From an uncultured Muribaculaceae bacterium (GTDB taxonomy: Bacteria; Bacteroidota; Bacteroidia; Bacteroidales; Muribaculaceae): DNA of 64,000 bases. Shown one piece after another: positions 1-64,000 of the stretch. A program made the position numbers and the translations under genes. The DNA lies in contig CALUMJ010000007.1 of the NCBI GenBank assembly GCA_944321715.1, forward strand, positions 38,306-102,305. The letters are read 5' to 3'. Positions within the stretch are counted from its first letter, which is position 1; every line of letters starts with the position of its first letter. Below the pieces are notes generated by a model. That model had not been told where the DNA came from. It did not search any database and saw only the letters and a program-made list of their open reading frames with translations.

Positions 1-803
1 AAGACCAGACCAACAATGTGAACGGTAGCGACAACTCGTTTGACGACATATTGTTCTACGTCGAGTCTAACCCCGACGTGATTTACAATGAAGACCGTCC
101 AGACATCCCCGAGCCCGAAGAACCTACTTACGACACATATACCACTTATGCGACATTGGCATTTGAAGATATATGGCCTACTGGTGGCGATTATGACCTT
201 AACGACGTGATTGTAGAGCAAACCCGCACAGTCACCCACAACAGCAACGGCTTTATCACCGAAATCAAGGATTCGTTTGTTGTGACGAACCTTAATGGCA
301 GTGCCGATTATGTTGACGCATTTGGCTTCAAAGTCGCTTCAAATGCAGTTGGTAATGCATCGGGAGCCTTGGCTGTTGAAGAGTCCAACCAGTTCATAAT
401 GTTTGATAACGCACAGAATGCAATAGGCCAGGCATACGAGCTTGTCCGCACGTTTGAAGATGGTGAACTTGCCAACGAAGGTTTCGACGACGAGTTCAAT
501 CCATTCATCGTGGTGAATTATGTTGCTGGAGCAAAGAACCGCACCGAAGTGCATTTGCCTAAATATGCAGCCACAAGCTGGGCAAACAGTGAACAGCAAG
601 GCACTGCCGATGATGCATACTATGTGAATAAGAATGGCAAGTACCCATTTGCTATCAGCCTTGAAGGCGTAAGGGGCTGGGAGCCTGTGACCGAAGAGGT
701 TACCATAGGTAGCGCTGGCGAATATCCGCAATACAACAATTGGGTAGAAGCTGGTTGCCCGACAAGCGGACAATATGCCGACTGGTATTTGAATAAGGAA
801 TGA
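1..803 (+). CDS. LruC-domain-containing protein, 3' part only
   Basis: The reading frame is open from the first base (frame of position 3), so the start lies upstream of the window; an internal GTG at 18 is not a real start. The visible part begins with the end of a DUF4114-like motif (NSFDDILFYVE), continues through a Pro/Glu/Asp linker, and then a C-terminal LruC-type domain starting FEDIWPTGGDYDLNDV and ending in an NNW...DWYLNKE tail. The next gene has the same architecture and is roughly 60-65% identical over this part by eye, so the two are tandem paralogues. The family comprises secreted or surface-associated proteins of unknown function; the acidic D-x-D-x-N-D pattern suggests calcium binding, which is inference. 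A strong terminator follows the stop. Confidence 0.85.
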   Translation, partial: DQTNNVNGSDNSFDDILFYVESNPDVIYNEDRPDIPEPEEPTYDTYTTYATLAFEDIWPTGGDYDLNDVIVEQTRTVTHNSNGFITEIKDSFVVTNLNGSADYVDAFGFKVASNAVGNASGALAVEESNQFIMFDNAQNAIGQAYELVRTFEDGELANEGFDDEFNPFIVVNYVAGAKNRTEVHLPKYAATSWANSEQQGTADDAYYVNKNGKYPFAISLEGVRGWEPVTEEVTIGSAGEYPQYNNWVEAGCPTSGQYADWYLNKE

Positions 804-836
804 TGAACTTGTGATTAAATAAGGTTAAATGTTGGT

Positions 837-861
837 AAAGGGGCGATAAAATCGCCCCTTT
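837..861 (+). terminator. Rho-independent terminator after first LruC gene
   Basis: A perfect 11-bp inverted repeat, AAAGGGGCGAT / ATCGCCCCTTT, with a 3-nt AAA loop. It lies about 35 bp after the stop codon and before the next promoter. Confidence 0.85.
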
Positions 862-896
862 GCTTATGAATTATTCAGACATAGCTTGGTTAATAC

Positions 897-927
897 TTGA
901 CTTTTAACGATAAAAGTTATATTTTTG
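897..927 (+). promoter_or_regulatory. Bacteroidetes-type promoter for second LruC gene
   Basis: TTG at 897-899, a 20-bp spacer, then TATTTTTG at 920-927, an exact match to the Bacteroidetes -7 consensus TAnnTTTG. Transcription should start near 934, which makes the ATG at 983 the translation start and excludes the in-frame TTG at 935. Confidence 0.7.
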
Positions 928-982
928 ACAAGATTTGAGGAGAAAAATAGGATTTAAATTACCTACTAATTACTATATCGTC

Positions 983-2983
983 ATGTATAAATTTTTAATT
1001 CCGACAGCAATTGTTTCCTTGTGCATGATGGCATCGTGCGTGGAAAAAGACCCGGGTAATGGCGATGAACCCAATCCTGGAGGGGAAACAGAGAACTATT
1101 TTGATTTTGCTACCGAACAAACGGTCAATTTGAGCCTTGATTACGGCTTCAGCGGCTATTCTGTGAACTTTGAAGTGTACACCGAAAATCCGTATAATGA
1201 GGATGGTACACTCAACGAAGAGCTTAAACCCATTTATGGAGCGTTTACCGACAACCAAAGCCAATTCAGCGGGTCGGTAAAATGCCCGATTTATGTTGAA
1301 ACACTTTATGTATGTTCCGACTATGTGGGAGTACCCAAGTGCTTGGCACTCGATATTGAAAACAACGTGGCATCATACGAGTATGAAATGCCCATTATGC
1401 CAGGCATGACGGCAGCTACCAGGGCTTCGGCCGACAGCGAGTGCATCTCGATTGACGGCTACCGCACTGTGGTTTCGGAATCTCATGGATTGTATGGCCT
1501 TTATGACTCGTTCTCGCGCTACGACGCAGCTACGGGTGTCACATGGTGGGCATACAACAGCAACGTAAACGACCTGTACCAAACAATTGATAATGCCGAA
1601 ACGCAAGGTCTTGTCGAGAGGATAAACGAGGCGTTGCCAAAGCAGGACAACTCGCAGTATATCAGCAGTGCCGAGGTGACCAACTTGCGCATAGTAGAAA
1701 CTGACGTTGATGGCCAGGAGGTGACAAGCGCGCATATCGACATTGTGTATCTTGATGCTACGGGCGACTACGAAAACGCGATGGGCTATTATTATTACAA
1801 GACAGGTACAAATCCGTCTGCCGCCGAAATTAAAGCCATGCCGAAATTTGTCATTTATCCTATGACACATAACGGCACACCCGATACGCCTGTAAAAGCG
1901 AGGTTGCAATTTTTCGGCGAAGATTATAGCGAAAATGGAATTGACGATTTCCCGGCAGGCTACACCATTGGCTGGATTTTGTTCCCGAATCTTTATAACG
2001 GTTCTTTGCGGCCCGATGAAGACTGGAATGGACAGAATGATTTTGAAGTATCGTCGATAAACGGTTGCATAGAAAGAGTATATGGCAATAATGAGGCTAT
2101 TTATTCCAACAATGAATGCAACAATTACAGCAATAACGGTTGCATAACGCTCACCGACCCCGAAACTGGCAGAGTCGTGATAGGCTTTGAAGACCAGGCA
2201 TTTCAGGAAGGTGGCGGCGACAAGTCTTATAATGATATTCTCTTCTATGTCGAAGCCGACCCGGCCACGGCTATTTACGACCCCGACCGTCCAGTAATTC
2301 CCGACCCTGACCCCGACCCGGAAGAGGAAACTTACACAACTGTGGCAACCATAGGCTTTGAAGATATTTGGCCCAATGGCGGCGACTACGACCTTAATGA
2401 CGTGCTTGTGGAACAAACCCGCACCGTGACTTACAAGGGCGATTACATCACCAAGATAGAGGATGCTTTCAAGGTGACCAACTTGGCTGGCAGTGCCGAA
2501 TATACCGACGCATTCGGTTTCACAGTCGATTACAGTGCTGTGGGTAGTGTATCTGGTTATGCCGTGCAAGAAGAAACCAACCAGTTTATAATGTTTGAAG
2601 ATGGGCAATCGGCAATTGGGCAGACATTCACGTTGGTACGTACATTTGGCGACGGCCAGTTGAGCAACGTCGATTTCGACGACCACTTCAATCCGTTCAT
2701 CGTGTCGCAATATGTGCGCGGTGAGAAAAACCGTGTGGAAATACACTTGCCATCCTACGCCATGACAAGTTGGGCAAATGCGACGCTTGCCGAGGGTGGC
2801 CATACAGCTTATTACATCTCGGAAGACGGCAATTATCCGTTTGCCATTAAACTTGAAGGTGTCACTGATTGGGTTCCTGTTACCGAAAGTGTAAGAATTG
2901 GCAGTGCCGGCGAGTATCCGCGGTTTAACAACTGGGTTGCCGACCCGACAAGCAACACCGACTGGTATCTTTTTAAAGAATAA
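983..2983 (+). CDS. LruC-domain lipoprotein (DUF4114 + LruC)
   Basis: A 666-residue predicted lipoprotein. From the ATG at 983 the N-terminus is a signal peptide with lipobox MMASC (Cys19). The 5' extension to a TTG at 935 is rejected because it would place 16 charged residues before the signal peptide and start at the predicted transcription start. The middle of the protein shows no domain I recognise. A DUF4114-like segment (GFEDQAFQEGGGDKSYNDI) follows, then a PDPDPDPEEE linker, then the C-terminal LruC domain (FEDIWPNGGDYDLNDV). It is paralogous to the gene just upstream but has its own promoter and terminator. Its likely location is the outer membrane, facing outward or the periplasm. 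Function is unknown; the Asp-rich loops resemble calcium-binding repeats. Confidence 0.85.
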   Translation: MYKFLIPTAIVSLCMMASCVEKDPGNGDEPNPGGETENYFDFATEQTVNLSLDYGFSGYSVNFEVYTENPYNEDGTLNEELKPIYGAFTDNQSQFSGSVKCPIYVETLYVCSDYVGVPKCLALDIENNVASYEYEMPIMPGMTAATRASADSECISIDGYRTVVSESHGLYGLYDSFSRYDAATGVTWWAYNSNVNDLYQTIDNAETQGLVERINEALPKQDNSQYISSAEVTNLRIVETDVDGQEVTSAHIDIVYLDATGDYENAMGYYYYKTGTNPSAAEIKAMPKFVIYPMTHNGTPDTPVKARLQFFGEDYSENGIDDFPAGYTIGWILFPNLYNGSLRPDEDWNGQNDFEVSSINGCIERVYGNNEAIYSNNECNNYSNNGCITLTDPETGRVVIGFEDQAFQEGGGDKSYNDILFYVEADPATAIYDPDRPVIPDPDPDPEEETYTTVATIGFEDIWPNGGDYDLNDVLVEQTRTVTYKGDYITKIEDAFKVTNLAGSAEYTDAFGFTVDYSAVGSVSGYAVQEETNQFIMFEDGQSAIGQTFTLVRTFGDGQLSNVDFDDHFNPFIVSQYVRGEKNRVEIHLPSYAMTSWANATLAEGGHTAYYISEDGNYPFAIKLEGVTDWVPVTESVRIGSAGEYPRFNNWVADPTSNTDWYLFKE

Positions 2984-2996
2984 ACATATAAGAGGT

Positions 2997-3016
2997 TGTG
3001 TGCAATATTGCACACA
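2997..3016. repeat. Perfect 20-bp palindrome after stop codon
   Basis: TGTGTGCAATATTGCACACA reads the same on both strands with no spacer. It sits 13 bp after the LruC stop and just before the terminator. It could be an operator-like site or part of the transcript end; nothing in the sequence decides this. Confidence 0.6.
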
Positions 3017-3027
3017 GCAGATATTAT

Positions 3028-3066
3028 AAAAAGGGGCGTATGCGCTGACGGCGTATGCGCCCTTTT
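3028..3066 (+). terminator. Terminator after second LruC gene
   Basis: AAAAGGG pairs with CCCTTTT, and the inner segment CGTATGCG pairs with its second copy through two G-U wobbles and one bulged G. The hairpin is followed by a T-rich stretch. Confidence 0.7.
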
Positions 3067-3115
3067 CGTTTTATATTGTTGTTACTGTAATGTTACGCAA
3101 CGCACAATTTTGTAA

Positions 3116-3145
3116 TTGAATTGTCACTACCATGAAATATATTTG
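3116..3145 (+). promoter_or_regulatory. Promoter of the TonB-dependent receptor operon
   Basis: TTG at 3116-3118, a 19-bp spacer, and TATATTTG at 3138-3145 (exact TAnnTTTG). The predicted transcription start near 3152 leaves a leader of about 60 nt before the ATG at 3214. Confidence 0.7.
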
Positions 3146-3213
3146 TTACACCAATAGGAGAACTTTGCACCGTGAAAAATTTAAAATATTTAGCAAAGTA
3201 ATTAGGCAAAAGA

Positions 3214-5994
3214 ATGGATAAAATTAAAGATTGTTTTAGGATTGTCTTATTGGTATTTGCAGGATTTATTACATTGGAAGCCGATGCTGCCGCCATCATG
3301 GGCAAGGTGGTGGACGAGGCTGGCGAGCCGCTCATCGGTGCCACTGTGTTGCTGCCGTCAAGCGGCGTGACTGTGGCGACCGATGTAGATGGCAAATATG
3401 AAATTCCCGGATTGCGCAATGGCACCTACGTGGTGGAAGTGTCGTATGTGTTTTTCCAAACGCAGTCAAAGGAAGTGGCTGTTGATGGAATCGCCACAGC
3501 CGACTTTGTGATGCAAGCCGAAAGCCAGGCACTCGGCGAGGTGGTAGTCACGGCACAGGCGCGGCGCGACTCCGAAGGTACAATCGTGAATTTGCAGAAA
3601 AACAGTTTCGTGGTGCAAACCGGCGTGTCGGCACAGCAAATCAAGCGGACGCAGGACAGCGACGCCTCGGAAGTCATCAAGCGCGTGCCTGGCATAAGCC
3701 TCATCGACGACCGTTTCGTGATGGTGCGTGGCTTGTCGCAGCGATACAACAATGTGTGGCTCAACAACAGTGCTGTTCCGAGCAGCGAGGCCGACTCGCG
3801 AGCCTATTCGTTCGACATGATACCGTCGTCGCAGCTCGACAATATGATTATAATCAAGTCGCCGTCGCCCGAGTATCCGGCCGACTTCAGTGGTGGGTTT
3901 GTGTTGATTAACACCAAAGATATTCCAGCCGAAAATATGTTCAAGGTGTCGCTTGGCGGCTCAATCAATGAAAATACCCATTTCAGCGACTTCAAATATG
4001 CGCTTGGCAGCGGAACCGATTTCCTCGGTTTCGACAGCGGTTTCCGTAGCCTGAATGGCGGCATCAACGGAGTTCTCAACAGCATCGCGGGTAATGGCGT
4101 GGACTTGCAGAACAACGGGTTCAACAACGACTGGCGTGTGCGCAACAAGAAGCCGGTTGCCGATGTGTCGTTCAATGCCGAGCTTAACCGCCGTTGGATT
4201 GGCGAGGAAGGGCAGACATTCGCACTGCTTGGTGCGCTGAACTATACCAATAGTTACCGCACAATACTCGACATGACCAATGCCCTTTTCGGTGCGTATG
4301 ACACCACAAACGACCGTCCGGTGTATCTGCGTAACAGCACCGACAACCAGTATAACCATTACGCCAAAGTGGGGGCAATGCTCAATCTCACCTATTTGAG
4401 TCCTGATGGCAACAAACGCCATGAATTTAAGAATATTTTCAACCAGATAGGGCGTGACCGTTATACTTCGCGCGTAGGCATCGATGCGCAGAGCAACAAT
4501 GAGCAAAGCGCCGAGTATTATTATATGAGTCGCACGACCTACAACGGGCAGTTCACAGGGCGTTACCAGCTCACCGATGACCGCCGGCTTGACTGGAGCG
4601 CAGGATATGCTTATGCCAACAATTGCATGCCCGACCGCCGTCGTTACCTAATCAACGATGCGCTCGAAGCAGGAAGGCTCGGCTTGACAAGTGCAAATGA
4701 CATAGAACGCGAGTTTACTCGCCTTGACGAGCACACGGCATCGGTCAATGTAAACTATCGTGACACATACACTATAGGGCATATATCTCCTGAACTGCGT
4801 GTGGGAGCATATAGCGACTATCGTACACGTACCTACCGCGCGAGGGATTTCATATACACCTACAATGCGTCGAACAACACATTGCCCGAGGATTTCCGTT
4901 ACATGGATATTCCCAACGAGCTGCTTGTCGATGGGAACTATGGTGCCGACAAACTTTACCTGCTCGAACAGGTGCGTTGGACAAACAACTATGACGGCAA
5001 CAACTGGCTCATTGCCGGATACGTGGGAGTGAATGTCCCTGTGGGCAAGTTTAACGTATATGCAGGCGTGAGGTATGAATACAACAAGATGGAGCTTATC
5101 AGCAACACACGTGATTATGAGAAGAGCCCGCGCAGCCTGTTTTATGAAACGAGCGACTTCTTCCCATCGGTCAACACAACCTATAAATTCAACGACCGCC
5201 ATCAGGCACGTCTGTCATACGGACGCAGCATCAACCGGCCTGAATTCCGGGAGGTGTCACCATCGGTCTATTACGACTTCGACTTGGCAAGCAACGTGCA
5301 GGGCAATACCGACTTGCAGGCTGCATATATCGACAATGTTGACATCAGCTATGAGTTTTATCCTGCCACAGGCGAGCTCGTTTCGGTGTCGCTCTTCTAC
5401 AAGCACTTCAAAAATCCCATCGAGTGGACCTACACTGTTAATGGCGGCACAAGCCTCACTTATTCATACGAGAATGCCGAAGGTGCCAACACGTATGGTA
5501 TCGAGCTGGAAATAAAGAAAAATCTTGATTTCATTGGGTTGGACGATTTCGGCGTAAACTTCAACGGCGCATTAATCCGCAGCCGCGTGAACTTTGCCGA
5601 GGGGTCGCACGAGAAAGACCGTGCCATGCAAGGCCAGTCGCCCTATCTTGTGAACGCCGGCATTTTCTACCAGCCGCGCGACTTGGGGCTTAACGTGGCA
5701 CTTCTCTACAACCGCATCGGTCGCCGCATAGTGGGCGTGGGCCGCAGCCTCGGCAACGGCGACAATGTGGTGAACATACCCGACTCGTATGAAATGCCTC
5801 GCAACTCGCTCGACCTTAGTGCATCGAAGAAATTCGGCGACCACTTCGAGGTGAAACTTTCGTTGCGCAACATCTTGTCGGAGGATGTATCATACAAGCA
5901 ATTTGAGGAAACCGAGCATGGTGAAGTCGAGGAAGTCACTCGCAAATTCAACCCTGGACGAAATTACTCGCTTAGCGTAAGTTACACATTTTAA
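3214..5994 (+). CDS. TonB-dependent outer-membrane receptor with CarboxypepD_reg-like N-terminal domain
   Basis: A 926-residue outer-membrane receptor. Residues 1-26 are a signal peptide (hydrophobic VLLVFAGFI, cleavage near ADAAA). Residues ~28-110 are a carboxypeptidase-regulatory-like beta-sandwich (GKVVDEAGEPLIGATV, DGKYEIPGL), typical of Bacteroidetes receptors. A plug domain follows (EVIKRVPGISLID, VRGLSQRYNNVWLNN), then a long beta-barrel ending in aromatic SVSYTF, the usual Omp C-terminus. It should import a ligand across the outer membrane with TonB-ExbBD energy. Instead of a SusD gene, the partner 38 bp downstream is a predicted beta-helix lipoprotein, so the substrate is unlikely to be inferable from Sus-type rules. 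No regulator is adjacent. Confidence 0.93.
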   Translation: MDKIKDCFRIVLLVFAGFITLEADAAAIMGKVVDEAGEPLIGATVLLPSSGVTVATDVDGKYEIPGLRNGTYVVEVSYVFFQTQSKEVAVDGIATADFVMQAESQALGEVVVTAQARRDSEGTIVNLQKNSFVVQTGVSAQQIKRTQDSDASEVIKRVPGISLIDDRFVMVRGLSQRYNNVWLNNSAVPSSEADSRAYSFDMIPSSQLDNMIIIKSPSPEYPADFSGGFVLINTKDIPAENMFKVSLGGSINENTHFSDFKYALGSGTDFLGFDSGFRSLNGGINGVLNSIAGNGVDLQNNGFNNDWRVRNKKPVADVSFNAELNRRWIGEEGQTFALLGALNYTNSYRTILDMTNALFGAYDTTNDRPVYLRNSTDNQYNHYAKVGAMLNLTYLSPDGNKRHEFKNIFNQIGRDRYTSRVGIDAQSNNEQSAEYYYMSRTTYNGQFTGRYQLTDDRRLDWSAGYAYANNCMPDRRRYLINDALEAGRLGLTSANDIEREFTRLDEHTASVNVNYRDTYTIGHISPELRVGAYSDYRTRTYRARDFIYTYNASNNTLPEDFRYMDIPNELLVDGNYGADKLYLLEQVRWTNNYDGNNWLIAGYVGVNVPVGKFNVYAGVRYEYNKMELISNTRDYEKSPRSLFYETSDFFPSVNTTYKFNDRHQARLSYGRSINRPEFREVSPSVYYDFDLASNVQGNTDLQAAYIDNVDISYEFYPATGELVSVSLFYKHFKNPIEWTYTVNGGTSLTYSYENAEGANTYGIELEIKKNLDFIGLDDFGVNFNGALIRSRVNFAEGSHEKDRAMQGQSPYLVNAGIFYQPRDLGLNVALLYNRIGRRIVGVGRSLGNGDNVVNIPDSYEMPRNSLDLSASKKFGDHFEVKLSLRNILSEDVSYKQFEETEHGEVEEVTRKFNPGRNYSLSVSYTF

Positions 5995-6032
5995 ATTGAC
6001 ATATTACCCAACAATTTCAAAATTTAATTAAC

Positions 6033-7553
6033 ATGAAGTTTAAAAGTTTTTATGTTTATGCTCTGATTGCATCGGTAGCAATGTCGGCAGCGTCTTGTAG
6101 CGACGACAACAACCCATCACCCACAGTTGACTACAATTGGGGTACCGACAATGGGGCAGTGAGCTGCGACCACATCTTGTTCAACGAGGATGGCAGCGAG
6201 AATCCCGAAGGAACATACATTGGCAATGGCGACAGGGACTTTGTTTTCACTGGAACACAAACACTGCCACAAGGCACGTATGTGCTTAAAGGCTGGGTTT
6301 ATATAGCCGATGGCGCACAATTGACTCTTGAGCCGGGTACAGTAATCAAGGGCGACAAGACTACTATGGCATCGCTCATCGTGGAAAAAGGTGGCAAACT
6401 TATCGCACAAGGTACGGCAAGCGAGCCGATTGTGTTCACCTCTAACGAGCCTCGTGGCAGCCGCAAGCCTGGCGACTGGGGCGGCGTGATAATCTGCGGA
6501 CAGGCTCGCAACAACCAGGACGATATGCAAATCGAGGGCGGCCCGCGTAGCCATCATGGCGGTTCAAACGATGCCGACAACTCGGGCGTGCTGAGCTATG
6601 TGCGCATTGAGTTTGCTGGTTATCCTTTCCAAGCCGACCAAGAAATCAACGGCCTTACGCTGGGTTCGGTTGGTAGCGGTACACAAATCGACCACGTGCA
6701 AGTATCGTTTAGCAACGACGACTCTTACGAATGGTTTGGTGGTACAGTAGATTGCAAGTATCTTGTTGCTTACAATGGCTGGGACGATGACTTCGACACC
6801 GACAACGGTTTCAGCGGCAATGTTCAATTTGGCCTTGTAGTACGTAACCCTCGCCTTGCCGACACGTCAAATTCCAACAGTTTTGAATCGGACAATTGCA
6901 GCGACGGTGCCGATGTTGAACCTTACACAACTTGCAAGTTCAGCAACATTACATTTATCGGTCCGCGCGGACGTGACAACTTTGAGAACACCACAAGCTA
7001 CATCAACGGTGGCGATTACAATCCCAACAATGGTTCGGCTCTCGGCCGCTTCCAGTCGGCAATGCACATTCGCCGCGGCAGCCGCTTGAACTGCTACAAC
7101 TCGGTAGCTGTAGGTTACCCCATCGGTATCATCATCGACGGCCAGCGTGGTAACTCTGTAACCATGGCAGAAGAAAATATTCTCAAGGTGCAGAATGTAT
7201 GGTTTGCCGACATGGAAATTCTTGGCAGCGACTTCAATGGCGTTTATCAAGATGTACGCTGGGATGCTGTTAACAACGAGTTGATTGACGACACGCAATA
7301 TTCTTATTCTCACGAATATTTCTTGGGACAGACAGGTAACCAAGTATCGACCGATGCATCGGCATGGATGCTTACCGACCCTGCTAACATCGGCGTGAGC
7401 GTAATGCCGCAAGCTGGCAGCCCGCTGTTGACAGCCGCTTCGTTTGACGGCATCACAGGTATGGACGAGGTAAGCTACATTGGCGCATTTGCCGCTGGTG
7501 ACAACTGGCTCGAAGGTTGGACTAATTTTGACCCCAACAACACCGACTATTAA
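6033..7553 (+). CDS. Predicted secreted beta-helix lipoprotein, partner of the TonB receptor
   Basis: A 506-residue lipoprotein with a signal peptide and lipobox SAASC (Cys22). Most of the chain is made of short Gly/Asp/Asn-rich strands (GWVYIADGAQLTLEPG, LIVEKGGKLIAQGT, DWGGVIICG) and a run of N-rich turns. This pattern fits a right-handed parallel beta-helix as seen in pectate-lyase-like and adhesin-like proteins. No catalytic motif is evident. It is co-directional with the TonB receptor, 38 bp downstream of it and under the same promoter, so it is probably the surface-exposed ligand-binding or processing partner. This receptor plus helix-lipoprotein pairing is, to my knowledge, recurrent in Bacteroidetes. 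The substrate is unknown. Confidence 0.8.
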   Translation: MKFKSFYVYALIASVAMSAASCSDDNNPSPTVDYNWGTDNGAVSCDHILFNEDGSENPEGTYIGNGDRDFVFTGTQTLPQGTYVLKGWVYIADGAQLTLEPGTVIKGDKTTMASLIVEKGGKLIAQGTASEPIVFTSNEPRGSRKPGDWGGVIICGQARNNQDDMQIEGGPRSHHGGSNDADNSGVLSYVRIEFAGYPFQADQEINGLTLGSVGSGTQIDHVQVSFSNDDSYEWFGGTVDCKYLVAYNGWDDDFDTDNGFSGNVQFGLVVRNPRLADTSNSNSFESDNCSDGADVEPYTTCKFSNITFIGPRGRDNFENTTSYINGGDYNPNNGSALGRFQSAMHIRRGSRLNCYNSVAVGYPIGIIIDGQRGNSVTMAEENILKVQNVWFADMEILGSDFNGVYQDVRWDAVNNELIDDTQYSYSHEYFLGQTGNQVSTDASAWMLTDPANIGVSVMPQAGSPLLTAASFDGITGMDEVSYIGAFAAGDNWLEGWTNFDPNNTDY

Positions 7554-7588
7554 TCCCGTACATTGAGAAAACTACGGATATATTCAGG

Positions 7589-7627
7589 GTCGCCGTTTGC
7601 AGATGCAAGCGGCGGCTTACTTTTTTT
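7589..7627 (+). terminator. Terminator after the TonB receptor/lipoprotein operon
   Basis: CGCCGTTTGC (7591-7600) pairs with GCAAGCGGCG (7605-7614) through one G-U wobble and an AGAT loop. A run of seven Ts follows at 7621-7627. The minus-strand gene ends at 7629, so the two transcription units converge here. Confidence 0.7.
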
Positions 7628-7628
7628 A

Positions 7629-8915
7629 TCAAGGTTTTTTCATGCGGTTGATTAATATGGTAATGGCTGTCACAGCAATGAATATGCCAGTGACGATGCG
7701 GTAACCGGTGATGGTGCTGCCGATTGCAGTTTCGTAGGGCAATATGCTGTCGAGCAGGCTTGCACAATCCCACAGTGTGGAAAATAACGTAAGGAAAGTG
7801 AGGAAGATGAGAATGTTGTTCATCTTCTTGTCGCTTGTTTTCTCTTGCTGGTTGTTGTCTTGCTCTATGATGTGGTATATCTGGTTTTTCTCTTCGTTTA
7901 TTTCAAGCCCATTGTCGATGGCTTTCTGTATTTCTAAAGGCAAGAAGTTGTAGGAAATTTTGTTGAAGCAGTAAAAATGCTCAAAATCGATAAATTGGTC
8001 AACCAATTGCGACGTGCGGCACGCGTTTTGCCTGAAAAGCAGGTTTGTGCGGTAAATGTATAGTTTGCGGAATATGGCGTGTGTGTATATCATTTCGAAG
8101 TAGTCGCTCTGCCAATTGTCGATTTGCCACTGCTTGACATTGTGCCCGACGATGGTGAACGAGTCGAGGAGCGACAAGGCTGTCCAGTTGTTGAATACCG
8201 ACAGTTTGTTGCGTGACAGAATCGATGTGTAGTATTCGCGCGAAGTTCCGTCGGGCGATGCCGTGTCGCATGAGCCGATGGGGGCAAATGTTCCAATCTC
8301 AAACAGCAGTTGCTGTCCGGCATCATATTCGACAGGTGTCGTAGTGAGTGCAATCTGGAAAATCTTGAATTTATTGCCGTTCTCGATTAATTGTTGGTAG
8401 CTGTTGTTGGTGCAATCGTCGGTTGTTGCGGTGTCGTGGGATGAATATTCGGTATGCAGTGCATCGAGCATATCCATCACGGCAAACCATTCCCGTGATA
8501 TTGCATCGTGGTCGTAGCGCGTGATGTTGCGCAGAATGGACATTGATGCTGTTACGTCGTCGGCATCCGCATCGGTTTGCTCGATGCGCATTGAGTAGAG
8601 CAGCAGTTTGCAAGGCATTTCGTAAAGAGTCACGTCGGTGACAGTTACAGTGTGCATTTTCCTGCCGAAAAGCGATAGTGTAACTGGAGTGCCGAGTGTT
8701 TTGCGGTATTTCGTCACGCTACGTTCGTTGTGCTTGGCAGCGGTCTGGTGGCAGAATGCTACAAACTCGGGGTAATAAAAGTTGCTGTATGCGCCATAGT
8801 CTTTGTCTGTACAGAAAATCCGTTTCCAGCCGCTGGCTTCCAATTCATGCTGTTGCAGGTTACGTGAAGTGGAAAAATATCCGCACAAGTATGCAATGTG
8901 TGTCTTTAAAATCAT
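7629..8915 (-). CDS. Two-TM membrane protein with CorA-like topology, function unknown
   Basis: From the ATG at 8915 the protein has 428 residues; a longer ORF begins at 8984. I chose 8915 because an exact promoter (8968-8998, minus strand) would start transcription near 8961, inside the longer ORF. The N-terminal ~330 residues are soluble, mixed alpha/beta, with a helical stretch (FLPLEIQKAIDNGLEINEE) before two C-terminal transmembrane helices (ILIFLTFLTLFSTLWDCASLL and VTGIFIAVTAITILI). A large cytoplasmic domain followed by two closing TM helices is the CorA/ZntB layout, but the GMN loop motif of true CorA transporters is absent. It is divergent from the STAND NTPase gene, with a MITE-like element between them. 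Function could be ion passage or membrane signalling; this is inference. Confidence 0.7.
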   Translation of the reverse strand: MILKTHIAYLCGYFSTSRNLQQHELEASGWKRIFCTDKDYGAYSNFYYPEFVAFCHQTAAKHNERSVTKYRKTLGTPVTLSLFGRKMHTVTVTDVTLYEMPCKLLLYSMRIEQTDADADDVTASMSILRNITRYDHDAISREWFAVMDMLDALHTEYSSHDTATTDDCTNNSYQQLIENGNKFKIFQIALTTTPVEYDAGQQLLFEIGTFAPIGSCDTASPDGTSREYYTSILSRNKLSVFNNWTALSLLDSFTIVGHNVKQWQIDNWQSDYFEMIYTHAIFRKLYIYRTNLLFRQNACRTSQLVDQFIDFEHFYCFNKISYNFLPLEIQKAIDNGLEINEEKNQIYHIIEQDNNQQEKTSDKKMNNILIFLTFLTLFSTLWDCASLLDSILPYETAIGSTITGYRIVTGIFIAVTAITILINRMKKP

Positions 8916-8967
8916 GTCGTCAAGGTTTATGTTGCTGCCGATGTGGTGTGGCAGTGGTTGTTCTAAA

Positions 8968-8998
8968 CAAATGTATGTTAACAAAGTTGATTTTGCAA
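8968..8998 (-). promoter_or_regulatory. Promoter of the CorA-like gene
   Basis: On the minus strand: TTG at 8998-8996, a 20-bp spacer, and TACATTTG at 8975-8968 (exact TAnnTTTG). It ends 10 bp before the MITE-like element, which lies upstream of it. Confidence 0.6.
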
Positions 8999-9007
8999 AA
9001 GAATAAT

Positions 9008-9211
9008 TTTAAGGGATGTCCTATAAATTATGTCGAGGCGATTTTTGTTTTTTAGCGAGTGACAGTTTGCAAGGTGAAGAGGGAGTATAGCGAGCTATAC
9101 GACCGATGAAACTTGGCAAAATGCCGCAGCTAAAAACAAAAAGCGACCAAAATACAAATATATAAAAAATATCCATATTTTAATTTCAGAATTTATAGGA
9201 CATCCCTTAAA
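9008..9211. mobile_element. 204-bp MITE-like element with 22-bp perfect terminal inverted repeats
   Basis: The ends TTTAAGGGATGTCCTATAAA.. (9008-9029) and its exact complement (9190-9211) are 22-bp inverted repeats. The interior is also a long imperfect palindrome: GATTTTTGTTTTTTAGC pairs with GCTAAAAACAAAAAGC, and the centre is GTATAGC-GA-GCTATAC (9085-9100). There is no coding capacity, so it is a non-autonomous element or a large hairpin-forming repeat. No clear target-site duplication is seen; flanking T/A-rich bases make a short one impossible to exclude. It separates two divergent genes. Confidence 0.8.
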
Positions 9212-9215
9212 TTTG
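9208..9215 (+). promoter_or_regulatory. Possible -7 box at the MITE junction, for the STAND gene
   Basis: TAAATTTG matches TAnnTTTG exactly and spans the right end of the MITE-like element and its flank. The expected -33 TTG is not present at the right distance (TTT at 9184-9186), so this is only half a promoter. It lies 25 bp before the STAND ATG. Confidence 0.3.
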
Positions 9216-9239
9216 TATAAATGAATTTGTACAGCAAAA

Positions 9240-12200
9240 ATGGATTATACCTTTCTGCACGAGTATCAGGCCGACGACAAGCAGCGGTATTGCGATGTGT
9301 TAGACCAGTGCATCGACAAGTTGCCCTATACGTTGGCTGCACCTATAGGTAACGTTTGCCTTGAGGTGGGGCGTGGAAATTATGGCAAAGCCATGAACTA
9401 TATGCTCGACTTTTTCGAGATAACCACGCAATATCTTTTCTGTGTGCTTTATGCCAAGTTGGCGGCGAAGTATGAGAAAGACGGGTCGGCACGGGCTGTC
9501 GAGCTGCACAAATTTATTAACAAGATTGACAACAAACGGCCTTTGGCTTTTGGCGATTGGGTTAACGACCTGTTTTGCCCTATGGTTGGGCTTGCTGTAA
9601 AGGAATTTCCCGACGATGCACTGTGCATGTCGTTGCAGGCCAATGTGGTGAACCGCAAGCGAAACATATTGCTTGGCGACAAGCGCAATCCCAGCGTGGT
9701 GAATATCCGCAATCGTTACAAGGGGCACACTACAACGTTGTCGGAGGCTCTGTATCACGATGTGGTGTTCACTCTCGAAGAGCGTATGCTCGTGCTGGCA
9801 TCGGCATTGTTGCCGCTTGGCGACTGGCATTTTGTTTCATGCCTTGAAGACAAATGCTTGTCGCTTAATGGAATGCACCCATCGGTCATATCACATAACA
9901 AAGTGCCTGTGGCAATGTTGCCGGGGCATTATTATATATCGACACGACCTTTAGATGAGGTTGCAAGTGCCGACATGCTCGATTTGTTCCCGTTGGTGCA
10001 TTGCAACGAGAAGGGGCATGTGTATGTGTTCCAGTCGCTTAAAGGCGAGTATGTAACGTTTGTGTCGTCGAGTGTCGATGCGCTGAATGTCGAAGACGAT
10101 TGCTACAACGAATACTTTGATGCCTATTTCCAGAAAATCTTGCCGACATTTGATGTGGCTAAAGACCTGAACTGGGATGCCTACAAAGATTTGATGCGGC
10201 GAGAGTCTAACCGCTTCTTGGCGCAAGCATATAGCGAGAAGAAGTATAATGCCGAGCTGTTTGTTGACCAGAAACGGCTCAGCCGCTATTTGCAGGAGTT
10301 TATTGAGAGCGACAAGACGCTTTTCCCGTTGCTTGGCGAGGCTGGCCAAGGGAAAACCAACCAATTATGCTACTGGACCGAAAGCCGCATAGGCGAGGGT
10401 AGGGCGGTATTGACACTGCCGTGTGCCAATTTTGCTGGTATGACGCTCGAAGAGAGATTAAAAAGTGTGTTTGGCACGAGTGTGCGCCGCCCCATAGGCA
10501 AGTTGCTCGGCGATATACAGCAAAAGGCCGACAATGCCGGCGAAGAGGTGTGCATATTTTTTGATGCAATCAACGAATGCCTTGCATACGGCGATGGCAA
10601 TGAAGACACACAAAGCCCGTTGTTGCTGTATAACGACATCAAGCAGATGCTTGTGCGGGAAGAATATACACGCATCAAGGTATTATTCACGTGCCGTAGC
10701 TACACGTGGAAAAATTTGCTGCAACCAGGAAGCCGTGGGCACGAAAGCATGATGTTCACACAGGGCAACGAAGATGATTTCGCTGTCAGGGGATTCGATG
10801 ATGAGGAATTGCGGTCGGCATACGATATATACGGCCAGCTTTATCAGATGCAGACATCGTTTGCCGAGTTAAGGCGCAACGTGGTAATAAGGCTCAAAGA
10901 CCCGTTGGTACTGAAAATGGCTTGTACCAATTACTTGAATGCAGCCATGCCCATCGATACTATCAAATTTACTTCGTTGTCGCTCTTCCACAAAATGTGG
11001 ACCGATGTGGGGAATTCATACGCAGGGCGGCGGCAGTGTGAAATACTCGGTGAGATTGCCCGTTACATGCTCGGGAAGTATGAGCAGGGTGTGCAGGTCG
11101 ATAGCGTGCAAGTGGCCGAATTGGAATCGGCGTATATCGACGAGCAGTCGGAGCTGCACGTTTTGGCAGGATTGGTATATAAGAAAGATGGCATAAGTGT
11201 TGCCTACGGCGAATTGCTTAATAAGCCCGAACGACCCATATTGCGCAGCGTGGAAGCCGCCGATGGCCGAGGGCGCAGCATACAGTTTATTTACGAGCGA
11301 TTCTTGGAATATATGCTTGCTATCACGTTTGTCGGCAACGAAACGGGGAAAATGGAGCATCGGCAATGCCCAATACCGGCCGAAGTGTATATCGACAAGT
11401 TGCATAACGGGGCGACCAACGTGGTGTTTATCGGGGCATTGCGCAATGGATTGTTGCTCGACTACCTGCGCACCGGTAGCACGGCCACTATCATAGACTT
11501 GGCGAGCAAGTATAGCGACGATTACGATGTGATGCACCTGCTGACCGAGGTGATGGACACGCTCGTGAGGGAGAATTACGAAACGCAATTGTTTGCCTTG
11601 ATTGACGACTTGATAAACAAGAAGTTGCCCGATGATACACGGTTGGTGGCGCAGTTCAACAAGATAGATGGTGCAATAGCCGATGGTAAAGCTGGCGAAG
11701 ACGCAATGCTGCAATACAGGGAGTTGTATGAACAGTTGTCGCCCATCATCAAGTTGCGCAGGCTGGCGTTGGTCGGTCTGTTGAATGGCGTTTTCCTCAC
11801 CGATTATTTCAACGAGGGATTGTATTCGGTCAGCCCTATGAAATTCTTGTGGCGGCTGATGGCCGAGCCAATCGGCGATGTGAAGAATGATGCCTGCATG
11901 TATGTTTACTACTTGAGCAATAAGAAATATACGCAAGGATTGTTGCCGCTCAAAGAAAACTTGTGCGAGCTGGTGGTGGGTGATATGTTTGATGCCATAA
12001 AGAGCGGCAGCATATTGCGAATGCTGTGCAATGGGCGGGTTCGCAAGCAGAATGTCGTGTTCATAGAAACCTCTATACGCCTGTGCGTGCTTATGATAAT
12101 TGACACGCTGCTTACGGGTGAAGATGATGACGCACGTGTGAAGCGGCTTTTAGGCGAGGTGACGGCACTTGTGAAGCATCTCACGTGCAACTTTGTGCTG

Positions 12201-13412
12201 GTGCGCCTGTTGGTGCCGTTCTTTCAGATTGCCTTGCGGCGCCAGCTTACATTCCAGACCGATTATGTGAACAATATCATAGAATACCAGACATTCTGGG
12301 ACGATACTGTCGTTCCTATGGCCGATGATGGTAGTGGGCGGTGGAACAGGGAATATTTCAGGCATTTGCTTGAAAATGTGTTTGCCCCTTACGTCGATGG
12401 CGACAGGGAGCGCACGGTTGCAGGATTTGCCAAGTGCCGGGATATGGTATTGTCGGCATATATGTGTGGCGACAGTTTCAGTTATTTCATGCTCGAAAGG
12501 TTGTTGGTGATTGTAGGGTCGGCAAGTATCGAGGCTCTGAGGCCTGTATTCGACAGGTTCTTTTCCGACGAATTTCGTGGTAGCAAGTGGTTTGACTATT
12601 CGCAGATGTCGATGCTTTACATCCTTTATCAGCTCGAAGTTAATTCACCGTGTATGCTCGATGGCGTGCAACGCATTTATGCGCGCGAGAGCAAGGACTG
12701 GACTTACCGTTGCCGGGGCTTCTTTGCCGCCCGCAACAGCCACAAGGCCAACGCTGCGGGTGTATATAAGCGCAACGTGATGAATTGGTATTGCGTGGTA
12801 TATTGCCACCACAGTGGCGACAATGTGCCGCACGGCGGCGATGAACGTTGCGTGCCGGCATTTTATGAGCTGCTTGAGGTGGCGATGAGTGATGGCGACA
12901 AAGAACTGCTTTACCACCTGCTGGAAAATATCTCGGAACTGATTACCGACCACGGATATATCGCTACGGCGTTGAGCCTGCTGAAATATATTTTGGAATA
13001 TTACGACAGCGCCGAAAAGGTCGCGCAAATCGACGGCACGACGCTCAAGCGCGGCTGGATGCACCGCAAGCCGCTTGCCGAGGTTGTGGGTAACGTGCTT
13101 GCCACGGCCAAGAATTACTTTCCACAACAAGTCGATGCGTTTATCAAGAAAGATTTGCTCGGGCTTGGCTTCCCTGGCATTTCAAAGTATAGGGAGGAAA
13201 TATTGAACTATAATCCGAGTGGCGAAACGCTTTCCGACTTGTTCACGCACCGGTTTGGCAACTTCTTGATGTGGTCGTTGCTGCACGAGGAGGCGGTGGA
13301 TAGTTTCGCTTGCGAGGCAATGTTGGCGGCTCCCGATGCCGACAATTGCTTCAAGTGGTTCAACCGGGTGGTGAAGATTTTGTTCCGCCACTTGTTCAAT
13401 GTGAAATTGTAA
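9240..13412 (+). CDS. STAND-type NTPase with HEPN-like N-terminal motif and helical-repeat C-terminus
   Basis: A 1390-residue protein, probably cytosolic, with no signal or TM segment. Residues ~45-200 are helical and contain RNRYKGH at 157-163, followed by a helix (LEERMLVLASALLPL). This is the spacing and context of the HEPN ribonuclease motif RN-x4-H. The P-loop GEAGQGKT is at 366-373, Walker B CIFFDAINE at ~438-446 and the sensor-type TCRS at ~484-487, followed by LKDPLVLKMAC, the PLxL motif of STAND winged-helix regions. The remaining ~800 residues are alpha-helical, probably a repeat sensor scaffold. Known STAND proteins include immune and signalling switches such as Avs-type antiphage proteins. 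The GDPD gene starts 13 bp after its stop. HEPN and defence assignments are my inference; the NTPase assignment is firm. Confidence 0.8.
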   Translation: MDYTFLHEYQADDKQRYCDVLDQCIDKLPYTLAAPIGNVCLEVGRGNYGKAMNYMLDFFEITTQYLFCVLYAKLAAKYEKDGSARAVELHKFINKIDNKRPLAFGDWVNDLFCPMVGLAVKEFPDDALCMSLQANVVNRKRNILLGDKRNPSVVNIRNRYKGHTTTLSEALYHDVVFTLEERMLVLASALLPLGDWHFVSCLEDKCLSLNGMHPSVISHNKVPVAMLPGHYYISTRPLDEVASADMLDLFPLVHCNEKGHVYVFQSLKGEYVTFVSSSVDALNVEDDCYNEYFDAYFQKILPTFDVAKDLNWDAYKDLMRRESNRFLAQAYSEKKYNAELFVDQKRLSRYLQEFIESDKTLFPLLGEAGQGKTNQLCYWTESRIGEGRAVLTLPCANFAGMTLEERLKSVFGTSVRRPIGKLLGDIQQKADNAGEEVCIFFDAINECLAYGDGNEDTQSPLLLYNDIKQMLVREEYTRIKVLFTCRSYTWKNLLQPGSRGHESMMFTQGNEDDFAVRGFDDEELRSAYDIYGQLYQMQTSFAELRRNVVIRLKDPLVLKMACTNYLNAAMPIDTIKFTSLSLFHKMWTDVGNSYAGRRQCEILGEIARYMLGKYEQGVQVDSVQVAELESAYIDEQSELHVLAGLVYKKDGISVAYGELLNKPERPILRSVEAADGRGRSIQFIYERFLEYMLAITFVGNETGKMEHRQCPIPAEVYIDKLHNGATNVVFIGALRNGLLLDYLRTGSTATIIDLASKYSDDYDVMHLLTEVMDTLVRENYETQLFALIDDLINKKLPDDTRLVAQFNKIDGAIADGKAGEDAMLQYRELYEQLSPIIKLRRLALVGLLNGVFLTDYFNEGLYSVSPMKFLWRLMAEPIGDVKNDACMYVYYLSNKKYTQGLLPLKENLCELVVGDMFDAIKSGSILRMLCNGRVRKQNVVFIETSIRLCVLMIIDTLLTGEDDDARVKRLLGEVTALVKHLTCNFVLVRLLVPFFQIALRRQLTFQTDYVNNIIEYQTFWDDTVVPMADDGSGRWNREYFRHLLENVFAPYVDGDRERTVAGFAKCRDMVLSAYMCGDSFSYFMLERLLVIVGSASIEALRPVFDRFFSDEFRGSKWFDYSQMSMLYILYQLEVNSPCMLDGVQRIYARESKDWTYRCRGFFAARNSHKANAAGVYKRNVMNWYCVVYCHHSGDNVPHGGDERCVPAFYELLEVAMSDGDKELLYHLLENISELITDHGYIATALSLLKYILEYYDSAEKVAQIDGTTLKRGWMHRKPLAEVVGNVLATAKNYFPQQVDAFIKKDLLGLGFPGISKYREEILNYNPSGETLSDLFTHRFGNFLMWSLLHEEAVDSFACEAMLAAPDADNCFKWFNRVVKILFRHLFNVKL

Positions 13413-13425
13413 AGATATTTATAGG

Positions 13426-14277
13426 ATGAAAAAAATTGTAAGGAAATCAATGTTGGTAATCTTGTTGGTAGTAGCCGTGGTGCTGGTTTATTTGTTTTCG
13501 GCGATTGCACCGGGATTGGTTGCGAAGCGTGGGTTTGACATAGACGGGCACAATGGTTGCCTGCTTGTGGCGCACCGCGGCGGCGCGGGACTTGGTATAG
13601 AGAACACGCTCGACTGTATAGCACGTGGAATGGAAACACGTGCCGACATGATTGAGATTGATATTCACCTCACTAAGGACGGGCATATAGTGGTGTGCCA
13701 CGACCAGAGCGTTGACCGCATGACCGATGGCGAGGGGCTAATCCGCGACATGACGCTTGCCGAGTTGCGGCGGTTGAATGTGGTGGATGCCGATGACAAT
13801 CCCACTGGCTATAGAATACCTACACTCGAAGAAGTGCTCGACTTGGTGGACGGACACAAAAAATTGCTTATTGAAATCAAGCGCACGGGGGGCATATATG
13901 CCGGTATCGAGGCTCAATTGGTGGAAATGCTCCACGACCACGACGCACTCGGCTGGTGCGTGGTGCAATCGTTCAACGACTCGGTGCTTGACAATATCCA
14001 TGCCATCGACCCTGACATAAGGCTCGAAAAATTGCTGTTTTGCAAGTTGCCTTTGCTGCCGGTTATTTTCGATGGCACATTCCAGCGTTACGACCTCCAG
14101 CGTTACAGCTACATCAAGTCGTTCAACTTCTACTATTTGGCGGCTTCCGACGGATTAATCGACGAGTTGCACCGCAACGGTCGCGAAGTGAAAGTGTGGA
14201 CACTCCAAGGTCCCGACAGCACCCCCGACCTCCCATACGACGGAGTAATCAGCGACCGCCCCGACCTGTTCGATTGA
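13426..14277 (+). CDS. Membrane-anchored glycerophosphodiester phosphodiesterase family protein
   Basis: A 283-residue protein with one N-terminal TM helix (residues ~9-30, VILLVVAVVLVYLF) and a GDPD TIM-barrel domain. Family catalytic motifs are visible: AHRGG with the first catalytic His-Arg, then EIDIHLTKDG (metal-binding Glu/Asp), VVCHD (second catalytic His) and LLIEIK. It ends GVISDRPDLFD, a typical GDPD finish. The usual role is hydrolysis of glycerophosphodiesters to glycerol-3-phosphate, on the periplasmic side if the anchor is N-in. It begins 13 bp after the STAND gene with no promoter visible between them, so the two are probably co-transcribed. That pairing makes a role as a phospholipid-attacking or lipid-signalling partner conceivable, but a plain metabolic role is equally open. 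Confidence 0.88.
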   Translation: MKKIVRKSMLVILLVVAVVLVYLFSAIAPGLVAKRGFDIDGHNGCLLVAHRGGAGLGIENTLDCIARGMETRADMIEIDIHLTKDGHIVVCHDQSVDRMTDGEGLIRDMTLAELRRLNVVDADDNPTGYRIPTLEEVLDLVDGHKKLLIEIKRTGGIYAGIEAQLVEMLHDHDALGWCVVQSFNDSVLDNIHAIDPDIRLEKLLFCKLPLLPVIFDGTFQRYDLQRYSYIKSFNFYYLAASDGLIDELHRNGREVKVWTLQGPDSTPDLPYDGVISDRPDLFD

Positions 14278-14313
14278 CCTGTTGACATGTTACGCATTTT
14301 GTGGACTATGGGG

Positions 14314-14343
14314 TTGTGGATTGGATAAAAGTTGTTAACTTTG
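14314..14343 (+). promoter_or_regulatory. Promoter of kinase-FGE gene 1
   Basis: TTG at 14314-14316, a 19-bp spacer, and TAACTTTG at 14336-14343 (exact TAnnTTTG). The transcript would begin near 14350, 64 nt before the ATG, so the kinase gene has its own promoter apart from the STAND-GDPD pair. Confidence 0.7.
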
Positions 14344-14413
14344 TGTGTGCCGCCTGTCGGGTGTCTTTTTGAGGGGCGACGCAGATTGTTACATGAAATT
14401 AACTTGATAAGCT

Positions 14414-16135
14414 ATGGCAGAATATGAAGATGCGCTGCGACCTGGAACAGTGCTGCAAGGTGGCATGAACAGCTACCGCATCGACCGCATGCTCGGGCAA
14501 GGGGCATTCGGCATCACCTACCTTGCCTACACCCGTGTTGCGGTTACAGGCCAGCTTGGCACGTTGCAGTCCGAGATACTTGTTGCCGTGAAGGAATTTT
14601 TCATGAACAAAATCAACGGTCGCAATGGCAGCACGGTGACCAATAGCGGCGGACGGGGCGGAATGTTTGAGGACTACCGCCGCAAGTTTGTCCGCGAGGC
14701 TCGCAGCCTCTCCAAGCTGGAACACCCGGGCATAGTGAGAGTGGTCGAAACGTTTGACGCTAATGGTACGAGTTACTATGTCATGGAATATTGCTCCGGC
14801 GGCAGCCTTGACGCACTTATTGCTCGCCGTGGCGGCATTCCGCAGGGCGAAGCGTTGGCACTGTTCGGGCAGATGGCATTGGCGTTGGCCTATATGCACA
14901 GCCGCCGTATGTTGCACTTGGACTTGAAGCCTGCCAACGTGATGCTGCGCGGCGACGGTCGCCCAGTGCTAATCGACTTCGGGCTGGCAAAGCAATTCGA
15001 CAAAAACGGTGAACCCGAGGCAAGCACCACCATTGGCAGGGGCACGCCGGGCTATGCGCCCATCGAGCAGTCGGACTACAACGAGGAGGAACACAAGGCG
15101 CGTTTCCCGGTGACGATGGACATATACGCCCTCGGGGCGACACTCTACAAGATGCTTACTGGCGAACGTCCTCCCAAGGCTTCCGACGTGCTGGCATACG
15201 GCTTCCCCGAGCAGCCGTTCCGTGAGCATGGAGTAAGCGGCAACGTGGTGGCAGCCATACGCCGCGCCATGCAGCCCAAGCCCGGCGACCGCTACCAGAC
15301 GGTGACTGATTTCGCCGCCGCATCGGGCATTGCCATCGAGGTCGCGCCCCACAATGAAGAAGAAACCCACAAGACCGATAAAACGCAACATGACGATGAA
15401 GTGGAAGGGGTAATCCTCGTCGATGACGGCAAGGGCAATAGAGATGACTCTAATTTGCAATCTAATCTGCCGGAAATCGAGATGGTGTGGGTGTCGGGCG
15501 GCACGTTCACGATGGGGGCAACCTCGGAGCAGGGTGGCGCTGCGTATGATTGGGAGAAGCCTGCGCACAGTGTTACGCTGAGCGGCTATTACATCGGCAA
15601 GTATGAGGTAACGCAGAAGTTGTGGAAAGCTGTGATGGGCAGCAACCCGAGCTACTTCAAGGGCGACAACCTGCCGGTTGAGAATGTGAACTGGAACGAC
15701 GTGCAGACTTTCATCAGGAAATTGAATCAGTTGACAGGGAAGAATTACCGATTGCCGACAGAGGCGGAGTGGGAGTATGCAGCTCGTGGCGGTAATAATA
15801 GCCGCGGCAACAAGTACAGCGGGAGCGACAACGTAGGCAGCGTAGCGTGGTACTATGAAAACAGCGGTAGTACAACGCACCCAGTAGGGAGCAAGTCGCC
15901 TAACGAGTTGGGCATTTATGACATGAGCGGGAATGTGTGGGAATGGTGTCAGGACTGGTATGGCGATTATAGCAGCTCATCTCAGCGGAATCCTAAAGGA
16001 CCTGCAAGTGGGTCGAACCGCGTGGGCCGTAGCGGAGGCTGGTGCAACGGTGCCGGGAGCTGTCGGGTGTCGTACCGGCTCAACCTTTCTCCCGTCAACA
16101 GGTACGACTTCCTTGGCTTCCGCCTGGTTCTTTAG
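14414..16135 (+). CDS. Ser/Thr protein kinase fused to FGE/C-type-lectin-fold domain (gene 1, no TM helix)
   Basis: A 573-residue protein. Residues ~20-310 form a Hanks-type kinase: glycine loop GQGAFGITY, Lys60 (VAVKEF), catalytic loop HLDLKPAN at 168-175, DFG at 188-190, and a TPGYAPIEQ activation/APE-like segment. The usual HRD Arg is Leu. An acidic linker (~311-350) leads to an FGE-sulfatase-type domain (352-573: FTMGATSEQ, YEVTQ, RLPTEAEWEYAARGG, YDMSGNVWEWC, GFRLVL). This fold is shared with DGR variable proteins, not only with formylglycine-generating enzyme. There is no TM helix, so both halves are cytosolic. The final ~45 codons look like a DGR variable repeat (separate entry). The gene has its own promoter and lies 136 bp after the GDPD gene. 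A likely role is ligand sensing by the FGE domain that controls the kinase; the targets are unknown. Confidence 0.9.
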   Translation: MAEYEDALRPGTVLQGGMNSYRIDRMLGQGAFGITYLAYTRVAVTGQLGTLQSEILVAVKEFFMNKINGRNGSTVTNSGGRGGMFEDYRRKFVREARSLSKLEHPGIVRVVETFDANGTSYYVMEYCSGGSLDALIARRGGIPQGEALALFGQMALALAYMHSRRMLHLDLKPANVMLRGDGRPVLIDFGLAKQFDKNGEPEASTTIGRGTPGYAPIEQSDYNEEEHKARFPVTMDIYALGATLYKMLTGERPPKASDVLAYGFPEQPFREHGVSGNVVAAIRRAMQPKPGDRYQTVTDFAAASGIAIEVAPHNEEETHKTDKTQHDDEVEGVILVDDGKGNRDDSNLQSNLPEIEMVWVSGGTFTMGATSEQGGAAYDWEKPAHSVTLSGYYIGKYEVTQKLWKAVMGSNPSYFKGDNLPVENVNWNDVQTFIRKLNQLTGKNYRLPTEAEWEYAARGGNNSRGNKYSGSDNVGSVAWYYENSGSTTHPVGSKSPNELGIYDMSGNVWEWCQDWYGDYSSSSQRNPKGPASGSNRVGRSGGWCNGAGSCRVSYRLNLSPVNRYDFLGFRLVL

Positions 16136-16160
16136 TTTATAGCACTTGAGAAGGCCCTTG
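16014..16160 (+). other. Candidate DGR variable repeat (VR) and 3' homology of kinase-FGE gene 1
   Basis: Compared with the same region of the second kinase-FGE gene (31518-31662), differences concentrate at codons here reading TGC AAC GGT GCC GGG AGC, TAC, CTC AAC CTT TCT, GTC AAC and TAC GAC TTC. Nearly all are NNY, as expected if AAC/AAT template codons were mutated at their adenines. Between them, TGTCGGGTGTC, CGG and GGCTTCCG are constant. Similarity continues past the TAG (TTTnnnGCnCTTGAGAAGG) into non-coding DNA, as a VR with its homing site would. A 7-bp hairpin (GCTTTCC / GGGAAGC, 16160-16178) follows. No template repeat or reverse transcriptase is in the window. Confidence 0.55.
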
Positions 16161-16355
16161 CTTTCCTGTCCGGGAAGCATGCCCGCGGCATTTCCTTGAG
16201 CTAAAGAGTGGGAGCGCGGCGGAGAGCCCGGCGAGAAGGCGGAGCCACGAGCTGGGCACGTAGCCAAGCGACCGGGGTGGCAACGAAACGCGGCGAGTGC
16301 CGTTAGATGCGGCACACGCCGCGCTGGCGCAACCAATTTCAGCGCAGTGAAAAAT
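16161..16355. other. GC-rich structured non-coding segment with strong hairpin
   Basis: This stretch after the kinase-FGE gene is much richer in G+C than its surroundings and contains no convincing gene. Its clearest structure is at 16289-16323: CGCGGCG pairs with CGCCGCG, then a 1x1 A/A mismatch, then GTGCCG pairs with CGGCAC around a 7-nt loop. More GCCC/GGGC and TTTCA/TGAAA (16337-16352) complementarities surround it. It could be a structured RNA, a cruciform-forming repeat or the remains of a mobile element. A long minus-strand ORF through it (15977-16591) has low-complexity composition and overlaps the kinase gene, so it is not called as a gene. Confidence 0.5.
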
Positions 16356-16627
16356 GGGCGGCGAAGCCGTCCAACCATGACGTAACCGGCGGTGACAAGC
16401 CCCAACGGGGCGCAGGAACCGTCGGAAAGAGCATATTCGGCGAAACGGCCTCGAAGAGGTCGAACGAAACTCCATTGCACCGGCAGAGATATGGCAACAT
16501 GAGTCTTGTGGTGGCACGTTGGACCTCCTTGAGGCCCGTTATTGATAGATGCCATACCCGACGGTTCCTGCGCCCCGTTGGGGCTTGTCACCGCCGGTTA
16601 CATTAGATTTGGACGGCTTCGCCGCCC
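16356..16627. repeat. 70-bp inverted repeat with 132-bp spacer
   Basis: The left arm (16356-16425) and right arm (16558-16627) are reverse complements except for a few bases near ATGACG/CTAATG. The arms begin GGGCGGCGAAGCCGTCC and contain an inner GCCCCAACGGGGC palindrome. The spacer has no ORF or motif I recognise. The architecture suggests a non-autonomous mobile element or a large cruciform downstream of the kinase-FGE gene. The arm-end motif recurs with one change at 40084-40101. Confidence 0.75.
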
Positions 16628-16645
16628 TTGCACTGTGGCGGTAAC

Positions 16646-16823
16646 GAGGGTGTATCAAAATGCAGATTGCGCAATTTCGTAGGGACGCACGGCTCGTGCG
16701 TCCGCCGTGTAATTAGTTGTATATTGTATTGATTTACAAATGATTAACAAAACCTACGGCACACGGACGCACGAGCCGTGCGTCCCTACGAAATCGCTTA
16801 AATCTGCATTTTGATACACGCTC
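16646..16823. mobile_element. 178-bp MITE-like palindromic element, copy A
   Basis: The ends GAGGGTGTATCAAAATGCAG.. (16646-16668) and its complement (16801-16823) match over 23 bp with one mismatch. Inside lie GTAGGGACGCACGGCTCGTG.. and its inverted copy, giving inverted arms of about 58 bp around an A/T-rich centre. The element ends one base before the thiL stop codon. A diverged second copy is at 29418-29592. It has no coding capacity. Confidence 0.8.
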
Positions 16824-17870
16824 TTACGCGGTGGTGAAGGCGTTCCAGCCTTGGGCGCGGAGGGGGAGTTCGTTGCCGTCGCGCGTCTGCATCATGCAGC
16901 CGTATTTAGGCTCGGTGATGCGGCCTATAATCCTGATTCCGGGCAGCGATGCGATTTTCTCGTAGTCGGCGAGCTTGACGGTGAAAAGCAGCTCGTAGTC
17001 TTCGCCGCCGTTGAGCGCGGCGGTGACGAGGTTGAGGTTGAACTCCTCGGCCATGCAAGCCGTCTGGTAGTCGATGGGTATGCGTTCCTCATAGATTAGG
17101 CAGCCCGTGCCGCTCTGCTTGCAGATGTGCATCAATTCGGACGACAATCCGTCGCTGATGTCAATCATTGCCGTGGGCATGATGTCATGCTCGGCGAGCG
17201 TGGCGATGATGTCTTTGCGCGCCTCGGGCTTCAGCTGGCGTTCGAGAATGTATTCATGTCCTGCAAATGCCGGGCTGAAATCCTTGCCGGTGGCATTGCG
17301 CGACACGGCTTTCTCGCGTTCGAGCAGTTGCAAACCCATGTAGGCCGCCCCGAGGTCGCCGCTGACGCAGATGAGGTCGGTGTCGTGTGCGCCGCTGCGG
17401 TAAACGATTTTATCCTTCTCGCCCTCGCCGATGCAAGTGATGCTGATGAGCAGCCCCGTGACCGATGCCGAGGTGTCGCCGCCCACGAGGTCAACGCCAT
17501 ACACCTTGCAAGCCAAATTGATGCCGGCATACAGTTCCTCGATATGCTCGACTGTGAAACGCTTGGAAATGCCAAGCGACACGGTGATTTGCCGCGGAGT
17601 GCCGTTCATGGCATACACGTCGGAGAAGTTGACAACGGCAGCCTTGTAGCCGAGGTGCTTGAGCGGACAGTAGGTGAGGTCGAAGTGGATGCCTTCGAGC
17701 AGCAGGTCGGTGGTAACCAATGTCACCGTGTCGCCACCGGTGCCGATTACGGCGCAGTCGTCGCCAACGCCTTTAAGCGTGGAGCCGTTGTGAGGGGCAA
17801 CACCCTTGGTGAGGTGGTCAATCAGCCCAAACTCGCCAAGGGTGGCTATTTCTGTTTCTTTGTTGTCCAT
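16824..17870 (-). CDS. thiL: Thiamine-monophosphate kinase
   Basis: A 348-residue cytosolic enzyme that phosphorylates thiamine monophosphate to thiamine diphosphate with ATP. Family motifs are present: an N-terminal GVGDDCAVIG metal/nucleotide loop, TTDLLLEGIHF, AAVVNFSDVYAMNG, and VGGDTSAS in the PurM-like fold; GGEDYELLF lies near the C-terminus. Length and order match ThiL. Its ATG overlaps the stop of the upstream purine nucleoside phosphorylase gene by one base (TAATG), so the two are translationally coupled. It is the last gene of the purL-sppA-lpxK-punA-thiL run, and its 3' end abuts a MITE-like element. Confidence 0.95.
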   Translation of the reverse strand: MDNKETEIATLGEFGLIDHLTKGVAPHNGSTLKGVGDDCAVIGTGGDTVTLVTTDLLLEGIHFDLTYCPLKHLGYKAAVVNFSDVYAMNGTPRQITVSLGISKRFTVEHIEELYAGINLACKVYGVDLVGGDTSASVTGLLISITCIGEGEKDKIVYRSGAHDTDLICVSGDLGAAYMGLQLLEREKAVSRNATGKDFSPAFAGHEYILERQLKPEARKDIIATLAEHDIMPTAMIDISDGLSSELMHICKQSGTGCLIYEERIPIDYQTACMAEEFNLNLVTAALNGGEDYELLFTVKLADYEKIASLPGIRIIGRITEPKYGCMMQTRDGNELPLRAQGWNAFTTA

Positions 17871-18688
17871 TATTCCTTGAAGCTGTTAATCAATTCTTTC
17901 ATGATGAGCGTCATTTTTGGCTCGGCGGCGGCAGCGGCCTTTTGCACCTCTTCGTGCGACACCTTTTCGACGATGCCTTCGATGCCAAGGTCGGTGATGA
18001 CCGATATGCCAAACACCTCCATGCCGCTGTGGCGTGCTACAATCACCTCTGGCACAGTGCTCATGCCCACGGCGTCGCCGCCGATGCGGTGGAAGTAGCG
18101 GTATTCGGCAGGTGTTTCAAATGTCGGGCCTTGAGTACCAACATACACGCCCTCTACAATGCGGATATTGTTGCGGGCGGCAACTTCGCGAGCCTCGGCA
18201 ATAAGGCGAGCCGAGTAGGCCTCGCTCATCTCGGGGAAGCGCGGGCCGAGGTCTTCGTAATTCTTGCCACGCAACGGGTGTTCGGGGAACAGGTTGATGT
18301 GGTCGGTGATAATCATCAAGTCGCCGATTTTGAACGACGGATTCATGCCGCCCGAGGCGTTCGACACGAAAAGCGTCTGAATGCCCAACTGCTTCATCAC
18401 CCTTATGGGGAATGTGACTTGCTTCATGTCATACCCTTCGTAGAAGTGGAAACGGCCTTGCATCGCCATGATTTCCTTGTTGCCGAGGCGGCCGAATATG
18501 AGGCGGCCGCTGTGCCCCTCGACGGTTGACACAGGGAAATTAGGGATTTCTTTATAGGGAATAGAAGTCGATATTTCTATGTGGTTTACCAATTCTCCGA
18601 GTCCGGTGCCAAGAATGATGGCAGTTTTGGGGTGTGTATTGACCTTCGATGCGATAAAGTCGGCAGTTTGTTTAATCTGTTCAATCAT
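17870..18688 (-). CDS. punA: Purine-nucleoside phosphorylase (inosine/guanosine type)
   Basis: A 272-residue trimeric-type PNP that splits inosine or guanosine with phosphate into base and ribose-1-phosphate for purine salvage. Motifs: AIILGTGLGELV (phosphate loop), VEGHSGRLIFG, MQGRFHFYEGY (active-site His/Tyr), VSNASGGMNPSF, the substrate loop GTQGPTFETPAEYR, and MSTVPEVIVARHSGM. It sits between lpxK (56 bp upstream, with only a short CGAC/GTCG hairpin in between) and thiL (1-bp overlap). Co-transcription with the whole minus-strand run is likely. Confidence 0.95.
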   Translation of the reverse strand: MIEQIKQTADFIASKVNTHPKTAIILGTGLGELVNHIEISTSIPYKEIPNFPVSTVEGHSGRLIFGRLGNKEIMAMQGRFHFYEGYDMKQVTFPIRVMKQLGIQTLFVSNASGGMNPSFKIGDLMIITDHINLFPEHPLRGKNYEDLGPRFPEMSEAYSARLIAEAREVAARNNIRIVEGVYVGTQGPTFETPAEYRYFHRIGGDAVGMSTVPEVIVARHSGMEVFGISVITDLGIEGIVEKVSHEEVQKAAAAAEPKMTLIMKELINSFKE

Positions 18689-18744
18689 GTTCGTATGAGT
18701 TTTTAAATTAAAAGTGAGTTGAGGGAGCGACTGTAAATGTCGTG

Positions 18745-19836
18745 TTATTTATTCTTGCTGATGAATTTTGTCAATTCGGGAATAAATTCGTCGTTGCGTT
18801 GCGTGTCGATAATGTCAACTTTTATGGGCATGTAGAACGACACAGGGCGCAGGGCGATGGGATAGTAGGCGTTGTTGGAAAACTTGACGGCATCTTTCTC
18901 GGTGGTGACGATGTAGATGTGTTCGCCCTTCAATTTGTTGTACCATTCTTTTATAAAGTCGAAGTCGCTACGGCTATAGTCGTGGTGGTCCGAGAACTTT
19001 ATGATTTTCACCTTTGCCGGGAAGGCATTCAGGAATTTGAAAAACGGAATGTAGTTGGCAATGCCTGTCACAAGGAGCAAAGTGTCGTTTTCGGTGAGGC
19101 GGCGCAAGTGCGGAACCACCTTTGCCGACTCGGGGAAAATGGGCCGGAAATTGTAGTAACGGAATGTGCTGAAGTATAGCTTTTGCGACGGGAACAAGTC
19201 GAGCCGTTTGCGCATGAGGCTAACGTCAACAGGCTTCATGGGGTCGGGGCACTTGGTGACAATGACGAAGTCGGCGCGCAGAATGCCGTGCATCGGTTCG
19301 CGCAGACGGCCGCGCGGGAGCAAGTGGTCGGTGTCGATGGGATGCTCGTAATCGACAAGGACTACCGATGCCGTGGGCTTGACGTAGCGGTGCTGGAACG
19401 CATCGTCGAGGACAAACAGATTGATGTCGGGGTCGATTGACAGCAGTGTTTCGATTCCCTCGCAACGGTTCTCGCACACGGCAAGTGTGATGCCCTGGAA
19501 TTTTTTGTAGATTTGGTAGGGTTCGTCACCAATGTCGTTGGGCGTGCTTTTGTCGTTGGCCAGTATGAATCCCTTGGTTTTGCGTTTGTAACCGCGGCTC
19601 AGCACCCCTATGTGGTAAGTGTCGAGCAGGTGTTCTATGATATACTCCACATGCGGCGTTTTCCCTGTTCCGCCCACGCTTATGTTACCCACTACGACTA
19701 CAGGCACATTGAAAGTGCGTTGCTTGAGCAGCCCCCAGTCAAAAAACTTATTGCGCAACATCGCCCCACAGCCATATATCCAGGCTATGGGGGTGAGTAT
19801 TGCGTCAATAAATTTTTTTGCAGGGCGGTTGTTCAT
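18745..19836 (-). CDS. lpxK: Tetraacyldisaccharide 4'-kinase
   Basis: LpxK phosphorylates the 4' position of lipid A disaccharide at the inner membrane. From the ATG at 19836 it has 363 residues. A start at 19884 would give 379 but overlap the sppA end by 31 bp; the sequence MNNRPAKKFIDAIL from 19836 is the more usual N-terminus. The first helix (~LTPIAWIYGCGAML) is the membrane-associating segment. The Walker A motif is VGNISVGGTGKTP, then LSRGYKRKT, and the Walker-B-like LFVLDDAFQHR with the catalytic Asp-Asp, followed by LLPRGRLREP. The gene lies 17 bp after sppA. Confidence 0.95.
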   Translation of the reverse strand: MNNRPAKKFIDAILTPIAWIYGCGAMLRNKFFDWGLLKQRTFNVPVVVVGNISVGGTGKTPHVEYIIEHLLDTYHIGVLSRGYKRKTKGFILANDKSTPNDIGDEPYQIYKKFQGITLAVCENRCEGIETLLSIDPDINLFVLDDAFQHRYVKPTASVVLVDYEHPIDTDHLLPRGRLREPMHGILRADFVIVTKCPDPMKPVDVSLMRKRLDLFPSQKLYFSTFRYYNFRPIFPESAKVVPHLRRLTENDTLLLVTGIANYIPFFKFLNAFPAKVKIIKFSDHHDYSRSDFDFIKEWYNKLKGEHIYIVTTEKDAVKFSNNAYYPIALRPVSFYMPIKVDIIDTQRNDEFIPELTKFISKNK

Positions 19837-19853
19837 CTGTAGCAAAGCGTGTA

Positions 19854-21629
19854 TTATTCGATAGTTACTTCGGGTGCGAGGCACAGGATGTGGCTGCGCG
19901 AGAATATTAGCTTCATCTCTTTATAAGGCTTGTACAGCGGGCCTAATTCGGCTTTCAGCTTTTCCTCGACCTTCATGCTTGTATATTTAGAAAGATATTT
20001 TGTGAACATATCTTCTTCCTCGGGCATATATGAAATGCTGTAGTCGGTGGTTCCCACTTTGGATGCTACCCATTCAATGGCGTCGTTGAGGTTGCCGTGC
20101 TGGTCAACAAGCCCGAGTTTCAATGCACTGATGCCATCCCACACGCGTCCTTCGGCGATAGCTTTGATTGAGTCAACTTCCATGCCACGCCCCGTAGCGC
20201 AACGGCTCGTGAAAAGTTCGTATGTGTGGTTGACCGAGCGTTGCATTGCCGCAGCCTGGGCTGGCGTCATAGGTTTGCTTGCCGATGGGAAGTCGGTGTT
20301 TAAGTTGGTTTTAACCACATTTTCGTGCAGCCCGAGTTTGTCCTCTAACAACTCTTTACAGCAAGGAATCATGCCAAACACTCCGATAGAACCCGTGAGT
20401 GTGGTAGGCTCGGCAAAAATACGGTCGGCACCGCACGATATGTAATAACCACCCGAGGCTGCATAGTCGCCCATCGACACGGCCACAGGCTTGCCTGCGG
20501 CTTTCACTTGTTCAATGGCGTTCCATATCTGTTCAGAGCCGTATGCCGAACCGCCGGGCGAATTGACGCGCAGCACCATGCCTTTCACGTCGTCATCGTC
20601 GGCAATGTCAAGTATGGTTTTGGCCAGTCCAGCCGAGTATATACCCTGGCCGGCATCAACGTCCAATATTTCGCCGACGGCATACACCACGGCAATCTTG
20701 TCGCTGCCGCCTTCAGGCACGGCCTCGCCCGTCAGGTCGTATGGTGTGACGAAGTTAACCTCGGTATCGGTGTCGCCATTGACAGTAAGTCGCAAGCGGT
20801 CGTCAAATTCATGCTTGTAGCAAGCGGCGTCGGCAAGGTGGTTGTCGATTATGTATTGAGTTTCTTGCAGAGCCGAGAGGCTGTCGGCCATTTCGTTAAT
20901 CCTGTCGGTCGAGATATTGCGCGATGCGGCTATGCCGTCAACTATCGTACCCCATATTTGGCTGGTGAAAGTCTTGTATTGCAGTTTGTTGGCCTCGCTC
21001 ATCTCGTTAAGGATATATGGCTCGACTGCACTTTTGAACGACCCCACGCGCACTACTTGCATCTCTATACCCAGTTTGTCCAATAAGTCTTTTTGGTATG
21101 TCACCGATGTTCCCATCCCATGCAGGTCGATAGCCCCGATGGTGTTGACGAAGATGCTGTCGGCCACCGAGGCGAGGTAGTAGTCGCTTTGTGCTATGTT
21201 GTCGCCATAGGCATAGATAAATTTGCCGCTTTCGGCCTTGAAGTCAACGAGGGCGTTGCGTATTTCATAGAGTGCTGCTGTTCCTGCATAGATGCCGTTG
21301 CACTCGATGTATATGCCTGTGATGCGGTCGTCGTTCTTGGCCACTTCGATGGCGTGGAGTATGTCGTTGAGGCCGGTGGTCGGGGCATCAATGCCGAATA
21401 GCATCGATGCCAGATTAAAGTCGGTTTCCGACGTGCGCTCTTCGACGACGCAGTTCAGGTCGAGCTTAAGGACTGTGTTGTCGGTAATCGAGGCTGTTGA
21501 CTTGCTGCCGAATAGCGACATTGCGCCTATGAAGGCGAAGCTCATGAAGAACGACAGCACCGAGAATAGCATCATTGCTATCCATACGCCCACGAACGAG
21601 CCTAATACTATTTTCCAAAATTGTTTCAT
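19854..21629 (-). CDS. sppA: Signal peptide peptidase SppA, 67-kDa type
   Basis: A 591-residue inner-membrane serine protease with an N-terminal TM helix (residues ~12-38) and two tandem SppA/Clp-like domains. The catalytic pair is visible: the general-base Lys199 in the first domain (VGSFKSAVEP) and nucleophile Ser392 in the second (GDYAASGGYY). NSPGGSAYG, SPGG-type and LTGSIGVFG loops are conserved. It digests leftover signal peptides in the membrane. It begins 23 bp after purL ends, in the same direction. Confidence 0.95.
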   Translation of the reverse strand: MKQFWKIVLGSFVGVWIAMMLFSVLSFFMSFAFIGAMSLFGSKSTASITDNTVLKLDLNCVVEERTSETDFNLASMLFGIDAPTTGLNDILHAIEVAKNDDRITGIYIECNGIYAGTAALYEIRNALVDFKAESGKFIYAYGDNIAQSDYYLASVADSIFVNTIGAIDLHGMGTSVTYQKDLLDKLGIEMQVVRVGSFKSAVEPYILNEMSEANKLQYKTFTSQIWGTIVDGIAASRNISTDRINEMADSLSALQETQYIIDNHLADAACYKHEFDDRLRLTVNGDTDTEVNFVTPYDLTGEAVPEGGSDKIAVVYAVGEILDVDAGQGIYSAGLAKTILDIADDDDVKGMVLRVNSPGGSAYGSEQIWNAIEQVKAAGKPVAVSMGDYAASGGYYISCGADRIFAEPTTLTGSIGVFGMIPCCKELLEDKLGLHENVVKTNLNTDFPSASKPMTPAQAAAMQRSVNHTYELFTSRCATGRGMEVDSIKAIAEGRVWDGISALKLGLVDQHGNLNDAIEWVASKVGTTDYSISYMPEEEDMFTKYLSKYTSMKVEEKLKAELGPLYKPYKEMKLIFSRSHILCLAPEVTIE

Positions 21630-21652
21630 AATATGTGTTTGGTTATTTGTGG

Positions 21653-24600
21653 TTATTTGTTTTTGATGTTTTCAATCCACTTGCGCGCATTCACGAATGC
21701 TTCGACCCACGGGGTCACTTCGTCGGCGAGGCGGTCGGCAGGGTAGTTGCCGCATTGCCATGGGAATATGGCGCGTTCCAAGTGCGGCATCATGGCAAGG
21801 TGTCGCCCATCGGCCGATGCAATGCCGGCCACTGCGCATGGCGAGCCGTTGGGGTTGGCTGGGTAGGCATCGTAGGAATATTGTGCCACCACATTGTAAT
21901 TTTCCACGCCCTCGGGCAGGAAGAATTTGCCCTCGCCGTGGGCCACCCAGATTCCGAGCGATGAACCTGCGAGCGAACCGAGCATCACCGAGTTGTTCTG
22001 CGGAATATTCACGCTCAGGTAGCGCGATTCAAACTTGTGCGAGTCGTTGTGCAGCATTTGTGCCCGTTGACGGTGTTCGGGGTTGATGAGGTTGAGTTCG
22101 ACCATCAATTGGCAACCGTTGCAAACGCCGAGGCTCAGCGTGTCGCTGCGCTTGTAGAAGTTTTCGAGTGCCGTGCGTGCCTTTTCGTTCCATAAGAAGC
22201 CACCAGCCCAGCCCTTGGCCGAGCCGAGCACGTCGGAATTGGAGAAACCGCCGCAGAACACAATCATGTTTACATCTTCGAGAGTTTCGCGGCCCGATAT
22301 GAGGTCGGTCATGTGCACATCTTTCACGTCGAAACCTGCGTAATAGAGCGAGTAGGCCATTTCACGGTCGCCATTCACGCCCTTTTCGCGAATGATTGCT
22401 GCCTTGATGCCCGATGTGCCGTGGCTGAACCCTGCGATACCCAAGTCGGCGGCTTTGCCGCTGAAAGTGGCAGGGAAATGGAACGTGGTGGGTTGGTTCT
22501 TGTAGTTGTCGCGGCGCATGGCGGCACATTCCTCCCCGCTTTGTTTGGTGTCGAGCAGGTATGACGAGTTGAACCACAAGTCGCGCAGTTGGTCGATGTC
22601 GAATGAATAGTCTTTGCCATTGTGAGCCACATTGACCGAACGTCCGGTGGCTGTTGTACCGATGCAGTAGTATTTAATGCCGGCATTATCGAGGATACTC
22701 TTTGCAGCGTCTATTTGCGAGTTGCTTATTTGTGCTACCACGGCAGGGTTTTCGGCAAACATGACTTTTACTATATCGCTCTCTCCGAATGCATCGGTGT
22801 TGACGTTTAAGCCACCATCGGTGTTGGAGAATGTCATTTCAAGCAGTGTGGTGAGCAGGCCACCGGCCGAAACGTCGTGCATGGCGAGCAGCATGGAGCC
22901 ATCCACCAATTGCTGCACGGCATTGAACGCCGCAGCGAAGTATTGCGCCGATTTCACGGTAGGAGCTTCGTTGCCGACGAACCCGAGCGACTGAGCAAGA
23001 GCCGAGCCGCCGAGCCGCAGTGCATCGCCCGAGAAGTCGATGTAAAGCAGTGTGCTGTCGATGCCATTTGCAACGACGGGCGAAACGGTCTTCTTCACAT
23101 CGGCCACTTCGCCGGCTGCCGATATTATGACAGTGCCAGGTGCGAGTATTTTTTTGTCGCCATATTTTTGAGTCATCGACAGGCTGTCCTTGCCAGTGGG
23201 TATGTTGATGCCGAGTGCGCACGCAAAGTCGCTGCATGCCTGCACGGCAGCATAAAGTGCAGCATCTTCGCCAGCATTGCGGCAAGGCCACATCCAGTTG
23301 GCGCTGAGTGATATGCTTTTCAGCCCTTCGGCGAGATTTGCGCCCACAATGTTGGTCAGAGCTTCGGCAATCGACATTACCGACCCGGCGGCAGGGTCGA
23401 TTAGTGCCACTTGCGGCGCATGGCCTATTGAAGTGGCTATGCCCTTTGTGCCAGTGAAGTCGAGGGCAACCACGCCGCAGTCGCTAAGCGGCAGTTGCAG
23501 TGCGCCCACGCATTGCTGGCGGGCGATTTTGCCTGTGATTGAGCGGTCAACCTTGTTGGTGAGCCAGTCTTTGCAAGCCACGTGTTCGAGTTGCAGCACT
23601 GTCTGTGCATATTCGAGCAGGTTGTCTTGTGAGTATTCTATACCTTTATATGTGTGCTTGACAGTGGTATCGTTCATCACCGTTATCGGTGAATTGCCGA
23701 ACATGTCGCTCATTGCCAAGTCGATAGGCTTCACGCCGTCTTTCTGCTCGAATACAAAGCGGTGGTCGCCGGTGGTTTCGCCGATTACGTAGAATGGCGA
23801 ACGTTCGCGGTCGGCGATGCGGCCAATCATTGCCACATCTTTTTCTTCAACCACCATGCCCATTCGCTCTTGAGATTCGTTGCCGATGATTTCTTTTGCC
23901 GACAGAGTCGGGTCGCCTATTGGCAGCGCATCCATGTGTATTATGCCACCCGTTTCCTCCACCAACTCCGACAGGGCATTGAGATGCCCGCCGGCACCGT
24001 GGTCGTGGATTGATACTATGGGGTTGTCGTCGCATTCGGCAAGAGCGCGAATGACGTTTGATACACGTTTCTGCATCTCGGGGTTGGCCCGTTGCACGGC
24101 ATTGAGCTCGATAGAGTTGTCATACAGTCCTGTATCGACCGACGAAACTGCGCCGCCGCCCATGCCTATGCGGTAGTTGTCGCCGCCCAGCAGCACCACT
24201 TTCTCGCCGGGAACCGGGGTGCCTTTTATTGCATCACGCTTGTTGGCAAATCCCACGCCGCCAGCCAGCATGATAACTTTGTCGTAGGCAAATTGACGGT
24301 CGTCCTCGGCGTGCTCGAATGTCAGCACCGAACCGCAAATCAGCGGTTGTCCGAACTTGTTGCCAAAGTCGGATGCGCCATTGGAGGCCTTGATGAGGAT
24401 TTCCTCGGGAGTCTGGTATAGCCACGGTCTTGCTTCCATGTTGATATTTTCCCATTTGCGGCCATTGCCTGGGCGTGGGTATGAAGTCATGTACACGGCA
24501 GTGCCTGCCAGCGGCAAGCTGGCACAGCCGCCGCCGAGGCGGTCGCGGATTTCACCTCCCGAGCCAGTGGCTGCGCCGTTGAACGGCTCGACCGTGGTAG

Positions 24601-25354
24601 GGAAATTGTGTGTTTCGGCCTTTAGTGATATTACGGTGTCAATCTTTTTTGTTTCGAAATAGTCGGGGCGGTCGGGGTTGACCGGTGCAAATTGCATGAT
24701 TGCCGGGCCTTCTACGAAAGCTACGTTGTCCTTGTATGCCGATACCAACCGGTTTGGGTTGGTCTGCGAAGTCTTTTTGATAAGCTTGAAAAGCGATGAA
24801 GGCATTTCCTTGCCGTCGATGATAAACTTGCCGTTGAAAATCTTGTGGCGGCAATGCTCGGAGTTGACTTGCGAGAAGCCGAATACCTCGCTGTCGGTCA
24901 GCGGGCGGCCGAGTTTGTCGCTCAGCTCCTTGAGGTATTTGATTTCTTCGGGATTCAGAGCCAGCCCTTCAGTTATGTTATATTCTTCAATATTGTGTAT
25001 GTAAACAATCTCTTCGGGCGACTTGGTTATAGTGAATATGTTTTCATCGAGTTTGTCATAGACGCGTTGCAGCATCTTGTCATATTTCGGGTTGCTGTCG
25101 TTTGAGGCCGTAAACTCTTCGATGCGGTGTATTCCTGTCAATCCCATGTTTTGGGTTATTTCTACCGCATTTGTACTCCAGGGCGTAATCATTTCGCGGC
25201 GCGGGCCGATGAAAGTTCCTGTCAGCGTGGCATTGCCGACAATCTCGGCATCGCCCAGCAGCCATTTGATTTTCAGTATTTCATCATTTGTCAATGAATG
25301 GTCAGCATCTATAGCATAATAAGTTATGCTTCCCTTTTTGAAGAATGTAATCAT
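21653..25354 (-). CDS. purL: Phosphoribosylformylglycinamidine synthase (single-chain)
   Basis: A 1233-residue fused FGAM synthase of de novo purine synthesis (FGAR + Gln + ATP to FGAM). The N-terminal PurS-like and linker parts are followed by two PurM-like halves (SEHCRHKIF; AETHNFPTTVEPFNGAATG; HDHGAGGH; HDVSAGGLL). A C-terminal class I glutamine amidotransferase domain has the nucleophile Cys in LGVCNGCQLM and HGEGKFFLP. The long form is usual in Bacteroidales and gamma-proteobacteria. It is the first gene of the minus-strand run and has a good promoter at 25396-25426, divergent from gyrA. Confidence 0.97.
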   Translation of the reverse strand: MITFFKKGSITYYAIDADHSLTNDEILKIKWLLGDAEIVGNATLTGTFIGPRREMITPWSTNAVEITQNMGLTGIHRIEEFTASNDSNPKYDKMLQRVYDKLDENIFTITKSPEEIVYIHNIEEYNITEGLALNPEEIKYLKELSDKLGRPLTDSEVFGFSQVNSEHCRHKIFNGKFIIDGKEMPSSLFKLIKKTSQTNPNRLVSAYKDNVAFVEGPAIMQFAPVNPDRPDYFETKKIDTVISLKAETHNFPTTVEPFNGAATGSGGEIRDRLGGGCASLPLAGTAVYMTSYPRPGNGRKWENINMEARPWLYQTPEEILIKASNGASDFGNKFGQPLICGSVLTFEHAEDDRQFAYDKVIMLAGGVGFANKRDAIKGTPVPGEKVVLLGGDNYRIGMGGGAVSSVDTGLYDNSIELNAVQRANPEMQKRVSNVIRALAECDDNPIVSIHDHGAGGHLNALSELVEETGGIIHMDALPIGDPTLSAKEIIGNESQERMGMVVEEKDVAMIGRIADRERSPFYVIGETTGDHRFVFEQKDGVKPIDLAMSDMFGNSPITVMNDTTVKHTYKGIEYSQDNLLEYAQTVLQLEHVACKDWLTNKVDRSITGKIARQQCVGALQLPLSDCGVVALDFTGTKGIATSIGHAPQVALIDPAAGSVMSIAEALTNIVGANLAEGLKSISLSANWMWPCRNAGEDAALYAAVQACSDFACALGINIPTGKDSLSMTQKYGDKKILAPGTVIISAAGEVADVKKTVSPVVANGIDSTLLYIDFSGDALRLGGSALAQSLGFVGNEAPTVKSAQYFAAAFNAVQQLVDGSMLLAMHDVSAGGLLTTLLEMTFSNTDGGLNVNTDAFGESDIVKVMFAENPAVVAQISNSQIDAAKSILDNAGIKYYCIGTTATGRSVNVAHNGKDYSFDIDQLRDLWFNSSYLLDTKQSGEECAAMRRDNYKNQPTTFHFPATFSGKAADLGIAGFSHGTSGIKAAIIREKGVNGDREMAYSLYYAGFDVKDVHMTDLISGRETLEDVNMIVFCGGFSNSDVLGSAKGWAGGFLWNEKARTALENFYKRSDTLSLGVCNGCQLMVELNLINPEHRQRAQMLHNDSHKFESRYLSVNIPQNNSVMLGSLAGSSLGIWVAHGEGKFFLPEGVENYNVVAQYSYDAYPANPNGSPCAVAGIASADGRHLAMMPHLERAIFPWQCGNYPADRLADEVTPWVEAFVNARKWIENIKNK

Positions 25355-25395
25355 AATTTGGAGTTATAGAGAATTATGAAATTGTATTTCAGGGA

Positions 25396-25426
25396 CAAAT
25401 TTAGTGAAAATGACTTAATTGCGCAA
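25396..25426 (-). promoter_or_regulatory. Promoter of purL
   Basis: On the minus strand: TTG at 25426-25424, a 20-bp spacer, and TAAATTTG at 25403-25396 (exact TAnnTTTG). The transcript starts about 30 nt before the purL ATG. No PurR-type operator was recognised. Confidence 0.65.
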
Positions 25427-25494
25427 TAATTAAATGTATAAGATGTGTAAGTATGTGAGTTGGGCGTGGTGGCGAAAAAATTCTACGGAATGAC

Positions 25495-25525
25495 TTGTGC
25501 AGTAGCGTTTATAGTCGTATCTTTG
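25495..25525 (+). promoter_or_regulatory. Promoter of gyrA
   Basis: TTG at 25495-25497, a 20-bp spacer, and TATCTTTG at 25518-25525 (exact TAnnTTTG). The leader to the ATG at 25595 is about 63 nt. Confidence 0.7.
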
Positions 25526-25594
25526 TATGCTAAAACACTTATTTGGTAGTCCTTGTTTTGGATTATGCCGTAAGGAAAATATCATAATAAAAAT

Positions 25595-28222
25595 ATGACA
25601 GAAGATCGAATATTAAAGATCAACATTGAAAAAGAGATGCGGTCGTCGTACATTGATTATTCGATGTCGGTTATTGTATCTCGTGCTCTGCCCGACGTGC
25701 GTGACGGCTTCAAGCCGGTGCACAGGAGGGTACTCTTCGGAATGCAGAAGTCGGGAAGCACCTACAGTTCGCCGACAAAGAAATCAGCACGTATCGTGGG
25801 CGACGTGATGGGTAAATACCATCCGCATGGCGACTCGTCGATTTATCTCACAATGGTGCGCATGGCTCAGCCGTGGGCGATGCGTTATCCGCTTGTCGAT
25901 GGGCAAGGAAACTTCGGCTCGGTGGATGGCGACAGTCCTGCCGCAATGCGTTATACCGAGGCTCGGCTCAGCCGGATAGGCGAGGAAATGTTGCGTGACA
26001 TAGACGAGGACACCGTTGACATGGTGCCAAACTTCGATGCGACGCTTAACGAGCCAGTAGTGTTGCCGACACGTTTCCCCAATCTGCTTGTGAATGGTGC
26101 GTCGGGCATCGCTGTCGGTATGGCAACGAATATGGCCCCGCACAACTTGACCGAAACAATCAACGCTTGTTTGGCTCTGATTGAAAACCCCGATATGGAA
26201 GTGCCTGATTTGATGAATTACATCAAGGCTCCAGACTTCCCGACGGGCGGTATAATATATGGTTATGACGGAGTGCGCCGTGCGTTTGAAACAGGGCAAG
26301 GGCGCATAGTCATAAGGGCCAAGGCCGAAATAGAGTCGGGCAACGGCGGCGACAAGATAGTAGTGACCGAAATCCCATACAACGTAAACAAGCGGTTGCT
26401 AATCAAGAGCATTGCCGACCTTGTCAAAGAAAAGAAAATCGATGGCATATCAAACATAAATGATGAAACCGACATGCGAGGCATGCGCATAGTCATTGAT
26501 GTGAAGCGTGATGCCAACGCCAACGTCATTTTGAACAAGCTATTCAAGATGACACAGTTGCAGTCGTCGTTCAGCGTCAACAATGTGGCACTTGTGAACG
26601 GGCGGCCGCAAACGTTGAACTTGAAGCAATTGCTGCAATGCTTCCTCGACCACCGCAACGACGTGGTGGTGCGCCGCACAAAGTTCCGCCTGAAAAAGGC
26701 ACAAGACCGCTTGCACATAGTCGAAGGGTTGATAATAGCTTCGGACAACATCGACGAAGTGGTGCAAATAATCAGGTCGTGCGACTCTCGTGCAGAAGCC
26801 CGCGAGCGGTTATGCGCCCGTTTCGGTCTGGACGAGATACAAGCCAGAGCAATTGTGGAGATGCGCCTCGGCGACCTCACCAAGCTCGACCAAAACAAGC
26901 TGCATGACGAAAAAGACGAATTGTTGCGGACGGTTGCCTATTTAGAAGACATATTGAACAATGACGCGTCGCGCCGGAAGGTGATTGAAGACGAGTTGGT
27001 GGAAATACGTGACAAATATGGCGACGAGCGCAAGACGGAAATCGAATATGCGTCGGAAGACTTCAACGCCGAGGACTTCTATGCCGACGACAATATGATT
27101 ATCACAATTTCGCACCTTGGTTATATCAAGCGCACGCCGCTGTCGGAGTTCCGTGCACAGAATCGCGGTGGCGTGGGTGTGAAAGGTAGCGACACGCGCG
27201 ACTCCGACTTCATCGAGTATATATATACGGCCTCGATGCACAGTTACATACTGTTTTTCACCCAAAAAGGACGGTGCTATTGGCTCAAAGTTTATGAGTT
27301 GCCCGAAGGGGCGCGCAATTCCAAGGGTCGAGCCGTGCAAAACATGTTGAATATCGACGCCGACGACAAAATCAATGCTTTCATAGCAGTCAAGAACCTG
27401 TCGAACCAGGAATATAACAGCACTCACAACTTGATATTCTGCACCAAGAAAGGTCTGGTGAAGAAAACTTGCCTTAGCGCGTATGCCCGTCCACGCACCA
27501 ATGGCGTGAACGCGATAGCTATCAGGGAAGATGACCAAGTCATACAAGTGCGCTTAACCGACTCGAATTGCGACGTCATTATAGCCAACAAATATGGCAA
27601 GGCTATCAGATTCCATGAATCGAAAGTGCGGGCAATGGGGCGTGTAGCCGCCGGAGTCAAGGGCATGACGCTCGACAACGACGATGATGAAGTAGTGGGC
27701 ATGATATGTATGCCGCAAGGCACGAGCGACACGATACTGGTGGTTTCGGAGCAGGGCTATGGCAAACGCTCGTCAATCGACGATTACCGCATCACCAACC
27801 GTGGCGGCAAGGGCGTCAAGACCATGAATATTACCGACAAGACCGGCAAATTGGTGTCAATCAAACGTGTCAACGACGACAATGACTTGGTGATTATCAA
27901 CAAGTCGGGCATCACGATACGTGTGCATGTTTCTGATTTGCGTGTCATGGGCCGCGCCACGCAAGGTGTTAAACTCATCAATTTAGAGAAACGTAACGAT
28001 GAAATAGCATCGGTGTGCAAGGTGGTTTCGGAAAAAGATGAGGAGGCTGCTTCGGAAGGCGGCGAGGAGAGCGAACTGGTCGTGGGTAGCAATCGTGGTG
28101 AAAACAGGTTGCCATTTGACGAAACAGTAGAAAATTATGCCGAAGATGACAGCATCGAAGAAGAATTTGATGACGATGCCGACATAGACGAAAGCGAAGA
28201 GGATAACGATGAACTAAATTAA
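25595..28222 (+). CDS. gyrA: DNA gyrase subunit A
   Basis: An 875-residue type IIA topoisomerase A subunit that introduces negative supercoils with GyrB. The winged-helix/tower part contains the catalytic Tyr120 in [11 protein letters not shown]. The quinolone-resistance region reads [17 protein letters not shown]: the E. coli Ser83 equivalent is Ser81, while the Asp87 equivalent is Leu85, probably a lineage-typical state. The C-terminal beta-pinwheel has six-blade repeats and the GyrA box as TNRGGKG (classical QRRGGKG). This box and the absence of ParC-like truncation favour GyrA over ParC. The tail is very acidic ([19 protein letters not shown]), as in many gyrase A tails. The TPR gene follows by 30 bp. 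Confidence 0.96.
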
Positions 28223-28252
28223 TCTAATTATAAATCTCTAATTTTTTATTGC

Positions 28253-29284
28253 ATGAAAAAAATTGTTTTATTATTGGCATGTACCTCTTTGATTGGGTTC
28301 AACATGTTTGCCGATGACAATCCGGCCGAGCCTATATTTAAGGAGGGTAAGGAGAATTTCAATACCTACGACGATGCCCAGGCTCAAATGCTGATGCAGC
28401 AGCCTATCGACACATTGACTGTGGGCAGTGCTCTTCTCAATGGTTATGACTTGTTTATGAAAGCTCTCCCACTTGACTCTGTACCTGAAGTGAACAAGGA
28501 CGGTTCTCCGAAATTGGACAAGAAAACAGGCTTGCAGAAAATCAAGACTAAATATTCCAAGGATATTGTCAACATTCTTGTAGGACACTACAATGATTTC
28601 CTCATGGTGGGGCAGATGTTCAACGAAACGCAGCAATATGCCTTGGCTGCCAAGTCTTGGGGCATTTACGCTTCATTGCCAAGGGCCAGCTTCCTCGGCG
28701 ACAAGGCTCCCGAAGTACCCGACTCGACCATCGCACAATTCCGTTATTACGAGGGTGTGATGTATTTCCAGGCCAAGGACAATGCAAAAGCATTGGACGC
28801 ATTTTATGTAGCACTCGACGAGGGTTATGACTACAAGGAAACGACCGATATGATTAAATACCTTGTCGGGATAAGCGTGGATAAGTGTTTGCAAGACTCG
28901 GCATACAACGAGTGTGACGCAATGCTTTCTAAGGCTATGCAGAAATGTCCGAAAGAGGCTGTGTTTGTATTGTTCAAGGGTCTTTTGGAAGAAACAAGGA
29001 CTGGCGACATCGAACAGGCTATAAAGTATTACAAGAATGCGACGGAACTTGACCCGCAATTAGGCGTGGCACAATATCACGTAGGCCGTTATTACAACAA
29101 CAAGGCTGTAAATGTGATGAATGCCGACGAGAACCTTAACCTCACTGATGAGGAACTTGGCAAACTTATTGACCCCATCTGCCTTGAGGCTAAGCCTTAC
29201 CTCGAAAAGGCAGTGGAACTTGACCCGACTAATTCGGAAGCACAACGCATGCTCAAGTGGGTTAACGACCGCCTGAACAAGTAA
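28253..29284 (+). CDS. Secreted tetratricopeptide-repeat protein downstream of gyrA
   Basis: A 343-residue protein with a signal peptide (KKIVLLLACTSLIGFNMFA, cut before DDNPAEP), so it is probably periplasmic. Several TPR-like helical pairs are visible: QYALAAKSWGIYASLP, VMYFQAKDNAKALDAFYVALDEG, IEQAIKYYKNATELDP and AKPYLEKAVELDPTNSEAQ. Lys-rich turns separate them. TPRs mediate protein-protein contact; the partner is unknown. The gap to gyrA is 30 bp with no promoter, and a strong terminator follows, so the two form one transcription unit. Confidence 0.85.
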   Translation: MKKIVLLLACTSLIGFNMFADDNPAEPIFKEGKENFNTYDDAQAQMLMQQPIDTLTVGSALLNGYDLFMKALPLDSVPEVNKDGSPKLDKKTGLQKIKTKYSKDIVNILVGHYNDFLMVGQMFNETQQYALAAKSWGIYASLPRASFLGDKAPEVPDSTIAQFRYYEGVMYFQAKDNAKALDAFYVALDEGYDYKETTDMIKYLVGISVDKCLQDSAYNECDAMLSKAMQKCPKEAVFVLFKGLLEETRTGDIEQAIKYYKNATELDPQLGVAQYHVGRYYNNKAVNVMNADENLNLTDEELGKLIDPICLEAKPYLEKAVELDPTNSEAQRMLKWVNDRLNK

Positions 29285-29310
29285 TCATACTTGACACAAG
29301 ATAAAAAATA

Positions 29311-29351
29311 GTGGTGTGCCAGCGGTATTGTTCGCGGCACGCCACTTTTTT
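29311..29351 (+). terminator. Terminator of the gyrA-TPR operon
   Basis: GTGGTGTGCC (29311-29320) pairs with GGCACGCCAC (29336-29345) through one wobble, followed by seven Ts. Confidence 0.85.
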
Positions 29352-29417
29352 TGTGCCGCATGGAGGCTTGTTTCTGCCATATTTACAGTATATTACGGTT
29401 GCATTCGAGCTGTCATC

Positions 29418-29592
29418 GAAGGCGTATTAAAATGCAAATTTGTGCAATTTTGTAGGGACGCACGGCCCGTGCGTCCGCTGCGCAATTAGGCGCATATTTT
29501 ATTAATTTACAGATGGTTAATCGAGTCTTGCGGCACTCGTACGCACGGGCCGTGCCCTACGAGGTGGGTCATGCCAATTTTGATACACCCTC
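29418..29592. mobile_element. 175-bp MITE-like palindromic element, copy B
   Basis: A diverged relative of the element at 16646-16823. The left end is GAAGGCGTATTAAAATGCAA and the right end reads GAGGGTGTATCAAAATTGGC on the minus strand. The inner motif GTAGGGACGCACGGCCCGTG and its inverted copy are kept, the latter with a one-base loss. It lies between the gyrA-TPR terminator and the promoter of kinase-FGE gene 2. The remaining intergenic DNA (29593-29712) shows no motif I recognise. Confidence 0.75.
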
Positions 29593-29712
29593 TACAACAC
29601 CGTCGTATTTGCTATTTTGATGCAGCCCCTGCAGCAATTGATGCTGTTTGTGGCGGGAACTGTGCGTTTGGTGTATAAATCGGCATGGTTGGTGTAATTT
29701 TTTGCCAGGGGC

Positions 29713-29743
29713 TTGGCACAGATTGAGAATTTTGTTACATTTG
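29713..29743 (+). promoter_or_regulatory. Promoter of kinase-FGE gene 2
   Basis: TTG at 29713-29715, a 20-bp spacer, and TACATTTG at 29736-29743 (exact TAnnTTTG). The leader to the ATG at 29772 is only about 22 nt. Confidence 0.65.
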
Positions 29744-29771
29744 CTAAATTCTTTCAAAAAACCATGATTAT

Positions 29772-31640
29772 ATGAATAACGAGGAAGGCTTGACAAGTGC
29801 GGCATTGCCCGAGGGTGCCATGTTGATGGGTGGCAAATACCGCATTGTCAGGAAGTTGGGGCAAGGGGGCTTCGGTATCACCTACCTTGCCGAGCATGTC
29901 GAGCTTGAGAAGCGGGTTGCAATTAAGGAATTCTTTTTCGGGCAGTATTGCGAGCGCGATTCCGACACGTCGAGCGTGACCGTGCCAACAGCCGGTAACC
30001 GCGAGCTTGTGGAGAAGTTCCGGCGCAAGTTTGTGAAAGAGGCGAAGCTCATAGCCAGCAAATTGTCGCACCCATCGATTGTGCGAGTGTCCGATGTGTT
30101 CAGCGAAAACGGCACTTCATACTACGTGATGGATTACATCGACGGCTGTTCATTGGCCGACATAATCAACGAACGTGGGCGCATGGGTGAAACGGAGGCC
30201 ATCGGCATCATCGACAGTGTGGGAAAGGCATTGGAATTCGTCCACTCGCGCAACATCAACCACTTAGACATTAAGCCCGGCAACATCATGGTAGAGGCCG
30301 AAACTGGCAACGTGGTGCTTATAGACTTCGGCGTTGCCAAGCAGTATGATGCCGAAACTGGCGAAGCCACAACCACCACTCTCGTTGCACGCAGCCGCGG
30401 CTATGCGCCGCCCGAGCAGTACAAGCCCGGCGGCGTGGGCAGCTTCACGCCCGAGAGCGACATTTATGCCCTCGGTGCGACACTCTACAAGATGGTAACA
30501 GGCACCACGCCCCCCGATGCAATGGAAGTGGCGGCACAAGGCGGAATCCCGCCGCTGCCCGACAGCATATCCGCCCCTGTGCGGCGCGCCATCACCGCCG
30601 CCATGCAGACTGCGAAGAAAGACCGCCCGCACACCGTTGCCGAGTTCCTCGGCATACTGCACGGCAAGGCCGTCGGCGAGGAAACCGAGGTGGACAAGGA
30701 GAAGCGGAAGCAGGACGACATTGAGGTAATCGTCATTGACGACGGCCGTGGCGGCAAAGGCAATAATGACAACAATGGTGGCAATGCAGAACGAGAGAGG
30801 GATGACCAGTCGGTGAGAAAACCGCAACCCGAACCGCAACCGCAGCGTCGCAAGTGGCTTCAGTGGGCAGTAGCCGCCGGGGTAGCGGTAGTTGCGTTCG
30901 TGGCAATCATGCTGTTTCGCCACGAGCCTGTAAATCCAGGCCCAGACTCCATTCCCAAACCGAATCTGTCTTTGCCTGAAATCGAGATGGTATATGTGCC
31001 GGGCGGCATGTTCACGATGGGGGCGACGTCGGAGCAGGAAAGCGATGCTTATGATGACGAGAAGCCGGCGCACAGCGTTACGTTGAGCGGCTACTACATA
31101 GGCAAGTATGAGGTAACTCAAGCACAGTGGAAGGCGGTAATGGGGAGCAACCCGAGTCATTTCAAGGGCGACAATCTGCCGGTGGAATTGGTCAGTTGGG
31201 ATGATGTTCAAACCTTCATCAAGAAGCTGAACCAGATGACAGGGAAGAGCTACCGCTTGCCGACTGAGGCAGAGTGGGAGTATGCGGCGCGAGGGGGCAG
31301 TAACAGCAGTGGCTACAAGTACAGCGGCAGCGACAACATACACAGCGTTGCGTGGTACAGTGTCAACAGCGACGACACGACGCACCCTGTGGGTAGAAAC
31401 ACGCCCAACGAGTTGGGCATCTATGACATGAGCGGCAACGTGTATGAGTGGTGCCATGATTGGTCTGGCAGCTACAGCAGTGCATCGCAACGCAACCCGC
31501 AAGGACCTGCCAGTGGGTCGTTCCACGTATATCGTGGCGGCGGCTGGAGCCACTATGACAGAGATTGTCGGGTGTCACGCCGGAGCTACGGCAAACCTGA
31601 TTCCCGGTTCGACTATCTCGGCTTCCGTCTGGCTCTTTAG
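29772..31640 (+). CDS. Membrane Ser/Thr protein kinase with extracytoplasmic FGE/C-type-lectin-fold domain (gene 2)
   Basis: A 622-residue protein. The kinase domain (~20-310) has a GQGGFGITY loop, Lys52 (AIKEFF), HLDIKPGN at 164-171 (Leu replaces the HRD Arg, as in gene 1), DFG at 185-187 and YAPPEQY. An Asn/Gly and Pro/Gln linker leads to one TM helix (~363-382) preceded by RRK, so the kinase is inside and the C-terminus outside the membrane. The FGE domain (401-622) is very similar to that of gene 1 (FTMGATSEQ, YRLPTEAEWEYAARGG, YDMSGNVYEWC, GFRLAL), whereas the kinase halves are far less alike. The last ~45 codons are VR-like. The gene has its own promoter and is flanked by a MITE-like element upstream and ispD downstream. 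A likely role is transmembrane ligand-to-kinase signalling. Confidence 0.9.
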   Translation: MNNEEGLTSAALPEGAMLMGGKYRIVRKLGQGGFGITYLAEHVELEKRVAIKEFFFGQYCERDSDTSSVTVPTAGNRELVEKFRRKFVKEAKLIASKLSHPSIVRVSDVFSENGTSYYVMDYIDGCSLADIINERGRMGETEAIGIIDSVGKALEFVHSRNINHLDIKPGNIMVEAETGNVVLIDFGVAKQYDAETGEATTTTLVARSRGYAPPEQYKPGGVGSFTPESDIYALGATLYKMVTGTTPPDAMEVAAQGGIPPLPDSISAPVRRAITAAMQTAKKDRPHTVAEFLGILHGKAVGEETEVDKEKRKQDDIEVIVIDDGRGGKGNNDNNGGNAERERDDQSVRKPQPEPQPQRRKWLQWAVAAGVAVVAFVAIMLFRHEPVNPGPDSIPKPNLSLPEIEMVYVPGGMFTMGATSEQESDAYDDEKPAHSVTLSGYYIGKYEVTQAQWKAVMGSNPSHFKGDNLPVELVSWDDVQTFIKKLNQMTGKSYRLPTEAEWEYAARGGSNSSGYKYSGSDNIHSVAWYSVNSDDTTHPVGRNTPNELGIYDMSGNVYEWCHDWSGSYSSASQRNPQGPASGSFHVYRGGGWSHYDRDCRVSRRSYGKPDSRFDYLGFRLAL

Positions 31641-31662
31641 TTTTGAGCGCTTGAGAAGGTCG
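31518..31662 (+). other. Candidate DGR variable repeat (VR) and 3' homology of kinase-FGE gene 2
   Basis: Codons at the variable sites read AGC CAC TAT GAC AGA GAT, CGC, AGC TAC GGC AAA, GAT TCC and TTC GAC TAT. Nearly all are NNC/NNT, or A-rich codons an adenine-targeted process would leave. TGTCGGGTGTC, CGG, GGCTTCCG and CTTTAGTTT are shared with gene 1. Two constant-block differences (tcA/tcG, Agg/cgg) also fit changes at template adenines. Similarity to gene 1 continues to about GCATGTCCGCGGC at 31683-31695, beyond the stop codon. Confidence 0.55.
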
Positions 31663-31750
31663 TGGATTCTGTCATAGGGATTGCATGTCCGCGGCTGCCA
31701 AGCCATCACTGTGGGCAGGACAGATTGCCGTCGCATGGCGTAATTTGCGG

Positions 31751-31781
31751 TTGCGTGGCTTGGTTTTTTTTATTTATTTTG
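31751..31781 (+). promoter_or_regulatory. Probable promoter of ispD-recG
   Basis: TTG at 31751-31753, a 20-bp spacer, and TTATTTTG at 31774-31781, one mismatch from TAnnTTTG. The leader to the ATG at 31801 would be about 13 nt. Confidence 0.4.
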
Positions 31782-31800
31782 CAGGACGGAGATTAATAGA

Positions 31801-32478
31801 ATGACAAATCATGCAATCATAGTAGCAGGAGGGTCGGGCAGCCGTTTCGGCTCGGTGGTGCCAAAGCAATTTTTGCCGTTGGCAGGGCGGCCGGTGTTGA
31901 TGCACAGCATTGACCGATTCATTAAGGCAGGAGCCAGCGTCACCATTGTCCTTCCAAATGAGCAGGTGGGCTTGTGGAACGAGTTGTGCGAGCAATATTC
32001 TTTCCACCGGCTATTGGCAGTGGCCATCGGCGGTGACAGCCGTTTCCAGTCGGTGAAAAATGCTTTGGCTACGATTAATCCCGAACCGGGCGACCTCATT
32101 GCCGTGCACGACGGTGTTAGGCCACTTGTGCCAGTCGAGGTGATTGAAAATGCTTATAGCGAAGCGGCGCAATATGGCTCGGCGATACCAGTTGTGCCGG
32201 TGACCGATTCCATCAGGGAGGTTGCCGGGGGGCACTCCAATGCGGTTGACCGTTCACGCTTTGTCGCAGTGCAGACACCGCAGGTGTTTGATGCCACGAT
32301 ACTCAAGGAGGCATACGGCGTGGACTATGATGCATCGTTCACCGACGATGCATCGGTGGTGGAACATGCCGGGCATTGCGTCCATCTGATTGGAGGCGAC
32401 ATATCAAATATCAAAATAACCCATCCCGGCGACATTGAAATAGCCGAAATACTGCTCAAGCGTGGAAAGCCTTGCTAA
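31801..32478 (+). CDS. ispD: 2-C-methyl-D-erythritol 4-phosphate cytidylyltransferase
   Basis: A 225-residue enzyme of the MEP isoprenoid pathway that joins MEP and CTP to CDP-methylerythritol. The N-terminal nucleotide loop AGGSGSRFGS is followed by KQFLPLAGRPVL, then DGVRPLV (metal Asp), AIPVVPVTDSI, and RSRFVAVQTPQVF with the substrate-binding Arg. DDASVVEHAG and GDISNIKITHPGDIEIA close the Rossmann-like fold. The length is normal. It overlaps recG by 17 bp, so the two are co-translated. It differs from related ribitol-5-phosphate cytidylyltransferases mainly by context, which is not decisive. Confidence 0.93.
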   Translation: MTNHAIIVAGGSGSRFGSVVPKQFLPLAGRPVLMHSIDRFIKAGASVTIVLPNEQVGLWNELCEQYSFHRLLAVAIGGDSRFQSVKNALATINPEPGDLIAVHDGVRPLVPVEVIENAYSEAAQYGSAIPVVPVTDSIREVAGGHSNAVDRSRFVAVQTPQVFDATILKEAYGVDYDASFTDDASVVEHAGHCVHLIGGDISNIKITHPGDIEIAEILLKRGKPC

Positions 32479-34567
32479 AACCAGCATAAAATACCTGCAC
32501 GGGGTGGGACCCAAGCGCGCCGAGCTGCTTACGCAGGAGCTTGGCATTTGCTCATATTACGACCTGCTGTATTATTTCCCTTATCGATACATCGACCGTA
32601 GCAAAATTCACAAAATCAGCGATTTGCGCCAACTTGGCGAGAATGGCGAGATGCCTTACTTGCAACTGCGGGGGCAGTTTGCTGCATTTGCCGTGCATGG
32701 CGAGGGGGCGAAGCGGCGGTTGAATGCGCTGTTTTTCGATGGCACGGGTTCAATCGACGTGGTGTGGTTCAACAAGGTGAGGCAAATCGAGGAGAGTTAC
32801 CACACTGGTGTAGATTACATAATATTTGGCAAACCGGCACTATATAACTCGCGATACAGTATTACGCACCCCGAGGTTGAAATTTACAAACCCGGGCAGG
32901 AGGTGGGCGGATTAAAAGGGGTTTACTCCATCACCGACAAGATGAGGCAGCGGTCGCTCACGTTGCGCATGTTCCAGCAATTGGTGCAAAACTTGCTTGG
33001 AGTGATTGGCAACATAACAGACCCACTCCCTGCCGACATCATAGCGCATTACCGCTTCATACCGTTGCGCGATGCCTTGGTTAATATCCATGTGCCATCT
33101 TCGGTGCAGATGTTGCAGCGGGCGCAATTCCGCTTGAAGTATGATGAATTGTTTTTCTTGCAACTTAATTTGCTGCGGTATTCCAAATCCCGTTCAATGA
33201 AACTTGGCGGACACAGGTTTGTGCGCGTGGGGCAGCATTTCAACGACTTTTACAACCATGTGCTGCCTTTCCCACTCACTGGGGCTCAGAAACGTGTCAT
33301 CAAGGAGATTCGCGCCGACATGGGCAGCGGACGGCAAATGAACCGATTGTTGCAAGGCGATGTGGGGAGTGGCAAGACGCTCGTGGCGTTGATGACAATG
33401 TTGCTCGCCATCGACAACGGTTTCCAGGCTTGCATAATGGCACCTACCGAGATTCTGGCGCAACAGCACTATGAAACTATTTCGCAACTCGCCTCGCAGG
33501 TGGGTGTGAAAGTGGCATTGCTCACAGGCTCGACAAGCAAAAAGATGCGCGATGCAATTCACGCAGGTTTGGCAAGCGGCGAAATAGGTATTACTGTGGG
33601 CACTCATGCGCTTATCGAGGACACGGTGGTATTTGCCCGGCTCGGAATGGTGGTTATAGACGAGCAGCACCGCTTCGGTGTGGCGCAGCGGGCCAAGATG
33701 TGGAGCAAAAACACCGTTCCGCCTCATGTGCTTGTGATGACTGCCACGCCCATTCCGCGCACATTGGCCATGACCGTGTATGGCGACCTCGACGTGTCGG
33801 TCATTGACGAGTTGCCGCCGGGGCGCAAGCCTGTGACGACGGTGCTGCGGTATGACAACCACCGCCAGCAGGTATATCGGTTCATATATTCGCAACTCAG
33901 GCAAGGGCGGCAGGTGTACATAGTCTATCCGTTGATACAAGAAAGCGAAAAGCTCGACCTGCGCAACCTCGAAGAGGGTTATGACATAATACGTGAAACA
34001 TTTCCCGACTACCGTGTGTGTTTCGTCCACGGCAAGATGAAGCCGGCCGAGAAGGACCACCAGATGCACCTGTTTGCAAGCGGCGAGGCGCAAATAATGG
34101 TGGCTACGACAGTTATCGAAGTGGGTGTGAACGTGCCTAATGCCACTGTCATGCTCATTGAGAATGCCGAACGGTTTGGCTTGTCGCAGTTGCACCAGTT
34201 GCGCGGGAGGGTGGGGCGCGGCGCCGACCGCTCGTATTGCATACTCATGTCGCACGTGAAAATCGCAAGCACCACGCGGCATCGCCTTGAAGTGATGACG
34301 CAGACCACCGACGGCTTCATGATTGCCGAGGAAGACATGCGCTTGCGTGGCCCAGGCGACATGGAAGGCACGCAGCAAAGCGGCATCGCATTCAACTTGC
34401 ATATAGCCGACATTGCCAAGGACGGGCAAATCATACAAGCCGCACGGAATGATGCGCAACGTATCATCGACGACGACCCAACGCTGTCGAAGCCCGAGAA
34501 CTTAAAACTGGCACGGCAATTGCAATTCTTATACAGCCACCAGCAAGACTGGAGCCGCATAAGTTGA
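32462..34567 (+). CDS. recG: ATP-dependent DNA helicase RecG
   Basis: A 701-residue branch-migration helicase acting on stalled forks and Holliday junctions. The N-terminal wedge/OB region (KYLHGVGPKRAELL; YFPYRYIDRS; ALFFDGTGSIDVVWF) is followed by helicase motifs: GAQKRVIKEI, Walker A LLQGDVGSGKT, APTEILAQQH, Walker B as DEQH (VVIDEQHRFGV), TATPIPRT, VATTVIEVGVNVPNA and QLRGRVGRG. The ORF starts with GTG at 32462 inside the end of ispD. Confidence 0.96.
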   Translation: MESLAKTSIKYLHGVGPKRAELLTQELGICSYYDLLYYFPYRYIDRSKIHKISDLRQLGENGEMPYLQLRGQFAAFAVHGEGAKRRLNALFFDGTGSIDVVWFNKVRQIEESYHTGVDYIIFGKPALYNSRYSITHPEVEIYKPGQEVGGLKGVYSITDKMRQRSLTLRMFQQLVQNLLGVIGNITDPLPADIIAHYRFIPLRDALVNIHVPSSVQMLQRAQFRLKYDELFFLQLNLLRYSKSRSMKLGGHRFVRVGQHFNDFYNHVLPFPLTGAQKRVIKEIRADMGSGRQMNRLLQGDVGSGKTLVALMTMLLAIDNGFQACIMAPTEILAQQHYETISQLASQVGVKVALLTGSTSKKMRDAIHAGLASGEIGITVGTHALIEDTVVFARLGMVVIDEQHRFGVAQRAKMWSKNTVPPHVLVMTATPIPRTLAMTVYGDLDVSVIDELPPGRKPVTTVLRYDNHRQQVYRFIYSQLRQGRQVYIVYPLIQESEKLDLRNLEEGYDIIRETFPDYRVCFVHGKMKPAEKDHQMHLFASGEAQIMVATTVIEVGVNVPNATVMLIENAERFGLSQLHQLRGRVGRGADRSYCILMSHVKIASTTRHRLEVMTQTTDGFMIAEEDMRLRGPGDMEGTQQSGIAFNLHIADIAKDGQIIQAARNDAQRIIDDDPTLSKPENLKLARQLQFLYSHQQDWSRIS

Positions 34568-34673
34568 TACAGTGTTAAACATACATTTTTTTAACACGTA
34601 AAAAGTAAAATTATAATGTCGCAAACAGGGTATTTTGTGAAATATGTTGTAAAACATGTTTTGATGTAAATGG

Positions 34674-34703
34674 TTGAAATATTGCATATTAGTGTTATGT
34701 TTG
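34674..34703 (+). promoter_or_regulatory. Probable promoter of ndk
   Basis: TTG at 34674-34676, a 19-bp spacer, and TATGTTTG at 34696-34703 (exact TAnnTTTG). A second -7-like box TAAATTTG at 34771-34778 lacks a -33 partner. The leader of ~150 nt contains a small CTTCCG/CGGAGG hairpin (34780-34796). The rest of 34568-34861 is AT-rich with nothing further recognised. Confidence 0.55.
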
Positions 34704-34861
34704 AGTCTTTGTATAAAAGCGTTTAGAATATTTAACGTCGCAATAAAACCGCCAAGTTAAGAAAAATGGTTAAATTTGGCTTCCGTGAAGCGGAGGTATA
34801 AATCCGTTAACAAATCAAAGATAACTAACATTACCATAACAACCATTTAAATCGCACCAAC

Positions 34862-35323
34862 GTGGAAGCTACATTAGTAATTTTGAAGCCGTCGGCAATA
34901 GGACGCGCCTTAGCGGGCGAGGTGATTTCCCGCTTCGAGAAGAAAGGCCTGATTATAGCAGGTATGAAGATGATACAATTGTCGAGTGAAATTCTCGACG
35001 AGCATTATGCCCATCTGCTCGACCGTCCATTTTTCCCTCGCATAAAAGCTTCCATGATGGCAACACCAGTGGTTGTGATGTGTATCAAGGGCAAAGATGC
35101 CGTGCAAGTGGTAAGAGCCATGACAGGTGTCACTAATGGGCGCAATGCAGCTCCAGGCACGATTCGTGGCGATTACAGCATGAGCGGACAGGAAAACATC
35201 GTACATGCTTCCGACTCGGTCGAGAATGCGCAAATAGAGCTTAACCGCTTTTTCAAGCCCGAAGAGATTTTTGATTACACACCATCAGGACTCAATTACC
35301 GTTACGCCTCAGATGAGATTTGA
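34862..35323 (+). CDS. ndk: Nucleoside diphosphate kinase
   Basis: A 153-residue enzyme that equalises NTP/dNTP pools by phosphoryl transfer through His115, seen in NIVHASDSVE. Other family motifs: TLVILKPSA at the N-terminus, KGLIIAGMKM, RPFFPRI, and GTIRGDYS. The start is GTG at 34862. The C-terminal ~25 residues (FKPEEIFDYTPSGLNYRYASDE) extend slightly beyond the shortest NDKs, as is common in Bacteroidetes. Confidence 0.95.
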   Translation: MEATLVILKPSAIGRALAGEVISRFEKKGLIIAGMKMIQLSSEILDEHYAHLLDRPFFPRIKASMMATPVVVMCIKGKDAVQVVRAMTGVTNGRNAAPGTIRGDYSMSGQENIVHASDSVENAQIELNRFFKPEEIFDYTPSGLNYRYASDEI

Positions 35324-35375
35324 TGGCACCAGCAAGTGGGCGTGACGCACTCTATTTTTATCACATCAAAGGAAA

Positions 35376-36302
35376 ATGAATTTTAAAAACGTTTTTGGCT
35401 ATTTCGGTTTGGGGCTGGCTTTTGCCCTGTCATCGACAGTAACTGCTTCGGCTCAAAATTTACAATCAGTATCGAATTATTCGCAGGCACACGAAGACTT
35501 ATTGGCATCGCAGTCGCATATCCTCGACCAGATAAAGGTGGACGAAGTGCAGGAATTTGCGACAAAACTATATGAAGACCTTGAACCCGAATCGGATGTT
35601 TTTTCGATTTGCTGGGAAAGTGAGCATGTTGATGCATACGCAGGTTCGGGGATAGCAATTCCCGACAAGCAAGACATCGACGTGTCGGACTACTGTATGC
35701 CGTGTTCGAGCAATGTAATTACCAGCAATTATGGTTATCGCCGCCGTTTCGGTCGCATGCACAAGGGTATAGACCTGCGTGCACAAGTGGGCGACACGGT
35801 TCGTGCCGCATTTGACGGTAAAATACGCCTCACCAAATATGAACGTCGCGGATATGGCTATTATGTGGTAATGCGCCACGAGAATGGCATGGAAACCGTT
35901 TACGGCCACTTGTCGCGTTTCTTGGTTAAGCCTAACGACTATGTGAAAGCTGGCGACCCCATTGCGCTGAGTGGCAACACTGGCCGTAGCACAGGCCCGC
36001 ACCTCCATTTTGAAACTCGTTTCATGGGCTATGCAATCAATCCCACAGCAATATTTGACTTTAAAAATCGCACGACGCACACCGACGTTTACACGTTCAA
36101 CAAGAATACCTACAAGCGTTCGCGCAACTATGCCCCATCGAGCTATGCTTCGTCGGGAAAAGTATATCACAAGATACGTCGTGGCGACTCGCTAAGCAAA
36201 ATTGCACGTCGGTATGGTACTACGGTGAGCAAATTGTGTGCTCTCAATGGCATATCGCGAAATTCGACAATACGTGAAGGCCGTAAGTTGCGAGTAAGGT
36301 AA
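35376..36302 (+). CDS. Secreted M23-family metallopeptidase with LysM domain
   Basis: A 308-residue exported murein hydrolase-like protein. Residues 1-26 are a signal peptide ending ASAQ. The M23 domain (~110-225) has metal ligands in GRMHKGIDLR (HxxxD) and PHLHFE (HxH), plus the YGHLS motif, so the zinc site appears intact. A C-terminal LysM domain (VYHKIRRGDSLSKIARRYGTT) should bind peptidoglycan. The role is endopeptidase cleavage in envelope growth or division. It lies 52 bp after ndk and is closed by a strong terminator. Confidence 0.93.
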   Translation: MNFKNVFGYFGLGLAFALSSTVTASAQNLQSVSNYSQAHEDLLASQSHILDQIKVDEVQEFATKLYEDLEPESDVFSICWESEHVDAYAGSGIAIPDKQDIDVSDYCMPCSSNVITSNYGYRRRFGRMHKGIDLRAQVGDTVRAAFDGKIRLTKYERRGYGYYVVMRHENGMETVYGHLSRFLVKPNDYVKAGDPIALSGNTGRSTGPHLHFETRFMGYAINPTAIFDFKNRTTHTDVYTFNKNTYKRSRNYAPSSYASSGKVYHKIRRGDSLSKIARRYGTTVSKLCALNGISRNSTIREGRKLRVR

Positions 36303-36357
36303 AAAAACAGATTGCCAAAAACGAAAGATAGATAAACCTCATTGCCTAATAAGATAG

Positions 36358-36387
36358 AAGGGGAACATGTCGAGTGTTCCCCTTTTT
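36358..36387 (+). terminator. Terminator after the M23/LysM gene
   Basis: AAGGGGAACA and TGTTCCCCTT form a perfect 10-bp stem with a 7-nt loop, followed by TTT. Confidence 0.85.
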
Positions 36388-36438
36388 GCTTTTAAGCCAT
36401 TGATTGATGGAAATGTTTTCTAACTAAAATAATGAATT

Positions 36439-37512
36439 ATGAAACTTGAATTGTCATTTAAAGCATTGATGGTAGCCTGTGCGGTAGCATGGGCGCCGGG
36501 ATGGGCTTGCACGGGTATAACGTTGACAAGCGCCGACAGTTGTACAGTCGTTGCGCGAACCATCGAGTGGGGTGGAAGCGATTTAAACAGCCAATATGTG
36601 GTGGTACCACGTGGTTATGTCGAGCAATCTTATACGCCGACGGGTGTGGATGGTATGAAGTTTGCTTCGCGTTATGGCTATGTGGGATTGTCGGTGGAGC
36701 AAAAAGAATTTGTAGCTGAAGGGTTAAATGAAGTTGGCTTGTCGGCGGGGTTGTTTTATTTCCCTGGCTATGGAAGGTATGAAGATTATGACGAAAATCA
36801 GAAAGAAGCAAGCATTGCCGATTTGCAGCTTGTGTCGTGGGTGCTTGGTCGTTGTGCTACGATTGACGACGTGAAGGCGGCGTTGGATAGCGTGCACGTT
36901 GTTGCCATTGACCCGAGGGCATCGACTGTGCATTGGCGATTTGCCGACGTTACGGGGCGACAGGTGGTATTGGAAATAATTGATGGCAAAAAGCGGTTTT
37001 ACGAGAACCGTCTTGGTGTACTTACCAATTCACCCGGTTTCGACTGGCAAATTACAAATCTGAACAACTACGTCAATCTTTTCCCCGGCGCTGCGCCTGC
37101 GCAGGAGATGGGGGGCGTGCGGCTGTCGCAATTCGGTGCGGGCAGTGGCTTACTTGGCATTCCTGGCGATGTAACGCCGCCATCGCGCTTTGTGAGAGCT
37201 GCATTTTTCCAGACTACTGCACCAGTGCCGGCTACAGCCGAAGATGCTGTGCTGAGTGCCCTCCAAATTTTGAATAACTTTGATATTCCCATAGGCATAG
37301 AGTTCGCAAAGGACAAGGTGCCGAGTGGCATACCGAGTGCGACACAATGGACATCGGCGACGGATATGCACAATCGTGTGATATATTACCGTACCATGTG
37401 GAACAGCCGCATACGCAGTATCAACCTCAATAATATTGATTTCGGCACGGTTGGTTACAGTGCCGTGCCATTAGACCTTGAGAAGCGGCAACCTATCGAG
37501 GTAGTTTTGTAG
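36439..37512 (+). CDS. Choloylglycine-hydrolase family (bile salt hydrolase / penicillin acylase-like), exported
   Basis: A 357-residue Ntn-hydrolase of the linear amide C-N hydrolase family. The signal peptide ends AWA just before Cys24, so cleavage would expose the catalytic N-terminal Cys (CTGITL). Further expected features: Arg in VVARTIEWGGSD, EGLNEVGLSAGLFYF, TNSPGFDWQITNL (oxyanion Asn) and GIPGDVTPPSRFVRA. This layout is that of Gram-negative periplasmic BSH/PVA-type enzymes, which deconjugate bile salts or cleave acyl-amides such as acyl-homoserine lactones. Substrate preference cannot be read reliably from sequence alone. It is a single-gene unit between two terminators. Confidence 0.88.
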   Translation: MKLELSFKALMVACAVAWAPGWACTGITLTSADSCTVVARTIEWGGSDLNSQYVVVPRGYVEQSYTPTGVDGMKFASRYGYVGLSVEQKEFVAEGLNEVGLSAGLFYFPGYGRYEDYDENQKEASIADLQLVSWVLGRCATIDDVKAALDSVHVVAIDPRASTVHWRFADVTGRQVVLEIIDGKKRFYENRLGVLTNSPGFDWQITNLNNYVNLFPGAAPAQEMGGVRLSQFGAGSGLLGIPGDVTPPSRFVRAAFFQTTAPVPATAEDAVLSALQILNNFDIPIGIEFAKDKVPSGIPSATQWTSATDMHNRVIYYRTMWNSRIRSINLNNIDFGTVGYSAVPLDLEKRQPIEVVL

Positions 37513-37561
37513 CAAATCATATCGGCTGAATGTCTGTCCTCTTCAAGCCAGTTCACGGCTC

Positions 37562-37603
37562 AAAAAAATTACGGTTGCCGACTTTTCACAAGGTCGGCAA
37601 CCG
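37562..37603 (-). terminator. Terminator between convergent genes, minus-strand polarity
   Basis: CGGTTGCCGAC (37572-37582) and GTCGGCAACCG (37593-37603) form a perfect 11-bp stem with a 10-nt loop. On the minus strand the hairpin is followed by TAATTTTTTT, so it mainly ends the 37674-38237 gene and also blocks read-through from the hydrolase gene. Confidence 0.8.
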
Positions 37604-37673
37604 CATCAAAACTTAATGTATTTATTATTGAATAACCAGTGTGTCTTTGTTTATCGACTGATGATTGTCGTAT

Positions 37674-38237
37674 TTAACGCATATCATCATCGTCGTAGTC
37701 GGACAATTCGCCAAGTTCGTCCTCGTTGAAACCTTCGTCGCCATAAAATTCGCCGTCGTCGATGTCGTTGATGTCGATTGCTGCGCTTATGGCTGCAGCT
37801 TTGGCGGCTTTTTCGTTCACTTCATCGATGTCGATGAATTGGGCTGGAGCCTTGCCCTCCTTACGTTGGCACAAGGGGTCTTTGAGATTTTTCCCGGGAA
37901 CACATTCTTTCATTTCCATGAAGAATGCGCGGTCGGTCATGTAGTCAAACACGAAAATTAATTTTTGACCCTCGTCTTCAATGAGTTCACTCAACTGAGT
38001 ATCTTCCATCAGCCATATATCTTGGTCGGAGTCGGTGTCCATTTCCACCAATGTGATTTCTTTTTGTTTGCTCCAATCGTCGTCGCAAATGAAGAATGAG
38101 TCCATTTGGTCCTTGGAGTATCCCACTGAATCGAGAATTGCGTTGCGCAATCTCAGGAAAGTGTCATCGGCATCTATTGCAATCTCGCGTTTGAAGTTGT
38201 CAACTTCATCCGATACGATACGAAATCTATAAATCAT
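37674..38237 (-). CDS. Plasmid pRiA4b ORF-3-like family protein
   Basis: A 187-residue protein. Residues 1-~125 match the pRiA4b-ORF3/IS1096 TnpR-passenger family pattern (MIYRFRIVSDEV, FLRLRNAILDSVGY, SFFICDDDW, LIFVFDYMTDRAFFMEM), a small beta-rich fold of unknown function found in mobile elements and chromosomes. The last ~50 residues are a highly acidic low-complexity tail (DINDIDDGEFYGDEGFNEDE...DDDD), longer than in minimal family members and probably disordered. Nothing nearby suggests a mobile element, so this is likely a resident chromosomal copy. Function is not known. Confidence 0.85.
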   Translation of the reverse strand: MIYRFRIVSDEVDNFKREIAIDADDTFLRLRNAILDSVGYSKDQMDSFFICDDDWSKQKEITLVEMDTDSDQDIWLMEDTQLSELIEDEGQKLIFVFDYMTDRAFFMEMKECVPGKNLKDPLCQRKEGKAPAQFIDIDEVNEKAAKAAAISAAIDINDIDDGEFYGDEGFNEDELGELSDYDDDDMR

Positions 38238-38361
38238 CTTTGTGTGTTATATAAAAATATATCAGTATTTATTGATGCAGTTTGATGCTGCGAAATTAGT
38301 AATATTTTTTTTACACGTAACAATTTGCAGCATATTTTTTATTTGCCAATGTCGGCAGTTG

Positions 38362-39258
38362 TTATTTGTCGAATGTAAATTCACGCGACGCCAGTCGGTA
38401 ATCGTCGAGGAATAGTTCCACGGTGTAGGTTCCGGCGTTCAGTGTGGTGTTGACGTTCCAGTATATAGCCATGTCGGGGATTTCCTGTCCGGCATATTCA
38501 AACGTTTTACGCTCGGTGTAAGCAACTTGTCCGCCTTCAAACGGGAATGTGCCATTCTCGCCGAGCAAGAATCCTTCGGGGCTTGTTATACGCATGTAGA
38601 TTGTTTTTTCGCCCACTGGGGTGGAATTGTTTTGTGGTATGGTGAACGCAACTTTGAGCTGCTTGGCTTTGGTGATTTTTTTCTCGTTTTTGCCGTTGCT
38701 TTTCAATGCGGTCAGTGTCATGCCACTCACGTTGAGTTTCTCGGCAAGCGTCATGCGCTTTGAGAGGTCCTCGTTTTCTTTTGTGGTCTGGCTTACTTTT
38801 GAAGCTAATTTCTCGTTTTGGGAGCGTATTTTTTCGTTTTCGGCTTTAAGGCCGGCGTTTTCCCTGCCAAGCGAGTCGATTACTTGCACATAGTGCTTCA
38901 TGATTCCTCGCAGCGTTTCAATCTCGTTTTGCAATTCCTTGATGCGCTTGTTGCTTGTGATTTGCTGGGTCTTGAGCTCGGTTAGCAATTTTTCCACCTT
39001 GTCCTTTGCTTCGCCGTATTTTATCAGCAGCGAGTCGTTGTTGAGAAATTGCGTCTGGCTTTCGTAATTCTTGAACTCATTGCTCAAGTTTTCATATTCT
39101 TGTTTCAATTGCAGCTGCTCGTTTTGGAGCAAGAGTTGCTCGTTGGCGGCTTTGGCGTCGTCGATTTGTTTTTTTGCGTAGAAAGCGAAAAATGAAATCG
39201 CCGCAGCAATTACCAAAGCACCTACTATGATTAATGCTTTCTTTTGAGAAGGAGCCAT
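38362..39258 (-). CDS. Membrane-anchored coiled-coil protein, function unknown
   Basis: A 298-residue protein. One N-terminal TM helix (residues ~9-27, IIVGALVIAAAISFFAF) is followed by a ~150-residue coiled coil rich in Gln/Glu/Lys/Asn (ANEQLLLQNEQLQLKQ; KLLTELKTQQITSNKRIKEL; ENAGLKAENEKIRSQNEKL). A C-terminal beta-sandwich-like domain closes it (KVAFTIPQNNSTPVGEKTIY, GTYTVELFLDDYRL). It is probably anchored in the inner membrane with the globular end in the periplasm. Similar proteins are widespread in Bacteroidetes and often mislabelled as chromosome-segregation proteins because of the coiled coil. A -7-like box TAACTTTG (39303-39296, minus strand) lies upstream without a clear -33. Confidence 0.8.
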   Translation of the reverse strand: MAPSQKKALIIVGALVIAAAISFFAFYAKKQIDDAKAANEQLLLQNEQLQLKQEYENLSNEFKNYESQTQFLNNDSLLIKYGEAKDKVEKLLTELKTQQITSNKRIKELQNEIETLRGIMKHYVQVIDSLGRENAGLKAENEKIRSQNEKLASKVSQTTKENEDLSKRMTLAEKLNVSGMTLTALKSNGKNEKKITKAKQLKVAFTIPQNNSTPVGEKTIYMRITSPEGFLLGENGTFPFEGGQVAYTERKTFEYAGQEIPDMAIYWNVNTTLNAGTYTVELFLDDYRLASREFTFDK

Positions 39259-39377
39259 ATATAATTGTTGGTTAGTTGTTTTAAATTCAGGTGTGCAAAG
39301 TTAAACATTCTATACAGAAATATGTGATAAAACTTAGCAAAAAAAGAATAACACACTTCATGCCACGCTTGTGGGGG

Positions 39378-39938
39378 TCAGGCGAAGTGCAACTGTTCGC
39401 CTTCGAGGGTGCCTGGTTTGATTGGTTTCTCTTTTGCGCCTTTCTTTTGTATTTTCTGCTCGGGTTTCTTTATCTTTTGTTTTTCACCTATTTTGAAACT
39501 GTCGAGAATTTTGTCCACTATTTTTTTATTGTCGGCAATATAGCTTATTTCGATTTGCATTGCAAGGTTGGTTTTTTTTGCGCACACGTTGGTCAAGCTG
39601 GCGTGCGAGCCGTCGGGCATCACTCCAGTGAGTGTGTAACCTTTGCAACCGTCGATTTTGGCTTTTTTCATTTTTGTGTCATACATGTTATATCCTGCTG
39701 CAGTTTTATTTAGCGCATATTTCATGTAGTTGTCGTCGGCTTCGGTCTTGTCGTATAGTTTGATGATTATGGCCAAGTCGTACCACTGTATTTCAAACAC
39801 CGATGGGGAGTTGTAAGTAACCGTACCTCCTTCAGGCACATCGAAAGTGAGGTCATGTCCCGACCAAGTGAACTTCTCGGCCTTGCATCCTGCTATTGCG
39901 GCCACAGCCATCAACAGATATATTGCCAAACGCTTCAT
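39378..39938 (-). CDS. Small predicted lipoprotein, function unknown
   Basis: From the ATG at 39938 the protein has 186 residues. The longer ORF to 39983 is rejected because an exact promoter at 39959-39988 (minus strand) starts transcription near 39952. The N-terminus KRLAIYLLMAVAAIAGC has a lipobox ending at Cys18. The middle is a mixed alpha/beta globular domain of no family I recognise (FTWSGHDLTFDVPEGGTVTY; YDLAIIIKLYDK; KGYTLTGVMPDGSHASLTNV). The C-terminal 40 residues are a Lys/Pro/Gln-rich tail (GEKQKIKKPEQKIQKKGAKE). Confidence 0.7.
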   Translation of the reverse strand: MKRLAIYLLMAVAAIAGCKAEKFTWSGHDLTFDVPEGGTVTYNSPSVFEIQWYDLAIIIKLYDKTEADDNYMKYALNKTAAGYNMYDTKMKKAKIDGCKGYTLTGVMPDGSHASLTNVCAKKTNLAMQIEISYIADNKKIVDKILDSFKIGEKQKIKKPEQKIQKKGAKEKPIKPGTLEGEQLHFA

Positions 39939-39958
39939 ATTTAAACCATAATAATGCA

Positions 39959-39988
39959 CAAAGGTAGTGAAAGTCGTGTGCAATGCAA
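39959..39988 (-). promoter_or_regulatory. Promoter of the small lipoprotein gene
   Basis: On the minus strand: TTG at 39988-39986, a 19-bp spacer, and TACCTTTG at 39966-39959 (exact TAnnTTTG). It fixes the start of the lipoprotein at 39938. Confidence 0.65.
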
Positions 39989-40060
39989 AAAAACGGCTTG
40001 CAGTTTTATGCAGTTTTTGTCAGATTTTGCCCGTTTTGAGGCTTCGGGGCATGGCTCTTT

Positions 40061-40117
40061 CATTTAAAGCGGCATTAGGTGGGGGCAGCGAAGCCGTCCA
40101 CAGTGTCGCTTTAAATG
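40061..40117. repeat. Hairpin repeat between divergent lipoprotein and tsaD genes
   Basis: CATTTAAAGCG (40061-40071) and CGCTTTAAATG (40107-40117) form an 11-bp perfect stem. The enclosed sequence contains GGGCAGCGAAGCCGTCCA, one base different from the end of the 70-bp inverted repeat arms at 16356. It may be a remnant of the same repeat family. Confidence 0.6.
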
Positions 40118-40157
40118 GGCGAGCCGTGGGTTCCGGTGCATGGTGTCAAATGAAATT

Positions 40158-40188
40158 TTGCTTATTACGGCGTTTGTGTTTAATTTTG
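40158..40188 (+). promoter_or_regulatory. Promoter of tsaD-cinA
   Basis: TTG at 40158-40160, a 20-bp spacer, and TAATTTTG at 40181-40188 (exact TAnnTTTG). The predicted leader to the ATG at 40211 is only about 16 nt. Confidence 0.65.
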
Positions 40189-40210
40189 TGGAGTAAATTG
40201 GATTAACGAA

Positions 40211-41227
40211 ATGAGTATAACAATATTGGGGATAGAATCGTCGTGCGACGATACGTCGGCGGCTGTCGTGCGCGACTGCGTGCTTGTGAGCAATGTAATT
40301 GCCAGCCAAAAGGTGCATGAGGCCTACGGCGGGGTAGTGCCGGAACTGGCATCGCGTGCCCACCAGCAGAACATTGTGCCTGTGGTGTCGGAAGCAATCA
40401 GGCAGGCCGGCATCGACAAGACGGAAATTGATGCCATAGCGTTCACGCGTGGACCGGGGCTGCTCGGTTCATTGCTCGTCGGCACATCTTTTGCCAAGGG
40501 GCTTTCGATTGCTTTGGGCATTCCTGTTGTCGATGTGAATCACTTGCATGGGCATGTGTTGTCGCATTTCATAAAAGAAGATGCGAATAGCCCGACTCCC
40601 GAGTTCCCGTTTCTTTGCCTCTTGGTGTCGGGCGGCAACTCACAAATCATAAAAGTGGAGTCGCCTTATAAAATGCAAGTGCTTGGGCAGACCATCGACG
40701 ATGCAGCTGGCGAGGCATTCGACAAATGTGCCAAGGTGATGGGGTTGCCTTATCCGGGTGGCCCATATATCGACCGCTTGGCGGCCGAAGGCGACGCTAT
40801 GCGCTTCAAGTTCAGCAAGCCGCACATTCCCGGGCTCGACTATAGCTTCAGTGGGCTGAAAACATCGTTTTTATATACGTTGAGAGATGAGGTTGCCAAA
40901 AATCCCGATTTCATAGAACAGAATAAGGCCGACCTTGCCGCATCGTTGCAAAAAACGATTATAGACATATTGATGGATAAACTATCCCGTGCCGTGAAAG
41001 AAACGGGCATAACGACAATTGCCATAGGTGGTGGAGTGTCGGCAAACTCGGGTGTCAGAAGCCGTGTGCAAGAATTTGCCGATAGCCATGGCTTGACGGC
41101 ATTCATACCCAAGCGTGCGTTTACCACCGACAATGCTGCAATGGTAGCTGTTGCGGGATATTTTAAATATTTGAATAAGGATTTTTGTAGCCTCGACCTT
41201 CCGCCATACGCAAGGGTGGCTATATAG
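40211..41227 (+). CDS. tsaD: tRNA N6-adenosine threonylcarbamoyltransferase
   Basis: A 338-residue ASKHA-fold enzyme that transfers threonylcarbamoyl to A37 of ANN-reading tRNAs together with TsaB and TsaE. Motifs: LGIESSCDDTSAAVV at the N-terminus, AIAFTRGPGLLGSL, the metal ligands in NHLHGHVLSH (His111, His115), CLLVSGGNSQI, DDAAGEAFDKCAK, and ATP-binding GGGVSANSGVR. The Asp in FTTDNAAMVA completes the metal site. cinA follows 20 bp downstream. Confidence 0.97.
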   Translation: MSITILGIESSCDDTSAAVVRDCVLVSNVIASQKVHEAYGGVVPELASRAHQQNIVPVVSEAIRQAGIDKTEIDAIAFTRGPGLLGSLLVGTSFAKGLSIALGIPVVDVNHLHGHVLSHFIKEDANSPTPEFPFLCLLVSGGNSQIIKVESPYKMQVLGQTIDDAAGEAFDKCAKVMGLPYPGGPYIDRLAAEGDAMRFKFSKPHIPGLDYSFSGLKTSFLYTLRDEVAKNPDFIEQNKADLAASLQKTIIDILMDKLSRAVKETGITTIAIGGGVSANSGVRSRVQEFADSHGLTAFIPKRAFTTDNAAMVAVAGYFKYLNKDFCSLDLPPYARVAI

Positions 41228-41247
41228 GATATACACTTTTTCGTAAT

Positions 41248-42489
41248 ATGGATATTTCGATTATTGTGATTGGTGACGAATTGCTCATCGGGCAGGTCAC
41301 TGATACCAATTCGGGCTGGATAGCCCGGCACGTGAACCCGCTGGGGTGGAACGTAAAAAGCGTGAAAGTGATTGGCGACGATGAAGCCGAGATATTGAAG
41401 GCTATAGGTGAGGGATTTGCGCAATCCGACCTTGTGTTGACGACTGGAGGACTGGGCCCTACCAAGGACGACATCACAAAGGAGGCCATGCGCAAATACT
41501 TTGGCGGCAGCATGGTATATGACACCGAAGTAGAGAAAAATGTGCTTGAGGTGGTCGAAAAACGTCATTTGAAAATAAATGACTTGACGGCAGCCCAGGC
41601 ATACGTGCCGTCGTCGTGCCGCGTGATACAGAATCGTGTGGGTACGGCTCCCATCATGTGGTTTGAGAAAGATGGCAAGGTGCTTGTGGCAATGCCCGGT
41701 GTGCCGTTTGAAACCGAGCAGATGATGGAGCGAGAGGTTATACCTCAACTGATGTCGCACTTTTGTTCCGACGAGCATATAATGCACCGCACATTCATTG
41801 TCATAGACTATTCCGAATCGGTGCTTGCAATGAAGCTGGAGCAATTCGAGGCTAATATTCCTGCGGGCATACATCTTGCTTATTTGCCACGTCCGGGAAT
41901 TATCAGGTTGCGTCTTACGGGGCGGTCGGCCAATGGCGACCAGTTGGCGGCCGACTTGGACATGTTGTCGGGGCAATTGCAAGACTTGCTTGGCAGCTCG
42001 ATTATATCTTATGAAGACAAGCCTGTGGCTGCTATTCTTGGCGACATGTTGCGCGAAAGAGGGTTGACCATATCCACGGCTGAAAGCTGCACGGGAGGAA
42101 ACATGGCGCATGAAATTACCGCAATTGCTGGCAGTTCCGACTATTTTGTAGGGTCGGTAGTTTCTTATAGCAATGATGTGAAGCAGTTGGTGCTGGGTGT
42201 ACCTGCGTCGGTGCTGGCTGCCGAGGGTGCAGTGAGCCAGCCCGTGGTGGAGCAGATGTGCCGTGGTGTGAACGATCTGTTGCACACGCAGTGCAGCATT
42301 GCCACGTCGGGCGTTGCAGGCCCGGGCGGTGGTTCGCCAGAGAAACCCGTGGGCACGGTGTGGATTTGCGTGCAATGTGGCGACCGTCAGGTTGCCGAGC
42401 GTTACCATTTTCCTGGCACTCGCGACCGGGTAATCGACCGCGCGACAATGACCGGAATGCTCATGCTCATCAAGCTCCTTCGTGGTTAG
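41248..42489 (+). CDS. cinA: CinA-like protein (NMN deamidase / MoaB-like fusion)
   Basis: A 413-residue two-domain protein. The N-terminal MoaB/MogA-like (COG1058) domain shows IVIGDELLIGQVTDTNSGWIA, LTTGGLGPTKDDITKEA and VAMPGVPFE. The C-terminal PncC-type NMN amidohydrolase domain (~255-413) shows ERGLTISTAESCTGGNMAHE with the active-site Ser, YFVGSVVSYSNDVKQ, and GVAGPGGGSPEKPVGTVW. It recycles nicotinamide mononucleotide in NAD metabolism; the competence link implied by the name is lineage-specific. It lies in an operon with tsaD and ends at a bidirectional terminator. Confidence 0.94.
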   Translation: MDISIIVIGDELLIGQVTDTNSGWIARHVNPLGWNVKSVKVIGDDEAEILKAIGEGFAQSDLVLTTGGLGPTKDDITKEAMRKYFGGSMVYDTEVEKNVLEVVEKRHLKINDLTAAQAYVPSSCRVIQNRVGTAPIMWFEKDGKVLVAMPGVPFETEQMMEREVIPQLMSHFCSDEHIMHRTFIVIDYSESVLAMKLEQFEANIPAGIHLAYLPRPGIIRLRLTGRSANGDQLAADLDMLSGQLQDLLGSSIISYEDKPVAAILGDMLRERGLTISTAESCTGGNMAHEITAIAGSSDYFVGSVVSYSNDVKQLVLGVPASVLAAEGAVSQPVVEQMCRGVNDLLHTQCSIATSGVAGPGGGSPEKPVGTVWICVQCGDRQVAERYHFPGTRDRVIDRATMTGMLMLIKLLRG

Positions 42490-42506
42490 GGAGTTGCATA
42501 CACATA

Positions 42507-42548
42507 AAACGAAAGGAGGTACGGCCCTGAAGCTGCACCTCCTTTTGT
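42507..42548. terminator. Bidirectional terminator between cinA and the galactose cluster
   Basis: AAAGGAGGT (42512-42520) pairs with ACCTCCTTT (42537-42545). It is followed by TTTTGTT on the plus strand and by CGTTTTATG on the minus strand, so it can end both converging transcripts. Confidence 0.8.
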
Positions 42549-42565
42549 TATTGATGACTATATGT

Positions 42566-43462
42566 TTAGAACATCTTTTCGGGGTATTCGCCGCTGGCGT
42601 GTAGCTCGGCAAACTTTTCGACAACGGCAGGGCGGTCGGCGGCGTATGTCACGCCAAACCATTTAGACGTGGTGTCGAGAACTTTTACCTTGGCTTTGCC
42701 TGTTGTCACCAATTCGTTGATGAGCAGCGGAACGTAAAACTCGGCTTTGAGGTTGCCCATGTTGGCATCCAAGAAACGCTTGAAATAATCTTCGGAATAC
42801 TTGAAGTAGTCGGGAGTGAAGCCCCAAAGGTTCATCGAAACGGGAGTTTCGGGAGCCAGTGTCTGTTCAACGCCGTTCTCGTCGGTGAAGCAAATGGCAT
42901 CGCCATTATAGCCGATGGCAGTGCGTTCGACCACGCCTGTCAGGTAGCCGTCCTTGGTTTCGCAAATTCCGCGGGCGACAGTGCCGTTGCGCGACATGGT
43001 GTTGCAGATGCGGAATCCTACCATGCAATATTCGTTTTCGCCAGTTGCTTTCGACAATTGTTCGGCCATTACCCTGAAGCTGTCTTGGCCATAGAAGTCG
43101 TCGGCATTGATGATGGCAAACGGCTCGTTAATAACATCTTTACCCATCAGCAGGGCGTGGTTTGTTCCCCAGGGTTTGGTGCGGCCTTCGGGGCAAGTAT
43201 AACCCTCGGGAAGGTCGTTGATTGACTGGAACACGACCTCGGTGGGAATGTGGTTCTCGTATTTCGATAGGATTTTGCTGCGGAAGTCGGCTTCAAAATC
43301 GTGGCGTATTACAAATACCACTTTCCCAAAACCGCTGCGGATAGCGTCATAGATTGAATAGTCCATGATGGTTTCTCCGTGTGGGCCGAGTCCGTCGAGT
43401 TGTTTTAAACCTCCATAGCGGCTACCCATTCCGGCAGCCAGTACAAACAAAGTAGGTTTCAT
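42566..43462 (-). CDS. Sugar-phosphate nucleotidyltransferase in the galactose cluster
   Basis: A 298-residue NTP-transferase fold protein. The N-terminus TLFVLAAGMGSRYGGLKQLD is the nucleotide loop, and INADDFYGQD supplies the metal Asp. GVVERT, MNLWGFTPDYF and AEFYVPLLINELV follow as in UDP-sugar pyrophosphorylase-like proteins. It is the last gene of galK-galM-nucleotidyltransferase, 18 bp after galM. No galT is present here, so this enzyme may convert galactose-1-phosphate (or glucose-1-phosphate) to the UDP sugar. This is inferred from context; the substrate and nucleotide are not proven. Confidence 0.85.
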   Translation of the reverse strand: MKPTLFVLAAGMGSRYGGLKQLDGLGPHGETIMDYSIYDAIRSGFGKVVFVIRHDFEADFRSKILSKYENHIPTEVVFQSINDLPEGYTCPEGRTKPWGTNHALLMGKDVINEPFAIINADDFYGQDSFRVMAEQLSKATGENEYCMVGFRICNTMSRNGTVARGICETKDGYLTGVVERTAIGYNGDAICFTDENGVEQTLAPETPVSMNLWGFTPDYFKYSEDYFKRFLDANMGNLKAEFYVPLLINELVTTGKAKVKVLDTTSKWFGVTYAADRPAVVEKFAELHASGEYPEKMF

Positions 43463-43480
43463 GTCTTGTGTATTAAAGAA

Positions 43481-44518
43481 TTATTTAAGAAATGAAAATT
43501 TTATGGTTCTTTTGTATGTTTCTCCGGCAGCCAATTTCTGTGACGGGAATTGGGGCTTGTTGGGAGCGTCGGGCATGCCCTGGCATTCTATGGCCACTCC
43601 GGCATAGTCGTGGTAGTCGTGTCCGCTGATGCTCTTGGGGCATCCTTCTAACCAGTTGCCAGTGTAAACCTGCACGGCTGGCTGGTCGGTGCTAACTTTC
43701 AGTGAGCGGCCCGATGCCGGGTCGGCCAGCACGGCTATTTCTTTCAGTTCCTGGTTCCAGTTGTCGATCACATAGCAATTGTCATATCCTTTGCCGTAGT
43801 TCAATGCCGGGAAGTCGCATTTTATGTCACGGCCCAGCGGCTTGCTCTCGGTGAAGTCCATCGGTGTGCCAGCCACGTCGGCTATTTCTCCGGTGGGTAT
43901 CAACGTGTCGTCGGTGGGTAGGTATTTATGGGCGGCCAGCCACAGGGTGTGGTCGAGCACGCTGCCTGTTTCCTCGCCGGCAAGGTTGAAGTACACGTGG
44001 TTGGTGAGGTTGACTATGGTGTCGGCGTCGCAGGTTGCCTCAAAGCCCAATGTGAGTTCGTTGTCGTTGTTCCAGCTGTAGCGGGCTGTGACTTTCATGT
44101 TGCCGGGATAGCCTTCCTCGCCGTCGGCGCTTTCGTAAGTCATTACTACGGAATCGCCTTCGATGCGGCTGTTCCAAATCTGGTTTTGGAAACCTTCGGG
44201 GCCGCCGTGCAGGGCATTTGGCCCGTTGTTGATGGCCAGTGTATATTCTTTGCCGTTGAGTGTGAAGTGTCCTTTGGCGATGCGGTTGGCATATCGGCCG
44301 GGGACCTTGCCTGCGCATGGGCCATCGTAGAAGTAGTCGGCCGCGTTGGCATATCCGATTACCACGTCGGCAAGTTTCCCGTCTTTGTCGGGAACCCACA
44401 CTGAAACGATGCCTGCGCCGAGGCTTGAAAGCTCGACGCACGCACCAGTTTCGTTAGTGATTTTGTATATTGTAATGTCGCCCTTTGGCGATGTTACTTT
44501 CCGTTGGGTTATATTCAT
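43481..44518 (-). CDS. galM: Aldose 1-epimerase (galactose mutarotase)
   Basis: A 345-residue beta-sandwich enzyme interconverting alpha and beta anomers of galactose/glucose. Family motifs: GRYANRIAKGHFTL (Arg contacting substrate), NNGPNALHGGPEGFQNQIW with the first catalytic His, NLTNHVYFNLAGE with the second, YDNCYVID, and TDQPAVQVYTGNWL. The catalytic Glu lies in YAGVAIECQGMPDAPN. It has no signal peptide, so it is cytosolic. It lies 14 bp after galK. Confidence 0.95.
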   Translation of the reverse strand: MNITQRKVTSPKGDITIYKITNETGACVELSSLGAGIVSVWVPDKDGKLADVVIGYANAADYFYDGPCAGKVPGRYANRIAKGHFTLNGKEYTLAINNGPNALHGGPEGFQNQIWNSRIEGDSVVMTYESADGEEGYPGNMKVTARYSWNNDNELTLGFEATCDADTIVNLTNHVYFNLAGEETGSVLDHTLWLAAHKYLPTDDTLIPTGEIADVAGTPMDFTESKPLGRDIKCDFPALNYGKGYDNCYVIDNWNQELKEIAVLADPASGRSLKVSTDQPAVQVYTGNWLEGCPKSISGHDYHDYAGVAIECQGMPDAPNKPQFPSQKLAAGETYKRTIKFSFLK

Positions 44519-44532
44519 GATTGCAAGCGAGT

Positions 44533-45666
44533 TTATTCAACCCTGTGGGCACCGTCCGAGATAATCACATCGTAAACTTTTGGCTCGTGGCCATATTTTT
44601 CGGCAAATTTCTTTTTGGCCGTTTCGATGAAAGTGTCGTGGATTTCGTCCTTTACAAGGTTGATTGTGCAACCGCCGAAGCCTCCGCCCATGATGCGCGA
44701 ACCGGTCACGCCGCATTCTTTGGCGATGTCGTTGAGGTAGTCGAGCTCTTCGCAGCTCACTTCGTAATACTTCGACAAGCCTTCGTGAGTTTCATACATC
44801 TTTTTGCCCACGGTTTCATAGTCGCCACGTTTGAGGGCATCGCAAACGTCGAGCACACGTTGCTTTTCGCCGATGACATATTCGGCGCGCTTGAAGTCCT
44901 CTTCGGTAATTTCGCCCTTGTGTGCGTTGAGGTCGGCCATTTCGGCGTCGCGCAGCGATGGAACACCCAGCGTGTTGGCCACGCGTTCGCATGATTCGCG
45001 GCGTTTGTTGTATGGCGAGTCAACAAGTTCGTGCTTAACTGCCGAGTCGAGCAATACCAGCTTGTAGCCTTTTGGCTCGAACGGGAAGTATTCATATTCG
45101 AGTGAGCGGCAGTCTAAGCGGATAAGGCAGTTTTCTTTCCCGAATACCGAAGCAAACTGGTCCATGATACCGCAGTTTACGCCGCAATAGTTGTGTTCGG
45201 TCGATTGTCCGATGCGTGCAAGCTCGAATTTGTCGATTTTGTTGCCGTTGAACATGTCATTCATGGCGTATGCGAAGCATGATTCAAGAGCTGCCGAAGA
45301 CGACAGGCCAGCGCCCAATGGTATGTTGCCCGAGAATACTGCATCGAAGCCTTTGACGATGAAGCCTCGCTTGATTACTTCGCGGCACACGCCGAAGATG
45401 TAACGCGCCCATTGTTGCTTGGGTGCGTCTTCTTCGTTAAGCCCGAATTCGACGTATTCGTCGATGTCCATTGAATAAACGCGCACTTTGTCGAGCCCGT
45501 TTGCGCGTATTTCGGCCATTATGCACTTGTCGATAGCGCCAGGCATGACGAAACCGCCGTTGTAGTCGGTGTGTTCACCTATAAGGTTGATTCTACCAGC
45601 CGAAGCGTAGATTGCTTCGGTTTTACCGAAACGTTCCAAGAATTGTTTCTGAATTTCCTCTTTCAT
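44533..45666 (-). CDS. galK: Galactokinase
   Basis: A 377-residue GHMP kinase that phosphorylates galactose at C1. The galactokinase signature is GRINLIGEHTDYNGG near residue 25-40, the ATP-binding motif is PLGAGLSSSAALE, and the catalytic Asp lies in CGIMDQFASVFG. The C-terminal GHMP motif is GSRIMGGGFGGCTINLV. It is the first gene of the galK-galM-nucleotidyltransferase cluster. The 118-bp upstream gap (45667-45784) holds only a weak -7-like box TATATTCG and no clear operator. Confidence 0.96.
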   Translation of the reverse strand: MKEEIQKQFLERFGKTEAIYASAGRINLIGEHTDYNGGFVMPGAIDKCIMAEIRANGLDKVRVYSMDIDEYVEFGLNEEDAPKQQWARYIFGVCREVIKRGFIVKGFDAVFSGNIPLGAGLSSSAALESCFAYAMNDMFNGNKIDKFELARIGQSTEHNYCGVNCGIMDQFASVFGKENCLIRLDCRSLEYEYFPFEPKGYKLVLLDSAVKHELVDSPYNKRRESCERVANTLGVPSLRDAEMADLNAHKGEITEEDFKRAEYVIGEKQRVLDVCDALKRGDYETVGKKMYETHEGLSKYYEVSCEELDYLNDIAKECGVTGSRIMGGGFGGCTINLVKDEIHDTFIETAKKKFAEKYGHEPKVYDVIISDGAHRVE

Positions 45667-45784
45667 TGTAAAGCTTGAGTGTTTTAAGATTTATGTTAAT
45701 AATTTGCTACGAATATAGTAATAAAAAATTAATTGGCTTGTCGGAATTATGATTATTTTACCAATATTTCCATTTTGCCGCTTT

Positions 45785-46978
45785 TCAAGTTGTGGCGCGC
45801 TTCGACTTTTCCCATGCTCCCGAGCCACGGCGTCGGCACAGGTAGAAAAATCCCTTTATTACGTTGATGTTCATGAACAAGAAGTAATATGGCACATACA
45901 GGTATTTGTTCTTGATTGACTTTCTCGACAGGGCGTAGCCCCATAGTCCGCAAAGGTAGAACATTGCTTGGAAAACGAGTGTGGCGGTGAAAAAGGCCGA
46001 CGACGGGTTGAGGGCAGTTATTGCGATGTTGAGCGGCAGCATGAGGAACAGCATGATAGGCGTGATGGTCCATCGCAGCACACGGTGTGATATGTACTGG
46101 AACGACATGGTGCCATATTTGAATATGTTGAACAGGCCGCGCAATCGCCACACCGATTGTAACCCACCAGCGGCGATGCGCACCTTTCGTTTTTCTTCTT
46201 CCTTCATATCGGCCGAACCGCTTTCTTCGGCGTATGCGTCGGCGCAATACTCTATTTTGTAACCTTTTGCCGCGATGCGCATCGACATCATGAAATCATC
46301 GAGTAATGTGTCGTTTTCCATCTTCTCGAACAACTCGCGCCTGATGGCAAACAGCTCGCCAGCGGCACCGACAGCAGTGCACAGCTCGGAATCTAAGCGT
46401 TTCAGTGTCGATTCATATTTCCAGTACATGCCTTCGCCGCCTGTCGAGGCGTTGCTGCGCTGGTGGTCGGCAATGCGTTTCTCGCCGGCAACGCAGCCCA
46501 CCCGCAGATTGCGCACGAAGCAAGCGGCAATGCACTTGATGGCATTGCGGTTGAGCATGGTGTTGGCATCGGTGAACACGACGATTGGCGTGTCGATGAA
46601 TGGCATGCTGCGGTTAAGGGCTGCCGTTTTCCCTTTTCGTTCGGGCTTGAAAAGCACTGTTATGTTGTCGTATTTTTCCAATAGCTTATTTGTGCCATCG
46701 TTGCTGCCGTCGGTCACCCACACTACTTTTAATTTGCCTTTGGGATATTCGAGCATTGATGTGTTGCGCATTTTTTCGGCAACGATTAGCTCTTCGTTGT
46801 ATGCTGCAATCAGCAATGTCGCTTCGGGAAGGTCGCTGTCGGCAATTAGTTGTGGCTCGGGGCGTTTTGTAAAGGCGCATTTAACCTTGACAAGTATCCA
46901 TAGTATGATTCCATAGCCTATGTAGGTGTAAAACACAATGCATAGGCACACGATGAATGTCGTTTCTATCCAGCTCAT
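45785..46978 (-). CDS. Membrane glycosyltransferase, family 2 (processive-synthase-like)
   Basis: A 397-residue inner-membrane glycosyltransferase. One N-terminal TM helix (~8-30) and three to four C-terminal TM helices flank a GT2 catalytic domain. The conserved Asp motifs are visible: TLLIAAYNEE, VTDGSNDGT, VFTDANTML, EKRIADHQ and LDDFMMSMRI, with a QxxRW-like GGLQSVWRLRG. This resembles poly-N-acetylglucosamine/hyaluronan synthases and single-addition Bacteroidetes GT2 enzymes. It stands alone next to galK with no polymer-export partners, so the product is unknown. A -7 box TAAATTTG (47014-47007, minus strand) is upstream but its -33 is poor. Confidence 0.87.
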   Translation of the reverse strand: MSWIETTFIVCLCIVFYTYIGYGIILWILVKVKCAFTKRPEPQLIADSDLPEATLLIAAYNEELIVAEKMRNTSMLEYPKGKLKVVWVTDGSNDGTNKLLEKYDNITVLFKPERKGKTAALNRSMPFIDTPIVVFTDANTMLNRNAIKCIAACFVRNLRVGCVAGEKRIADHQRSNASTGGEGMYWKYESTLKRLDSELCTAVGAAGELFAIRRELFEKMENDTLLDDFMMSMRIAAKGYKIEYCADAYAEESGSADMKEEEKRKVRIAAGGLQSVWRLRGLFNIFKYGTMSFQYISHRVLRWTITPIMLFLMLPLNIAITALNPSSAFFTATLVFQAMFYLCGLWGYALSRKSIKNKYLYVPYYFLFMNINVIKGFFYLCRRRGSGAWEKSKRATT

Positions 46979-47275
46979 GATTGGTTACATATTGCAAAGA
47001 ATACGGCAAATTTAGCAAAAAATGTTGGCCTGTGAAATTTCCTTGGAAGTATCGTTGCAGCAGTGCTGCGGCCATTGCATTTCTATTCAAGTTCGATGGC
47101 CGATTTGGGTTAAAATAGCAATGAGCGGAGAAATTCAATGCGATTGCCCGGTATGACTCCGCCGCACATGCGGTTGCCTTGCGGCTGCTCCTATATTGAG
47201 TAGCCAATGATATGTAGGAGTGATAAATAATGTTAAATAGTATGGCTGGCGGTTAACGTGGTTGTGTGGCTTTGT
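46979..47275. other. Intergenic region between GT2 and rplM
   Basis: No gene is supported. Seen here are the -7 box of the upstream GT2 gene, a palindrome GCAGCAGTGCTGC (47057-47069), and a GGCCAT/ATGGCC stem (47070-47101). A minus-strand ORF of 108 codons (46881-47207) overlaps the GT2 gene and lacks features of a real protein. Nothing further is recognised. Confidence 0.5.
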
Positions 47276-47305
47276 TTGATTTACGGCAATAAATTCATAC
47301 CTTTG
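47276..47305 (+). promoter_or_regulatory. Promoter of the rplM ribosomal protein operon
   Basis: TTG at 47276-47278 (within TTTG), a 19-bp spacer, and TACCTTTG at 47298-47305 (exact TAnnTTTG). It leaves a leader of ~105 nt before the GTG start of rplM. Confidence 0.7.
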
Positions 47306-47311
47306 CAGTCC

Positions 47312-47416
47312 GATTATACCCGATTTTATAAATTCGTTGTCGTGAGGGCGGCTTTTGGCCGAGTCGCTTGAAACGTTGCGAATGTATTAATTAACTATTA
47401 ATCAGGATTTAAAAAA
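47312..47416 (+). promoter_or_regulatory. Possible autogenous mRNA leader of rplM
   Basis: A ~105-nt untranslated leader is implied by the promoter. It contains a CGGC-TTTTG-GCCG hairpin (47351-47363) between CGTT and AACG segments. Ribosomal-protein leaders bound by L13 are known in other bacteria; whether this is one cannot be told from a single sequence. Confidence 0.35.
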
Positions 47417-47896
47417 GTGGATACTTTAAGTTACAAAACTATTTCTGTCAATGCAGAAGGTGCCAAAAAGGAATGGGTAGTAGTGGATGCTACCGACCAA
47501 GTATTGGGCCGTCTGTGTGCCAAAGTTGCAAAGATATTGCGAGGCAAGTACAAACCTTGCTATACTCCGCATGTCGATTGTGGCGACAATGTTATCATTA
47601 TTAATGCCGACAAGGTTGTCTTGACTGGCAAGAAGTGGACCGACAGGGTTTACTTGTCATACACTGGTTATCCAGGTGGACAACGTTCTACAACTCCGGC
47701 TGTGCTGAAGTTGAAATCGGAGCGCAAAGGCATCAAGCCGGGTATCAACCCGTTGTTCATGAAGGTTCTCAAGGGTATGCTCCCAAAGAACAGGCTCGGA
47801 GCTCAACTGTTGAAGAACGTGCATGTATTCAATGGTCCGGAACATCCCCATGCAGCCCAAAACCCAAAAGTTATCGACATTAATACATTAAAATAA
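47417..47896 (+). CDS. rplM: 50S ribosomal protein L13
   Basis: 159 residues, GTG start. Typical L13 features: VVDATDQVLGRLCAKVAKILRGK, VIIINADKVVLTGKKW, YLSYTGYPGG, the NPLFMKVLKGMLPKN loop, and HVFNGPEHPHAAQNPK at the end. It binds 23S rRNA early in large-subunit assembly. It is the first gene of the cluster; rpsI follows 8 bp later. Confidence 0.98.
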   Translation: MDTLSYKTISVNAEGAKKEWVVVDATDQVLGRLCAKVAKILRGKYKPCYTPHVDCGDNVIIINADKVVLTGKKWTDRVYLSYTGYPGGQRSTTPAVLKLKSERKGIKPGINPLFMKVLKGMLPKNRLGAQLLKNVHVFNGPEHPHAAQNPKVIDINTLK

Positions 47897-47904
47897 TAGG
47901 AAGT

Positions 47905-48291
47905 ATGGAAATAGTAAATGCAGTTGGCCGTCGTAAAGCCGCAATAGCCCGCGTGTTTTTCAAAGAAGGAACTGGTGTGATAACCATCAACAAACGTGCG
48001 CTCGAAGTGTATTTCCCTTCTTCTATACTTCAATTCATCGTTAAGCAACCTCTTGCACTGCTCGAAGCAGAGGGCAAATATGACATCAAGGTAAACCTGT
48101 GCGGTGGCGGTTTCAAAGGTCAAGCCGAGGCTTTGCGCTTGGCTATCGCTCGTGCATTGGTTAAGATTAACCCCGAGGACAAGCCTGCATTGCGTGCAGC
48201 TGGTTTCGTAACACGCGACGCACGTGTCGTTGAACGCAAGAAACCGGGTCGTCCAAAGGCTCGCAAGAGATTCCAGTTCAGCAAGCGTTAA
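47905..48291 (+). CDS. rpsI: 30S ribosomal protein S9
   Basis: 128 residues: NAVGRRKAAIARVFF at the N-terminus, GGGFKGQAEALRLAIARAL in the middle, and the conserved basic end RKKPGRPKARKRFQFSKR whose terminal SKR reaches the tRNA P site. The rplM-rpsI pairing is standard. Confidence 0.98.
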   Translation: MEIVNAVGRRKAAIARVFFKEGTGVITINKRALEVYFPSSILQFIVKQPLALLEAEGKYDIKVNLCGGGFKGQAEALRLAIARALVKINPEDKPALRAAGFVTRDARVVERKKPGRPKARKRFQFSKR

Positions 48292-48407
48292 TCCGTTTTT
48301 TGCGAGAGAGTTTAGTATCCAAATTGTGGGGACTCCTGCATTCAGCATAGGAATTGCGTGGCTACCTCACAGTTGTTAAAAGTCGAATGTAAACAAATTA
48401 AAATCAA

Positions 48408-49268
48408 ATGACAACACCAAATTTTGAACAATTACTTGAAGCAGGATGCCATTTCGGCCACCTGAAACGTAAATGGAATCCTGCCATGGCTCCTTATATC
48501 TTCATGGAGCGCAATGGTATCCACATCATTGACCTGTACAAGACAATCGCAAAACTCGATGAAGCTGCTGCTGCCCTGAAGGGTATTGCTAAAGCTGGAA
48601 AGAAAATCCTTTTTGTCGCTACCAAGAAGCAAGCCAAGCAAGTGCTTGCCGACAAGGCTGCCGCCGTCGGAATGCCTTACGTTATCGAACGTTGGCCGGG
48701 TGGTATGTTGACCAACTTCCCCACTATCCGTAAGGCTGTGAAGAAGATGGCTAACATCGACAAGATGGAAAAAGACGGAACTTTCGACAACCTCTCGAAG
48801 CGTGAAAGACTTCAAATTTCGCGTCAACGTGCAAAGCTCGAAAAGAACCTTGGCAGCATTGCCGACTTGAATCGTCTGCCGTCGGCTCTTTTCGTGGTTG
48901 ATGTTATGAAAGAACACATCGCCGTAGCCGAAGCCAACCGCCTGGGCATACCTGTGTTTGGCATTGTTGATACCAATTCCGACCCATCAACTGTGGACTA
49001 TATAATTCCGGCAAACGATGACGCATCGAAGTCGATTGAAATAATTCTCGACACCGTGTGCGCTGCAATTGCCGAAGGTATTGAAGAACGCAAGGTGGAG
49101 AAGGTTGACAACAAGGATGCAGCCGAAGGCGAAGATAAACCTAAGCGCACTCGCATCTCGCGCCGTAACAAGGCCGAAGGTGAAGGCAACGACGAAGCTG
49201 CTGAAGCAGCTGCCGAAGCTGCCGAGCCCGAAGCTAAGACCGCCGCAGAGGAAACCGCAGCCGAGTAA
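48408..49268 (+). CDS. rpsB: 30S ribosomal protein S2
   Basis: 286 residues. The core (~1-225) has the S2 motifs LLEAGCHFGHLKRKWNP, IDLYKTI, ILFVATKKQAK, ERWPGGMLTNF and PVFGIVDTNSDP. The C-terminal ~55 residues are an Ala/Glu-rich low-complexity tail (GDEAAEAAAEAAEPEAK-like) absent from the E. coli protein but seen in some Bacteroidetes. The gap to rpsI is 116 bp with no clear promoter or terminator; tsf follows 53 bp later. Confidence 0.97.
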   Translation: MTTPNFEQLLEAGCHFGHLKRKWNPAMAPYIFMERNGIHIIDLYKTIAKLDEAAAALKGIAKAGKKILFVATKKQAKQVLADKAAAVGMPYVIERWPGGMLTNFPTIRKAVKKMANIDKMEKDGTFDNLSKRERLQISRQRAKLEKNLGSIADLNRLPSALFVVDVMKEHIAVAEANRLGIPVFGIVDTNSDPSTVDYIIPANDDASKSIEIILDTVCAAIAEGIEERKVEKVDNKDAAEGEDKPKRTRISRRNKAEGEGNDEAAEAAAEAAEPEAKTAAEETAAE

Positions 49269-49321
49269 TCGACGAGAGGTGATAGTTTTTTCAATAACTA
49301 ATTTTTAATACTGAAGAATAT

Positions 49322-50146
49322 ATGGCAGTTACTATGGCCGAAATCAGCAAGCTGCGCCACATGACTGGTGCTGGCTTGATGGATTGCAAGAAAGCTTTGG
49401 CCGAAGCAAACAATGATATGGAGGCAGCCATCGAGATTATCCGCAAAAAAGGACAAGCTGTGGCAGCCAAGCGTGAAGACCGCGAAGCATCGGAAGGCTG
49501 TGTGTTGGCAGCATCTACGGGCAAGTTTGCAGCTATCGTGGCTCTGAAATGCGAAACCGACTTTGTTGCAAAGAACGAGGGTTTTGTGAACCTCACCAAG
49601 AAAATCCTTGCCGCTGTAATGGACAATGCCCCCAAGTCGCTCGACGACGTGAAGGCTCTTGTCATCGACGGCAAGACTATTGCCGACCTCATTGTTGAGG
49701 AAATTGGCAAGACTGGTGAGAAAATGGAACTTGGTGCATACGAGTATGTTGAAGCTCCTTCGACTGTAGCTTACAACCACTTTGGCAACAAGCTTGCCAC
49801 TGTAGTAGGTTTCAACGAAGAGGGCGTTGACGCACAAGTTGCCAAGGAAGTGGCAATGCAAGTTGCTGCGATGAACCCGCTCGCAGTGTGCCGCGAAGAA
49901 GTTCCTGCAAAGATTGCCGAGCAAGAGCTTGAAATCGGCCGCGAAAAGGCTCGTGAAGAAGGTAAGCCCGAGAACATCATCGACCGCATTGCACAAGGTC
50001 GCTTGAACAAGTTCTACAAGGAAAATGTGTTGATGGAGCAAGAGTTTGTTTCCGACAACACTATGGACATCGCCACTTACCTCAAGAAACAAAGCGCAGG
50101 CTTGAAAGCAATCGCATTCCGTCGCGTCAACCTCAACGAGGATTAA
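49322..50146 (+). CDS. tsf: Elongation factor Ts
   Basis: 274 residues; it recycles EF-Tu by releasing GDP. The N-terminal UBA-like domain (ISKLRHMTGAGLMDCKKAL) is followed by the TDFVAKNEGF EF-Tu contact motif, two EF-Ts core subdomains, and VSDNTMDIATYLKK near the end. The rpsB-tsf order is conserved in bacteria. A strong terminator closes the operon. Confidence 0.97.
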   Translation: MAVTMAEISKLRHMTGAGLMDCKKALAEANNDMEAAIEIIRKKGQAVAAKREDREASEGCVLAASTGKFAAIVALKCETDFVAKNEGFVNLTKKILAAVMDNAPKSLDDVKALVIDGKTIADLIVEEIGKTGEKMELGAYEYVEAPSTVAYNHFGNKLATVVGFNEEGVDAQVAKEVAMQVAAMNPLAVCREEVPAKIAEQELEIGREKAREEGKPENIIDRIAQGRLNKFYKENVLMEQEFVSDNTMDIATYLKKQSAGLKAIAFRRVNLNED

Positions 50147-50170
50147 TCTCACAAAGATTAAAAAATATCA

Positions 50171-50204
50171 AAGCCAGGCAGCAGCAAGCTCGCCTGGCTT
50201 TTTT
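50171..50204 (+). terminator. Terminator of the rpsB-tsf operon
   Basis: AAGCCAGGC (50171-50179) pairs with GCCTGGCTT (50192-50200), followed by TTTT. Further on, ATATCAA/TTGATAT (50309-50330) is a weak hairpin that might end the minus-strand exopolysaccharide operon. Confidence 0.85.
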
Positions 50205-50378
50205 GCATATATTCAGTAGTATCACCTTTGTGTGAGGTTGTGTCTGGATAGGGTTGGGGGATTGGAATTTAGAAGGTAGGTTATAAGTTTGCAATATGGA
50301 AAAGCTTTATATCAACGTTTCCCTTGATATTAGCTATAAAGAGGAACATTTACTGAATATCTTAAAGCTGTTACCATT

Positions 50379-51164
50379 TTATTTATGATTAAACATGTTG
50401 CATATTTGGGTTATTGCTAACTCGCAGATTTTATAAGGATAGCGCAAACCAAGAAACAGAAAGTTGGAATACACCCCGTTTTGCCGCAGAGCCCGCAGGT
50501 GGTCGTTCATGATTTGCTTGTGGCTGCGTAGCCCCGAGGAAGACGCTCCGCCCGTGCGCATCGTCACGAAATCCTTTGGTATGTAACGTGTGCTGATACG
50601 GTGAATAAAAATTAGCCGCAACAAGTTTTCAAAGTCGGCCGCCACTTTATATGAAAGGGCGAACGTTCCGAACTTCTCATACACAGAACGGCGGCAATAG
50701 AACGATGGGTGAGCAGGCATGAACCCGAAACGCATCCAACTCCGATGAAATCGACGTGAACTATAGTAACGGACACATTTCCCTAAATTGCCGTCGTTCA
50801 CATAATGTACGTCGCCATACACGGCATCAATGTCGTTATCGGTCAAAACTTTGGCCACTTCTTCCAACACATCGGGTGATGTGTAGAAGTCGTCGCTGTT
50901 GAGTATTCCCACCACATCGCCTGAGGCACGGGCGATGCCCTTGTTCATGGCATCGTATATGCCACGGTCGGGTTCGCTCGACCACCGCAGCCGTCCATTG
51001 TACAGCGGTTCATATTCTCGCACGATGTCGAGCGTTTTGTCCTTTGAGCCGCCGTCCACAATGATGTGTTCAAAGTCGGCGTAAGATTGCCGCAACACGC
51101 TCTCGATGGTGTCACGAAGAGTCGCACCGCTATTGAAAGTAGCAGTGACAATCGAGATTTTCAT
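50379..51164 (-). CDS. Glycosyltransferase family 2 (WcaE-like), exopolysaccharide locus
   Basis: 261 residues, GT-A fold. Motifs: SIVTATFNSGATLRDTI, HIIVDGGSKDKTLDIV (first Asp), SEPDRGIYDAMNKGIA and GILNSDDFYTS (metal DxD-like). There is no TM helix; it would add one sugar on the cytosolic side of the lipid carrier. It is the last gene of the locus, 18 bp after the acetyltransferase gene, and is closer to genome-average GC than the preceding genes. Confidence 0.9.
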   Translation of the reverse strand: MKISIVTATFNSGATLRDTIESVLRQSYADFEHIIVDGGSKDKTLDIVREYEPLYNGRLRWSSEPDRGIYDAMNKGIARASGDVVGILNSDDFYTSPDVLEEVAKVLTDNDIDAVYGDVHYVNDGNLGKCVRYYSSRRFHRSWMRFGFMPAHPSFYCRRSVYEKFGTFALSYKVAADFENLLRLIFIHRISTRYIPKDFVTMRTGGASSSGLRSHKQIMNDHLRALRQNGVYSNFLFLGLRYPYKICELAITQICNMFNHK

Positions 51165-51182
51165 AAATGATTTATTTGGAAT

Positions 51183-51734
51183 TTAGGATATATTCCTTGT
51201 ACGAACTTTTTGTGCGGGGTTTCCTTGGTAGATAGAATAAGGTTCTAAATCATGGTTGGCAACTGAGTTAACTCCTAACACTGCATGTGAATGTAACGTA
51301 ACTCCAGGACAAACAACCGATTGGGCTCCCACCCAACTGCCATCTTCCAAAGTGATTTCCCCGACAATCAAGTCGAAAGTCGCTTTTTTGTAATTGTGGT
51401 TGCCGCAAAGCAGCATCGCCCCTTGACTGATGCACACGTTGCTGCCGATTTTCACCCTTGCAAGATTGTCAATCCACACATTCTCGCCAATCCAAGTGTA
51501 GTTCCCGATTTCGAGCATCCACGGATATTTAATATTGACACAAGGCTTAATGTTCACCCCCGTGCCAATTTTTGCCCCGAAGGCACGTAGCAAACGCACT
51601 TTCAATCCCGAGTTTGGCAGCCAAGAGGTCTTCATCACCAATACGTTGGCAAAATACCACAGCAGCCGTTTCCATGGTGCCCCGGGCCGATACCAAGAGT
51701 TGTCGTACTGTGACAGATTAGTTCTCATATACAA
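51183..51734 (-). CDS. WcaF-like hexapeptide-repeat acetyltransferase
   Basis: 183 residues with left-handed beta-helix repeats (I/L/V-G-x4 pattern: IGTGVNIKPCVNI, IGNYTWIGENVWI, IGSNVCISQGAML) and an active-site His in CGNHNYKK. The closing motif VGAQSVVCPGVTLHSHAVLG is typical of WcaF-type O-acetyltransferases that modify exopolysaccharide repeat units. The start is at 51734 or 51728; either overlaps the end of the upstream glycosyltransferase gene. Confidence 0.88.
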   Translation of the reverse strand: MYMRTNLSQYDNSWYRPGAPWKRLLWYFANVLVMKTSWLPNSGLKVRLLRAFGAKIGTGVNIKPCVNIKYPWMLEIGNYTWIGENVWIDNLARVKIGSNVCISQGAMLLCGNHNYKKATFDLIVGEITLEDGSWVGAQSVVCPGVTLHSHAVLGVNSVANHDLEPYSIYQGNPAQKVRTRNIS

Positions 51735-52854
51735 AATCTGGTTTATCAGCCTTGCCTAATATCCACTCATACAACATCATCATTCGTTTCCCTAAAACTT
51801 CAACCGAATAATTATCTTTCATCAGCCGTTTGCCATTTAGTCCCATTTGAATGCGTTCATCTTCACCAATCTCGTATGCTTCTAAAATGGTTTTGTTGAT
51901 AGTTTCTTGGTCGTTATTTATCCACCAACCGCAATGGTTGGTTTCCAATTCTTCCCATGGCATACCAGTAGAAGCAATAACTGGGACTCCTCTGATTAAT
52001 GCTTCAGTGACTATATTTCCAAAATTCTCAAAATCGCTGGGAACGGCCAATACCGATAACTCACGGATAGCCGTGTCTTTTTTATCTCCCGTGAGGAATC
52101 CGGTAAATGTTACATTGTTAAGATTCAGGCGTTTAACTTCACTTTTAAGGAATGATTCATAATTTTCATCTCCTGCCCCAATCACAACCAATTCTGCATC
52201 ATTGATTTTTCCCTTCAAAGCATTCATTGCATATATCAATCTTTCTATACGCTTCCTTGGATGCACTCTACCAAGGTACCCTATTTTAAAATGGGCTTTT
52301 TGGGGAATAGCCCTATCTATATAGTCATCCAAATCGATAGGATTTGCTATCACCGCGACAGGATTGGTAAAACCCAACTTACGATAATGCTCCATTTCTT
52401 CCTTACATGTAGCTTGAATGCAAGCAGCCATCTGCAAATCGGTTCGCTGGTACAATGCTAAAGATATTTTTTTTATTAAAGAAGAATGGGCTAATGCTTG
52501 AGGGTATAACATTCCACGTAAGGTTATTATATATGGTCTATTTAAACTTCTTGCGTAGGAGGCAACCCCATGCCCTAAATACAACCATAATCCTTGTATA
52601 TGATACAAATCGTATTCGTTAAGAGAACATAATAAATTGTCTATATTTGGAATGTAACCAAATCTTTTATACTTTGTAGGTGAAGTATAATGTATTGGAA
52701 TATCTTTAGCAATAAGCATTCCATCATTTTCAATTGGAGGAGCAATTGCCTCAACATCCACGTTTTGCATTTTAAGTCCCTTAATTGTTAAATATGTACT
52801 AAGTGCAGGACCGCCATATTTTACATCAAGAATCCCCGAATGAAGAACTTTCAT
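51718..52854 (-). CDS. Glycosyltransferase family 4, exopolysaccharide locus
   Basis: 378 residues, GT-B fold. The N-terminal acceptor domain carries MKVLHSGILDVKYGGPALST. The C-terminal donor domain carries IGYLGRVHPRKRIERLI, VIGAGDENYESFL, VLAVPSDFENFGNIVTEAL and GVPVIASTGMPWEEL with the conserved E-x7-E. Its ATG overlaps the upstream stop by 4 bp (ATGA). Codon use is AT-rich from here to about 60.4 kb. Confidence 0.9.
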   Translation of the reverse strand: MKVLHSGILDVKYGGPALSTYLTIKGLKMQNVDVEAIAPPIENDGMLIAKDIPIHYTSPTKYKRFGYIPNIDNLLCSLNEYDLYHIQGLWLYLGHGVASYARSLNRPYIITLRGMLYPQALAHSSLIKKISLALYQRTDLQMAACIQATCKEEMEHYRKLGFTNPVAVIANPIDLDDYIDRAIPQKAHFKIGYLGRVHPRKRIERLIYAMNALKGKINDAELVVIGAGDENYESFLKSEVKRLNLNNVTFTGFLTGDKKDTAIRELSVLAVPSDFENFGNIVTEALIRGVPVIASTGMPWEELETNHCGWWINNDQETINKTILEAYEIGEDERIQMGLNGKRLMKDNYSVEVLGKRMMMLYEWILGKADKPDFVYEN

Positions 52855-53834
52855 GTGTTATATATTTGATTATACAATGTTTTATATTGTTCTGCAACAG
52901 TCTGAGGGGTAAACCGCTCAATATTTTGTTTGCCAAGTCTGATTAAATTTGTACGTAGAGTTTCATCCGTTAAAAGTCGAATTATAGCATTGCGTATGTC
53001 TTCAATTGATTTTGGATTTACAAAATACGCAGCATCTCCAGCTACTTCATGAAGTACTGGAATGTCACTGGCTATAATGGGAACTCCTGCGGCATTTGCC
53101 TCAATAATCGGCATTCCAAAACCTTCATAGAAAGAAGGAAACGTTACAATACTTGAACTTGCATATAATTCTAATATTTTATCATACGATATATTGTAAT
53201 AGTTTTCATAATGGATATGCAGTTCCTGCGCTAATTGTTTTTGATTATCAGACATATAACCTACTATCGTCAGTTTTAATTGTAATCCCTCAATGGCTTT
53301 TAAAACTCCTTCTAAATTTTTGTTCGGTTTTGTACCTATATGTAAAATTTTGTTCGGGAAATTATTATGTCGTTTGACTAAGGTTTGTATATAATGAGTA
53401 GATATAGGATTATATATAACAGATATTTTTCTTTTCACTTTTGGAACCATTATAGTCAATTCGTCTTTAGTGAAGTGACTAATTACCGACACCTTGCTGA
53501 CAATTGACAATGGTAACTTAAACCATATCCACTTTTTTAAGAACCGAGCTAAGAAGTTACCTTTTACAATAGATTGTACGTCATGAATGGTTAGTAAAGT
53601 TCTTTTTCCTAACCCCAATGCAATATAATGAACCTCTCCCGATATGTGGTTCACCTCTCCTCGATGCTTCTTTGCAAACAGAATGTTCTTGAATATAGAC
53701 GAAACACTCGCACCACTGTAAGGTAACTCTATTAAGGCGACATTATCACCAAGATATTTCTTCAATGAATAGAATATCTCTTCAATACTGTTAGCTTCAG
53801 GTCGTTTCTTTCGTATGAATACAACAACTTTCAT
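52851..53834 (-). CDS. Glycosyltransferase family 4, exopolysaccharide locus
   Basis: 327 residues, GT-B fold with a short N-terminal domain. Donor-site motifs: ILHIGTKPNKNLEGVLKAI, VTFPSFYEGFGMPIIEANA and GVPIIASDIPVLHEVAGDAA. It overlaps the polymerase gene upstream by 38 bp and the next glycosyltransferase by 4 bp, as in tightly packed EPS operons. Confidence 0.9.
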   Translation of the reverse strand: MKVVVFIRKKRPEANSIEEIFYSLKKYLGDNVALIELPYSGASVSSIFKNILFAKKHRGEVNHISGEVHYIALGLGKRTLLTIHDVQSIVKGNFLARFLKKWIWFKLPLSIVSKVSVISHFTKDELTIMVPKVKRKISVIYNPISTHYIQTLVKRHNNFPNKILHIGTKPNKNLEGVLKAIEGLQLKLTIVGYMSDNQKQLAQELHIHYENYYNISYDKILELYASSSIVTFPSFYEGFGMPIIEANAAGVPIIASDIPVLHEVAGDAAYFVNPKSIEDIRNAIIRLLTDETLRTNLIRLGKQNIERFTPQTVAEQYKTLYNQIYNT

Positions 53835-55110
53835 TTTGTTTGTCTATATAGCTAATGGATATGTTCAGACCCAGCATGGTAAAGTAAACGATATATGCGA
53901 ACCAATTGTACAGGCACATTTGCATATATAAGCTCATGGGCAATATGACAATTGTTGTTGCCCATGATATTTTAGATAAATATTCGTCCTTAATAGTTCG
54001 GCTGATTCGAATCATATGCAATAGCACAAACAATCGTATGCCTGTAACGAGCAAAAAACCATAGAAGCCAAATTCAATCATGATTCTGCCTATTTCTTCT
54101 TCCCAATCAACCTCTGACCGTTGTTGCAGAAAGCCTTGTACAGACATATTGGCTATGCCGACTCCATTCCCAAACGCACCTGCATAGTCAAACATTCGTG
54201 TGATATCGAAAAAGCGATTTACGCGCGTATCTACGTCATAGGATGATTCGTTTACACGTTCAATGAAATTGTCCACGGCTGCGATACCAAACTCATTGTA
54301 AAATATTGTTGCCATTACACTAAGTGCGATAATCCCGAACAGGAACTTATGATTCATTTTCCATAATGATTCATAAATGGCGGTCATAAATATTATACCA
54401 CCTGCAATGATAACTACACTGCGCGAGCCAGTCATAAAACACCCTAATACACCAAGTATTAATAAGGTAACGGCTACTTTGTTAACGTTTTTGTTGAGTT
54501 TTGTTCTGATTCTAACCAAGCATAGAGTAAATGTGACAACTAAGATGCAGAAATTTCCTAACGGCGTGAGGTATGAGAATACGCTGCATACTCGTGCTGC
54601 TCCACCAACCGTGGCGATACCGTTTTTCATTTCTGTTGCATATTTGTTTATATATGCCGTAGGCGGACTTGCATATTGGACGATGGCAAGAATCAGCACA
54701 ATAAAAGCAATGATTGCACCATATTTGAGGAAAGTGTTCAGTGCATTTCTGTCATTAATCAACAAAGGCAAAACCGAAACCAGAATTATAGGACTGATAT
54801 ATTGAATGATGGTAATGCCTCCAACAATGAGTCCGTTTATCAGGAATGTTATACATGTAGCCGAAAAAATAACTGTCCAGCCATAAATGGAGTATGCGCT
54901 TATGATAGGAGAAGATATGCCTATTAGTCCTCTATGCCGTTTGAAAACATAGAGTGCCGCAATAATCATCAATAGCAAATACTTCACGGTATAGAGCAAC
55001 GAGCCTGGCACCCCTGGAAGAATCCATTTTCGCAGCACTCCCTCCATGAAAATGTATATGTAAAAAAAGATGATGAAAAACTTAAGGGTTTCTATATTGC
55101 TATTGTTCAT
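53797..55110 (-). CDS. Wzy-like polysaccharide polymerase / O-antigen ligase-type membrane protein
   Basis: 437 residues from the ATG at 55110, which overlaps the upstream stop in ATGA; the longer ORF to 55164 adds 18 residues inside that gene and is rejected. About ten TM helices are visible, with a large loop between residues ~300 and 370 (NFIERVNESSYDVDTRVNRF... GNGVGIANMS) typical of Wzy/WaaL polymerases. Sequence identity in this family is low, so the call rests on topology and context. It would polymerise repeat units in the periplasm after flipping. Confidence 0.75.
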   Translation of the reverse strand: MNNSNIETLKFFIIFFYIYIFMEGVLRKWILPGVPGSLLYTVKYLLLMIIAALYVFKRHRGLIGISSPIISAYSIYGWTVIFSATCITFLINGLIVGGITIIQYISPIILVSVLPLLINDRNALNTFLKYGAIIAFIVLILAIVQYASPPTAYINKYATEMKNGIATVGGAARVCSVFSYLTPLGNFCILVVTFTLCLVRIRTKLNKNVNKVAVTLLILGVLGCFMTGSRSVVIIAGGIIFMTAIYESLWKMNHKFLFGIIALSVMATIFYNEFGIAAVDNFIERVNESSYDVDTRVNRFFDITRMFDYAGAFGNGVGIANMSVQGFLQQRSEVDWEEEIGRIMIEFGFYGFLLVTGIRLFVLLHMIRISRTIKDEYLSKISWATTIVILPMSLYMQMCLYNWFAYIVYFTMLGLNISISYIDKQNESCCIHTKETT

Positions 55111-56243
55111 CTTTTTAATCTTGAAACAAGAAAACGGTTGTATCTCTTGCCGTATGCTTCCCAAGAAATTTGTCGTTTATCATCTTCGGTTAAGTAATTA
55201 CGCTGGCCAATAAGTGATTTAGATATGCTTATGGCATGGCTCAATTCATTGGCAAGAGAGTCGGCAGTGTATTCTTTCATTTCAAACAGGAATTCTTTTT
55301 TCGTGATTATATTCCTTAAGTCGGGTCCACCTGTTTCGTGTGAATAGACCAAAGGCAATCCGCAAGCCATAGCTTGAAACAGCACCAATCCAAATCCATC
55401 TTGGCGTGACGGCAGAGCCAAAACTTTTGCTTTAGCATAGTAATCGACTAATTCCAACTGACTGACCGCATCAATATGTGTAGAATTAGCATTTTGTGGA
55501 AACGGGCAATCTATGATATTGCCAACGTGCAACAAAGTAAACTGTCCTCTTTTACATGCCTCAGTCAACAAATCACATCCCTTTTGGTACGACCAGTTGC
55601 CGACGAAAATGACATCATATTCGGGTGTTATGCTGTTAACAGGATGAAACAAATCAATGTTTACTCCGTATGGATTGACAAATAACTTATTCTCATCAAA
55701 ACCTTGAGAAATAAAACTTTCAAAGGTGTGCTGCGAAGGCAATGCTATAATATCGGCCATTTCATATTGCCGCAGCTCAATGGGAATATCTTTTCGATAA
55801 ACTTGTTTTGCTGTTGGAATCTTTCTTAATATTTCATCTTGTACAATTATATGTTTTGCACCTCTATCACAAATGATGAATGCGCCATATTTCTGTTTCG
55901 CTTTTTTTAATGCCTTTACAGAGCAGCCACTGATGGTTATGGCAATATCGCATTGCTTTAGATAGAGAGATGATAAATAGTCAACAATGCGGCAAACAAG
56001 GTAATATATAAGGCGATTTCCATCAAATGGAAACTTAAATTTTCTGAATAAAAACATTAATGGAGCGCAAACATAAAAAAATGACACTACGTTTTCCTTA
56101 TTTAACCCAAATTTTTTACATCTGCTTTTGGATACCATTGTATAAAATGTCACATCATGACCTTGCTTTACAAACTGTACGGACATATCTAATAAATGCG
56201 AACGACCTGGCGTTATAACTGCTATTTTCATGATTATTTTCAT
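55107..56243 (-). CDS. Glycosyltransferase family 4, exopolysaccharide locus
   Basis: 378 residues (or 374 from the Met at 56231, where MKIAVITPGRSHLL is a normal GT4 start). Motifs: FVGNWSYQKGCDLLTEA, VLALPSRQDGFGLVLFQAMACG and LPLVYSHETGGPDL. It is AT-rich like its neighbours and followed by the polymerase gene with a 4-bp overlap. Confidence 0.9.
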   Translation of the reverse strand: MKIIMKIAVITPGRSHLLDMSVQFVKQGHDVTFYTMVSKSRCKKFGLNKENVVSFFYVCAPLMFLFRKFKFPFDGNRLIYYLVCRIVDYLSSLYLKQCDIAITISGCSVKALKKAKQKYGAFIICDRGAKHIIVQDEILRKIPTAKQVYRKDIPIELRQYEMADIIALPSQHTFESFISQGFDENKLFVNPYGVNIDLFHPVNSITPEYDVIFVGNWSYQKGCDLLTEACKRGQFTLLHVGNIIDCPFPQNANSTHIDAVSQLELVDYYAKAKVLALPSRQDGFGLVLFQAMACGLPLVYSHETGGPDLRNIITKKEFLFEMKEYTADSLANELSHAISISKSLIGQRNYLTEDDKRQISWEAYGKRYNRFLVSRLKR

Positions 56244-56277
56244 TTATTCTGGAATTTAATAATTCCAATTTGCTATT

Positions 56278-56898
56278 TTATTTTTTTGCTCTTCTCGCTT
56301 TTTTATACATGATGTAATCTCCGCCTTTCAATGACTCCACAACCAAATCTGAATGTACTCTTTTTCTAATGTTAATTTCTTTTGCTGGATTCCCTCCATA
56401 AATAGTTAAATCTTTCATATTTTTCACAGCTACAGCATTTGCTCCCAAAACGCTTCCGTACCCAATTTCATTTACACTGGGCAAAACCACACTATCTGGA
56501 CATAACCAAACATAGTCTTTAATAATCAATTCAGAATTCGGTCTATAATTTTCCCAACTTGCAGTGTCTAATCGATGTGACCCCATAACAATTTTTACAT
56601 CTTTTCCTATAATCACATGGCTCCCAATTCTAACAGGCCAACTAAAAGACGAGAATTTATCAGTATCGATACTACTGTGGCTTCCAATCGATAAATTTTT
56701 ATTGGCTTTCATTGCTAATGATATTGGCATAACTACCCCATCACCAATTATCGCTCCTTTTTTACGCGCAATATATCTAGCAAGTTTGTATTTCCATTGT
56801 TTCTTCCACCTGACAATCAATCCTATAAAATAATGAAAATTCGAGCGTTGCTGTATTGATTCCTCATAAGAGTAATAATGTCCAATTTTTGTATTCAC
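56278..56898 (-). CDS. Hexapeptide-repeat acyltransferase, exopolysaccharide locus
   Basis: 206 residues. The middle and end have left-handed beta-helix repeats (IGDGVVMPISLAM, IGSHSSIDTDKF, IGSHVIIGKDVKIVMGSHRLD with the candidate active-site His, YGSVLGANAVAVKNM, YGGNPAKEI). It is similar to serine/colanic-type O-acetyltransferases. The N-terminal ~45 residues are basic and probably peripheral to the membrane. It lies 8 bp after the upstream glycosyltransferase. Confidence 0.85.
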   Translation of the reverse strand: MNTKIGHYYSYEESIQQRSNFHYFIGLIVRWKKQWKYKLARYIARKKGAIIGDGVVMPISLAMKANKNLSIGSHSSIDTDKFSSFSWPVRIGSHVIIGKDVKIVMGSHRLDTASWENYRPNSELIIKDYVWLCPDSVVLPSVNEIGYGSVLGANAVAVKNMKDLTIYGGNPAKEINIRKRVHSDLVVESLKGGDYIMYKKARRAKK

Positions 56899-56906
56899 TG
56901 ATTTAT

Positions 56907-57968
56907 TTATTTTATGATTTTATGAATTGATTGATAAAAAAGTAATAAAACTTTAATTAATAAGAGTGTATTATGGCTTATACATGTAGGTAATGATAAA
57001 AGATGAATAAACAGTCTGCGCTTAAAAGATAATGGATAATAACAATCTTTAATTAATTTGACATTATCTCTTTCGGCATGCAGTATTCTCTTTTTGTCAT
57101 GTAATGAATAATTTGAATACATGTATAAATTAAACAAGGCCAAAATGCGCTGAGAATAGCCTGTTCGGGTAATAACAGTACGTTTATATTTTTCGTCAAT
57201 AATATTATATTTGGAAAATAATTTTGGAACTATTGATAGAAAAATATCTGAAGCAGTGAATAACGATTTAACATTTCGTTTACCTATTCTTGACAGTGAG
57301 TTTTTTGAGTCTTCTCCATGATAAGCATAATAATATCCACAATAATTTGAAAGGATTATATGTTCGATATGCAGGTAGTAGGAATAAACAAATATATGGT
57401 CTTCATGGTACGATAATTTATTTGAGAATCTCAGGCCATTATCTTTTATCACTTTCAAATTAAATAATTTATTAGTCGGTCCACCATCACGAAACAAATC
57501 ATAATTTATGATTAATTCTGATGGAGGCATATTACATGTACTATCATCAGAATATTGAAAAGAAACATATTGTCTTGTTGGCGTTTTTGTTATTAACCCA
57601 CTGACAACTATTGATTTATATTCATTGCTGTGGCAGTGCTTGGCTAAATCGGTAATATAATCAGGCGCAATGAAGTCATCAGAATCAATAAATGTAATAT
57701 ATTTACCTAATGCCACATCTATCCCTTTGTTGCGGGCAGAACTTACACCTCCATTTGATTTATGGATTACTCTAAATCTTTTATCTTGTTCTGAAAAATT
57801 ATCACAAATTTTGCCGCTCGTATCTGTAGAACCGTCATCAATTATGATACACTCCCAATTTTTGTAAGTTTGTTCCAAAATGGAATCCAAGCACTTTGTG
57901 ATATATTTTTCACAATTATACGCAGGAACCACAATTGATATCAAAGGACAGATGTTTATTTCTTCCAT
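56907..57968 (-). CDS. Glycosyltransferase family 2, exopolysaccharide locus
   Basis: 353 residues, GT-A fold: SIVVPAYNCEKYITKCLDSI, CIIIDDGSTDTSGKICD, NGGVSSARNKGID and ITFIDSDDF (DxD). The C-terminal part is Lys/Tyr/Leu-rich with a possible membrane-associating end (LLLIKVLLLFYQSI). It overlaps the next upstream GT2 by 13 bp. Confidence 0.9.
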   Translation of the reverse strand: MEEINICPLISIVVPAYNCEKYITKCLDSILEQTYKNWECIIIDDGSTDTSGKICDNFSEQDKRFRVIHKSNGGVSSARNKGIDVALGKYITFIDSDDFIAPDYITDLAKHCHSNEYKSIVVSGLITKTPTRQYVSFQYSDDSTCNMPPSELIINYDLFRDGGPTNKLFNLKVIKDNGLRFSNKLSYHEDHIFVYSYYLHIEHIILSNYCGYYYAYHGEDSKNSLSRIGKRNVKSLFTASDIFLSIVPKLFSKYNIIDEKYKRTVITRTGYSQRILALFNLYMYSNYSLHDKKRILHAERDNVKLIKDCYYPLSFKRRLFIHLLSLPTCISHNTLLLIKVLLLFYQSIHKIIK

Positions 57969-58918
57969 AAGTTTCTAATTTTTAGAAAGTTTTCAAACCC
58001 AATTATTTTGCATATCATTGCGGTTTTTGAGTATGGATATGGATGGAGAGGTTTCTGCCCCAAACATTCAATCTTTGAAATAGCCTTGTGGTATAATGGA
58101 GAACCATATTTAGCTTTACACATCACAAGTGACATATTGCGAGCAATACCTGTTTTAATGGCTAATGAAGAATCTACCGATAGCAGTATTTCTGCTTGTG
58201 CCATATATGAGTAAAACAGTGCTTGTAATTTGGACTCGCTATAAATATCCGAAGTACTCAAAGACTCATGGCCTCGACGGTAATAAACATGGGCATTGGG
58301 GCAAAATATGACTTTTGACGCTAATGTTAGAACTTTTGTGAAGAAAACCCCATCATCATTAATTGTAATATCTTTATCCCAGCCCCCGGTATCCTTAATC
58401 AGCTCTCGTGTCATTAGCCAACATGAAGTCAGCATCATGTTTCCAGTATTTAACATGTCCGTTACTAAGTCAATTGGACGTTCATAATTTTTGTAAATAT
58501 TCCGTTGAGGGAACTTTGCTTCTGATATATCATGATAAAAAATATCCCATTCAGAAGATATGACCGTGCTTGTGTCATTTTCCATTAAAAATTGAACTTG
58601 CCGTTCAATTTTTTGCAATGACAACAAGTCATCAGCATCCATATACATAATATATTCCCCAGTCGATTCATCAAAAGCCCTATTCCTTGCGGCCCATGCT
58701 CCAGCATTCGATTGCGTAAATACTTTCACTCTCTCATCTGCATTTGCGTAGCTCGTTGCAATATTGTAAGATGCATCAGTTGAGCCGTCATCGACAATGA
58801 TGAGTTCTATATTGTTGTATGATTGTGCCAATATGTTTTTGATAGTCGTGGCAAGGAATTTTTCGCCATTATATACTGGCATCAAAACAGACACCAATGG
58901 TTTGTCAGCATTATCCAT
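57956..58918 (-). CDS. Glycosyltransferase family 2, exopolysaccharide locus
   Basis: 320 residues, GT-A fold: SVLMPVYNGEKFLATTIKN, LIIVDDGSTDASYNIA, SNAGAWAARNRAFD and IMYMDADDL (DxD), followed by a GGWDKDITINDDGVF acceptor-site segment. It overlaps the flippase gene by 8 bp. Confidence 0.9.
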   Translation of the reverse strand: MDNADKPLVSVLMPVYNGEKFLATTIKNILAQSYNNIELIIVDDGSTDASYNIATSYANADERVKVFTQSNAGAWAARNRAFDESTGEYIMYMDADDLLSLQKIERQVQFLMENDTSTVISSEWDIFYHDISEAKFPQRNIYKNYERPIDLVTDMLNTGNMMLTSCWLMTRELIKDTGGWDKDITINDDGVFFTKVLTLASKVIFCPNAHVYYRRGHESLSTSDIYSESKLQALFYSYMAQAEILLSVDSSLAIKTGIARNMSLVMCKAKYGSPLYHKAISKIECLGQKPLHPYPYSKTAMICKIIGFENFLKIRNLWKK

Positions 58919-60440
58919 TTTTATAGATTTTGCGTTTGATAAATATTATAATGCCATTCCTTTCAGCTTTATTCATGCCGACAGTAAGGAATGTGCCTAT
59001 ACATAAAGCTTCGCTGATTATTATTCCTAATAATTTATCAATTATAGATTGTTGAAATATTGGCAATACTACCAGCTTTACTACAAACAAGCAAATTAAA
59101 ACTTTACATATAGGGAATAGTACGGATTTGAAATAAGTCTTATATTGCAATTTGACGGAAGGTAAAACAATCCAAATACGAGCTACTTGTGCCGCATATT
59201 CAATACACAAATAAGAAACCATCATTTCTTGTAATGTGAAATTGAAGAATTTTAATTCGATATAGGCAATCGGAACAGCTAATAACAATATTGTACCTTC
59301 AATGATTTGAAATCGTCTGATATTCCCTGTTGCATTTATTGCATGAATAAGAGGTTGCCTCAAAGGCGATGTAAAACATACCAATATTATTATTTGAACT
59401 AAAAAGACTGTATTATCAGGTACGTTTTTAAGCCATAAAGTCAGAACCGCCTCTGTATAATTCAATACAGGATATACAATCATAAGCATTAGGTAAAAGC
59501 CATATTTTGAACATGCTATTATTAATGATTGCATATAAGGCAAATCTCCTGCTGCATACGACTTTATTATTTGGGGTTGCACTGCTATTTGATAATTCTG
59601 CACAAAAGTATTGGTCAAGCTCTGTATTTGCACCGATATTCCTCTTGCAGCATTTACTACAGGACCAAAAAACATATTTAGAACCACGTTTATGCCTTGA
59701 CTGCATCCTACAAACGCAAGGTCGCCATTGATTTTCCAGCCTATGAATCTTGCGATTTCTTTTGTTAAATTCCAGTCAAAGATTTTTCCTGCTTGCGAAA
59801 GTTTGAAATTCTTATGGCAGAACCAGCGATATGTAAGCCTTATGATTATTTGAACCAAGCAAATTAAAACTGCATATATGATAAGCCTGTCGGCGTTTCC
59901 AAACAAAAGCAGTAAATAAACAACTCCCAATTTTGCAGCATATTCAAATACAGATATATATGCAAAAGCATCCATCCGTTCGTACGCAATAATAACTGAA
60001 TTATACGGAACACTTATTAATGAAATTGCAGTAGTTAGCAACGAACATTGCAGGACCCAGAAAGCAGCATTCATGCGGTCTGCTGGAATGTTCATTTTAT
60101 TATATAAGAACCAAACGCCAATAATTTCAACAATAATTATTAGCAAAACGGCCGCAACTTTGTGTATATTCAACAAAGTGCTGAACGTACATGATATCTT
60201 ACTTTCATCATTGCAGCCAATTGCAAATGTAATAAATCGTGTAGAAGCTCCAGCTAATGACCCATTAATAAATCCGATAATAGTTACGACACCTCCCACA
60301 ACATTGTAAATGCCATAATCTGTAACACCCAATATTGCCAATATTGCCCTTGATGTATATAGCGATATGCACATAGTTATGAGCATACGTATATATAGCA
60401 ATATCGAATTTTTAGCAATGCTTCCCTTGGTTGATGTCAT
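58911..60440 (-). CDS. Wzx-type polysaccharide flippase (MVF/PST superfamily)
   Basis: 509 residues from the ATG at 60440. The ORF continues to 60740, but that extension is a His/Arg-rich shadow overlapping ugd and is rejected. About 12-14 TM helices start right after STKGSIAKNSILLYIRM; the pattern AILGVTDYGIYNVVGGVVTI is typical of Bacteroidetes Wzx/lipopolysaccharide-biosynthesis flippases. It would move undecaprenyl-linked repeat units across the inner membrane. It lies 17 bp after ugd. The sharp drop in GC between ugd and this gene marks the start of the AT-rich part of the locus. Confidence 0.88.
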   Translation of the reverse strand: MTSTKGSIAKNSILLYIRMLITMCISLYTSRAILAILGVTDYGIYNVVGGVVTIIGFINGSLAGASTRFITFAIGCNDESKISCTFSTLLNIHKVAAVLLIIIVEIIGVWFLYNKMNIPADRMNAAFWVLQCSLLTTAISLISVPYNSVIIAYERMDAFAYISVFEYAAKLGVVYLLLLFGNADRLIIYAVLICLVQIIIRLTYRWFCHKNFKLSQAGKIFDWNLTKEIARFIGWKINGDLAFVGCSQGINVVLNMFFGPVVNAARGISVQIQSLTNTFVQNYQIAVQPQIIKSYAAGDLPYMQSLIIACSKYGFYLMLMIVYPVLNYTEAVLTLWLKNVPDNTVFLVQIIILVCFTSPLRQPLIHAINATGNIRRFQIIEGTILLLAVPIAYIELKFFNFTLQEMMVSYLCIEYAAQVARIWIVLPSVKLQYKTYFKSVLFPICKVLICLFVVKLVVLPIFQQSIIDKLLGIIISEALCIGTFLTVGMNKAERNGIIIFIKRKIYKNG

Positions 60441-60457
60441 TTGCAAGTATTGGAAAT

Positions 60458-61774
60458 TTAATCCCTCCTGAATATATCGCGAGTGTAAACTTTGTCTTGC
60501 ACGTCGTCGAGGCTGGAGTCGTAGCGGTTGGCGATGATGGCCTGACTTCGGTGCTTGAACTCGGCGAGGTCGTTGACCACTTCGCTGCCGAAGAATGTGC
60601 TGCCGTTCTCTAACGTCGGTTCGTAGATGATGACTGTCGCGCCTTTTGCCTTTATACGCTTCATCACGCCTTGGATGGACGACTGGCGGAAATTGTCGCT
60701 GTTCGACTTCATCGTCAGGCGGTAAACGCCGATGACGCACTTCTTTTCCTCCGAGGCCTCGTAATCGCCCTTGTTATAGTAGTCGTAGTAACCTGCCTTG
60801 CGCAGCACCTGGTCGGCGATGAAGTCCTTGCGGGTGCGGTTGCTTTCCACGATGGCGGTCATCATGTTTTGCGGCACGTCCTGGTAGTTGGCGAGCAATT
60901 GCTTGGTGTCTTTGGGGAGGCAGTAGCCGCCGTAGCCGAACGACGGGTTGTTGTAATGCGTACCGATGCGCGGGTCGAGGCCGACACCCTCGATGATGGC
61001 GCGGGAATCGAGCCCTTTCACTTCGGCGTATGTGTCCAATTCGTTGAAGTAGCTCACGCGCAGGGCGAGGTAGGTGTTGGCGAACAACTTCACCGCCTCG
61101 GCCTCCTTCATGCCCATGAACAGCGTTGGAATATCCTCCTTGATTGCCCCCTCTTGCAGCAGTGCGGCGAATGTGCGGGCGGCTTGTTCCATCCTTGCGA
61201 TGTCGGTGATTGCTTGTATTGCCTCGTTTTCCTCGGTGAAACGCCCGTCCATCATTTTAGGGTATCCCACGATGATGCGGCTGGGGTAGAGGTTGTCATA
61301 GAGGGCCTTGCTCTCGCGCAGGAACTCCGGCGAGAAGAGCAGGTTGAACTGCTTGACACCTTTTTGGGCGTATTTCACGTAAAGGCTGCGGCAGTAACCC
61401 ACGGGGATGGTGCTCTTGATGACCATCACGGCATCGGGGTTGACGCTCAGCACGAGGTCTATGACATCCTCGATGTGGTGCGTGTCGAAGTGGTTGAGTG
61501 CCGGGTCGTAATTCGTAGGCGCGGCAATCACCACGAAGTCGGCATCAGAATATGCCTTCGCCCCGTCGAGAGTTGCGGTCAGGTTCAAAGGCTTTTCGGC
61601 CAAGTATTTCTCGATATATTCGTCCTGGATTGGCGATTTCCGTTGGTTGATGAGGTCCACTTTTTCGGGGATTACGTCCACGGCGGTCACCTGATGGTGT
61701 TGCGACAGGAGCGTGGCGATTGAAAGGCCGACGTATCCGGTGCCGGCCACGGCTATTTTAATTTCCTTATCCAT
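60458..61774 (-). CDS. ugd: UDP-glucose 6-dehydrogenase (nucleotide-sugar dehydrogenase)
   Basis: 438 residues. The N-terminal NAD-binding domain has [15 protein letters not shown]. The middle has [19 protein letters not shown] and [20 protein letters not shown]. The catalytic Cys285 lies in [13 protein letters not shown], and [17 protein letters not shown] is in the C-terminal UDP-binding domain. It makes UDP-glucuronate (or another UDP-uronate) for the polymer. Base composition resembles the core genome, not the AT-rich genes downstream. It lies 37 bp after wzc. Confidence 0.94.
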
Positions 61775-61811
61775 ATATAGTTATATGTAAAATTTTTCAG
61801 TAACTAGATTG

Positions 61812-64000
61812 TCAATTGTTGTAGTAGCTTTTGCTGCCGTAGCCGTAGTGGTAACCGTAGCGGTAGCCGTAGCGGGAGTTGCCGCCGTCGGTGCCGTTTA
61901 GCACCAGTGCCATGTTCTTGAAGCGATGTTCGTCGTACATGCGCTGCAGCTCGGGGAGCATGTCGCGTTCGAGCAGGCCGGCGCGGACGACGAATACGGT
62001 GCGGTCGGCCAGTTTCTCGATGATTTGCGTGTCGGCCACGATGTCGATGGGCGGGCAGTCGATGAAGATGTAGTCGTAGTTGCCGCGCAACCGCTCAATC
62101 GCTTCCTTGAACATCGGTTCGGCCAGCAGCTCGGTGGGGTTGGGCGGGATTGTGCCCGCGGGCAGCAGGAAGAAGCCCGGGATGTCGGGGTTTTCCTGTA
62201 TCAAGCCGTCCAAGCTGTTTTCCCGTTTGCCCAGGTAGTCGCTCAGTCCTTTGTGGCGCGAGCCCAAGTAAGCCGATGCCGAGCCGTGGCGCAGGTCGCC
62301 GTCGATGACCAGGATGCGCTTGCCTTTCAATGCGAAAACGGCCGCCGTGTTCATCGCCAGGAAAGTCTTGCCGCTGCCGGGGTTGAAGGATGTGAACAGT
62401 GTGACGCCCGCCTTGCCGCCAGTCTTGGCATCGAGCATGAACTCAAGGTTGGTGCGCAGCACGCGGAACGCCTCGTTCACCACGTCGCGGTTGCCCTGCT
62501 TGATGACAATCGTTTTTGCGTCGTTTGCGTTCTTCTTGCCGCTCGCGGCCAACGGGATTTCCCCGGCGAAAGGCAGTGAGAGCGCCTCCAGGTCCTTGCG
62601 CCCGCGCACCTTGGTGTTCATGTTTTCACGCATGAAGATTATGACCACCGGGATAAGCAGGCCGAGGGCGACGGCGACCAAGGCGATGTTCTTCTTGACC
62701 GGGGCTGTGGGTATCATGCTTCCCGACGGCGGCGTGATGACGCGCGTGTTGTAGGCTGTGAACGCTTGGGAAAGCTCGTTTTCCTCGCGTTTCTGCAGCA
62801 GGAACAGGTAAAGCGACTCCTTCACTTTCTGCTGGCGTTCAACGGATAGCAGGTACTTGCCCTGCGTCGGGTTTGCGGCGATTCGCGCCGTGGTCTGCCG
62901 CTCGCTCTGCTGTAGTGAGCGCAGCTGTGTGTTGAGCGTTGTTATGTGGTTGTCGATGGAGGTTATGATTGCGTGGCGCATGTTTTCAAGCGACTGGTCC
63001 ATGTCGATGACCAACGGGTTCTTCTCGCTGCTGTTTGCCACGAGGTCGTTGCGGCGAAGCTGCGCCGTGTTATAAGCGGCAATCTGCTGCTCGATGCCCG
63101 GGCTTTCGATGCCGGAGTTCGCCGGCAGCAGCTGGTTCTTGCTGGTTGCGTTTGTGAGGTAGTTCCGTATGTACCGGGCCATAGACAGCTGCGTGTTCAG
63201 GGCGAGGATTTGCGCGTTGGTCTCGCTGCTCTGCGCCATGTACATGCTGGCAGCTGCCTGCACGTCGGGCAACAGGTGCTCGCTCTTATAAGATGATATG
63301 TTCTCGTCCACGTTGCCGAGTTCCTGCTCGATTACGCCGAGGCGTTCGCTGATGAACTGCGAGGTGCTGACGGCGATTTGGTTCTTGTCCTTAATCCAGT
63401 TCTCGTTGTAAACCGCGATGACCGTGTTCAGCACGTCCTCGGCACGTTGAATGCACACGTCCTTGAACGATAGGTTTATGACCGTTGACTTGTCGTCGCT
63501 CAGGGCGACCGAGAGGTTGGAGGCGTATGCGCCAGTCGCGGCTTGGTAGCCTGTGCGCGACACATGGACCGGGGCATCATAACTTGTGGAATCGCTTGCC
63601 GCCCTTACCACGAGTCTGCCCACCGGCGTGTCGGTGGTGTCATTCAATGTCGCCGCCACCTCGCCGTCGATTTCCTCTCCGTCGTGCGAGAAACCGGCCA
63701 GTATCACTTGCCCATTTTGTCCGGGATTGATTGTGAAGGCTATGTTTTCATTGTCGCGCAGGTCGTCGAAATCCACAGAATACGGGCATTCGCTGCCGTA
63801 CAGCACTTTCTTGTAGAACCCGCCGTCGGTGTGGTAGTCGATGTCCAAGTGCAGCCGCTTCACCACGTCGAGCATCACCGAAGGCGACTGCAACGACTGT
63901 ATTTCGTTGTTTACGTTCGTGCTGGTCTGGAACAGGTCCATGTCGCCAAGCACCCCTGCGGCGTCGCCCATCGAGTTCCCCTTGCTGTCCTCCTTTATCA
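61812..64000 (-). CDS. wzc: Wzc/GumC-CapB-type polysaccharide co-polymerase with tyrosine autokinase, 5' end outside window
   Basis: The frame is open to the window edge (...IKEDSKGNS before the Met at 63971), so the N-terminal Wzz part is incomplete. Visible are periplasmic coiled coils (~200-400 of the ORF), a second TM helix (NIALVAVALGLLIPVVIIFM), and a cytosolic BY-kinase domain. This has Walker A FNPGSGKTFLAMNTA, Walker A' RILVIDGDLR and Walker B YIFIDCPP. The C-terminal tail is a Tyr/Gly cluster (RYGYRYGYHYGYGSKSYYNN), the autophosphorylation site cluster of these kinases. It controls chain length and export of the exopolysaccharide made by the genes that follow. Confidence 0.93.
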   Translation of the reverse strand, partial: IKEDSKGNSMGDAAGVLGDMDLFQTSTNVNNEIQSLQSPSVMLDVVKRLHLDIDYHTDGGFYKKVLYGSECPYSVDFDDLRDNENIAFTINPGQNGQVILAGFSHDGEEIDGEVAATLNDTTDTPVGRLVVRAASDSTSYDAPVHVSRTGYQAATGAYASNLSVALSDDKSTVINLSFKDVCIQRAEDVLNTVIAVYNENWIKDKNQIAVSTSQFISERLGVIEQELGNVDENISSYKSEHLLPDVQAAASMYMAQSSETNAQILALNTQLSMARYIRNYLTNATSKNQLLPANSGIESPGIEQQIAAYNTAQLRRNDLVANSSEKNPLVIDMDQSLENMRHAIITSIDNHITTLNTQLRSLQQSERQTTARIAANPTQGKYLLSVERQQKVKESLYLFLLQKREENELSQAFTAYNTRVITPPSGSMIPTAPVKKNIALVAVALGLLIPVVIIFMRENMNTKVRGRKDLEALSLPFAGEIPLAASGKKNANDAKTIVIKQGNRDVVNEAFRVLRTNLEFMLDAKTGGKAGVTLFTSFNPGSGKTFLAMNTAAVFALKGKRILVIDGDLRHGSASAYLGSRHKGLSDYLGKRENSLDGLIQENPDIPGFFLLPAGTIPPNPTELLAEPMFKEAIERLRGNYDYIFIDCPPIDIVADTQIIEKLADRTVFVVRAGLLERDMLPELQRMYDEHRFKNMALVLNGTDGGNSRYGYRYGYHYGYGSKSYYNN

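Follow-up and report, generated by a model that had tools for sequence, protein, structure and literature searches.

This locus raises the question of whether a protein kinase gene can end in the variable repeat of a DGR located elsewhere in the genome and, if so, what has become of that DGR. The window, that is the whole stretch of 64,000 nucleotides that was analysed, carries two kinase-FGE genes. Gene 1 (14414-16135, +) encodes a protein of 573 aa with Pfam matches to Pkinase (1.6e-35) and FGE-sulfatase (3.5e-49). Its kinase domain (14483-15178, +, Pfam borders) contains the sequences VAVK, HLDLKPAN and IDFG, which we take to be the catalytic Lys, HxD and DFG motifs of a Hanks-type Ser/Thr kinase. 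With domain and motifs both present, gene 1 is classed as such a kinase, its phosphotransfer activity being predicted from sequence. The FGE / C-type-lectin-fold domain occupies 15479-16129 (+, Pfam), and its best solved relative, by sequence and by fold, is TvpA (2y3c), a DGR variable protein. When FGE genes are aligned, variable residues gather at one end of this domain, in a region that is poorly confident in the structure model (block means 34-50). One cysteine, C201, is invariant in 32/32 aligned FGE rows and the other catalytic cysteine position coincides, as judged by eye, with variable codons; both positions are presumably those of the catalytic cysteines of formylglycine-generating enzyme. 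No transmembrane segment was detected in gene 1 by hydropathy scan. Gene 2 (29772-31640, +) encodes a kinase-transmembrane-FGE protein of 622 aa, also with Pfam matches to Pkinase and FGE-sulfatase; its predicted transmembrane segment (30855-30923, +, residues 362-384) was placed by hydropathy only.

Both genes are surrounded by housekeeping genes; two genes before gene 1, on its upstream side, there is a STAND-like gene. The 1390-aa product of this gene (9240-13412, +) has a P-loop motif recognized by eye, weak similarity to Avs2 STAND NTPases (4e-9) and no Pfam match at 0.01; it may be a candidate defence gene. Elsewhere in the window, positions 28-745 and 2217-2937 are 66% identical over ~740 bp, a local duplication shared by two adjacent genes. 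A defence-kinase reading (PD-T4-6 / Mads6) is not favoured: the PADLOC matches cover the kinase domain only, involve many kinase models and look generic.

In the genome holding the window (2.82 Mb, 88 contigs, 92.9% complete) we looked for RTs, for FGE genes and for DNA resembling the 3′ end of gene 1. At E <= 0.001 contig C33 gave the single RT match. Next to this RT is a copy of the gene 1 end (C33:386-523), and a local kinase-FGE gene is present at C33:2386-4338. FGE matches numbered 15 in the genome, C33 template included. The region C33:895-1491 matches RVT_1 at 3e-6 with 27.5 bits, below the Pfam cut-off of 29.6. The RT matches those of eight DGR cassettes at 46-58% and contains the sequence IGNLTSQ, which we take to be diagnostic of a DGR-type RT. 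The accessory gene is of the HRDC type.

The variable repeat of gene 1 is 132 nt long (16004-16135, +) and corresponds to template C33:386-517 (-). Nineteen of the 36 template A differ in gene 1, as compared to 1 of the 96 other positions (Fisher p = 3.6e-12), so that, one site aside, the differences lie solely at template A. The translated template is an asparagine-rich stretch, as templates should be. In this genome, the fit to the template is just as good for two further kinase-FGE genes and nearly as good for a third. A DGR-type RT, template/repeat differences tied to A and a variable repeat at the 3′ end of a lectin-fold gene are all found in this genome; the accessory gene, however, is interrupted on C33 (see below), which lowers the likelihood of an element active here and leaves the identity of the repeat untouched. 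Overall, gene 1 is very probably a remote target of an HRDC-type DGR that rewrote the presumed FGE sensor of a predicted Hanks-type kinase and has probably stopped in this genome. A sequence-only reading of the window had proposed that gene 1 ends in a DGR repeat, as is now confirmed, and had set the repeats slightly downstream of their real positions (16004-16135 and 31509-31640). It also supposed a DGR acting from elsewhere, and suggested a search for a template carrying A next to an RT and an avd gene. Template and RT are indeed side by side on C33; the accessory gene is of the HRDC type instead of avd, and "acting" may belong in the past tense, RT and HRDC genes being disrupted.

The same reading had relied on the comparison of genes 1 and 2. 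The repeat of gene 2 (31509-31640, +) has drifted: it differs from the template at 23/36 A and 17/96 non-A positions, with 14/14 NNY codons kept. In both genes all 14 AAY positions of the template are NNY, in agreement with the NNC/NNT pattern pointed out earlier, and the words named as constant are constant. Amino acids differ at 20 of the 44 codons; 13 of these 20 correspond to template AAY codons and 15 to codons with any A. At the nucleotide level, 26 of 44 differences are at template A and 18 elsewhere. The statement that differences fall almost only at NNC/NNT codons was therefore too strong for this pair; gene 2 has drifted (17/96 non-A changes vs 1/96 in gene 1). Mostly synonymous divergence upstream holds for the constant part of the FGE domain (pN 0.107, pS 0.640, ratio 0.17) and fails for the kinase domains, which are only 49% identical and represent two types.

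The kinase-FGE genes read in this genome number ten (C33, C35, C6a, C6b, C24, C39, C50 and C55 in addition to genes 1 and 2), C28 being truncated by a contig end and kept outside the ten. Kinase domains were recognized by Pfam in five and by motif in all ten. A hydropathy scan places a transmembrane segment between kinase and FGE domain in 9/10 paralogues, gene 1 being the exception. The kinases are of at least two types, both carry the same FGE module, and linker and FGE modules are common to different kinases. The repeat of C6a is the same as that of gene 1 (19/36 A, 1/96 non-A vs the C33 template). The local C33 gene differs from the template at 23/36 A and 1/96 non-A positions, and C35 at 24/36 and 8/96. 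Like gene 2, C50 (18/35 A, 15/94 non-A), C24 (18/36, 21/95) and C28 (13/36, 15/95) are A-biased and drifted. The bias is weak in C6b (21/35, 32/94, p 7e-3), and with respect to the C33 template it is absent from C39 (16/36, 44/94) and C55 (20/35, 45/95). Adjoining the C6a gene, L035:5016-6647 (-) encodes a kinase of the same family with apparent Sel1-type repeats replacing the FGE domain; thus, the kinase family seems to swap sensor domains.

With one genome per species at hand, variation between strains was approached by comparing paralogues and members of the same genus. The search of 8 other members of the genus gave no RT match, and template-like DNA (E <= 0.001) was found in one of them, Ca. 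Avimuribaculum pullicola, whose genome is 83% complete. Its C43 repeat differs from the C33 template at 20/36 A and 1/96 non-A positions, showing that the template of one species fits a repeat in a congener. Four other A. pullicola repeats differ at 15-20 of 35-36 A and 12-15 of 94 non-A positions. Two of the four A. pullicola kinase-FGE genes read have a transmembrane segment and two do not. This species also encodes a 909-aa FGE protein with two tandem kinase-like stretches (L180:3199-5928, -), the first of which looks like a pseudokinase from its catalytic motifs, altered as judged by eye.

Silent sites distinguish the repeat from its surroundings. When gene 1 is compared with the local C33 gene, the kinase has a pN/pS of 0.31 and the constant FGE part one of 0.14, as against 4.24 for the repeat; pS is 0.06 in the repeat vs 0.36 in the adjoining FGE part. 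Similar repeat ratios, each with a pS of 0.06, were obtained for C6a vs C43 (4.27), C33 vs C6a (4.24) and C33 vs C43 (4.82). Low repeat pS together with high pN/pS is what mutagenic homing would produce by resetting silent sites and rewriting A codons. Drifted repeats give 0.40 (gene 2 vs C24) and 0.68 (gene 1 vs gene 2). Kinase pN/pS is 0.12-0.31 within a type (nine pairs computed) and 0.58-0.64 between types; judged from these sequences, the kinase domains look intact and under purifying selection.

A rather unlikely alternative is that repeats were diversified only in cis, beside the RT, and then spread by duplication or gene conversion, with no homing in trans. Such spread may have occurred in this family. 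The kinases of gene 1 and C6a are 49% identical and of different types, yet an identical 484-bp tract (15845-16328, +), with differing sequence around it, covers the whole repeat in both. We interpret this tract as a sensor module transferred by gene conversion, bearing in mind that copies could have been merged during assembly. The sharing of linker/FGE modules by several kinases, and of ~200 bp downstream of the repeat, would also fit. Against cis-only spread, the pS of 0.06 in the repeat vs 0.36 beside it implies that, since the divergence of gene 1 and the C33 gene, renewal has affected only the repeat; moreover, the pattern of A-site changes is a different one in each of gene 1, C33, C35 and C43.

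Homing in trans remains the preferred reading, and would proceed as follows. Copying of the template RNA would introduce random errors at A. The resulting cDNA would then take the place of the 3′ end of the target gene, whereby as many as 14 NNY codons of the FGE domain would be rewritten and silent sites reset to the template. These 14 codons presumably form the ligand face, by analogy with TvpA. The diversified FGE domain would act as the sensor of the kinase. Nine of the ten paralogues probably have their kinase in the cytoplasm and, beyond the transmembrane segment, their FGE domain in the periplasm; gene 1, having no such segment, would sense in the cytoplasm. Binding of a ligand (a phage, competitor or host molecule) might then switch kinase activity. 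Once the DGR had stopped, the repertoire could still be reshuffled by gene conversion.

The machinery on C33 looks broken in this assembly. The HRDC gene is broken into two pieces that differ in frame, the second of them containing a stop. A 171-bp palindromic element (C33:1830-2000) separates the pieces; it aligns with a MITE-like palindromic repeat of the window (16646-16826, unstranded, ~175 bp, terminal inverted repeats) whose family has dozens of matches in the genome. Another palindromic intergenic repeat with several genomic copies lies at 16356-16628 (unstranded). The RT is split over two frames, and a further frame shift near its start is possible by eye. Because of the interrupted HRDC gene and the frameshifted RT, the DGR has probably stopped here. 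An intact second RT could be missing from an assembly of 88 contigs that is 92.9% complete.

The disruptions and the shared 484-bp tract might instead be assembly artefacts, the DGR being intact and active and the repeats of gene 1 and C6a really different. The 88 contigs, and the difficulty of a perfect 484-bp repeat for short reads, speak for this possibility, and the C33 frameshifts could be assembly errors. The 171-bp insert hardly could: a whole palindromic element sits in the HRDC gene and has relatives at many other sites. In addition, disruptions occur at several separate points, whereas the kinase gene beside the C33 element is open. We therefore consider artefacts an improbable explanation, and retain that of a stopped DGR.

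Open HRDC-type genes do exist in relatives. Eight Muribaculaceae loci (L168-L175) contain cassettes in which both the HRDC-type gene and the RT gene are open, and every cassette has an A-biased template/repeat pair of its own (p 1.3e-4 to 4e-12). HRDC was detected by Pfam in 3/3 accessory proteins of this type tested, and 24 such proteins align. No kinase was seen in at least six local targets of relatives' cassettes, those of L169, L170, L174 and L175 being judged by their 60 N-terminal and 110 C-terminal residues, and two others, at L069, from frame and motif. Kinase-fused targets may thus be a speciality of this genus within the family.

Mutation of template AAY codons at A leaves NNY codons, and this signature was followed across FGE genes. 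In 32 aligned genes (gene 1 and 31 of 79 loci, chosen because the match formed one stretch), the third base is C or T in 427/447 codons at the 14 variable positions vs 3053/5638 upstream. With residues whose third base is free, the figures are 151/164 and 1701/2864. Among 87 FGE frames from the best 79 loci of one scan, mostly Bacteroidales, two with <13 aligned positions were dropped; at least 12 NNY codons were found in 77 of the 85 counted. The signature is present in 9/11 frames with a kinase motif and 68/74 without, this motif-based label missing some kinases (L049 and L121 match gene 1 over its full length and are unlabelled). At least five loci (L062, L067, L100, L102, L105), accounting for 6/85 frames, are outside Bacteroidales. 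The 79 loci are the nearest relatives of gene 1 and not a random draw. Ordinary diversifying selection on a lectin pocket, with no retroelement, would suit a large FGE family whose variable residues lie at one end of the domain, but the one-sided dependence on template A, the C33 template itself and the NNY excess at variable positions, also among degenerate residues, make it highly implausible.

RT or HRDC sequence of this type occurs within the examined DNA of 3/79 loci, and an RT match at E <= 1e-15 in 8/18 genomes behind 20 chosen loci. A Sericytochromatia kinase-FGE gene differs from a template in its own genome at 20/32 A and 1/91 non-A positions, in line with published cyanobacterial cases. 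No good template fit was found in their own genomes for L106, L073, L105, L046, L100 and L102, not all of which are kinases. In a related genome, G135, seven FGE matches lie within ~16 kb (contig C9:67331-83249); RT matches were obtained in 29 of 297 genomes, and G135 does not belong to these. The approach of a large DGR survey was, by its own account, unable to detect remote targets without an RT nearby (PMC8144416). The NNY signature, carried by most of the FGE genes sampled, offers a simple finder of such targets.

The sequences flanking template and repeat on C33 are related in an unexpected orientation: the post-template stretch is the reverse complement of the post-repeat stretch. For gene 1, a 3′ arm (16141-16200, +) is the reverse complement of C33:326-385 (-), with a score of 66 (p 0.002), and the match stops at the template border. 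Gene 2 has a degraded arm (31646-31695, +; score 27, p 0.006) ending 11 nt before that border. A like pattern was found in other cassettes, and the flanks of 28 HRDC-type and 33 other TR/VR pairs chosen by hand were then compared. Second copies of one cassette (L124-L132, L226, L069), near-identical pairs (L137, L139, L143, L151), loci without a pair (L118, L149, L215, L219, L239, L249, L252, L265), doubtful pairs (L152, L216, L230, L236) and viral loci (L246-L248, L250, L251, L253-L256) were left out. Three of the 28 (L214, L257, L261) are HRDC-type by RT alone; among the 33 others, 4/7 accessory proteins tested are avd-type by Pfam and 3/7 match nothing.

In the HRDC-type cassettes, the mean score of the inverted match is 32.8 within a cassette vs 17.1 between cassettes (p 2.4e-14), with a weak excess of direct matches (19.4 vs 17.2, p 9e-5). 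In the 33 other DGRs, inverted matches score 17.2 within vs 16.2 between (p 0.06). A match was called anchored when it reached the score limit of 22, started <=11 nt from the VR border and ended <=6 nt from the TR border. Anchored inverted matches are present in 16/28 HRDC-type cassettes, 10/756 mismatched pairs and 0/33 other DGRs (Fisher p 1.5e-7), these limits having been fixed after a first look at the data and the mean-score comparison being independent of them. With the 25 cassettes whose HRDC gene is in hand, 15/25 are anchored vs 10/600 mismatched pairs, and 14/24 when the near-identical L213 is also removed. Five of the 12 cassettes with no anchored match (L169, L171, L222, L224, L259) cluster in a tree of 22 HRDC-type RTs and 7 of the 33 others, the remainder having been removed by a motif filter. 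Arm sequences vary between genomes and match within a genome, i.e. they covary. A simple palindrome was rejected as the cause of the inversion, direct matches being far weaker (19.4 vs 32.8). A DNA hairpin after the repeat gained no support: two VR flanks and the template flank, when folded, were no stabler than shuffles (3/3 at z 0.09-0.22), a short local hairpin being possible.

Arm scores are 41-73 in the recently homed repeats (gene 1, C6a, C33, C35, C43), as compared to 27 in gene 2 and 13-19 in C24, C50, C6b, C39, C55 and three A. pullicola repeats; C28 (50) and A. pullicola C47a (38) combine an arm with a drifted repeat. The association of arm score with recent homing is suggestive only, arm and repeat being adjacent and possibly travelling together. 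The inversion is absent at the remote kinase target of the Sericytochromatia genome (the 20/32 A, 1/91 non-A repeat) and at L106. In a Desulfamplus target an inversion lies 45 nt from the repeat; no open frame >150 aa was listed for this target, so that it is not the kinase-FGE gene of that locus.

The arm could be an RNA element that steers homing. We tentatively propose, as a possibility that we rate somewhat below even, that HRDC-type DGRs home with a geometry unlike that of BPP-1, the post-template arm serving as a matched 3′ homology arm or guide that chooses the genes rewritten, in the present case kinase receptors throughout the genome. With priming at the far end of the arm, arm RNA and cDNA would form one strand collinear with the target antisense across the VR border. 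Such a model would account for the covariation, for the inverted orientation and for matches that lie so close to the borders. Alternatively, a protein might read the arm in either orientation, or the template might be shielded from self-homing. If functional, the inversion would account for target finding in trans by HRDC-type elements, and it is directly testable. In BPP-1, cDNA is primed inside the spacer RNA just past the template (available text of PMC12875486). An inverted repeat or hairpin after the VR appears in the available text of three of PMC3240598, PMC4891356, PMC12875486 and PMC4372165, and the inversion is described in none of these four texts, within a limited search to which most subscription papers were external.

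Earlier work has described DGRs, including those of the HRDC type with FGE targets, as well as remote targets and kinase-lectin targets. The expectation that a kinase with a hypermutated sensor might be an undescribed design was not upheld: cyanobacterial DGR targets include a serine/threonine kinase grafted to a C-type lectin domain, with the RT remote (Vallota-Eastman 2020, PMC7517822, available text). Those kinase-CLec proteins resemble the present ones in their N-terminal kinase, C-terminal DGR-diversified lectin fold, dispersed remote targets and paralogue expansion; gene 1 likewise combines an N-terminal kinase and a C-terminal diversified lectin domain with a remote RT. The cyanobacterial targets are mostly predicted cytosolic, whereas 9/10 paralogues have a transmembrane segment here. 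Further, the host is a member of Bacteroidales, the element is HRDC-type with disrupted machinery, and flank inversion is not described for the cyanobacterial targets in the available text of that paper.

Our literature search met no earlier flank inversion, no earlier transmembrane kinase receptors as DGR targets in Muribaculaceae-type Bacteroidales and no earlier repeat conversion between kinase types, gene conversion being covered only by looking for the term in PMC10053308. The available text of PMC12632263 cites a paper on Bacteroides DGRs. The locus points to a repertoire of receptor kinases built by a DGR in one gut-type member of Bacteroidales, where sensors have likely been changed in three ways: by mutation through the retroelement, by gene conversion and by the exchange of modules between kinases of different type.

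DGR conflict-system sensors (available text of PMC10907252 and PMC7159879) also have a DGR lectin/FGE domain fused to signalling domains, and a figure legend in PMC10907252 gives Pkinase among the target domains. Those sensors belong to multicellular bacteria and have STAND, TIR or caspase partners, whereas the present genes lie among housekeeping genes. Bordetella phage BPP-1 shares A-specific mutagenic homing into the 3′ repeat of a lectin-fold gene, and requires sequence directly past the VR for efficient homing (available text of PMC3240598 and PMC12875486). Its accessory gene is avd, as opposed to HRDC here, and its post-VR element is a short hairpin, whereas here the VR flank matches the inverted template flank. 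Treponema denticola, with its TvpA DGR, shares the HRDC accessory, FGE targets and several remote targets (PMC4891356, available text). That text gives lipoprotein signals for 62% of the targets and makes no mention of a kinase domain, in contrast to the kinase fusion found here; like the present genome, in which the element has probably stopped, some T. denticola strains possess targets without an RT.
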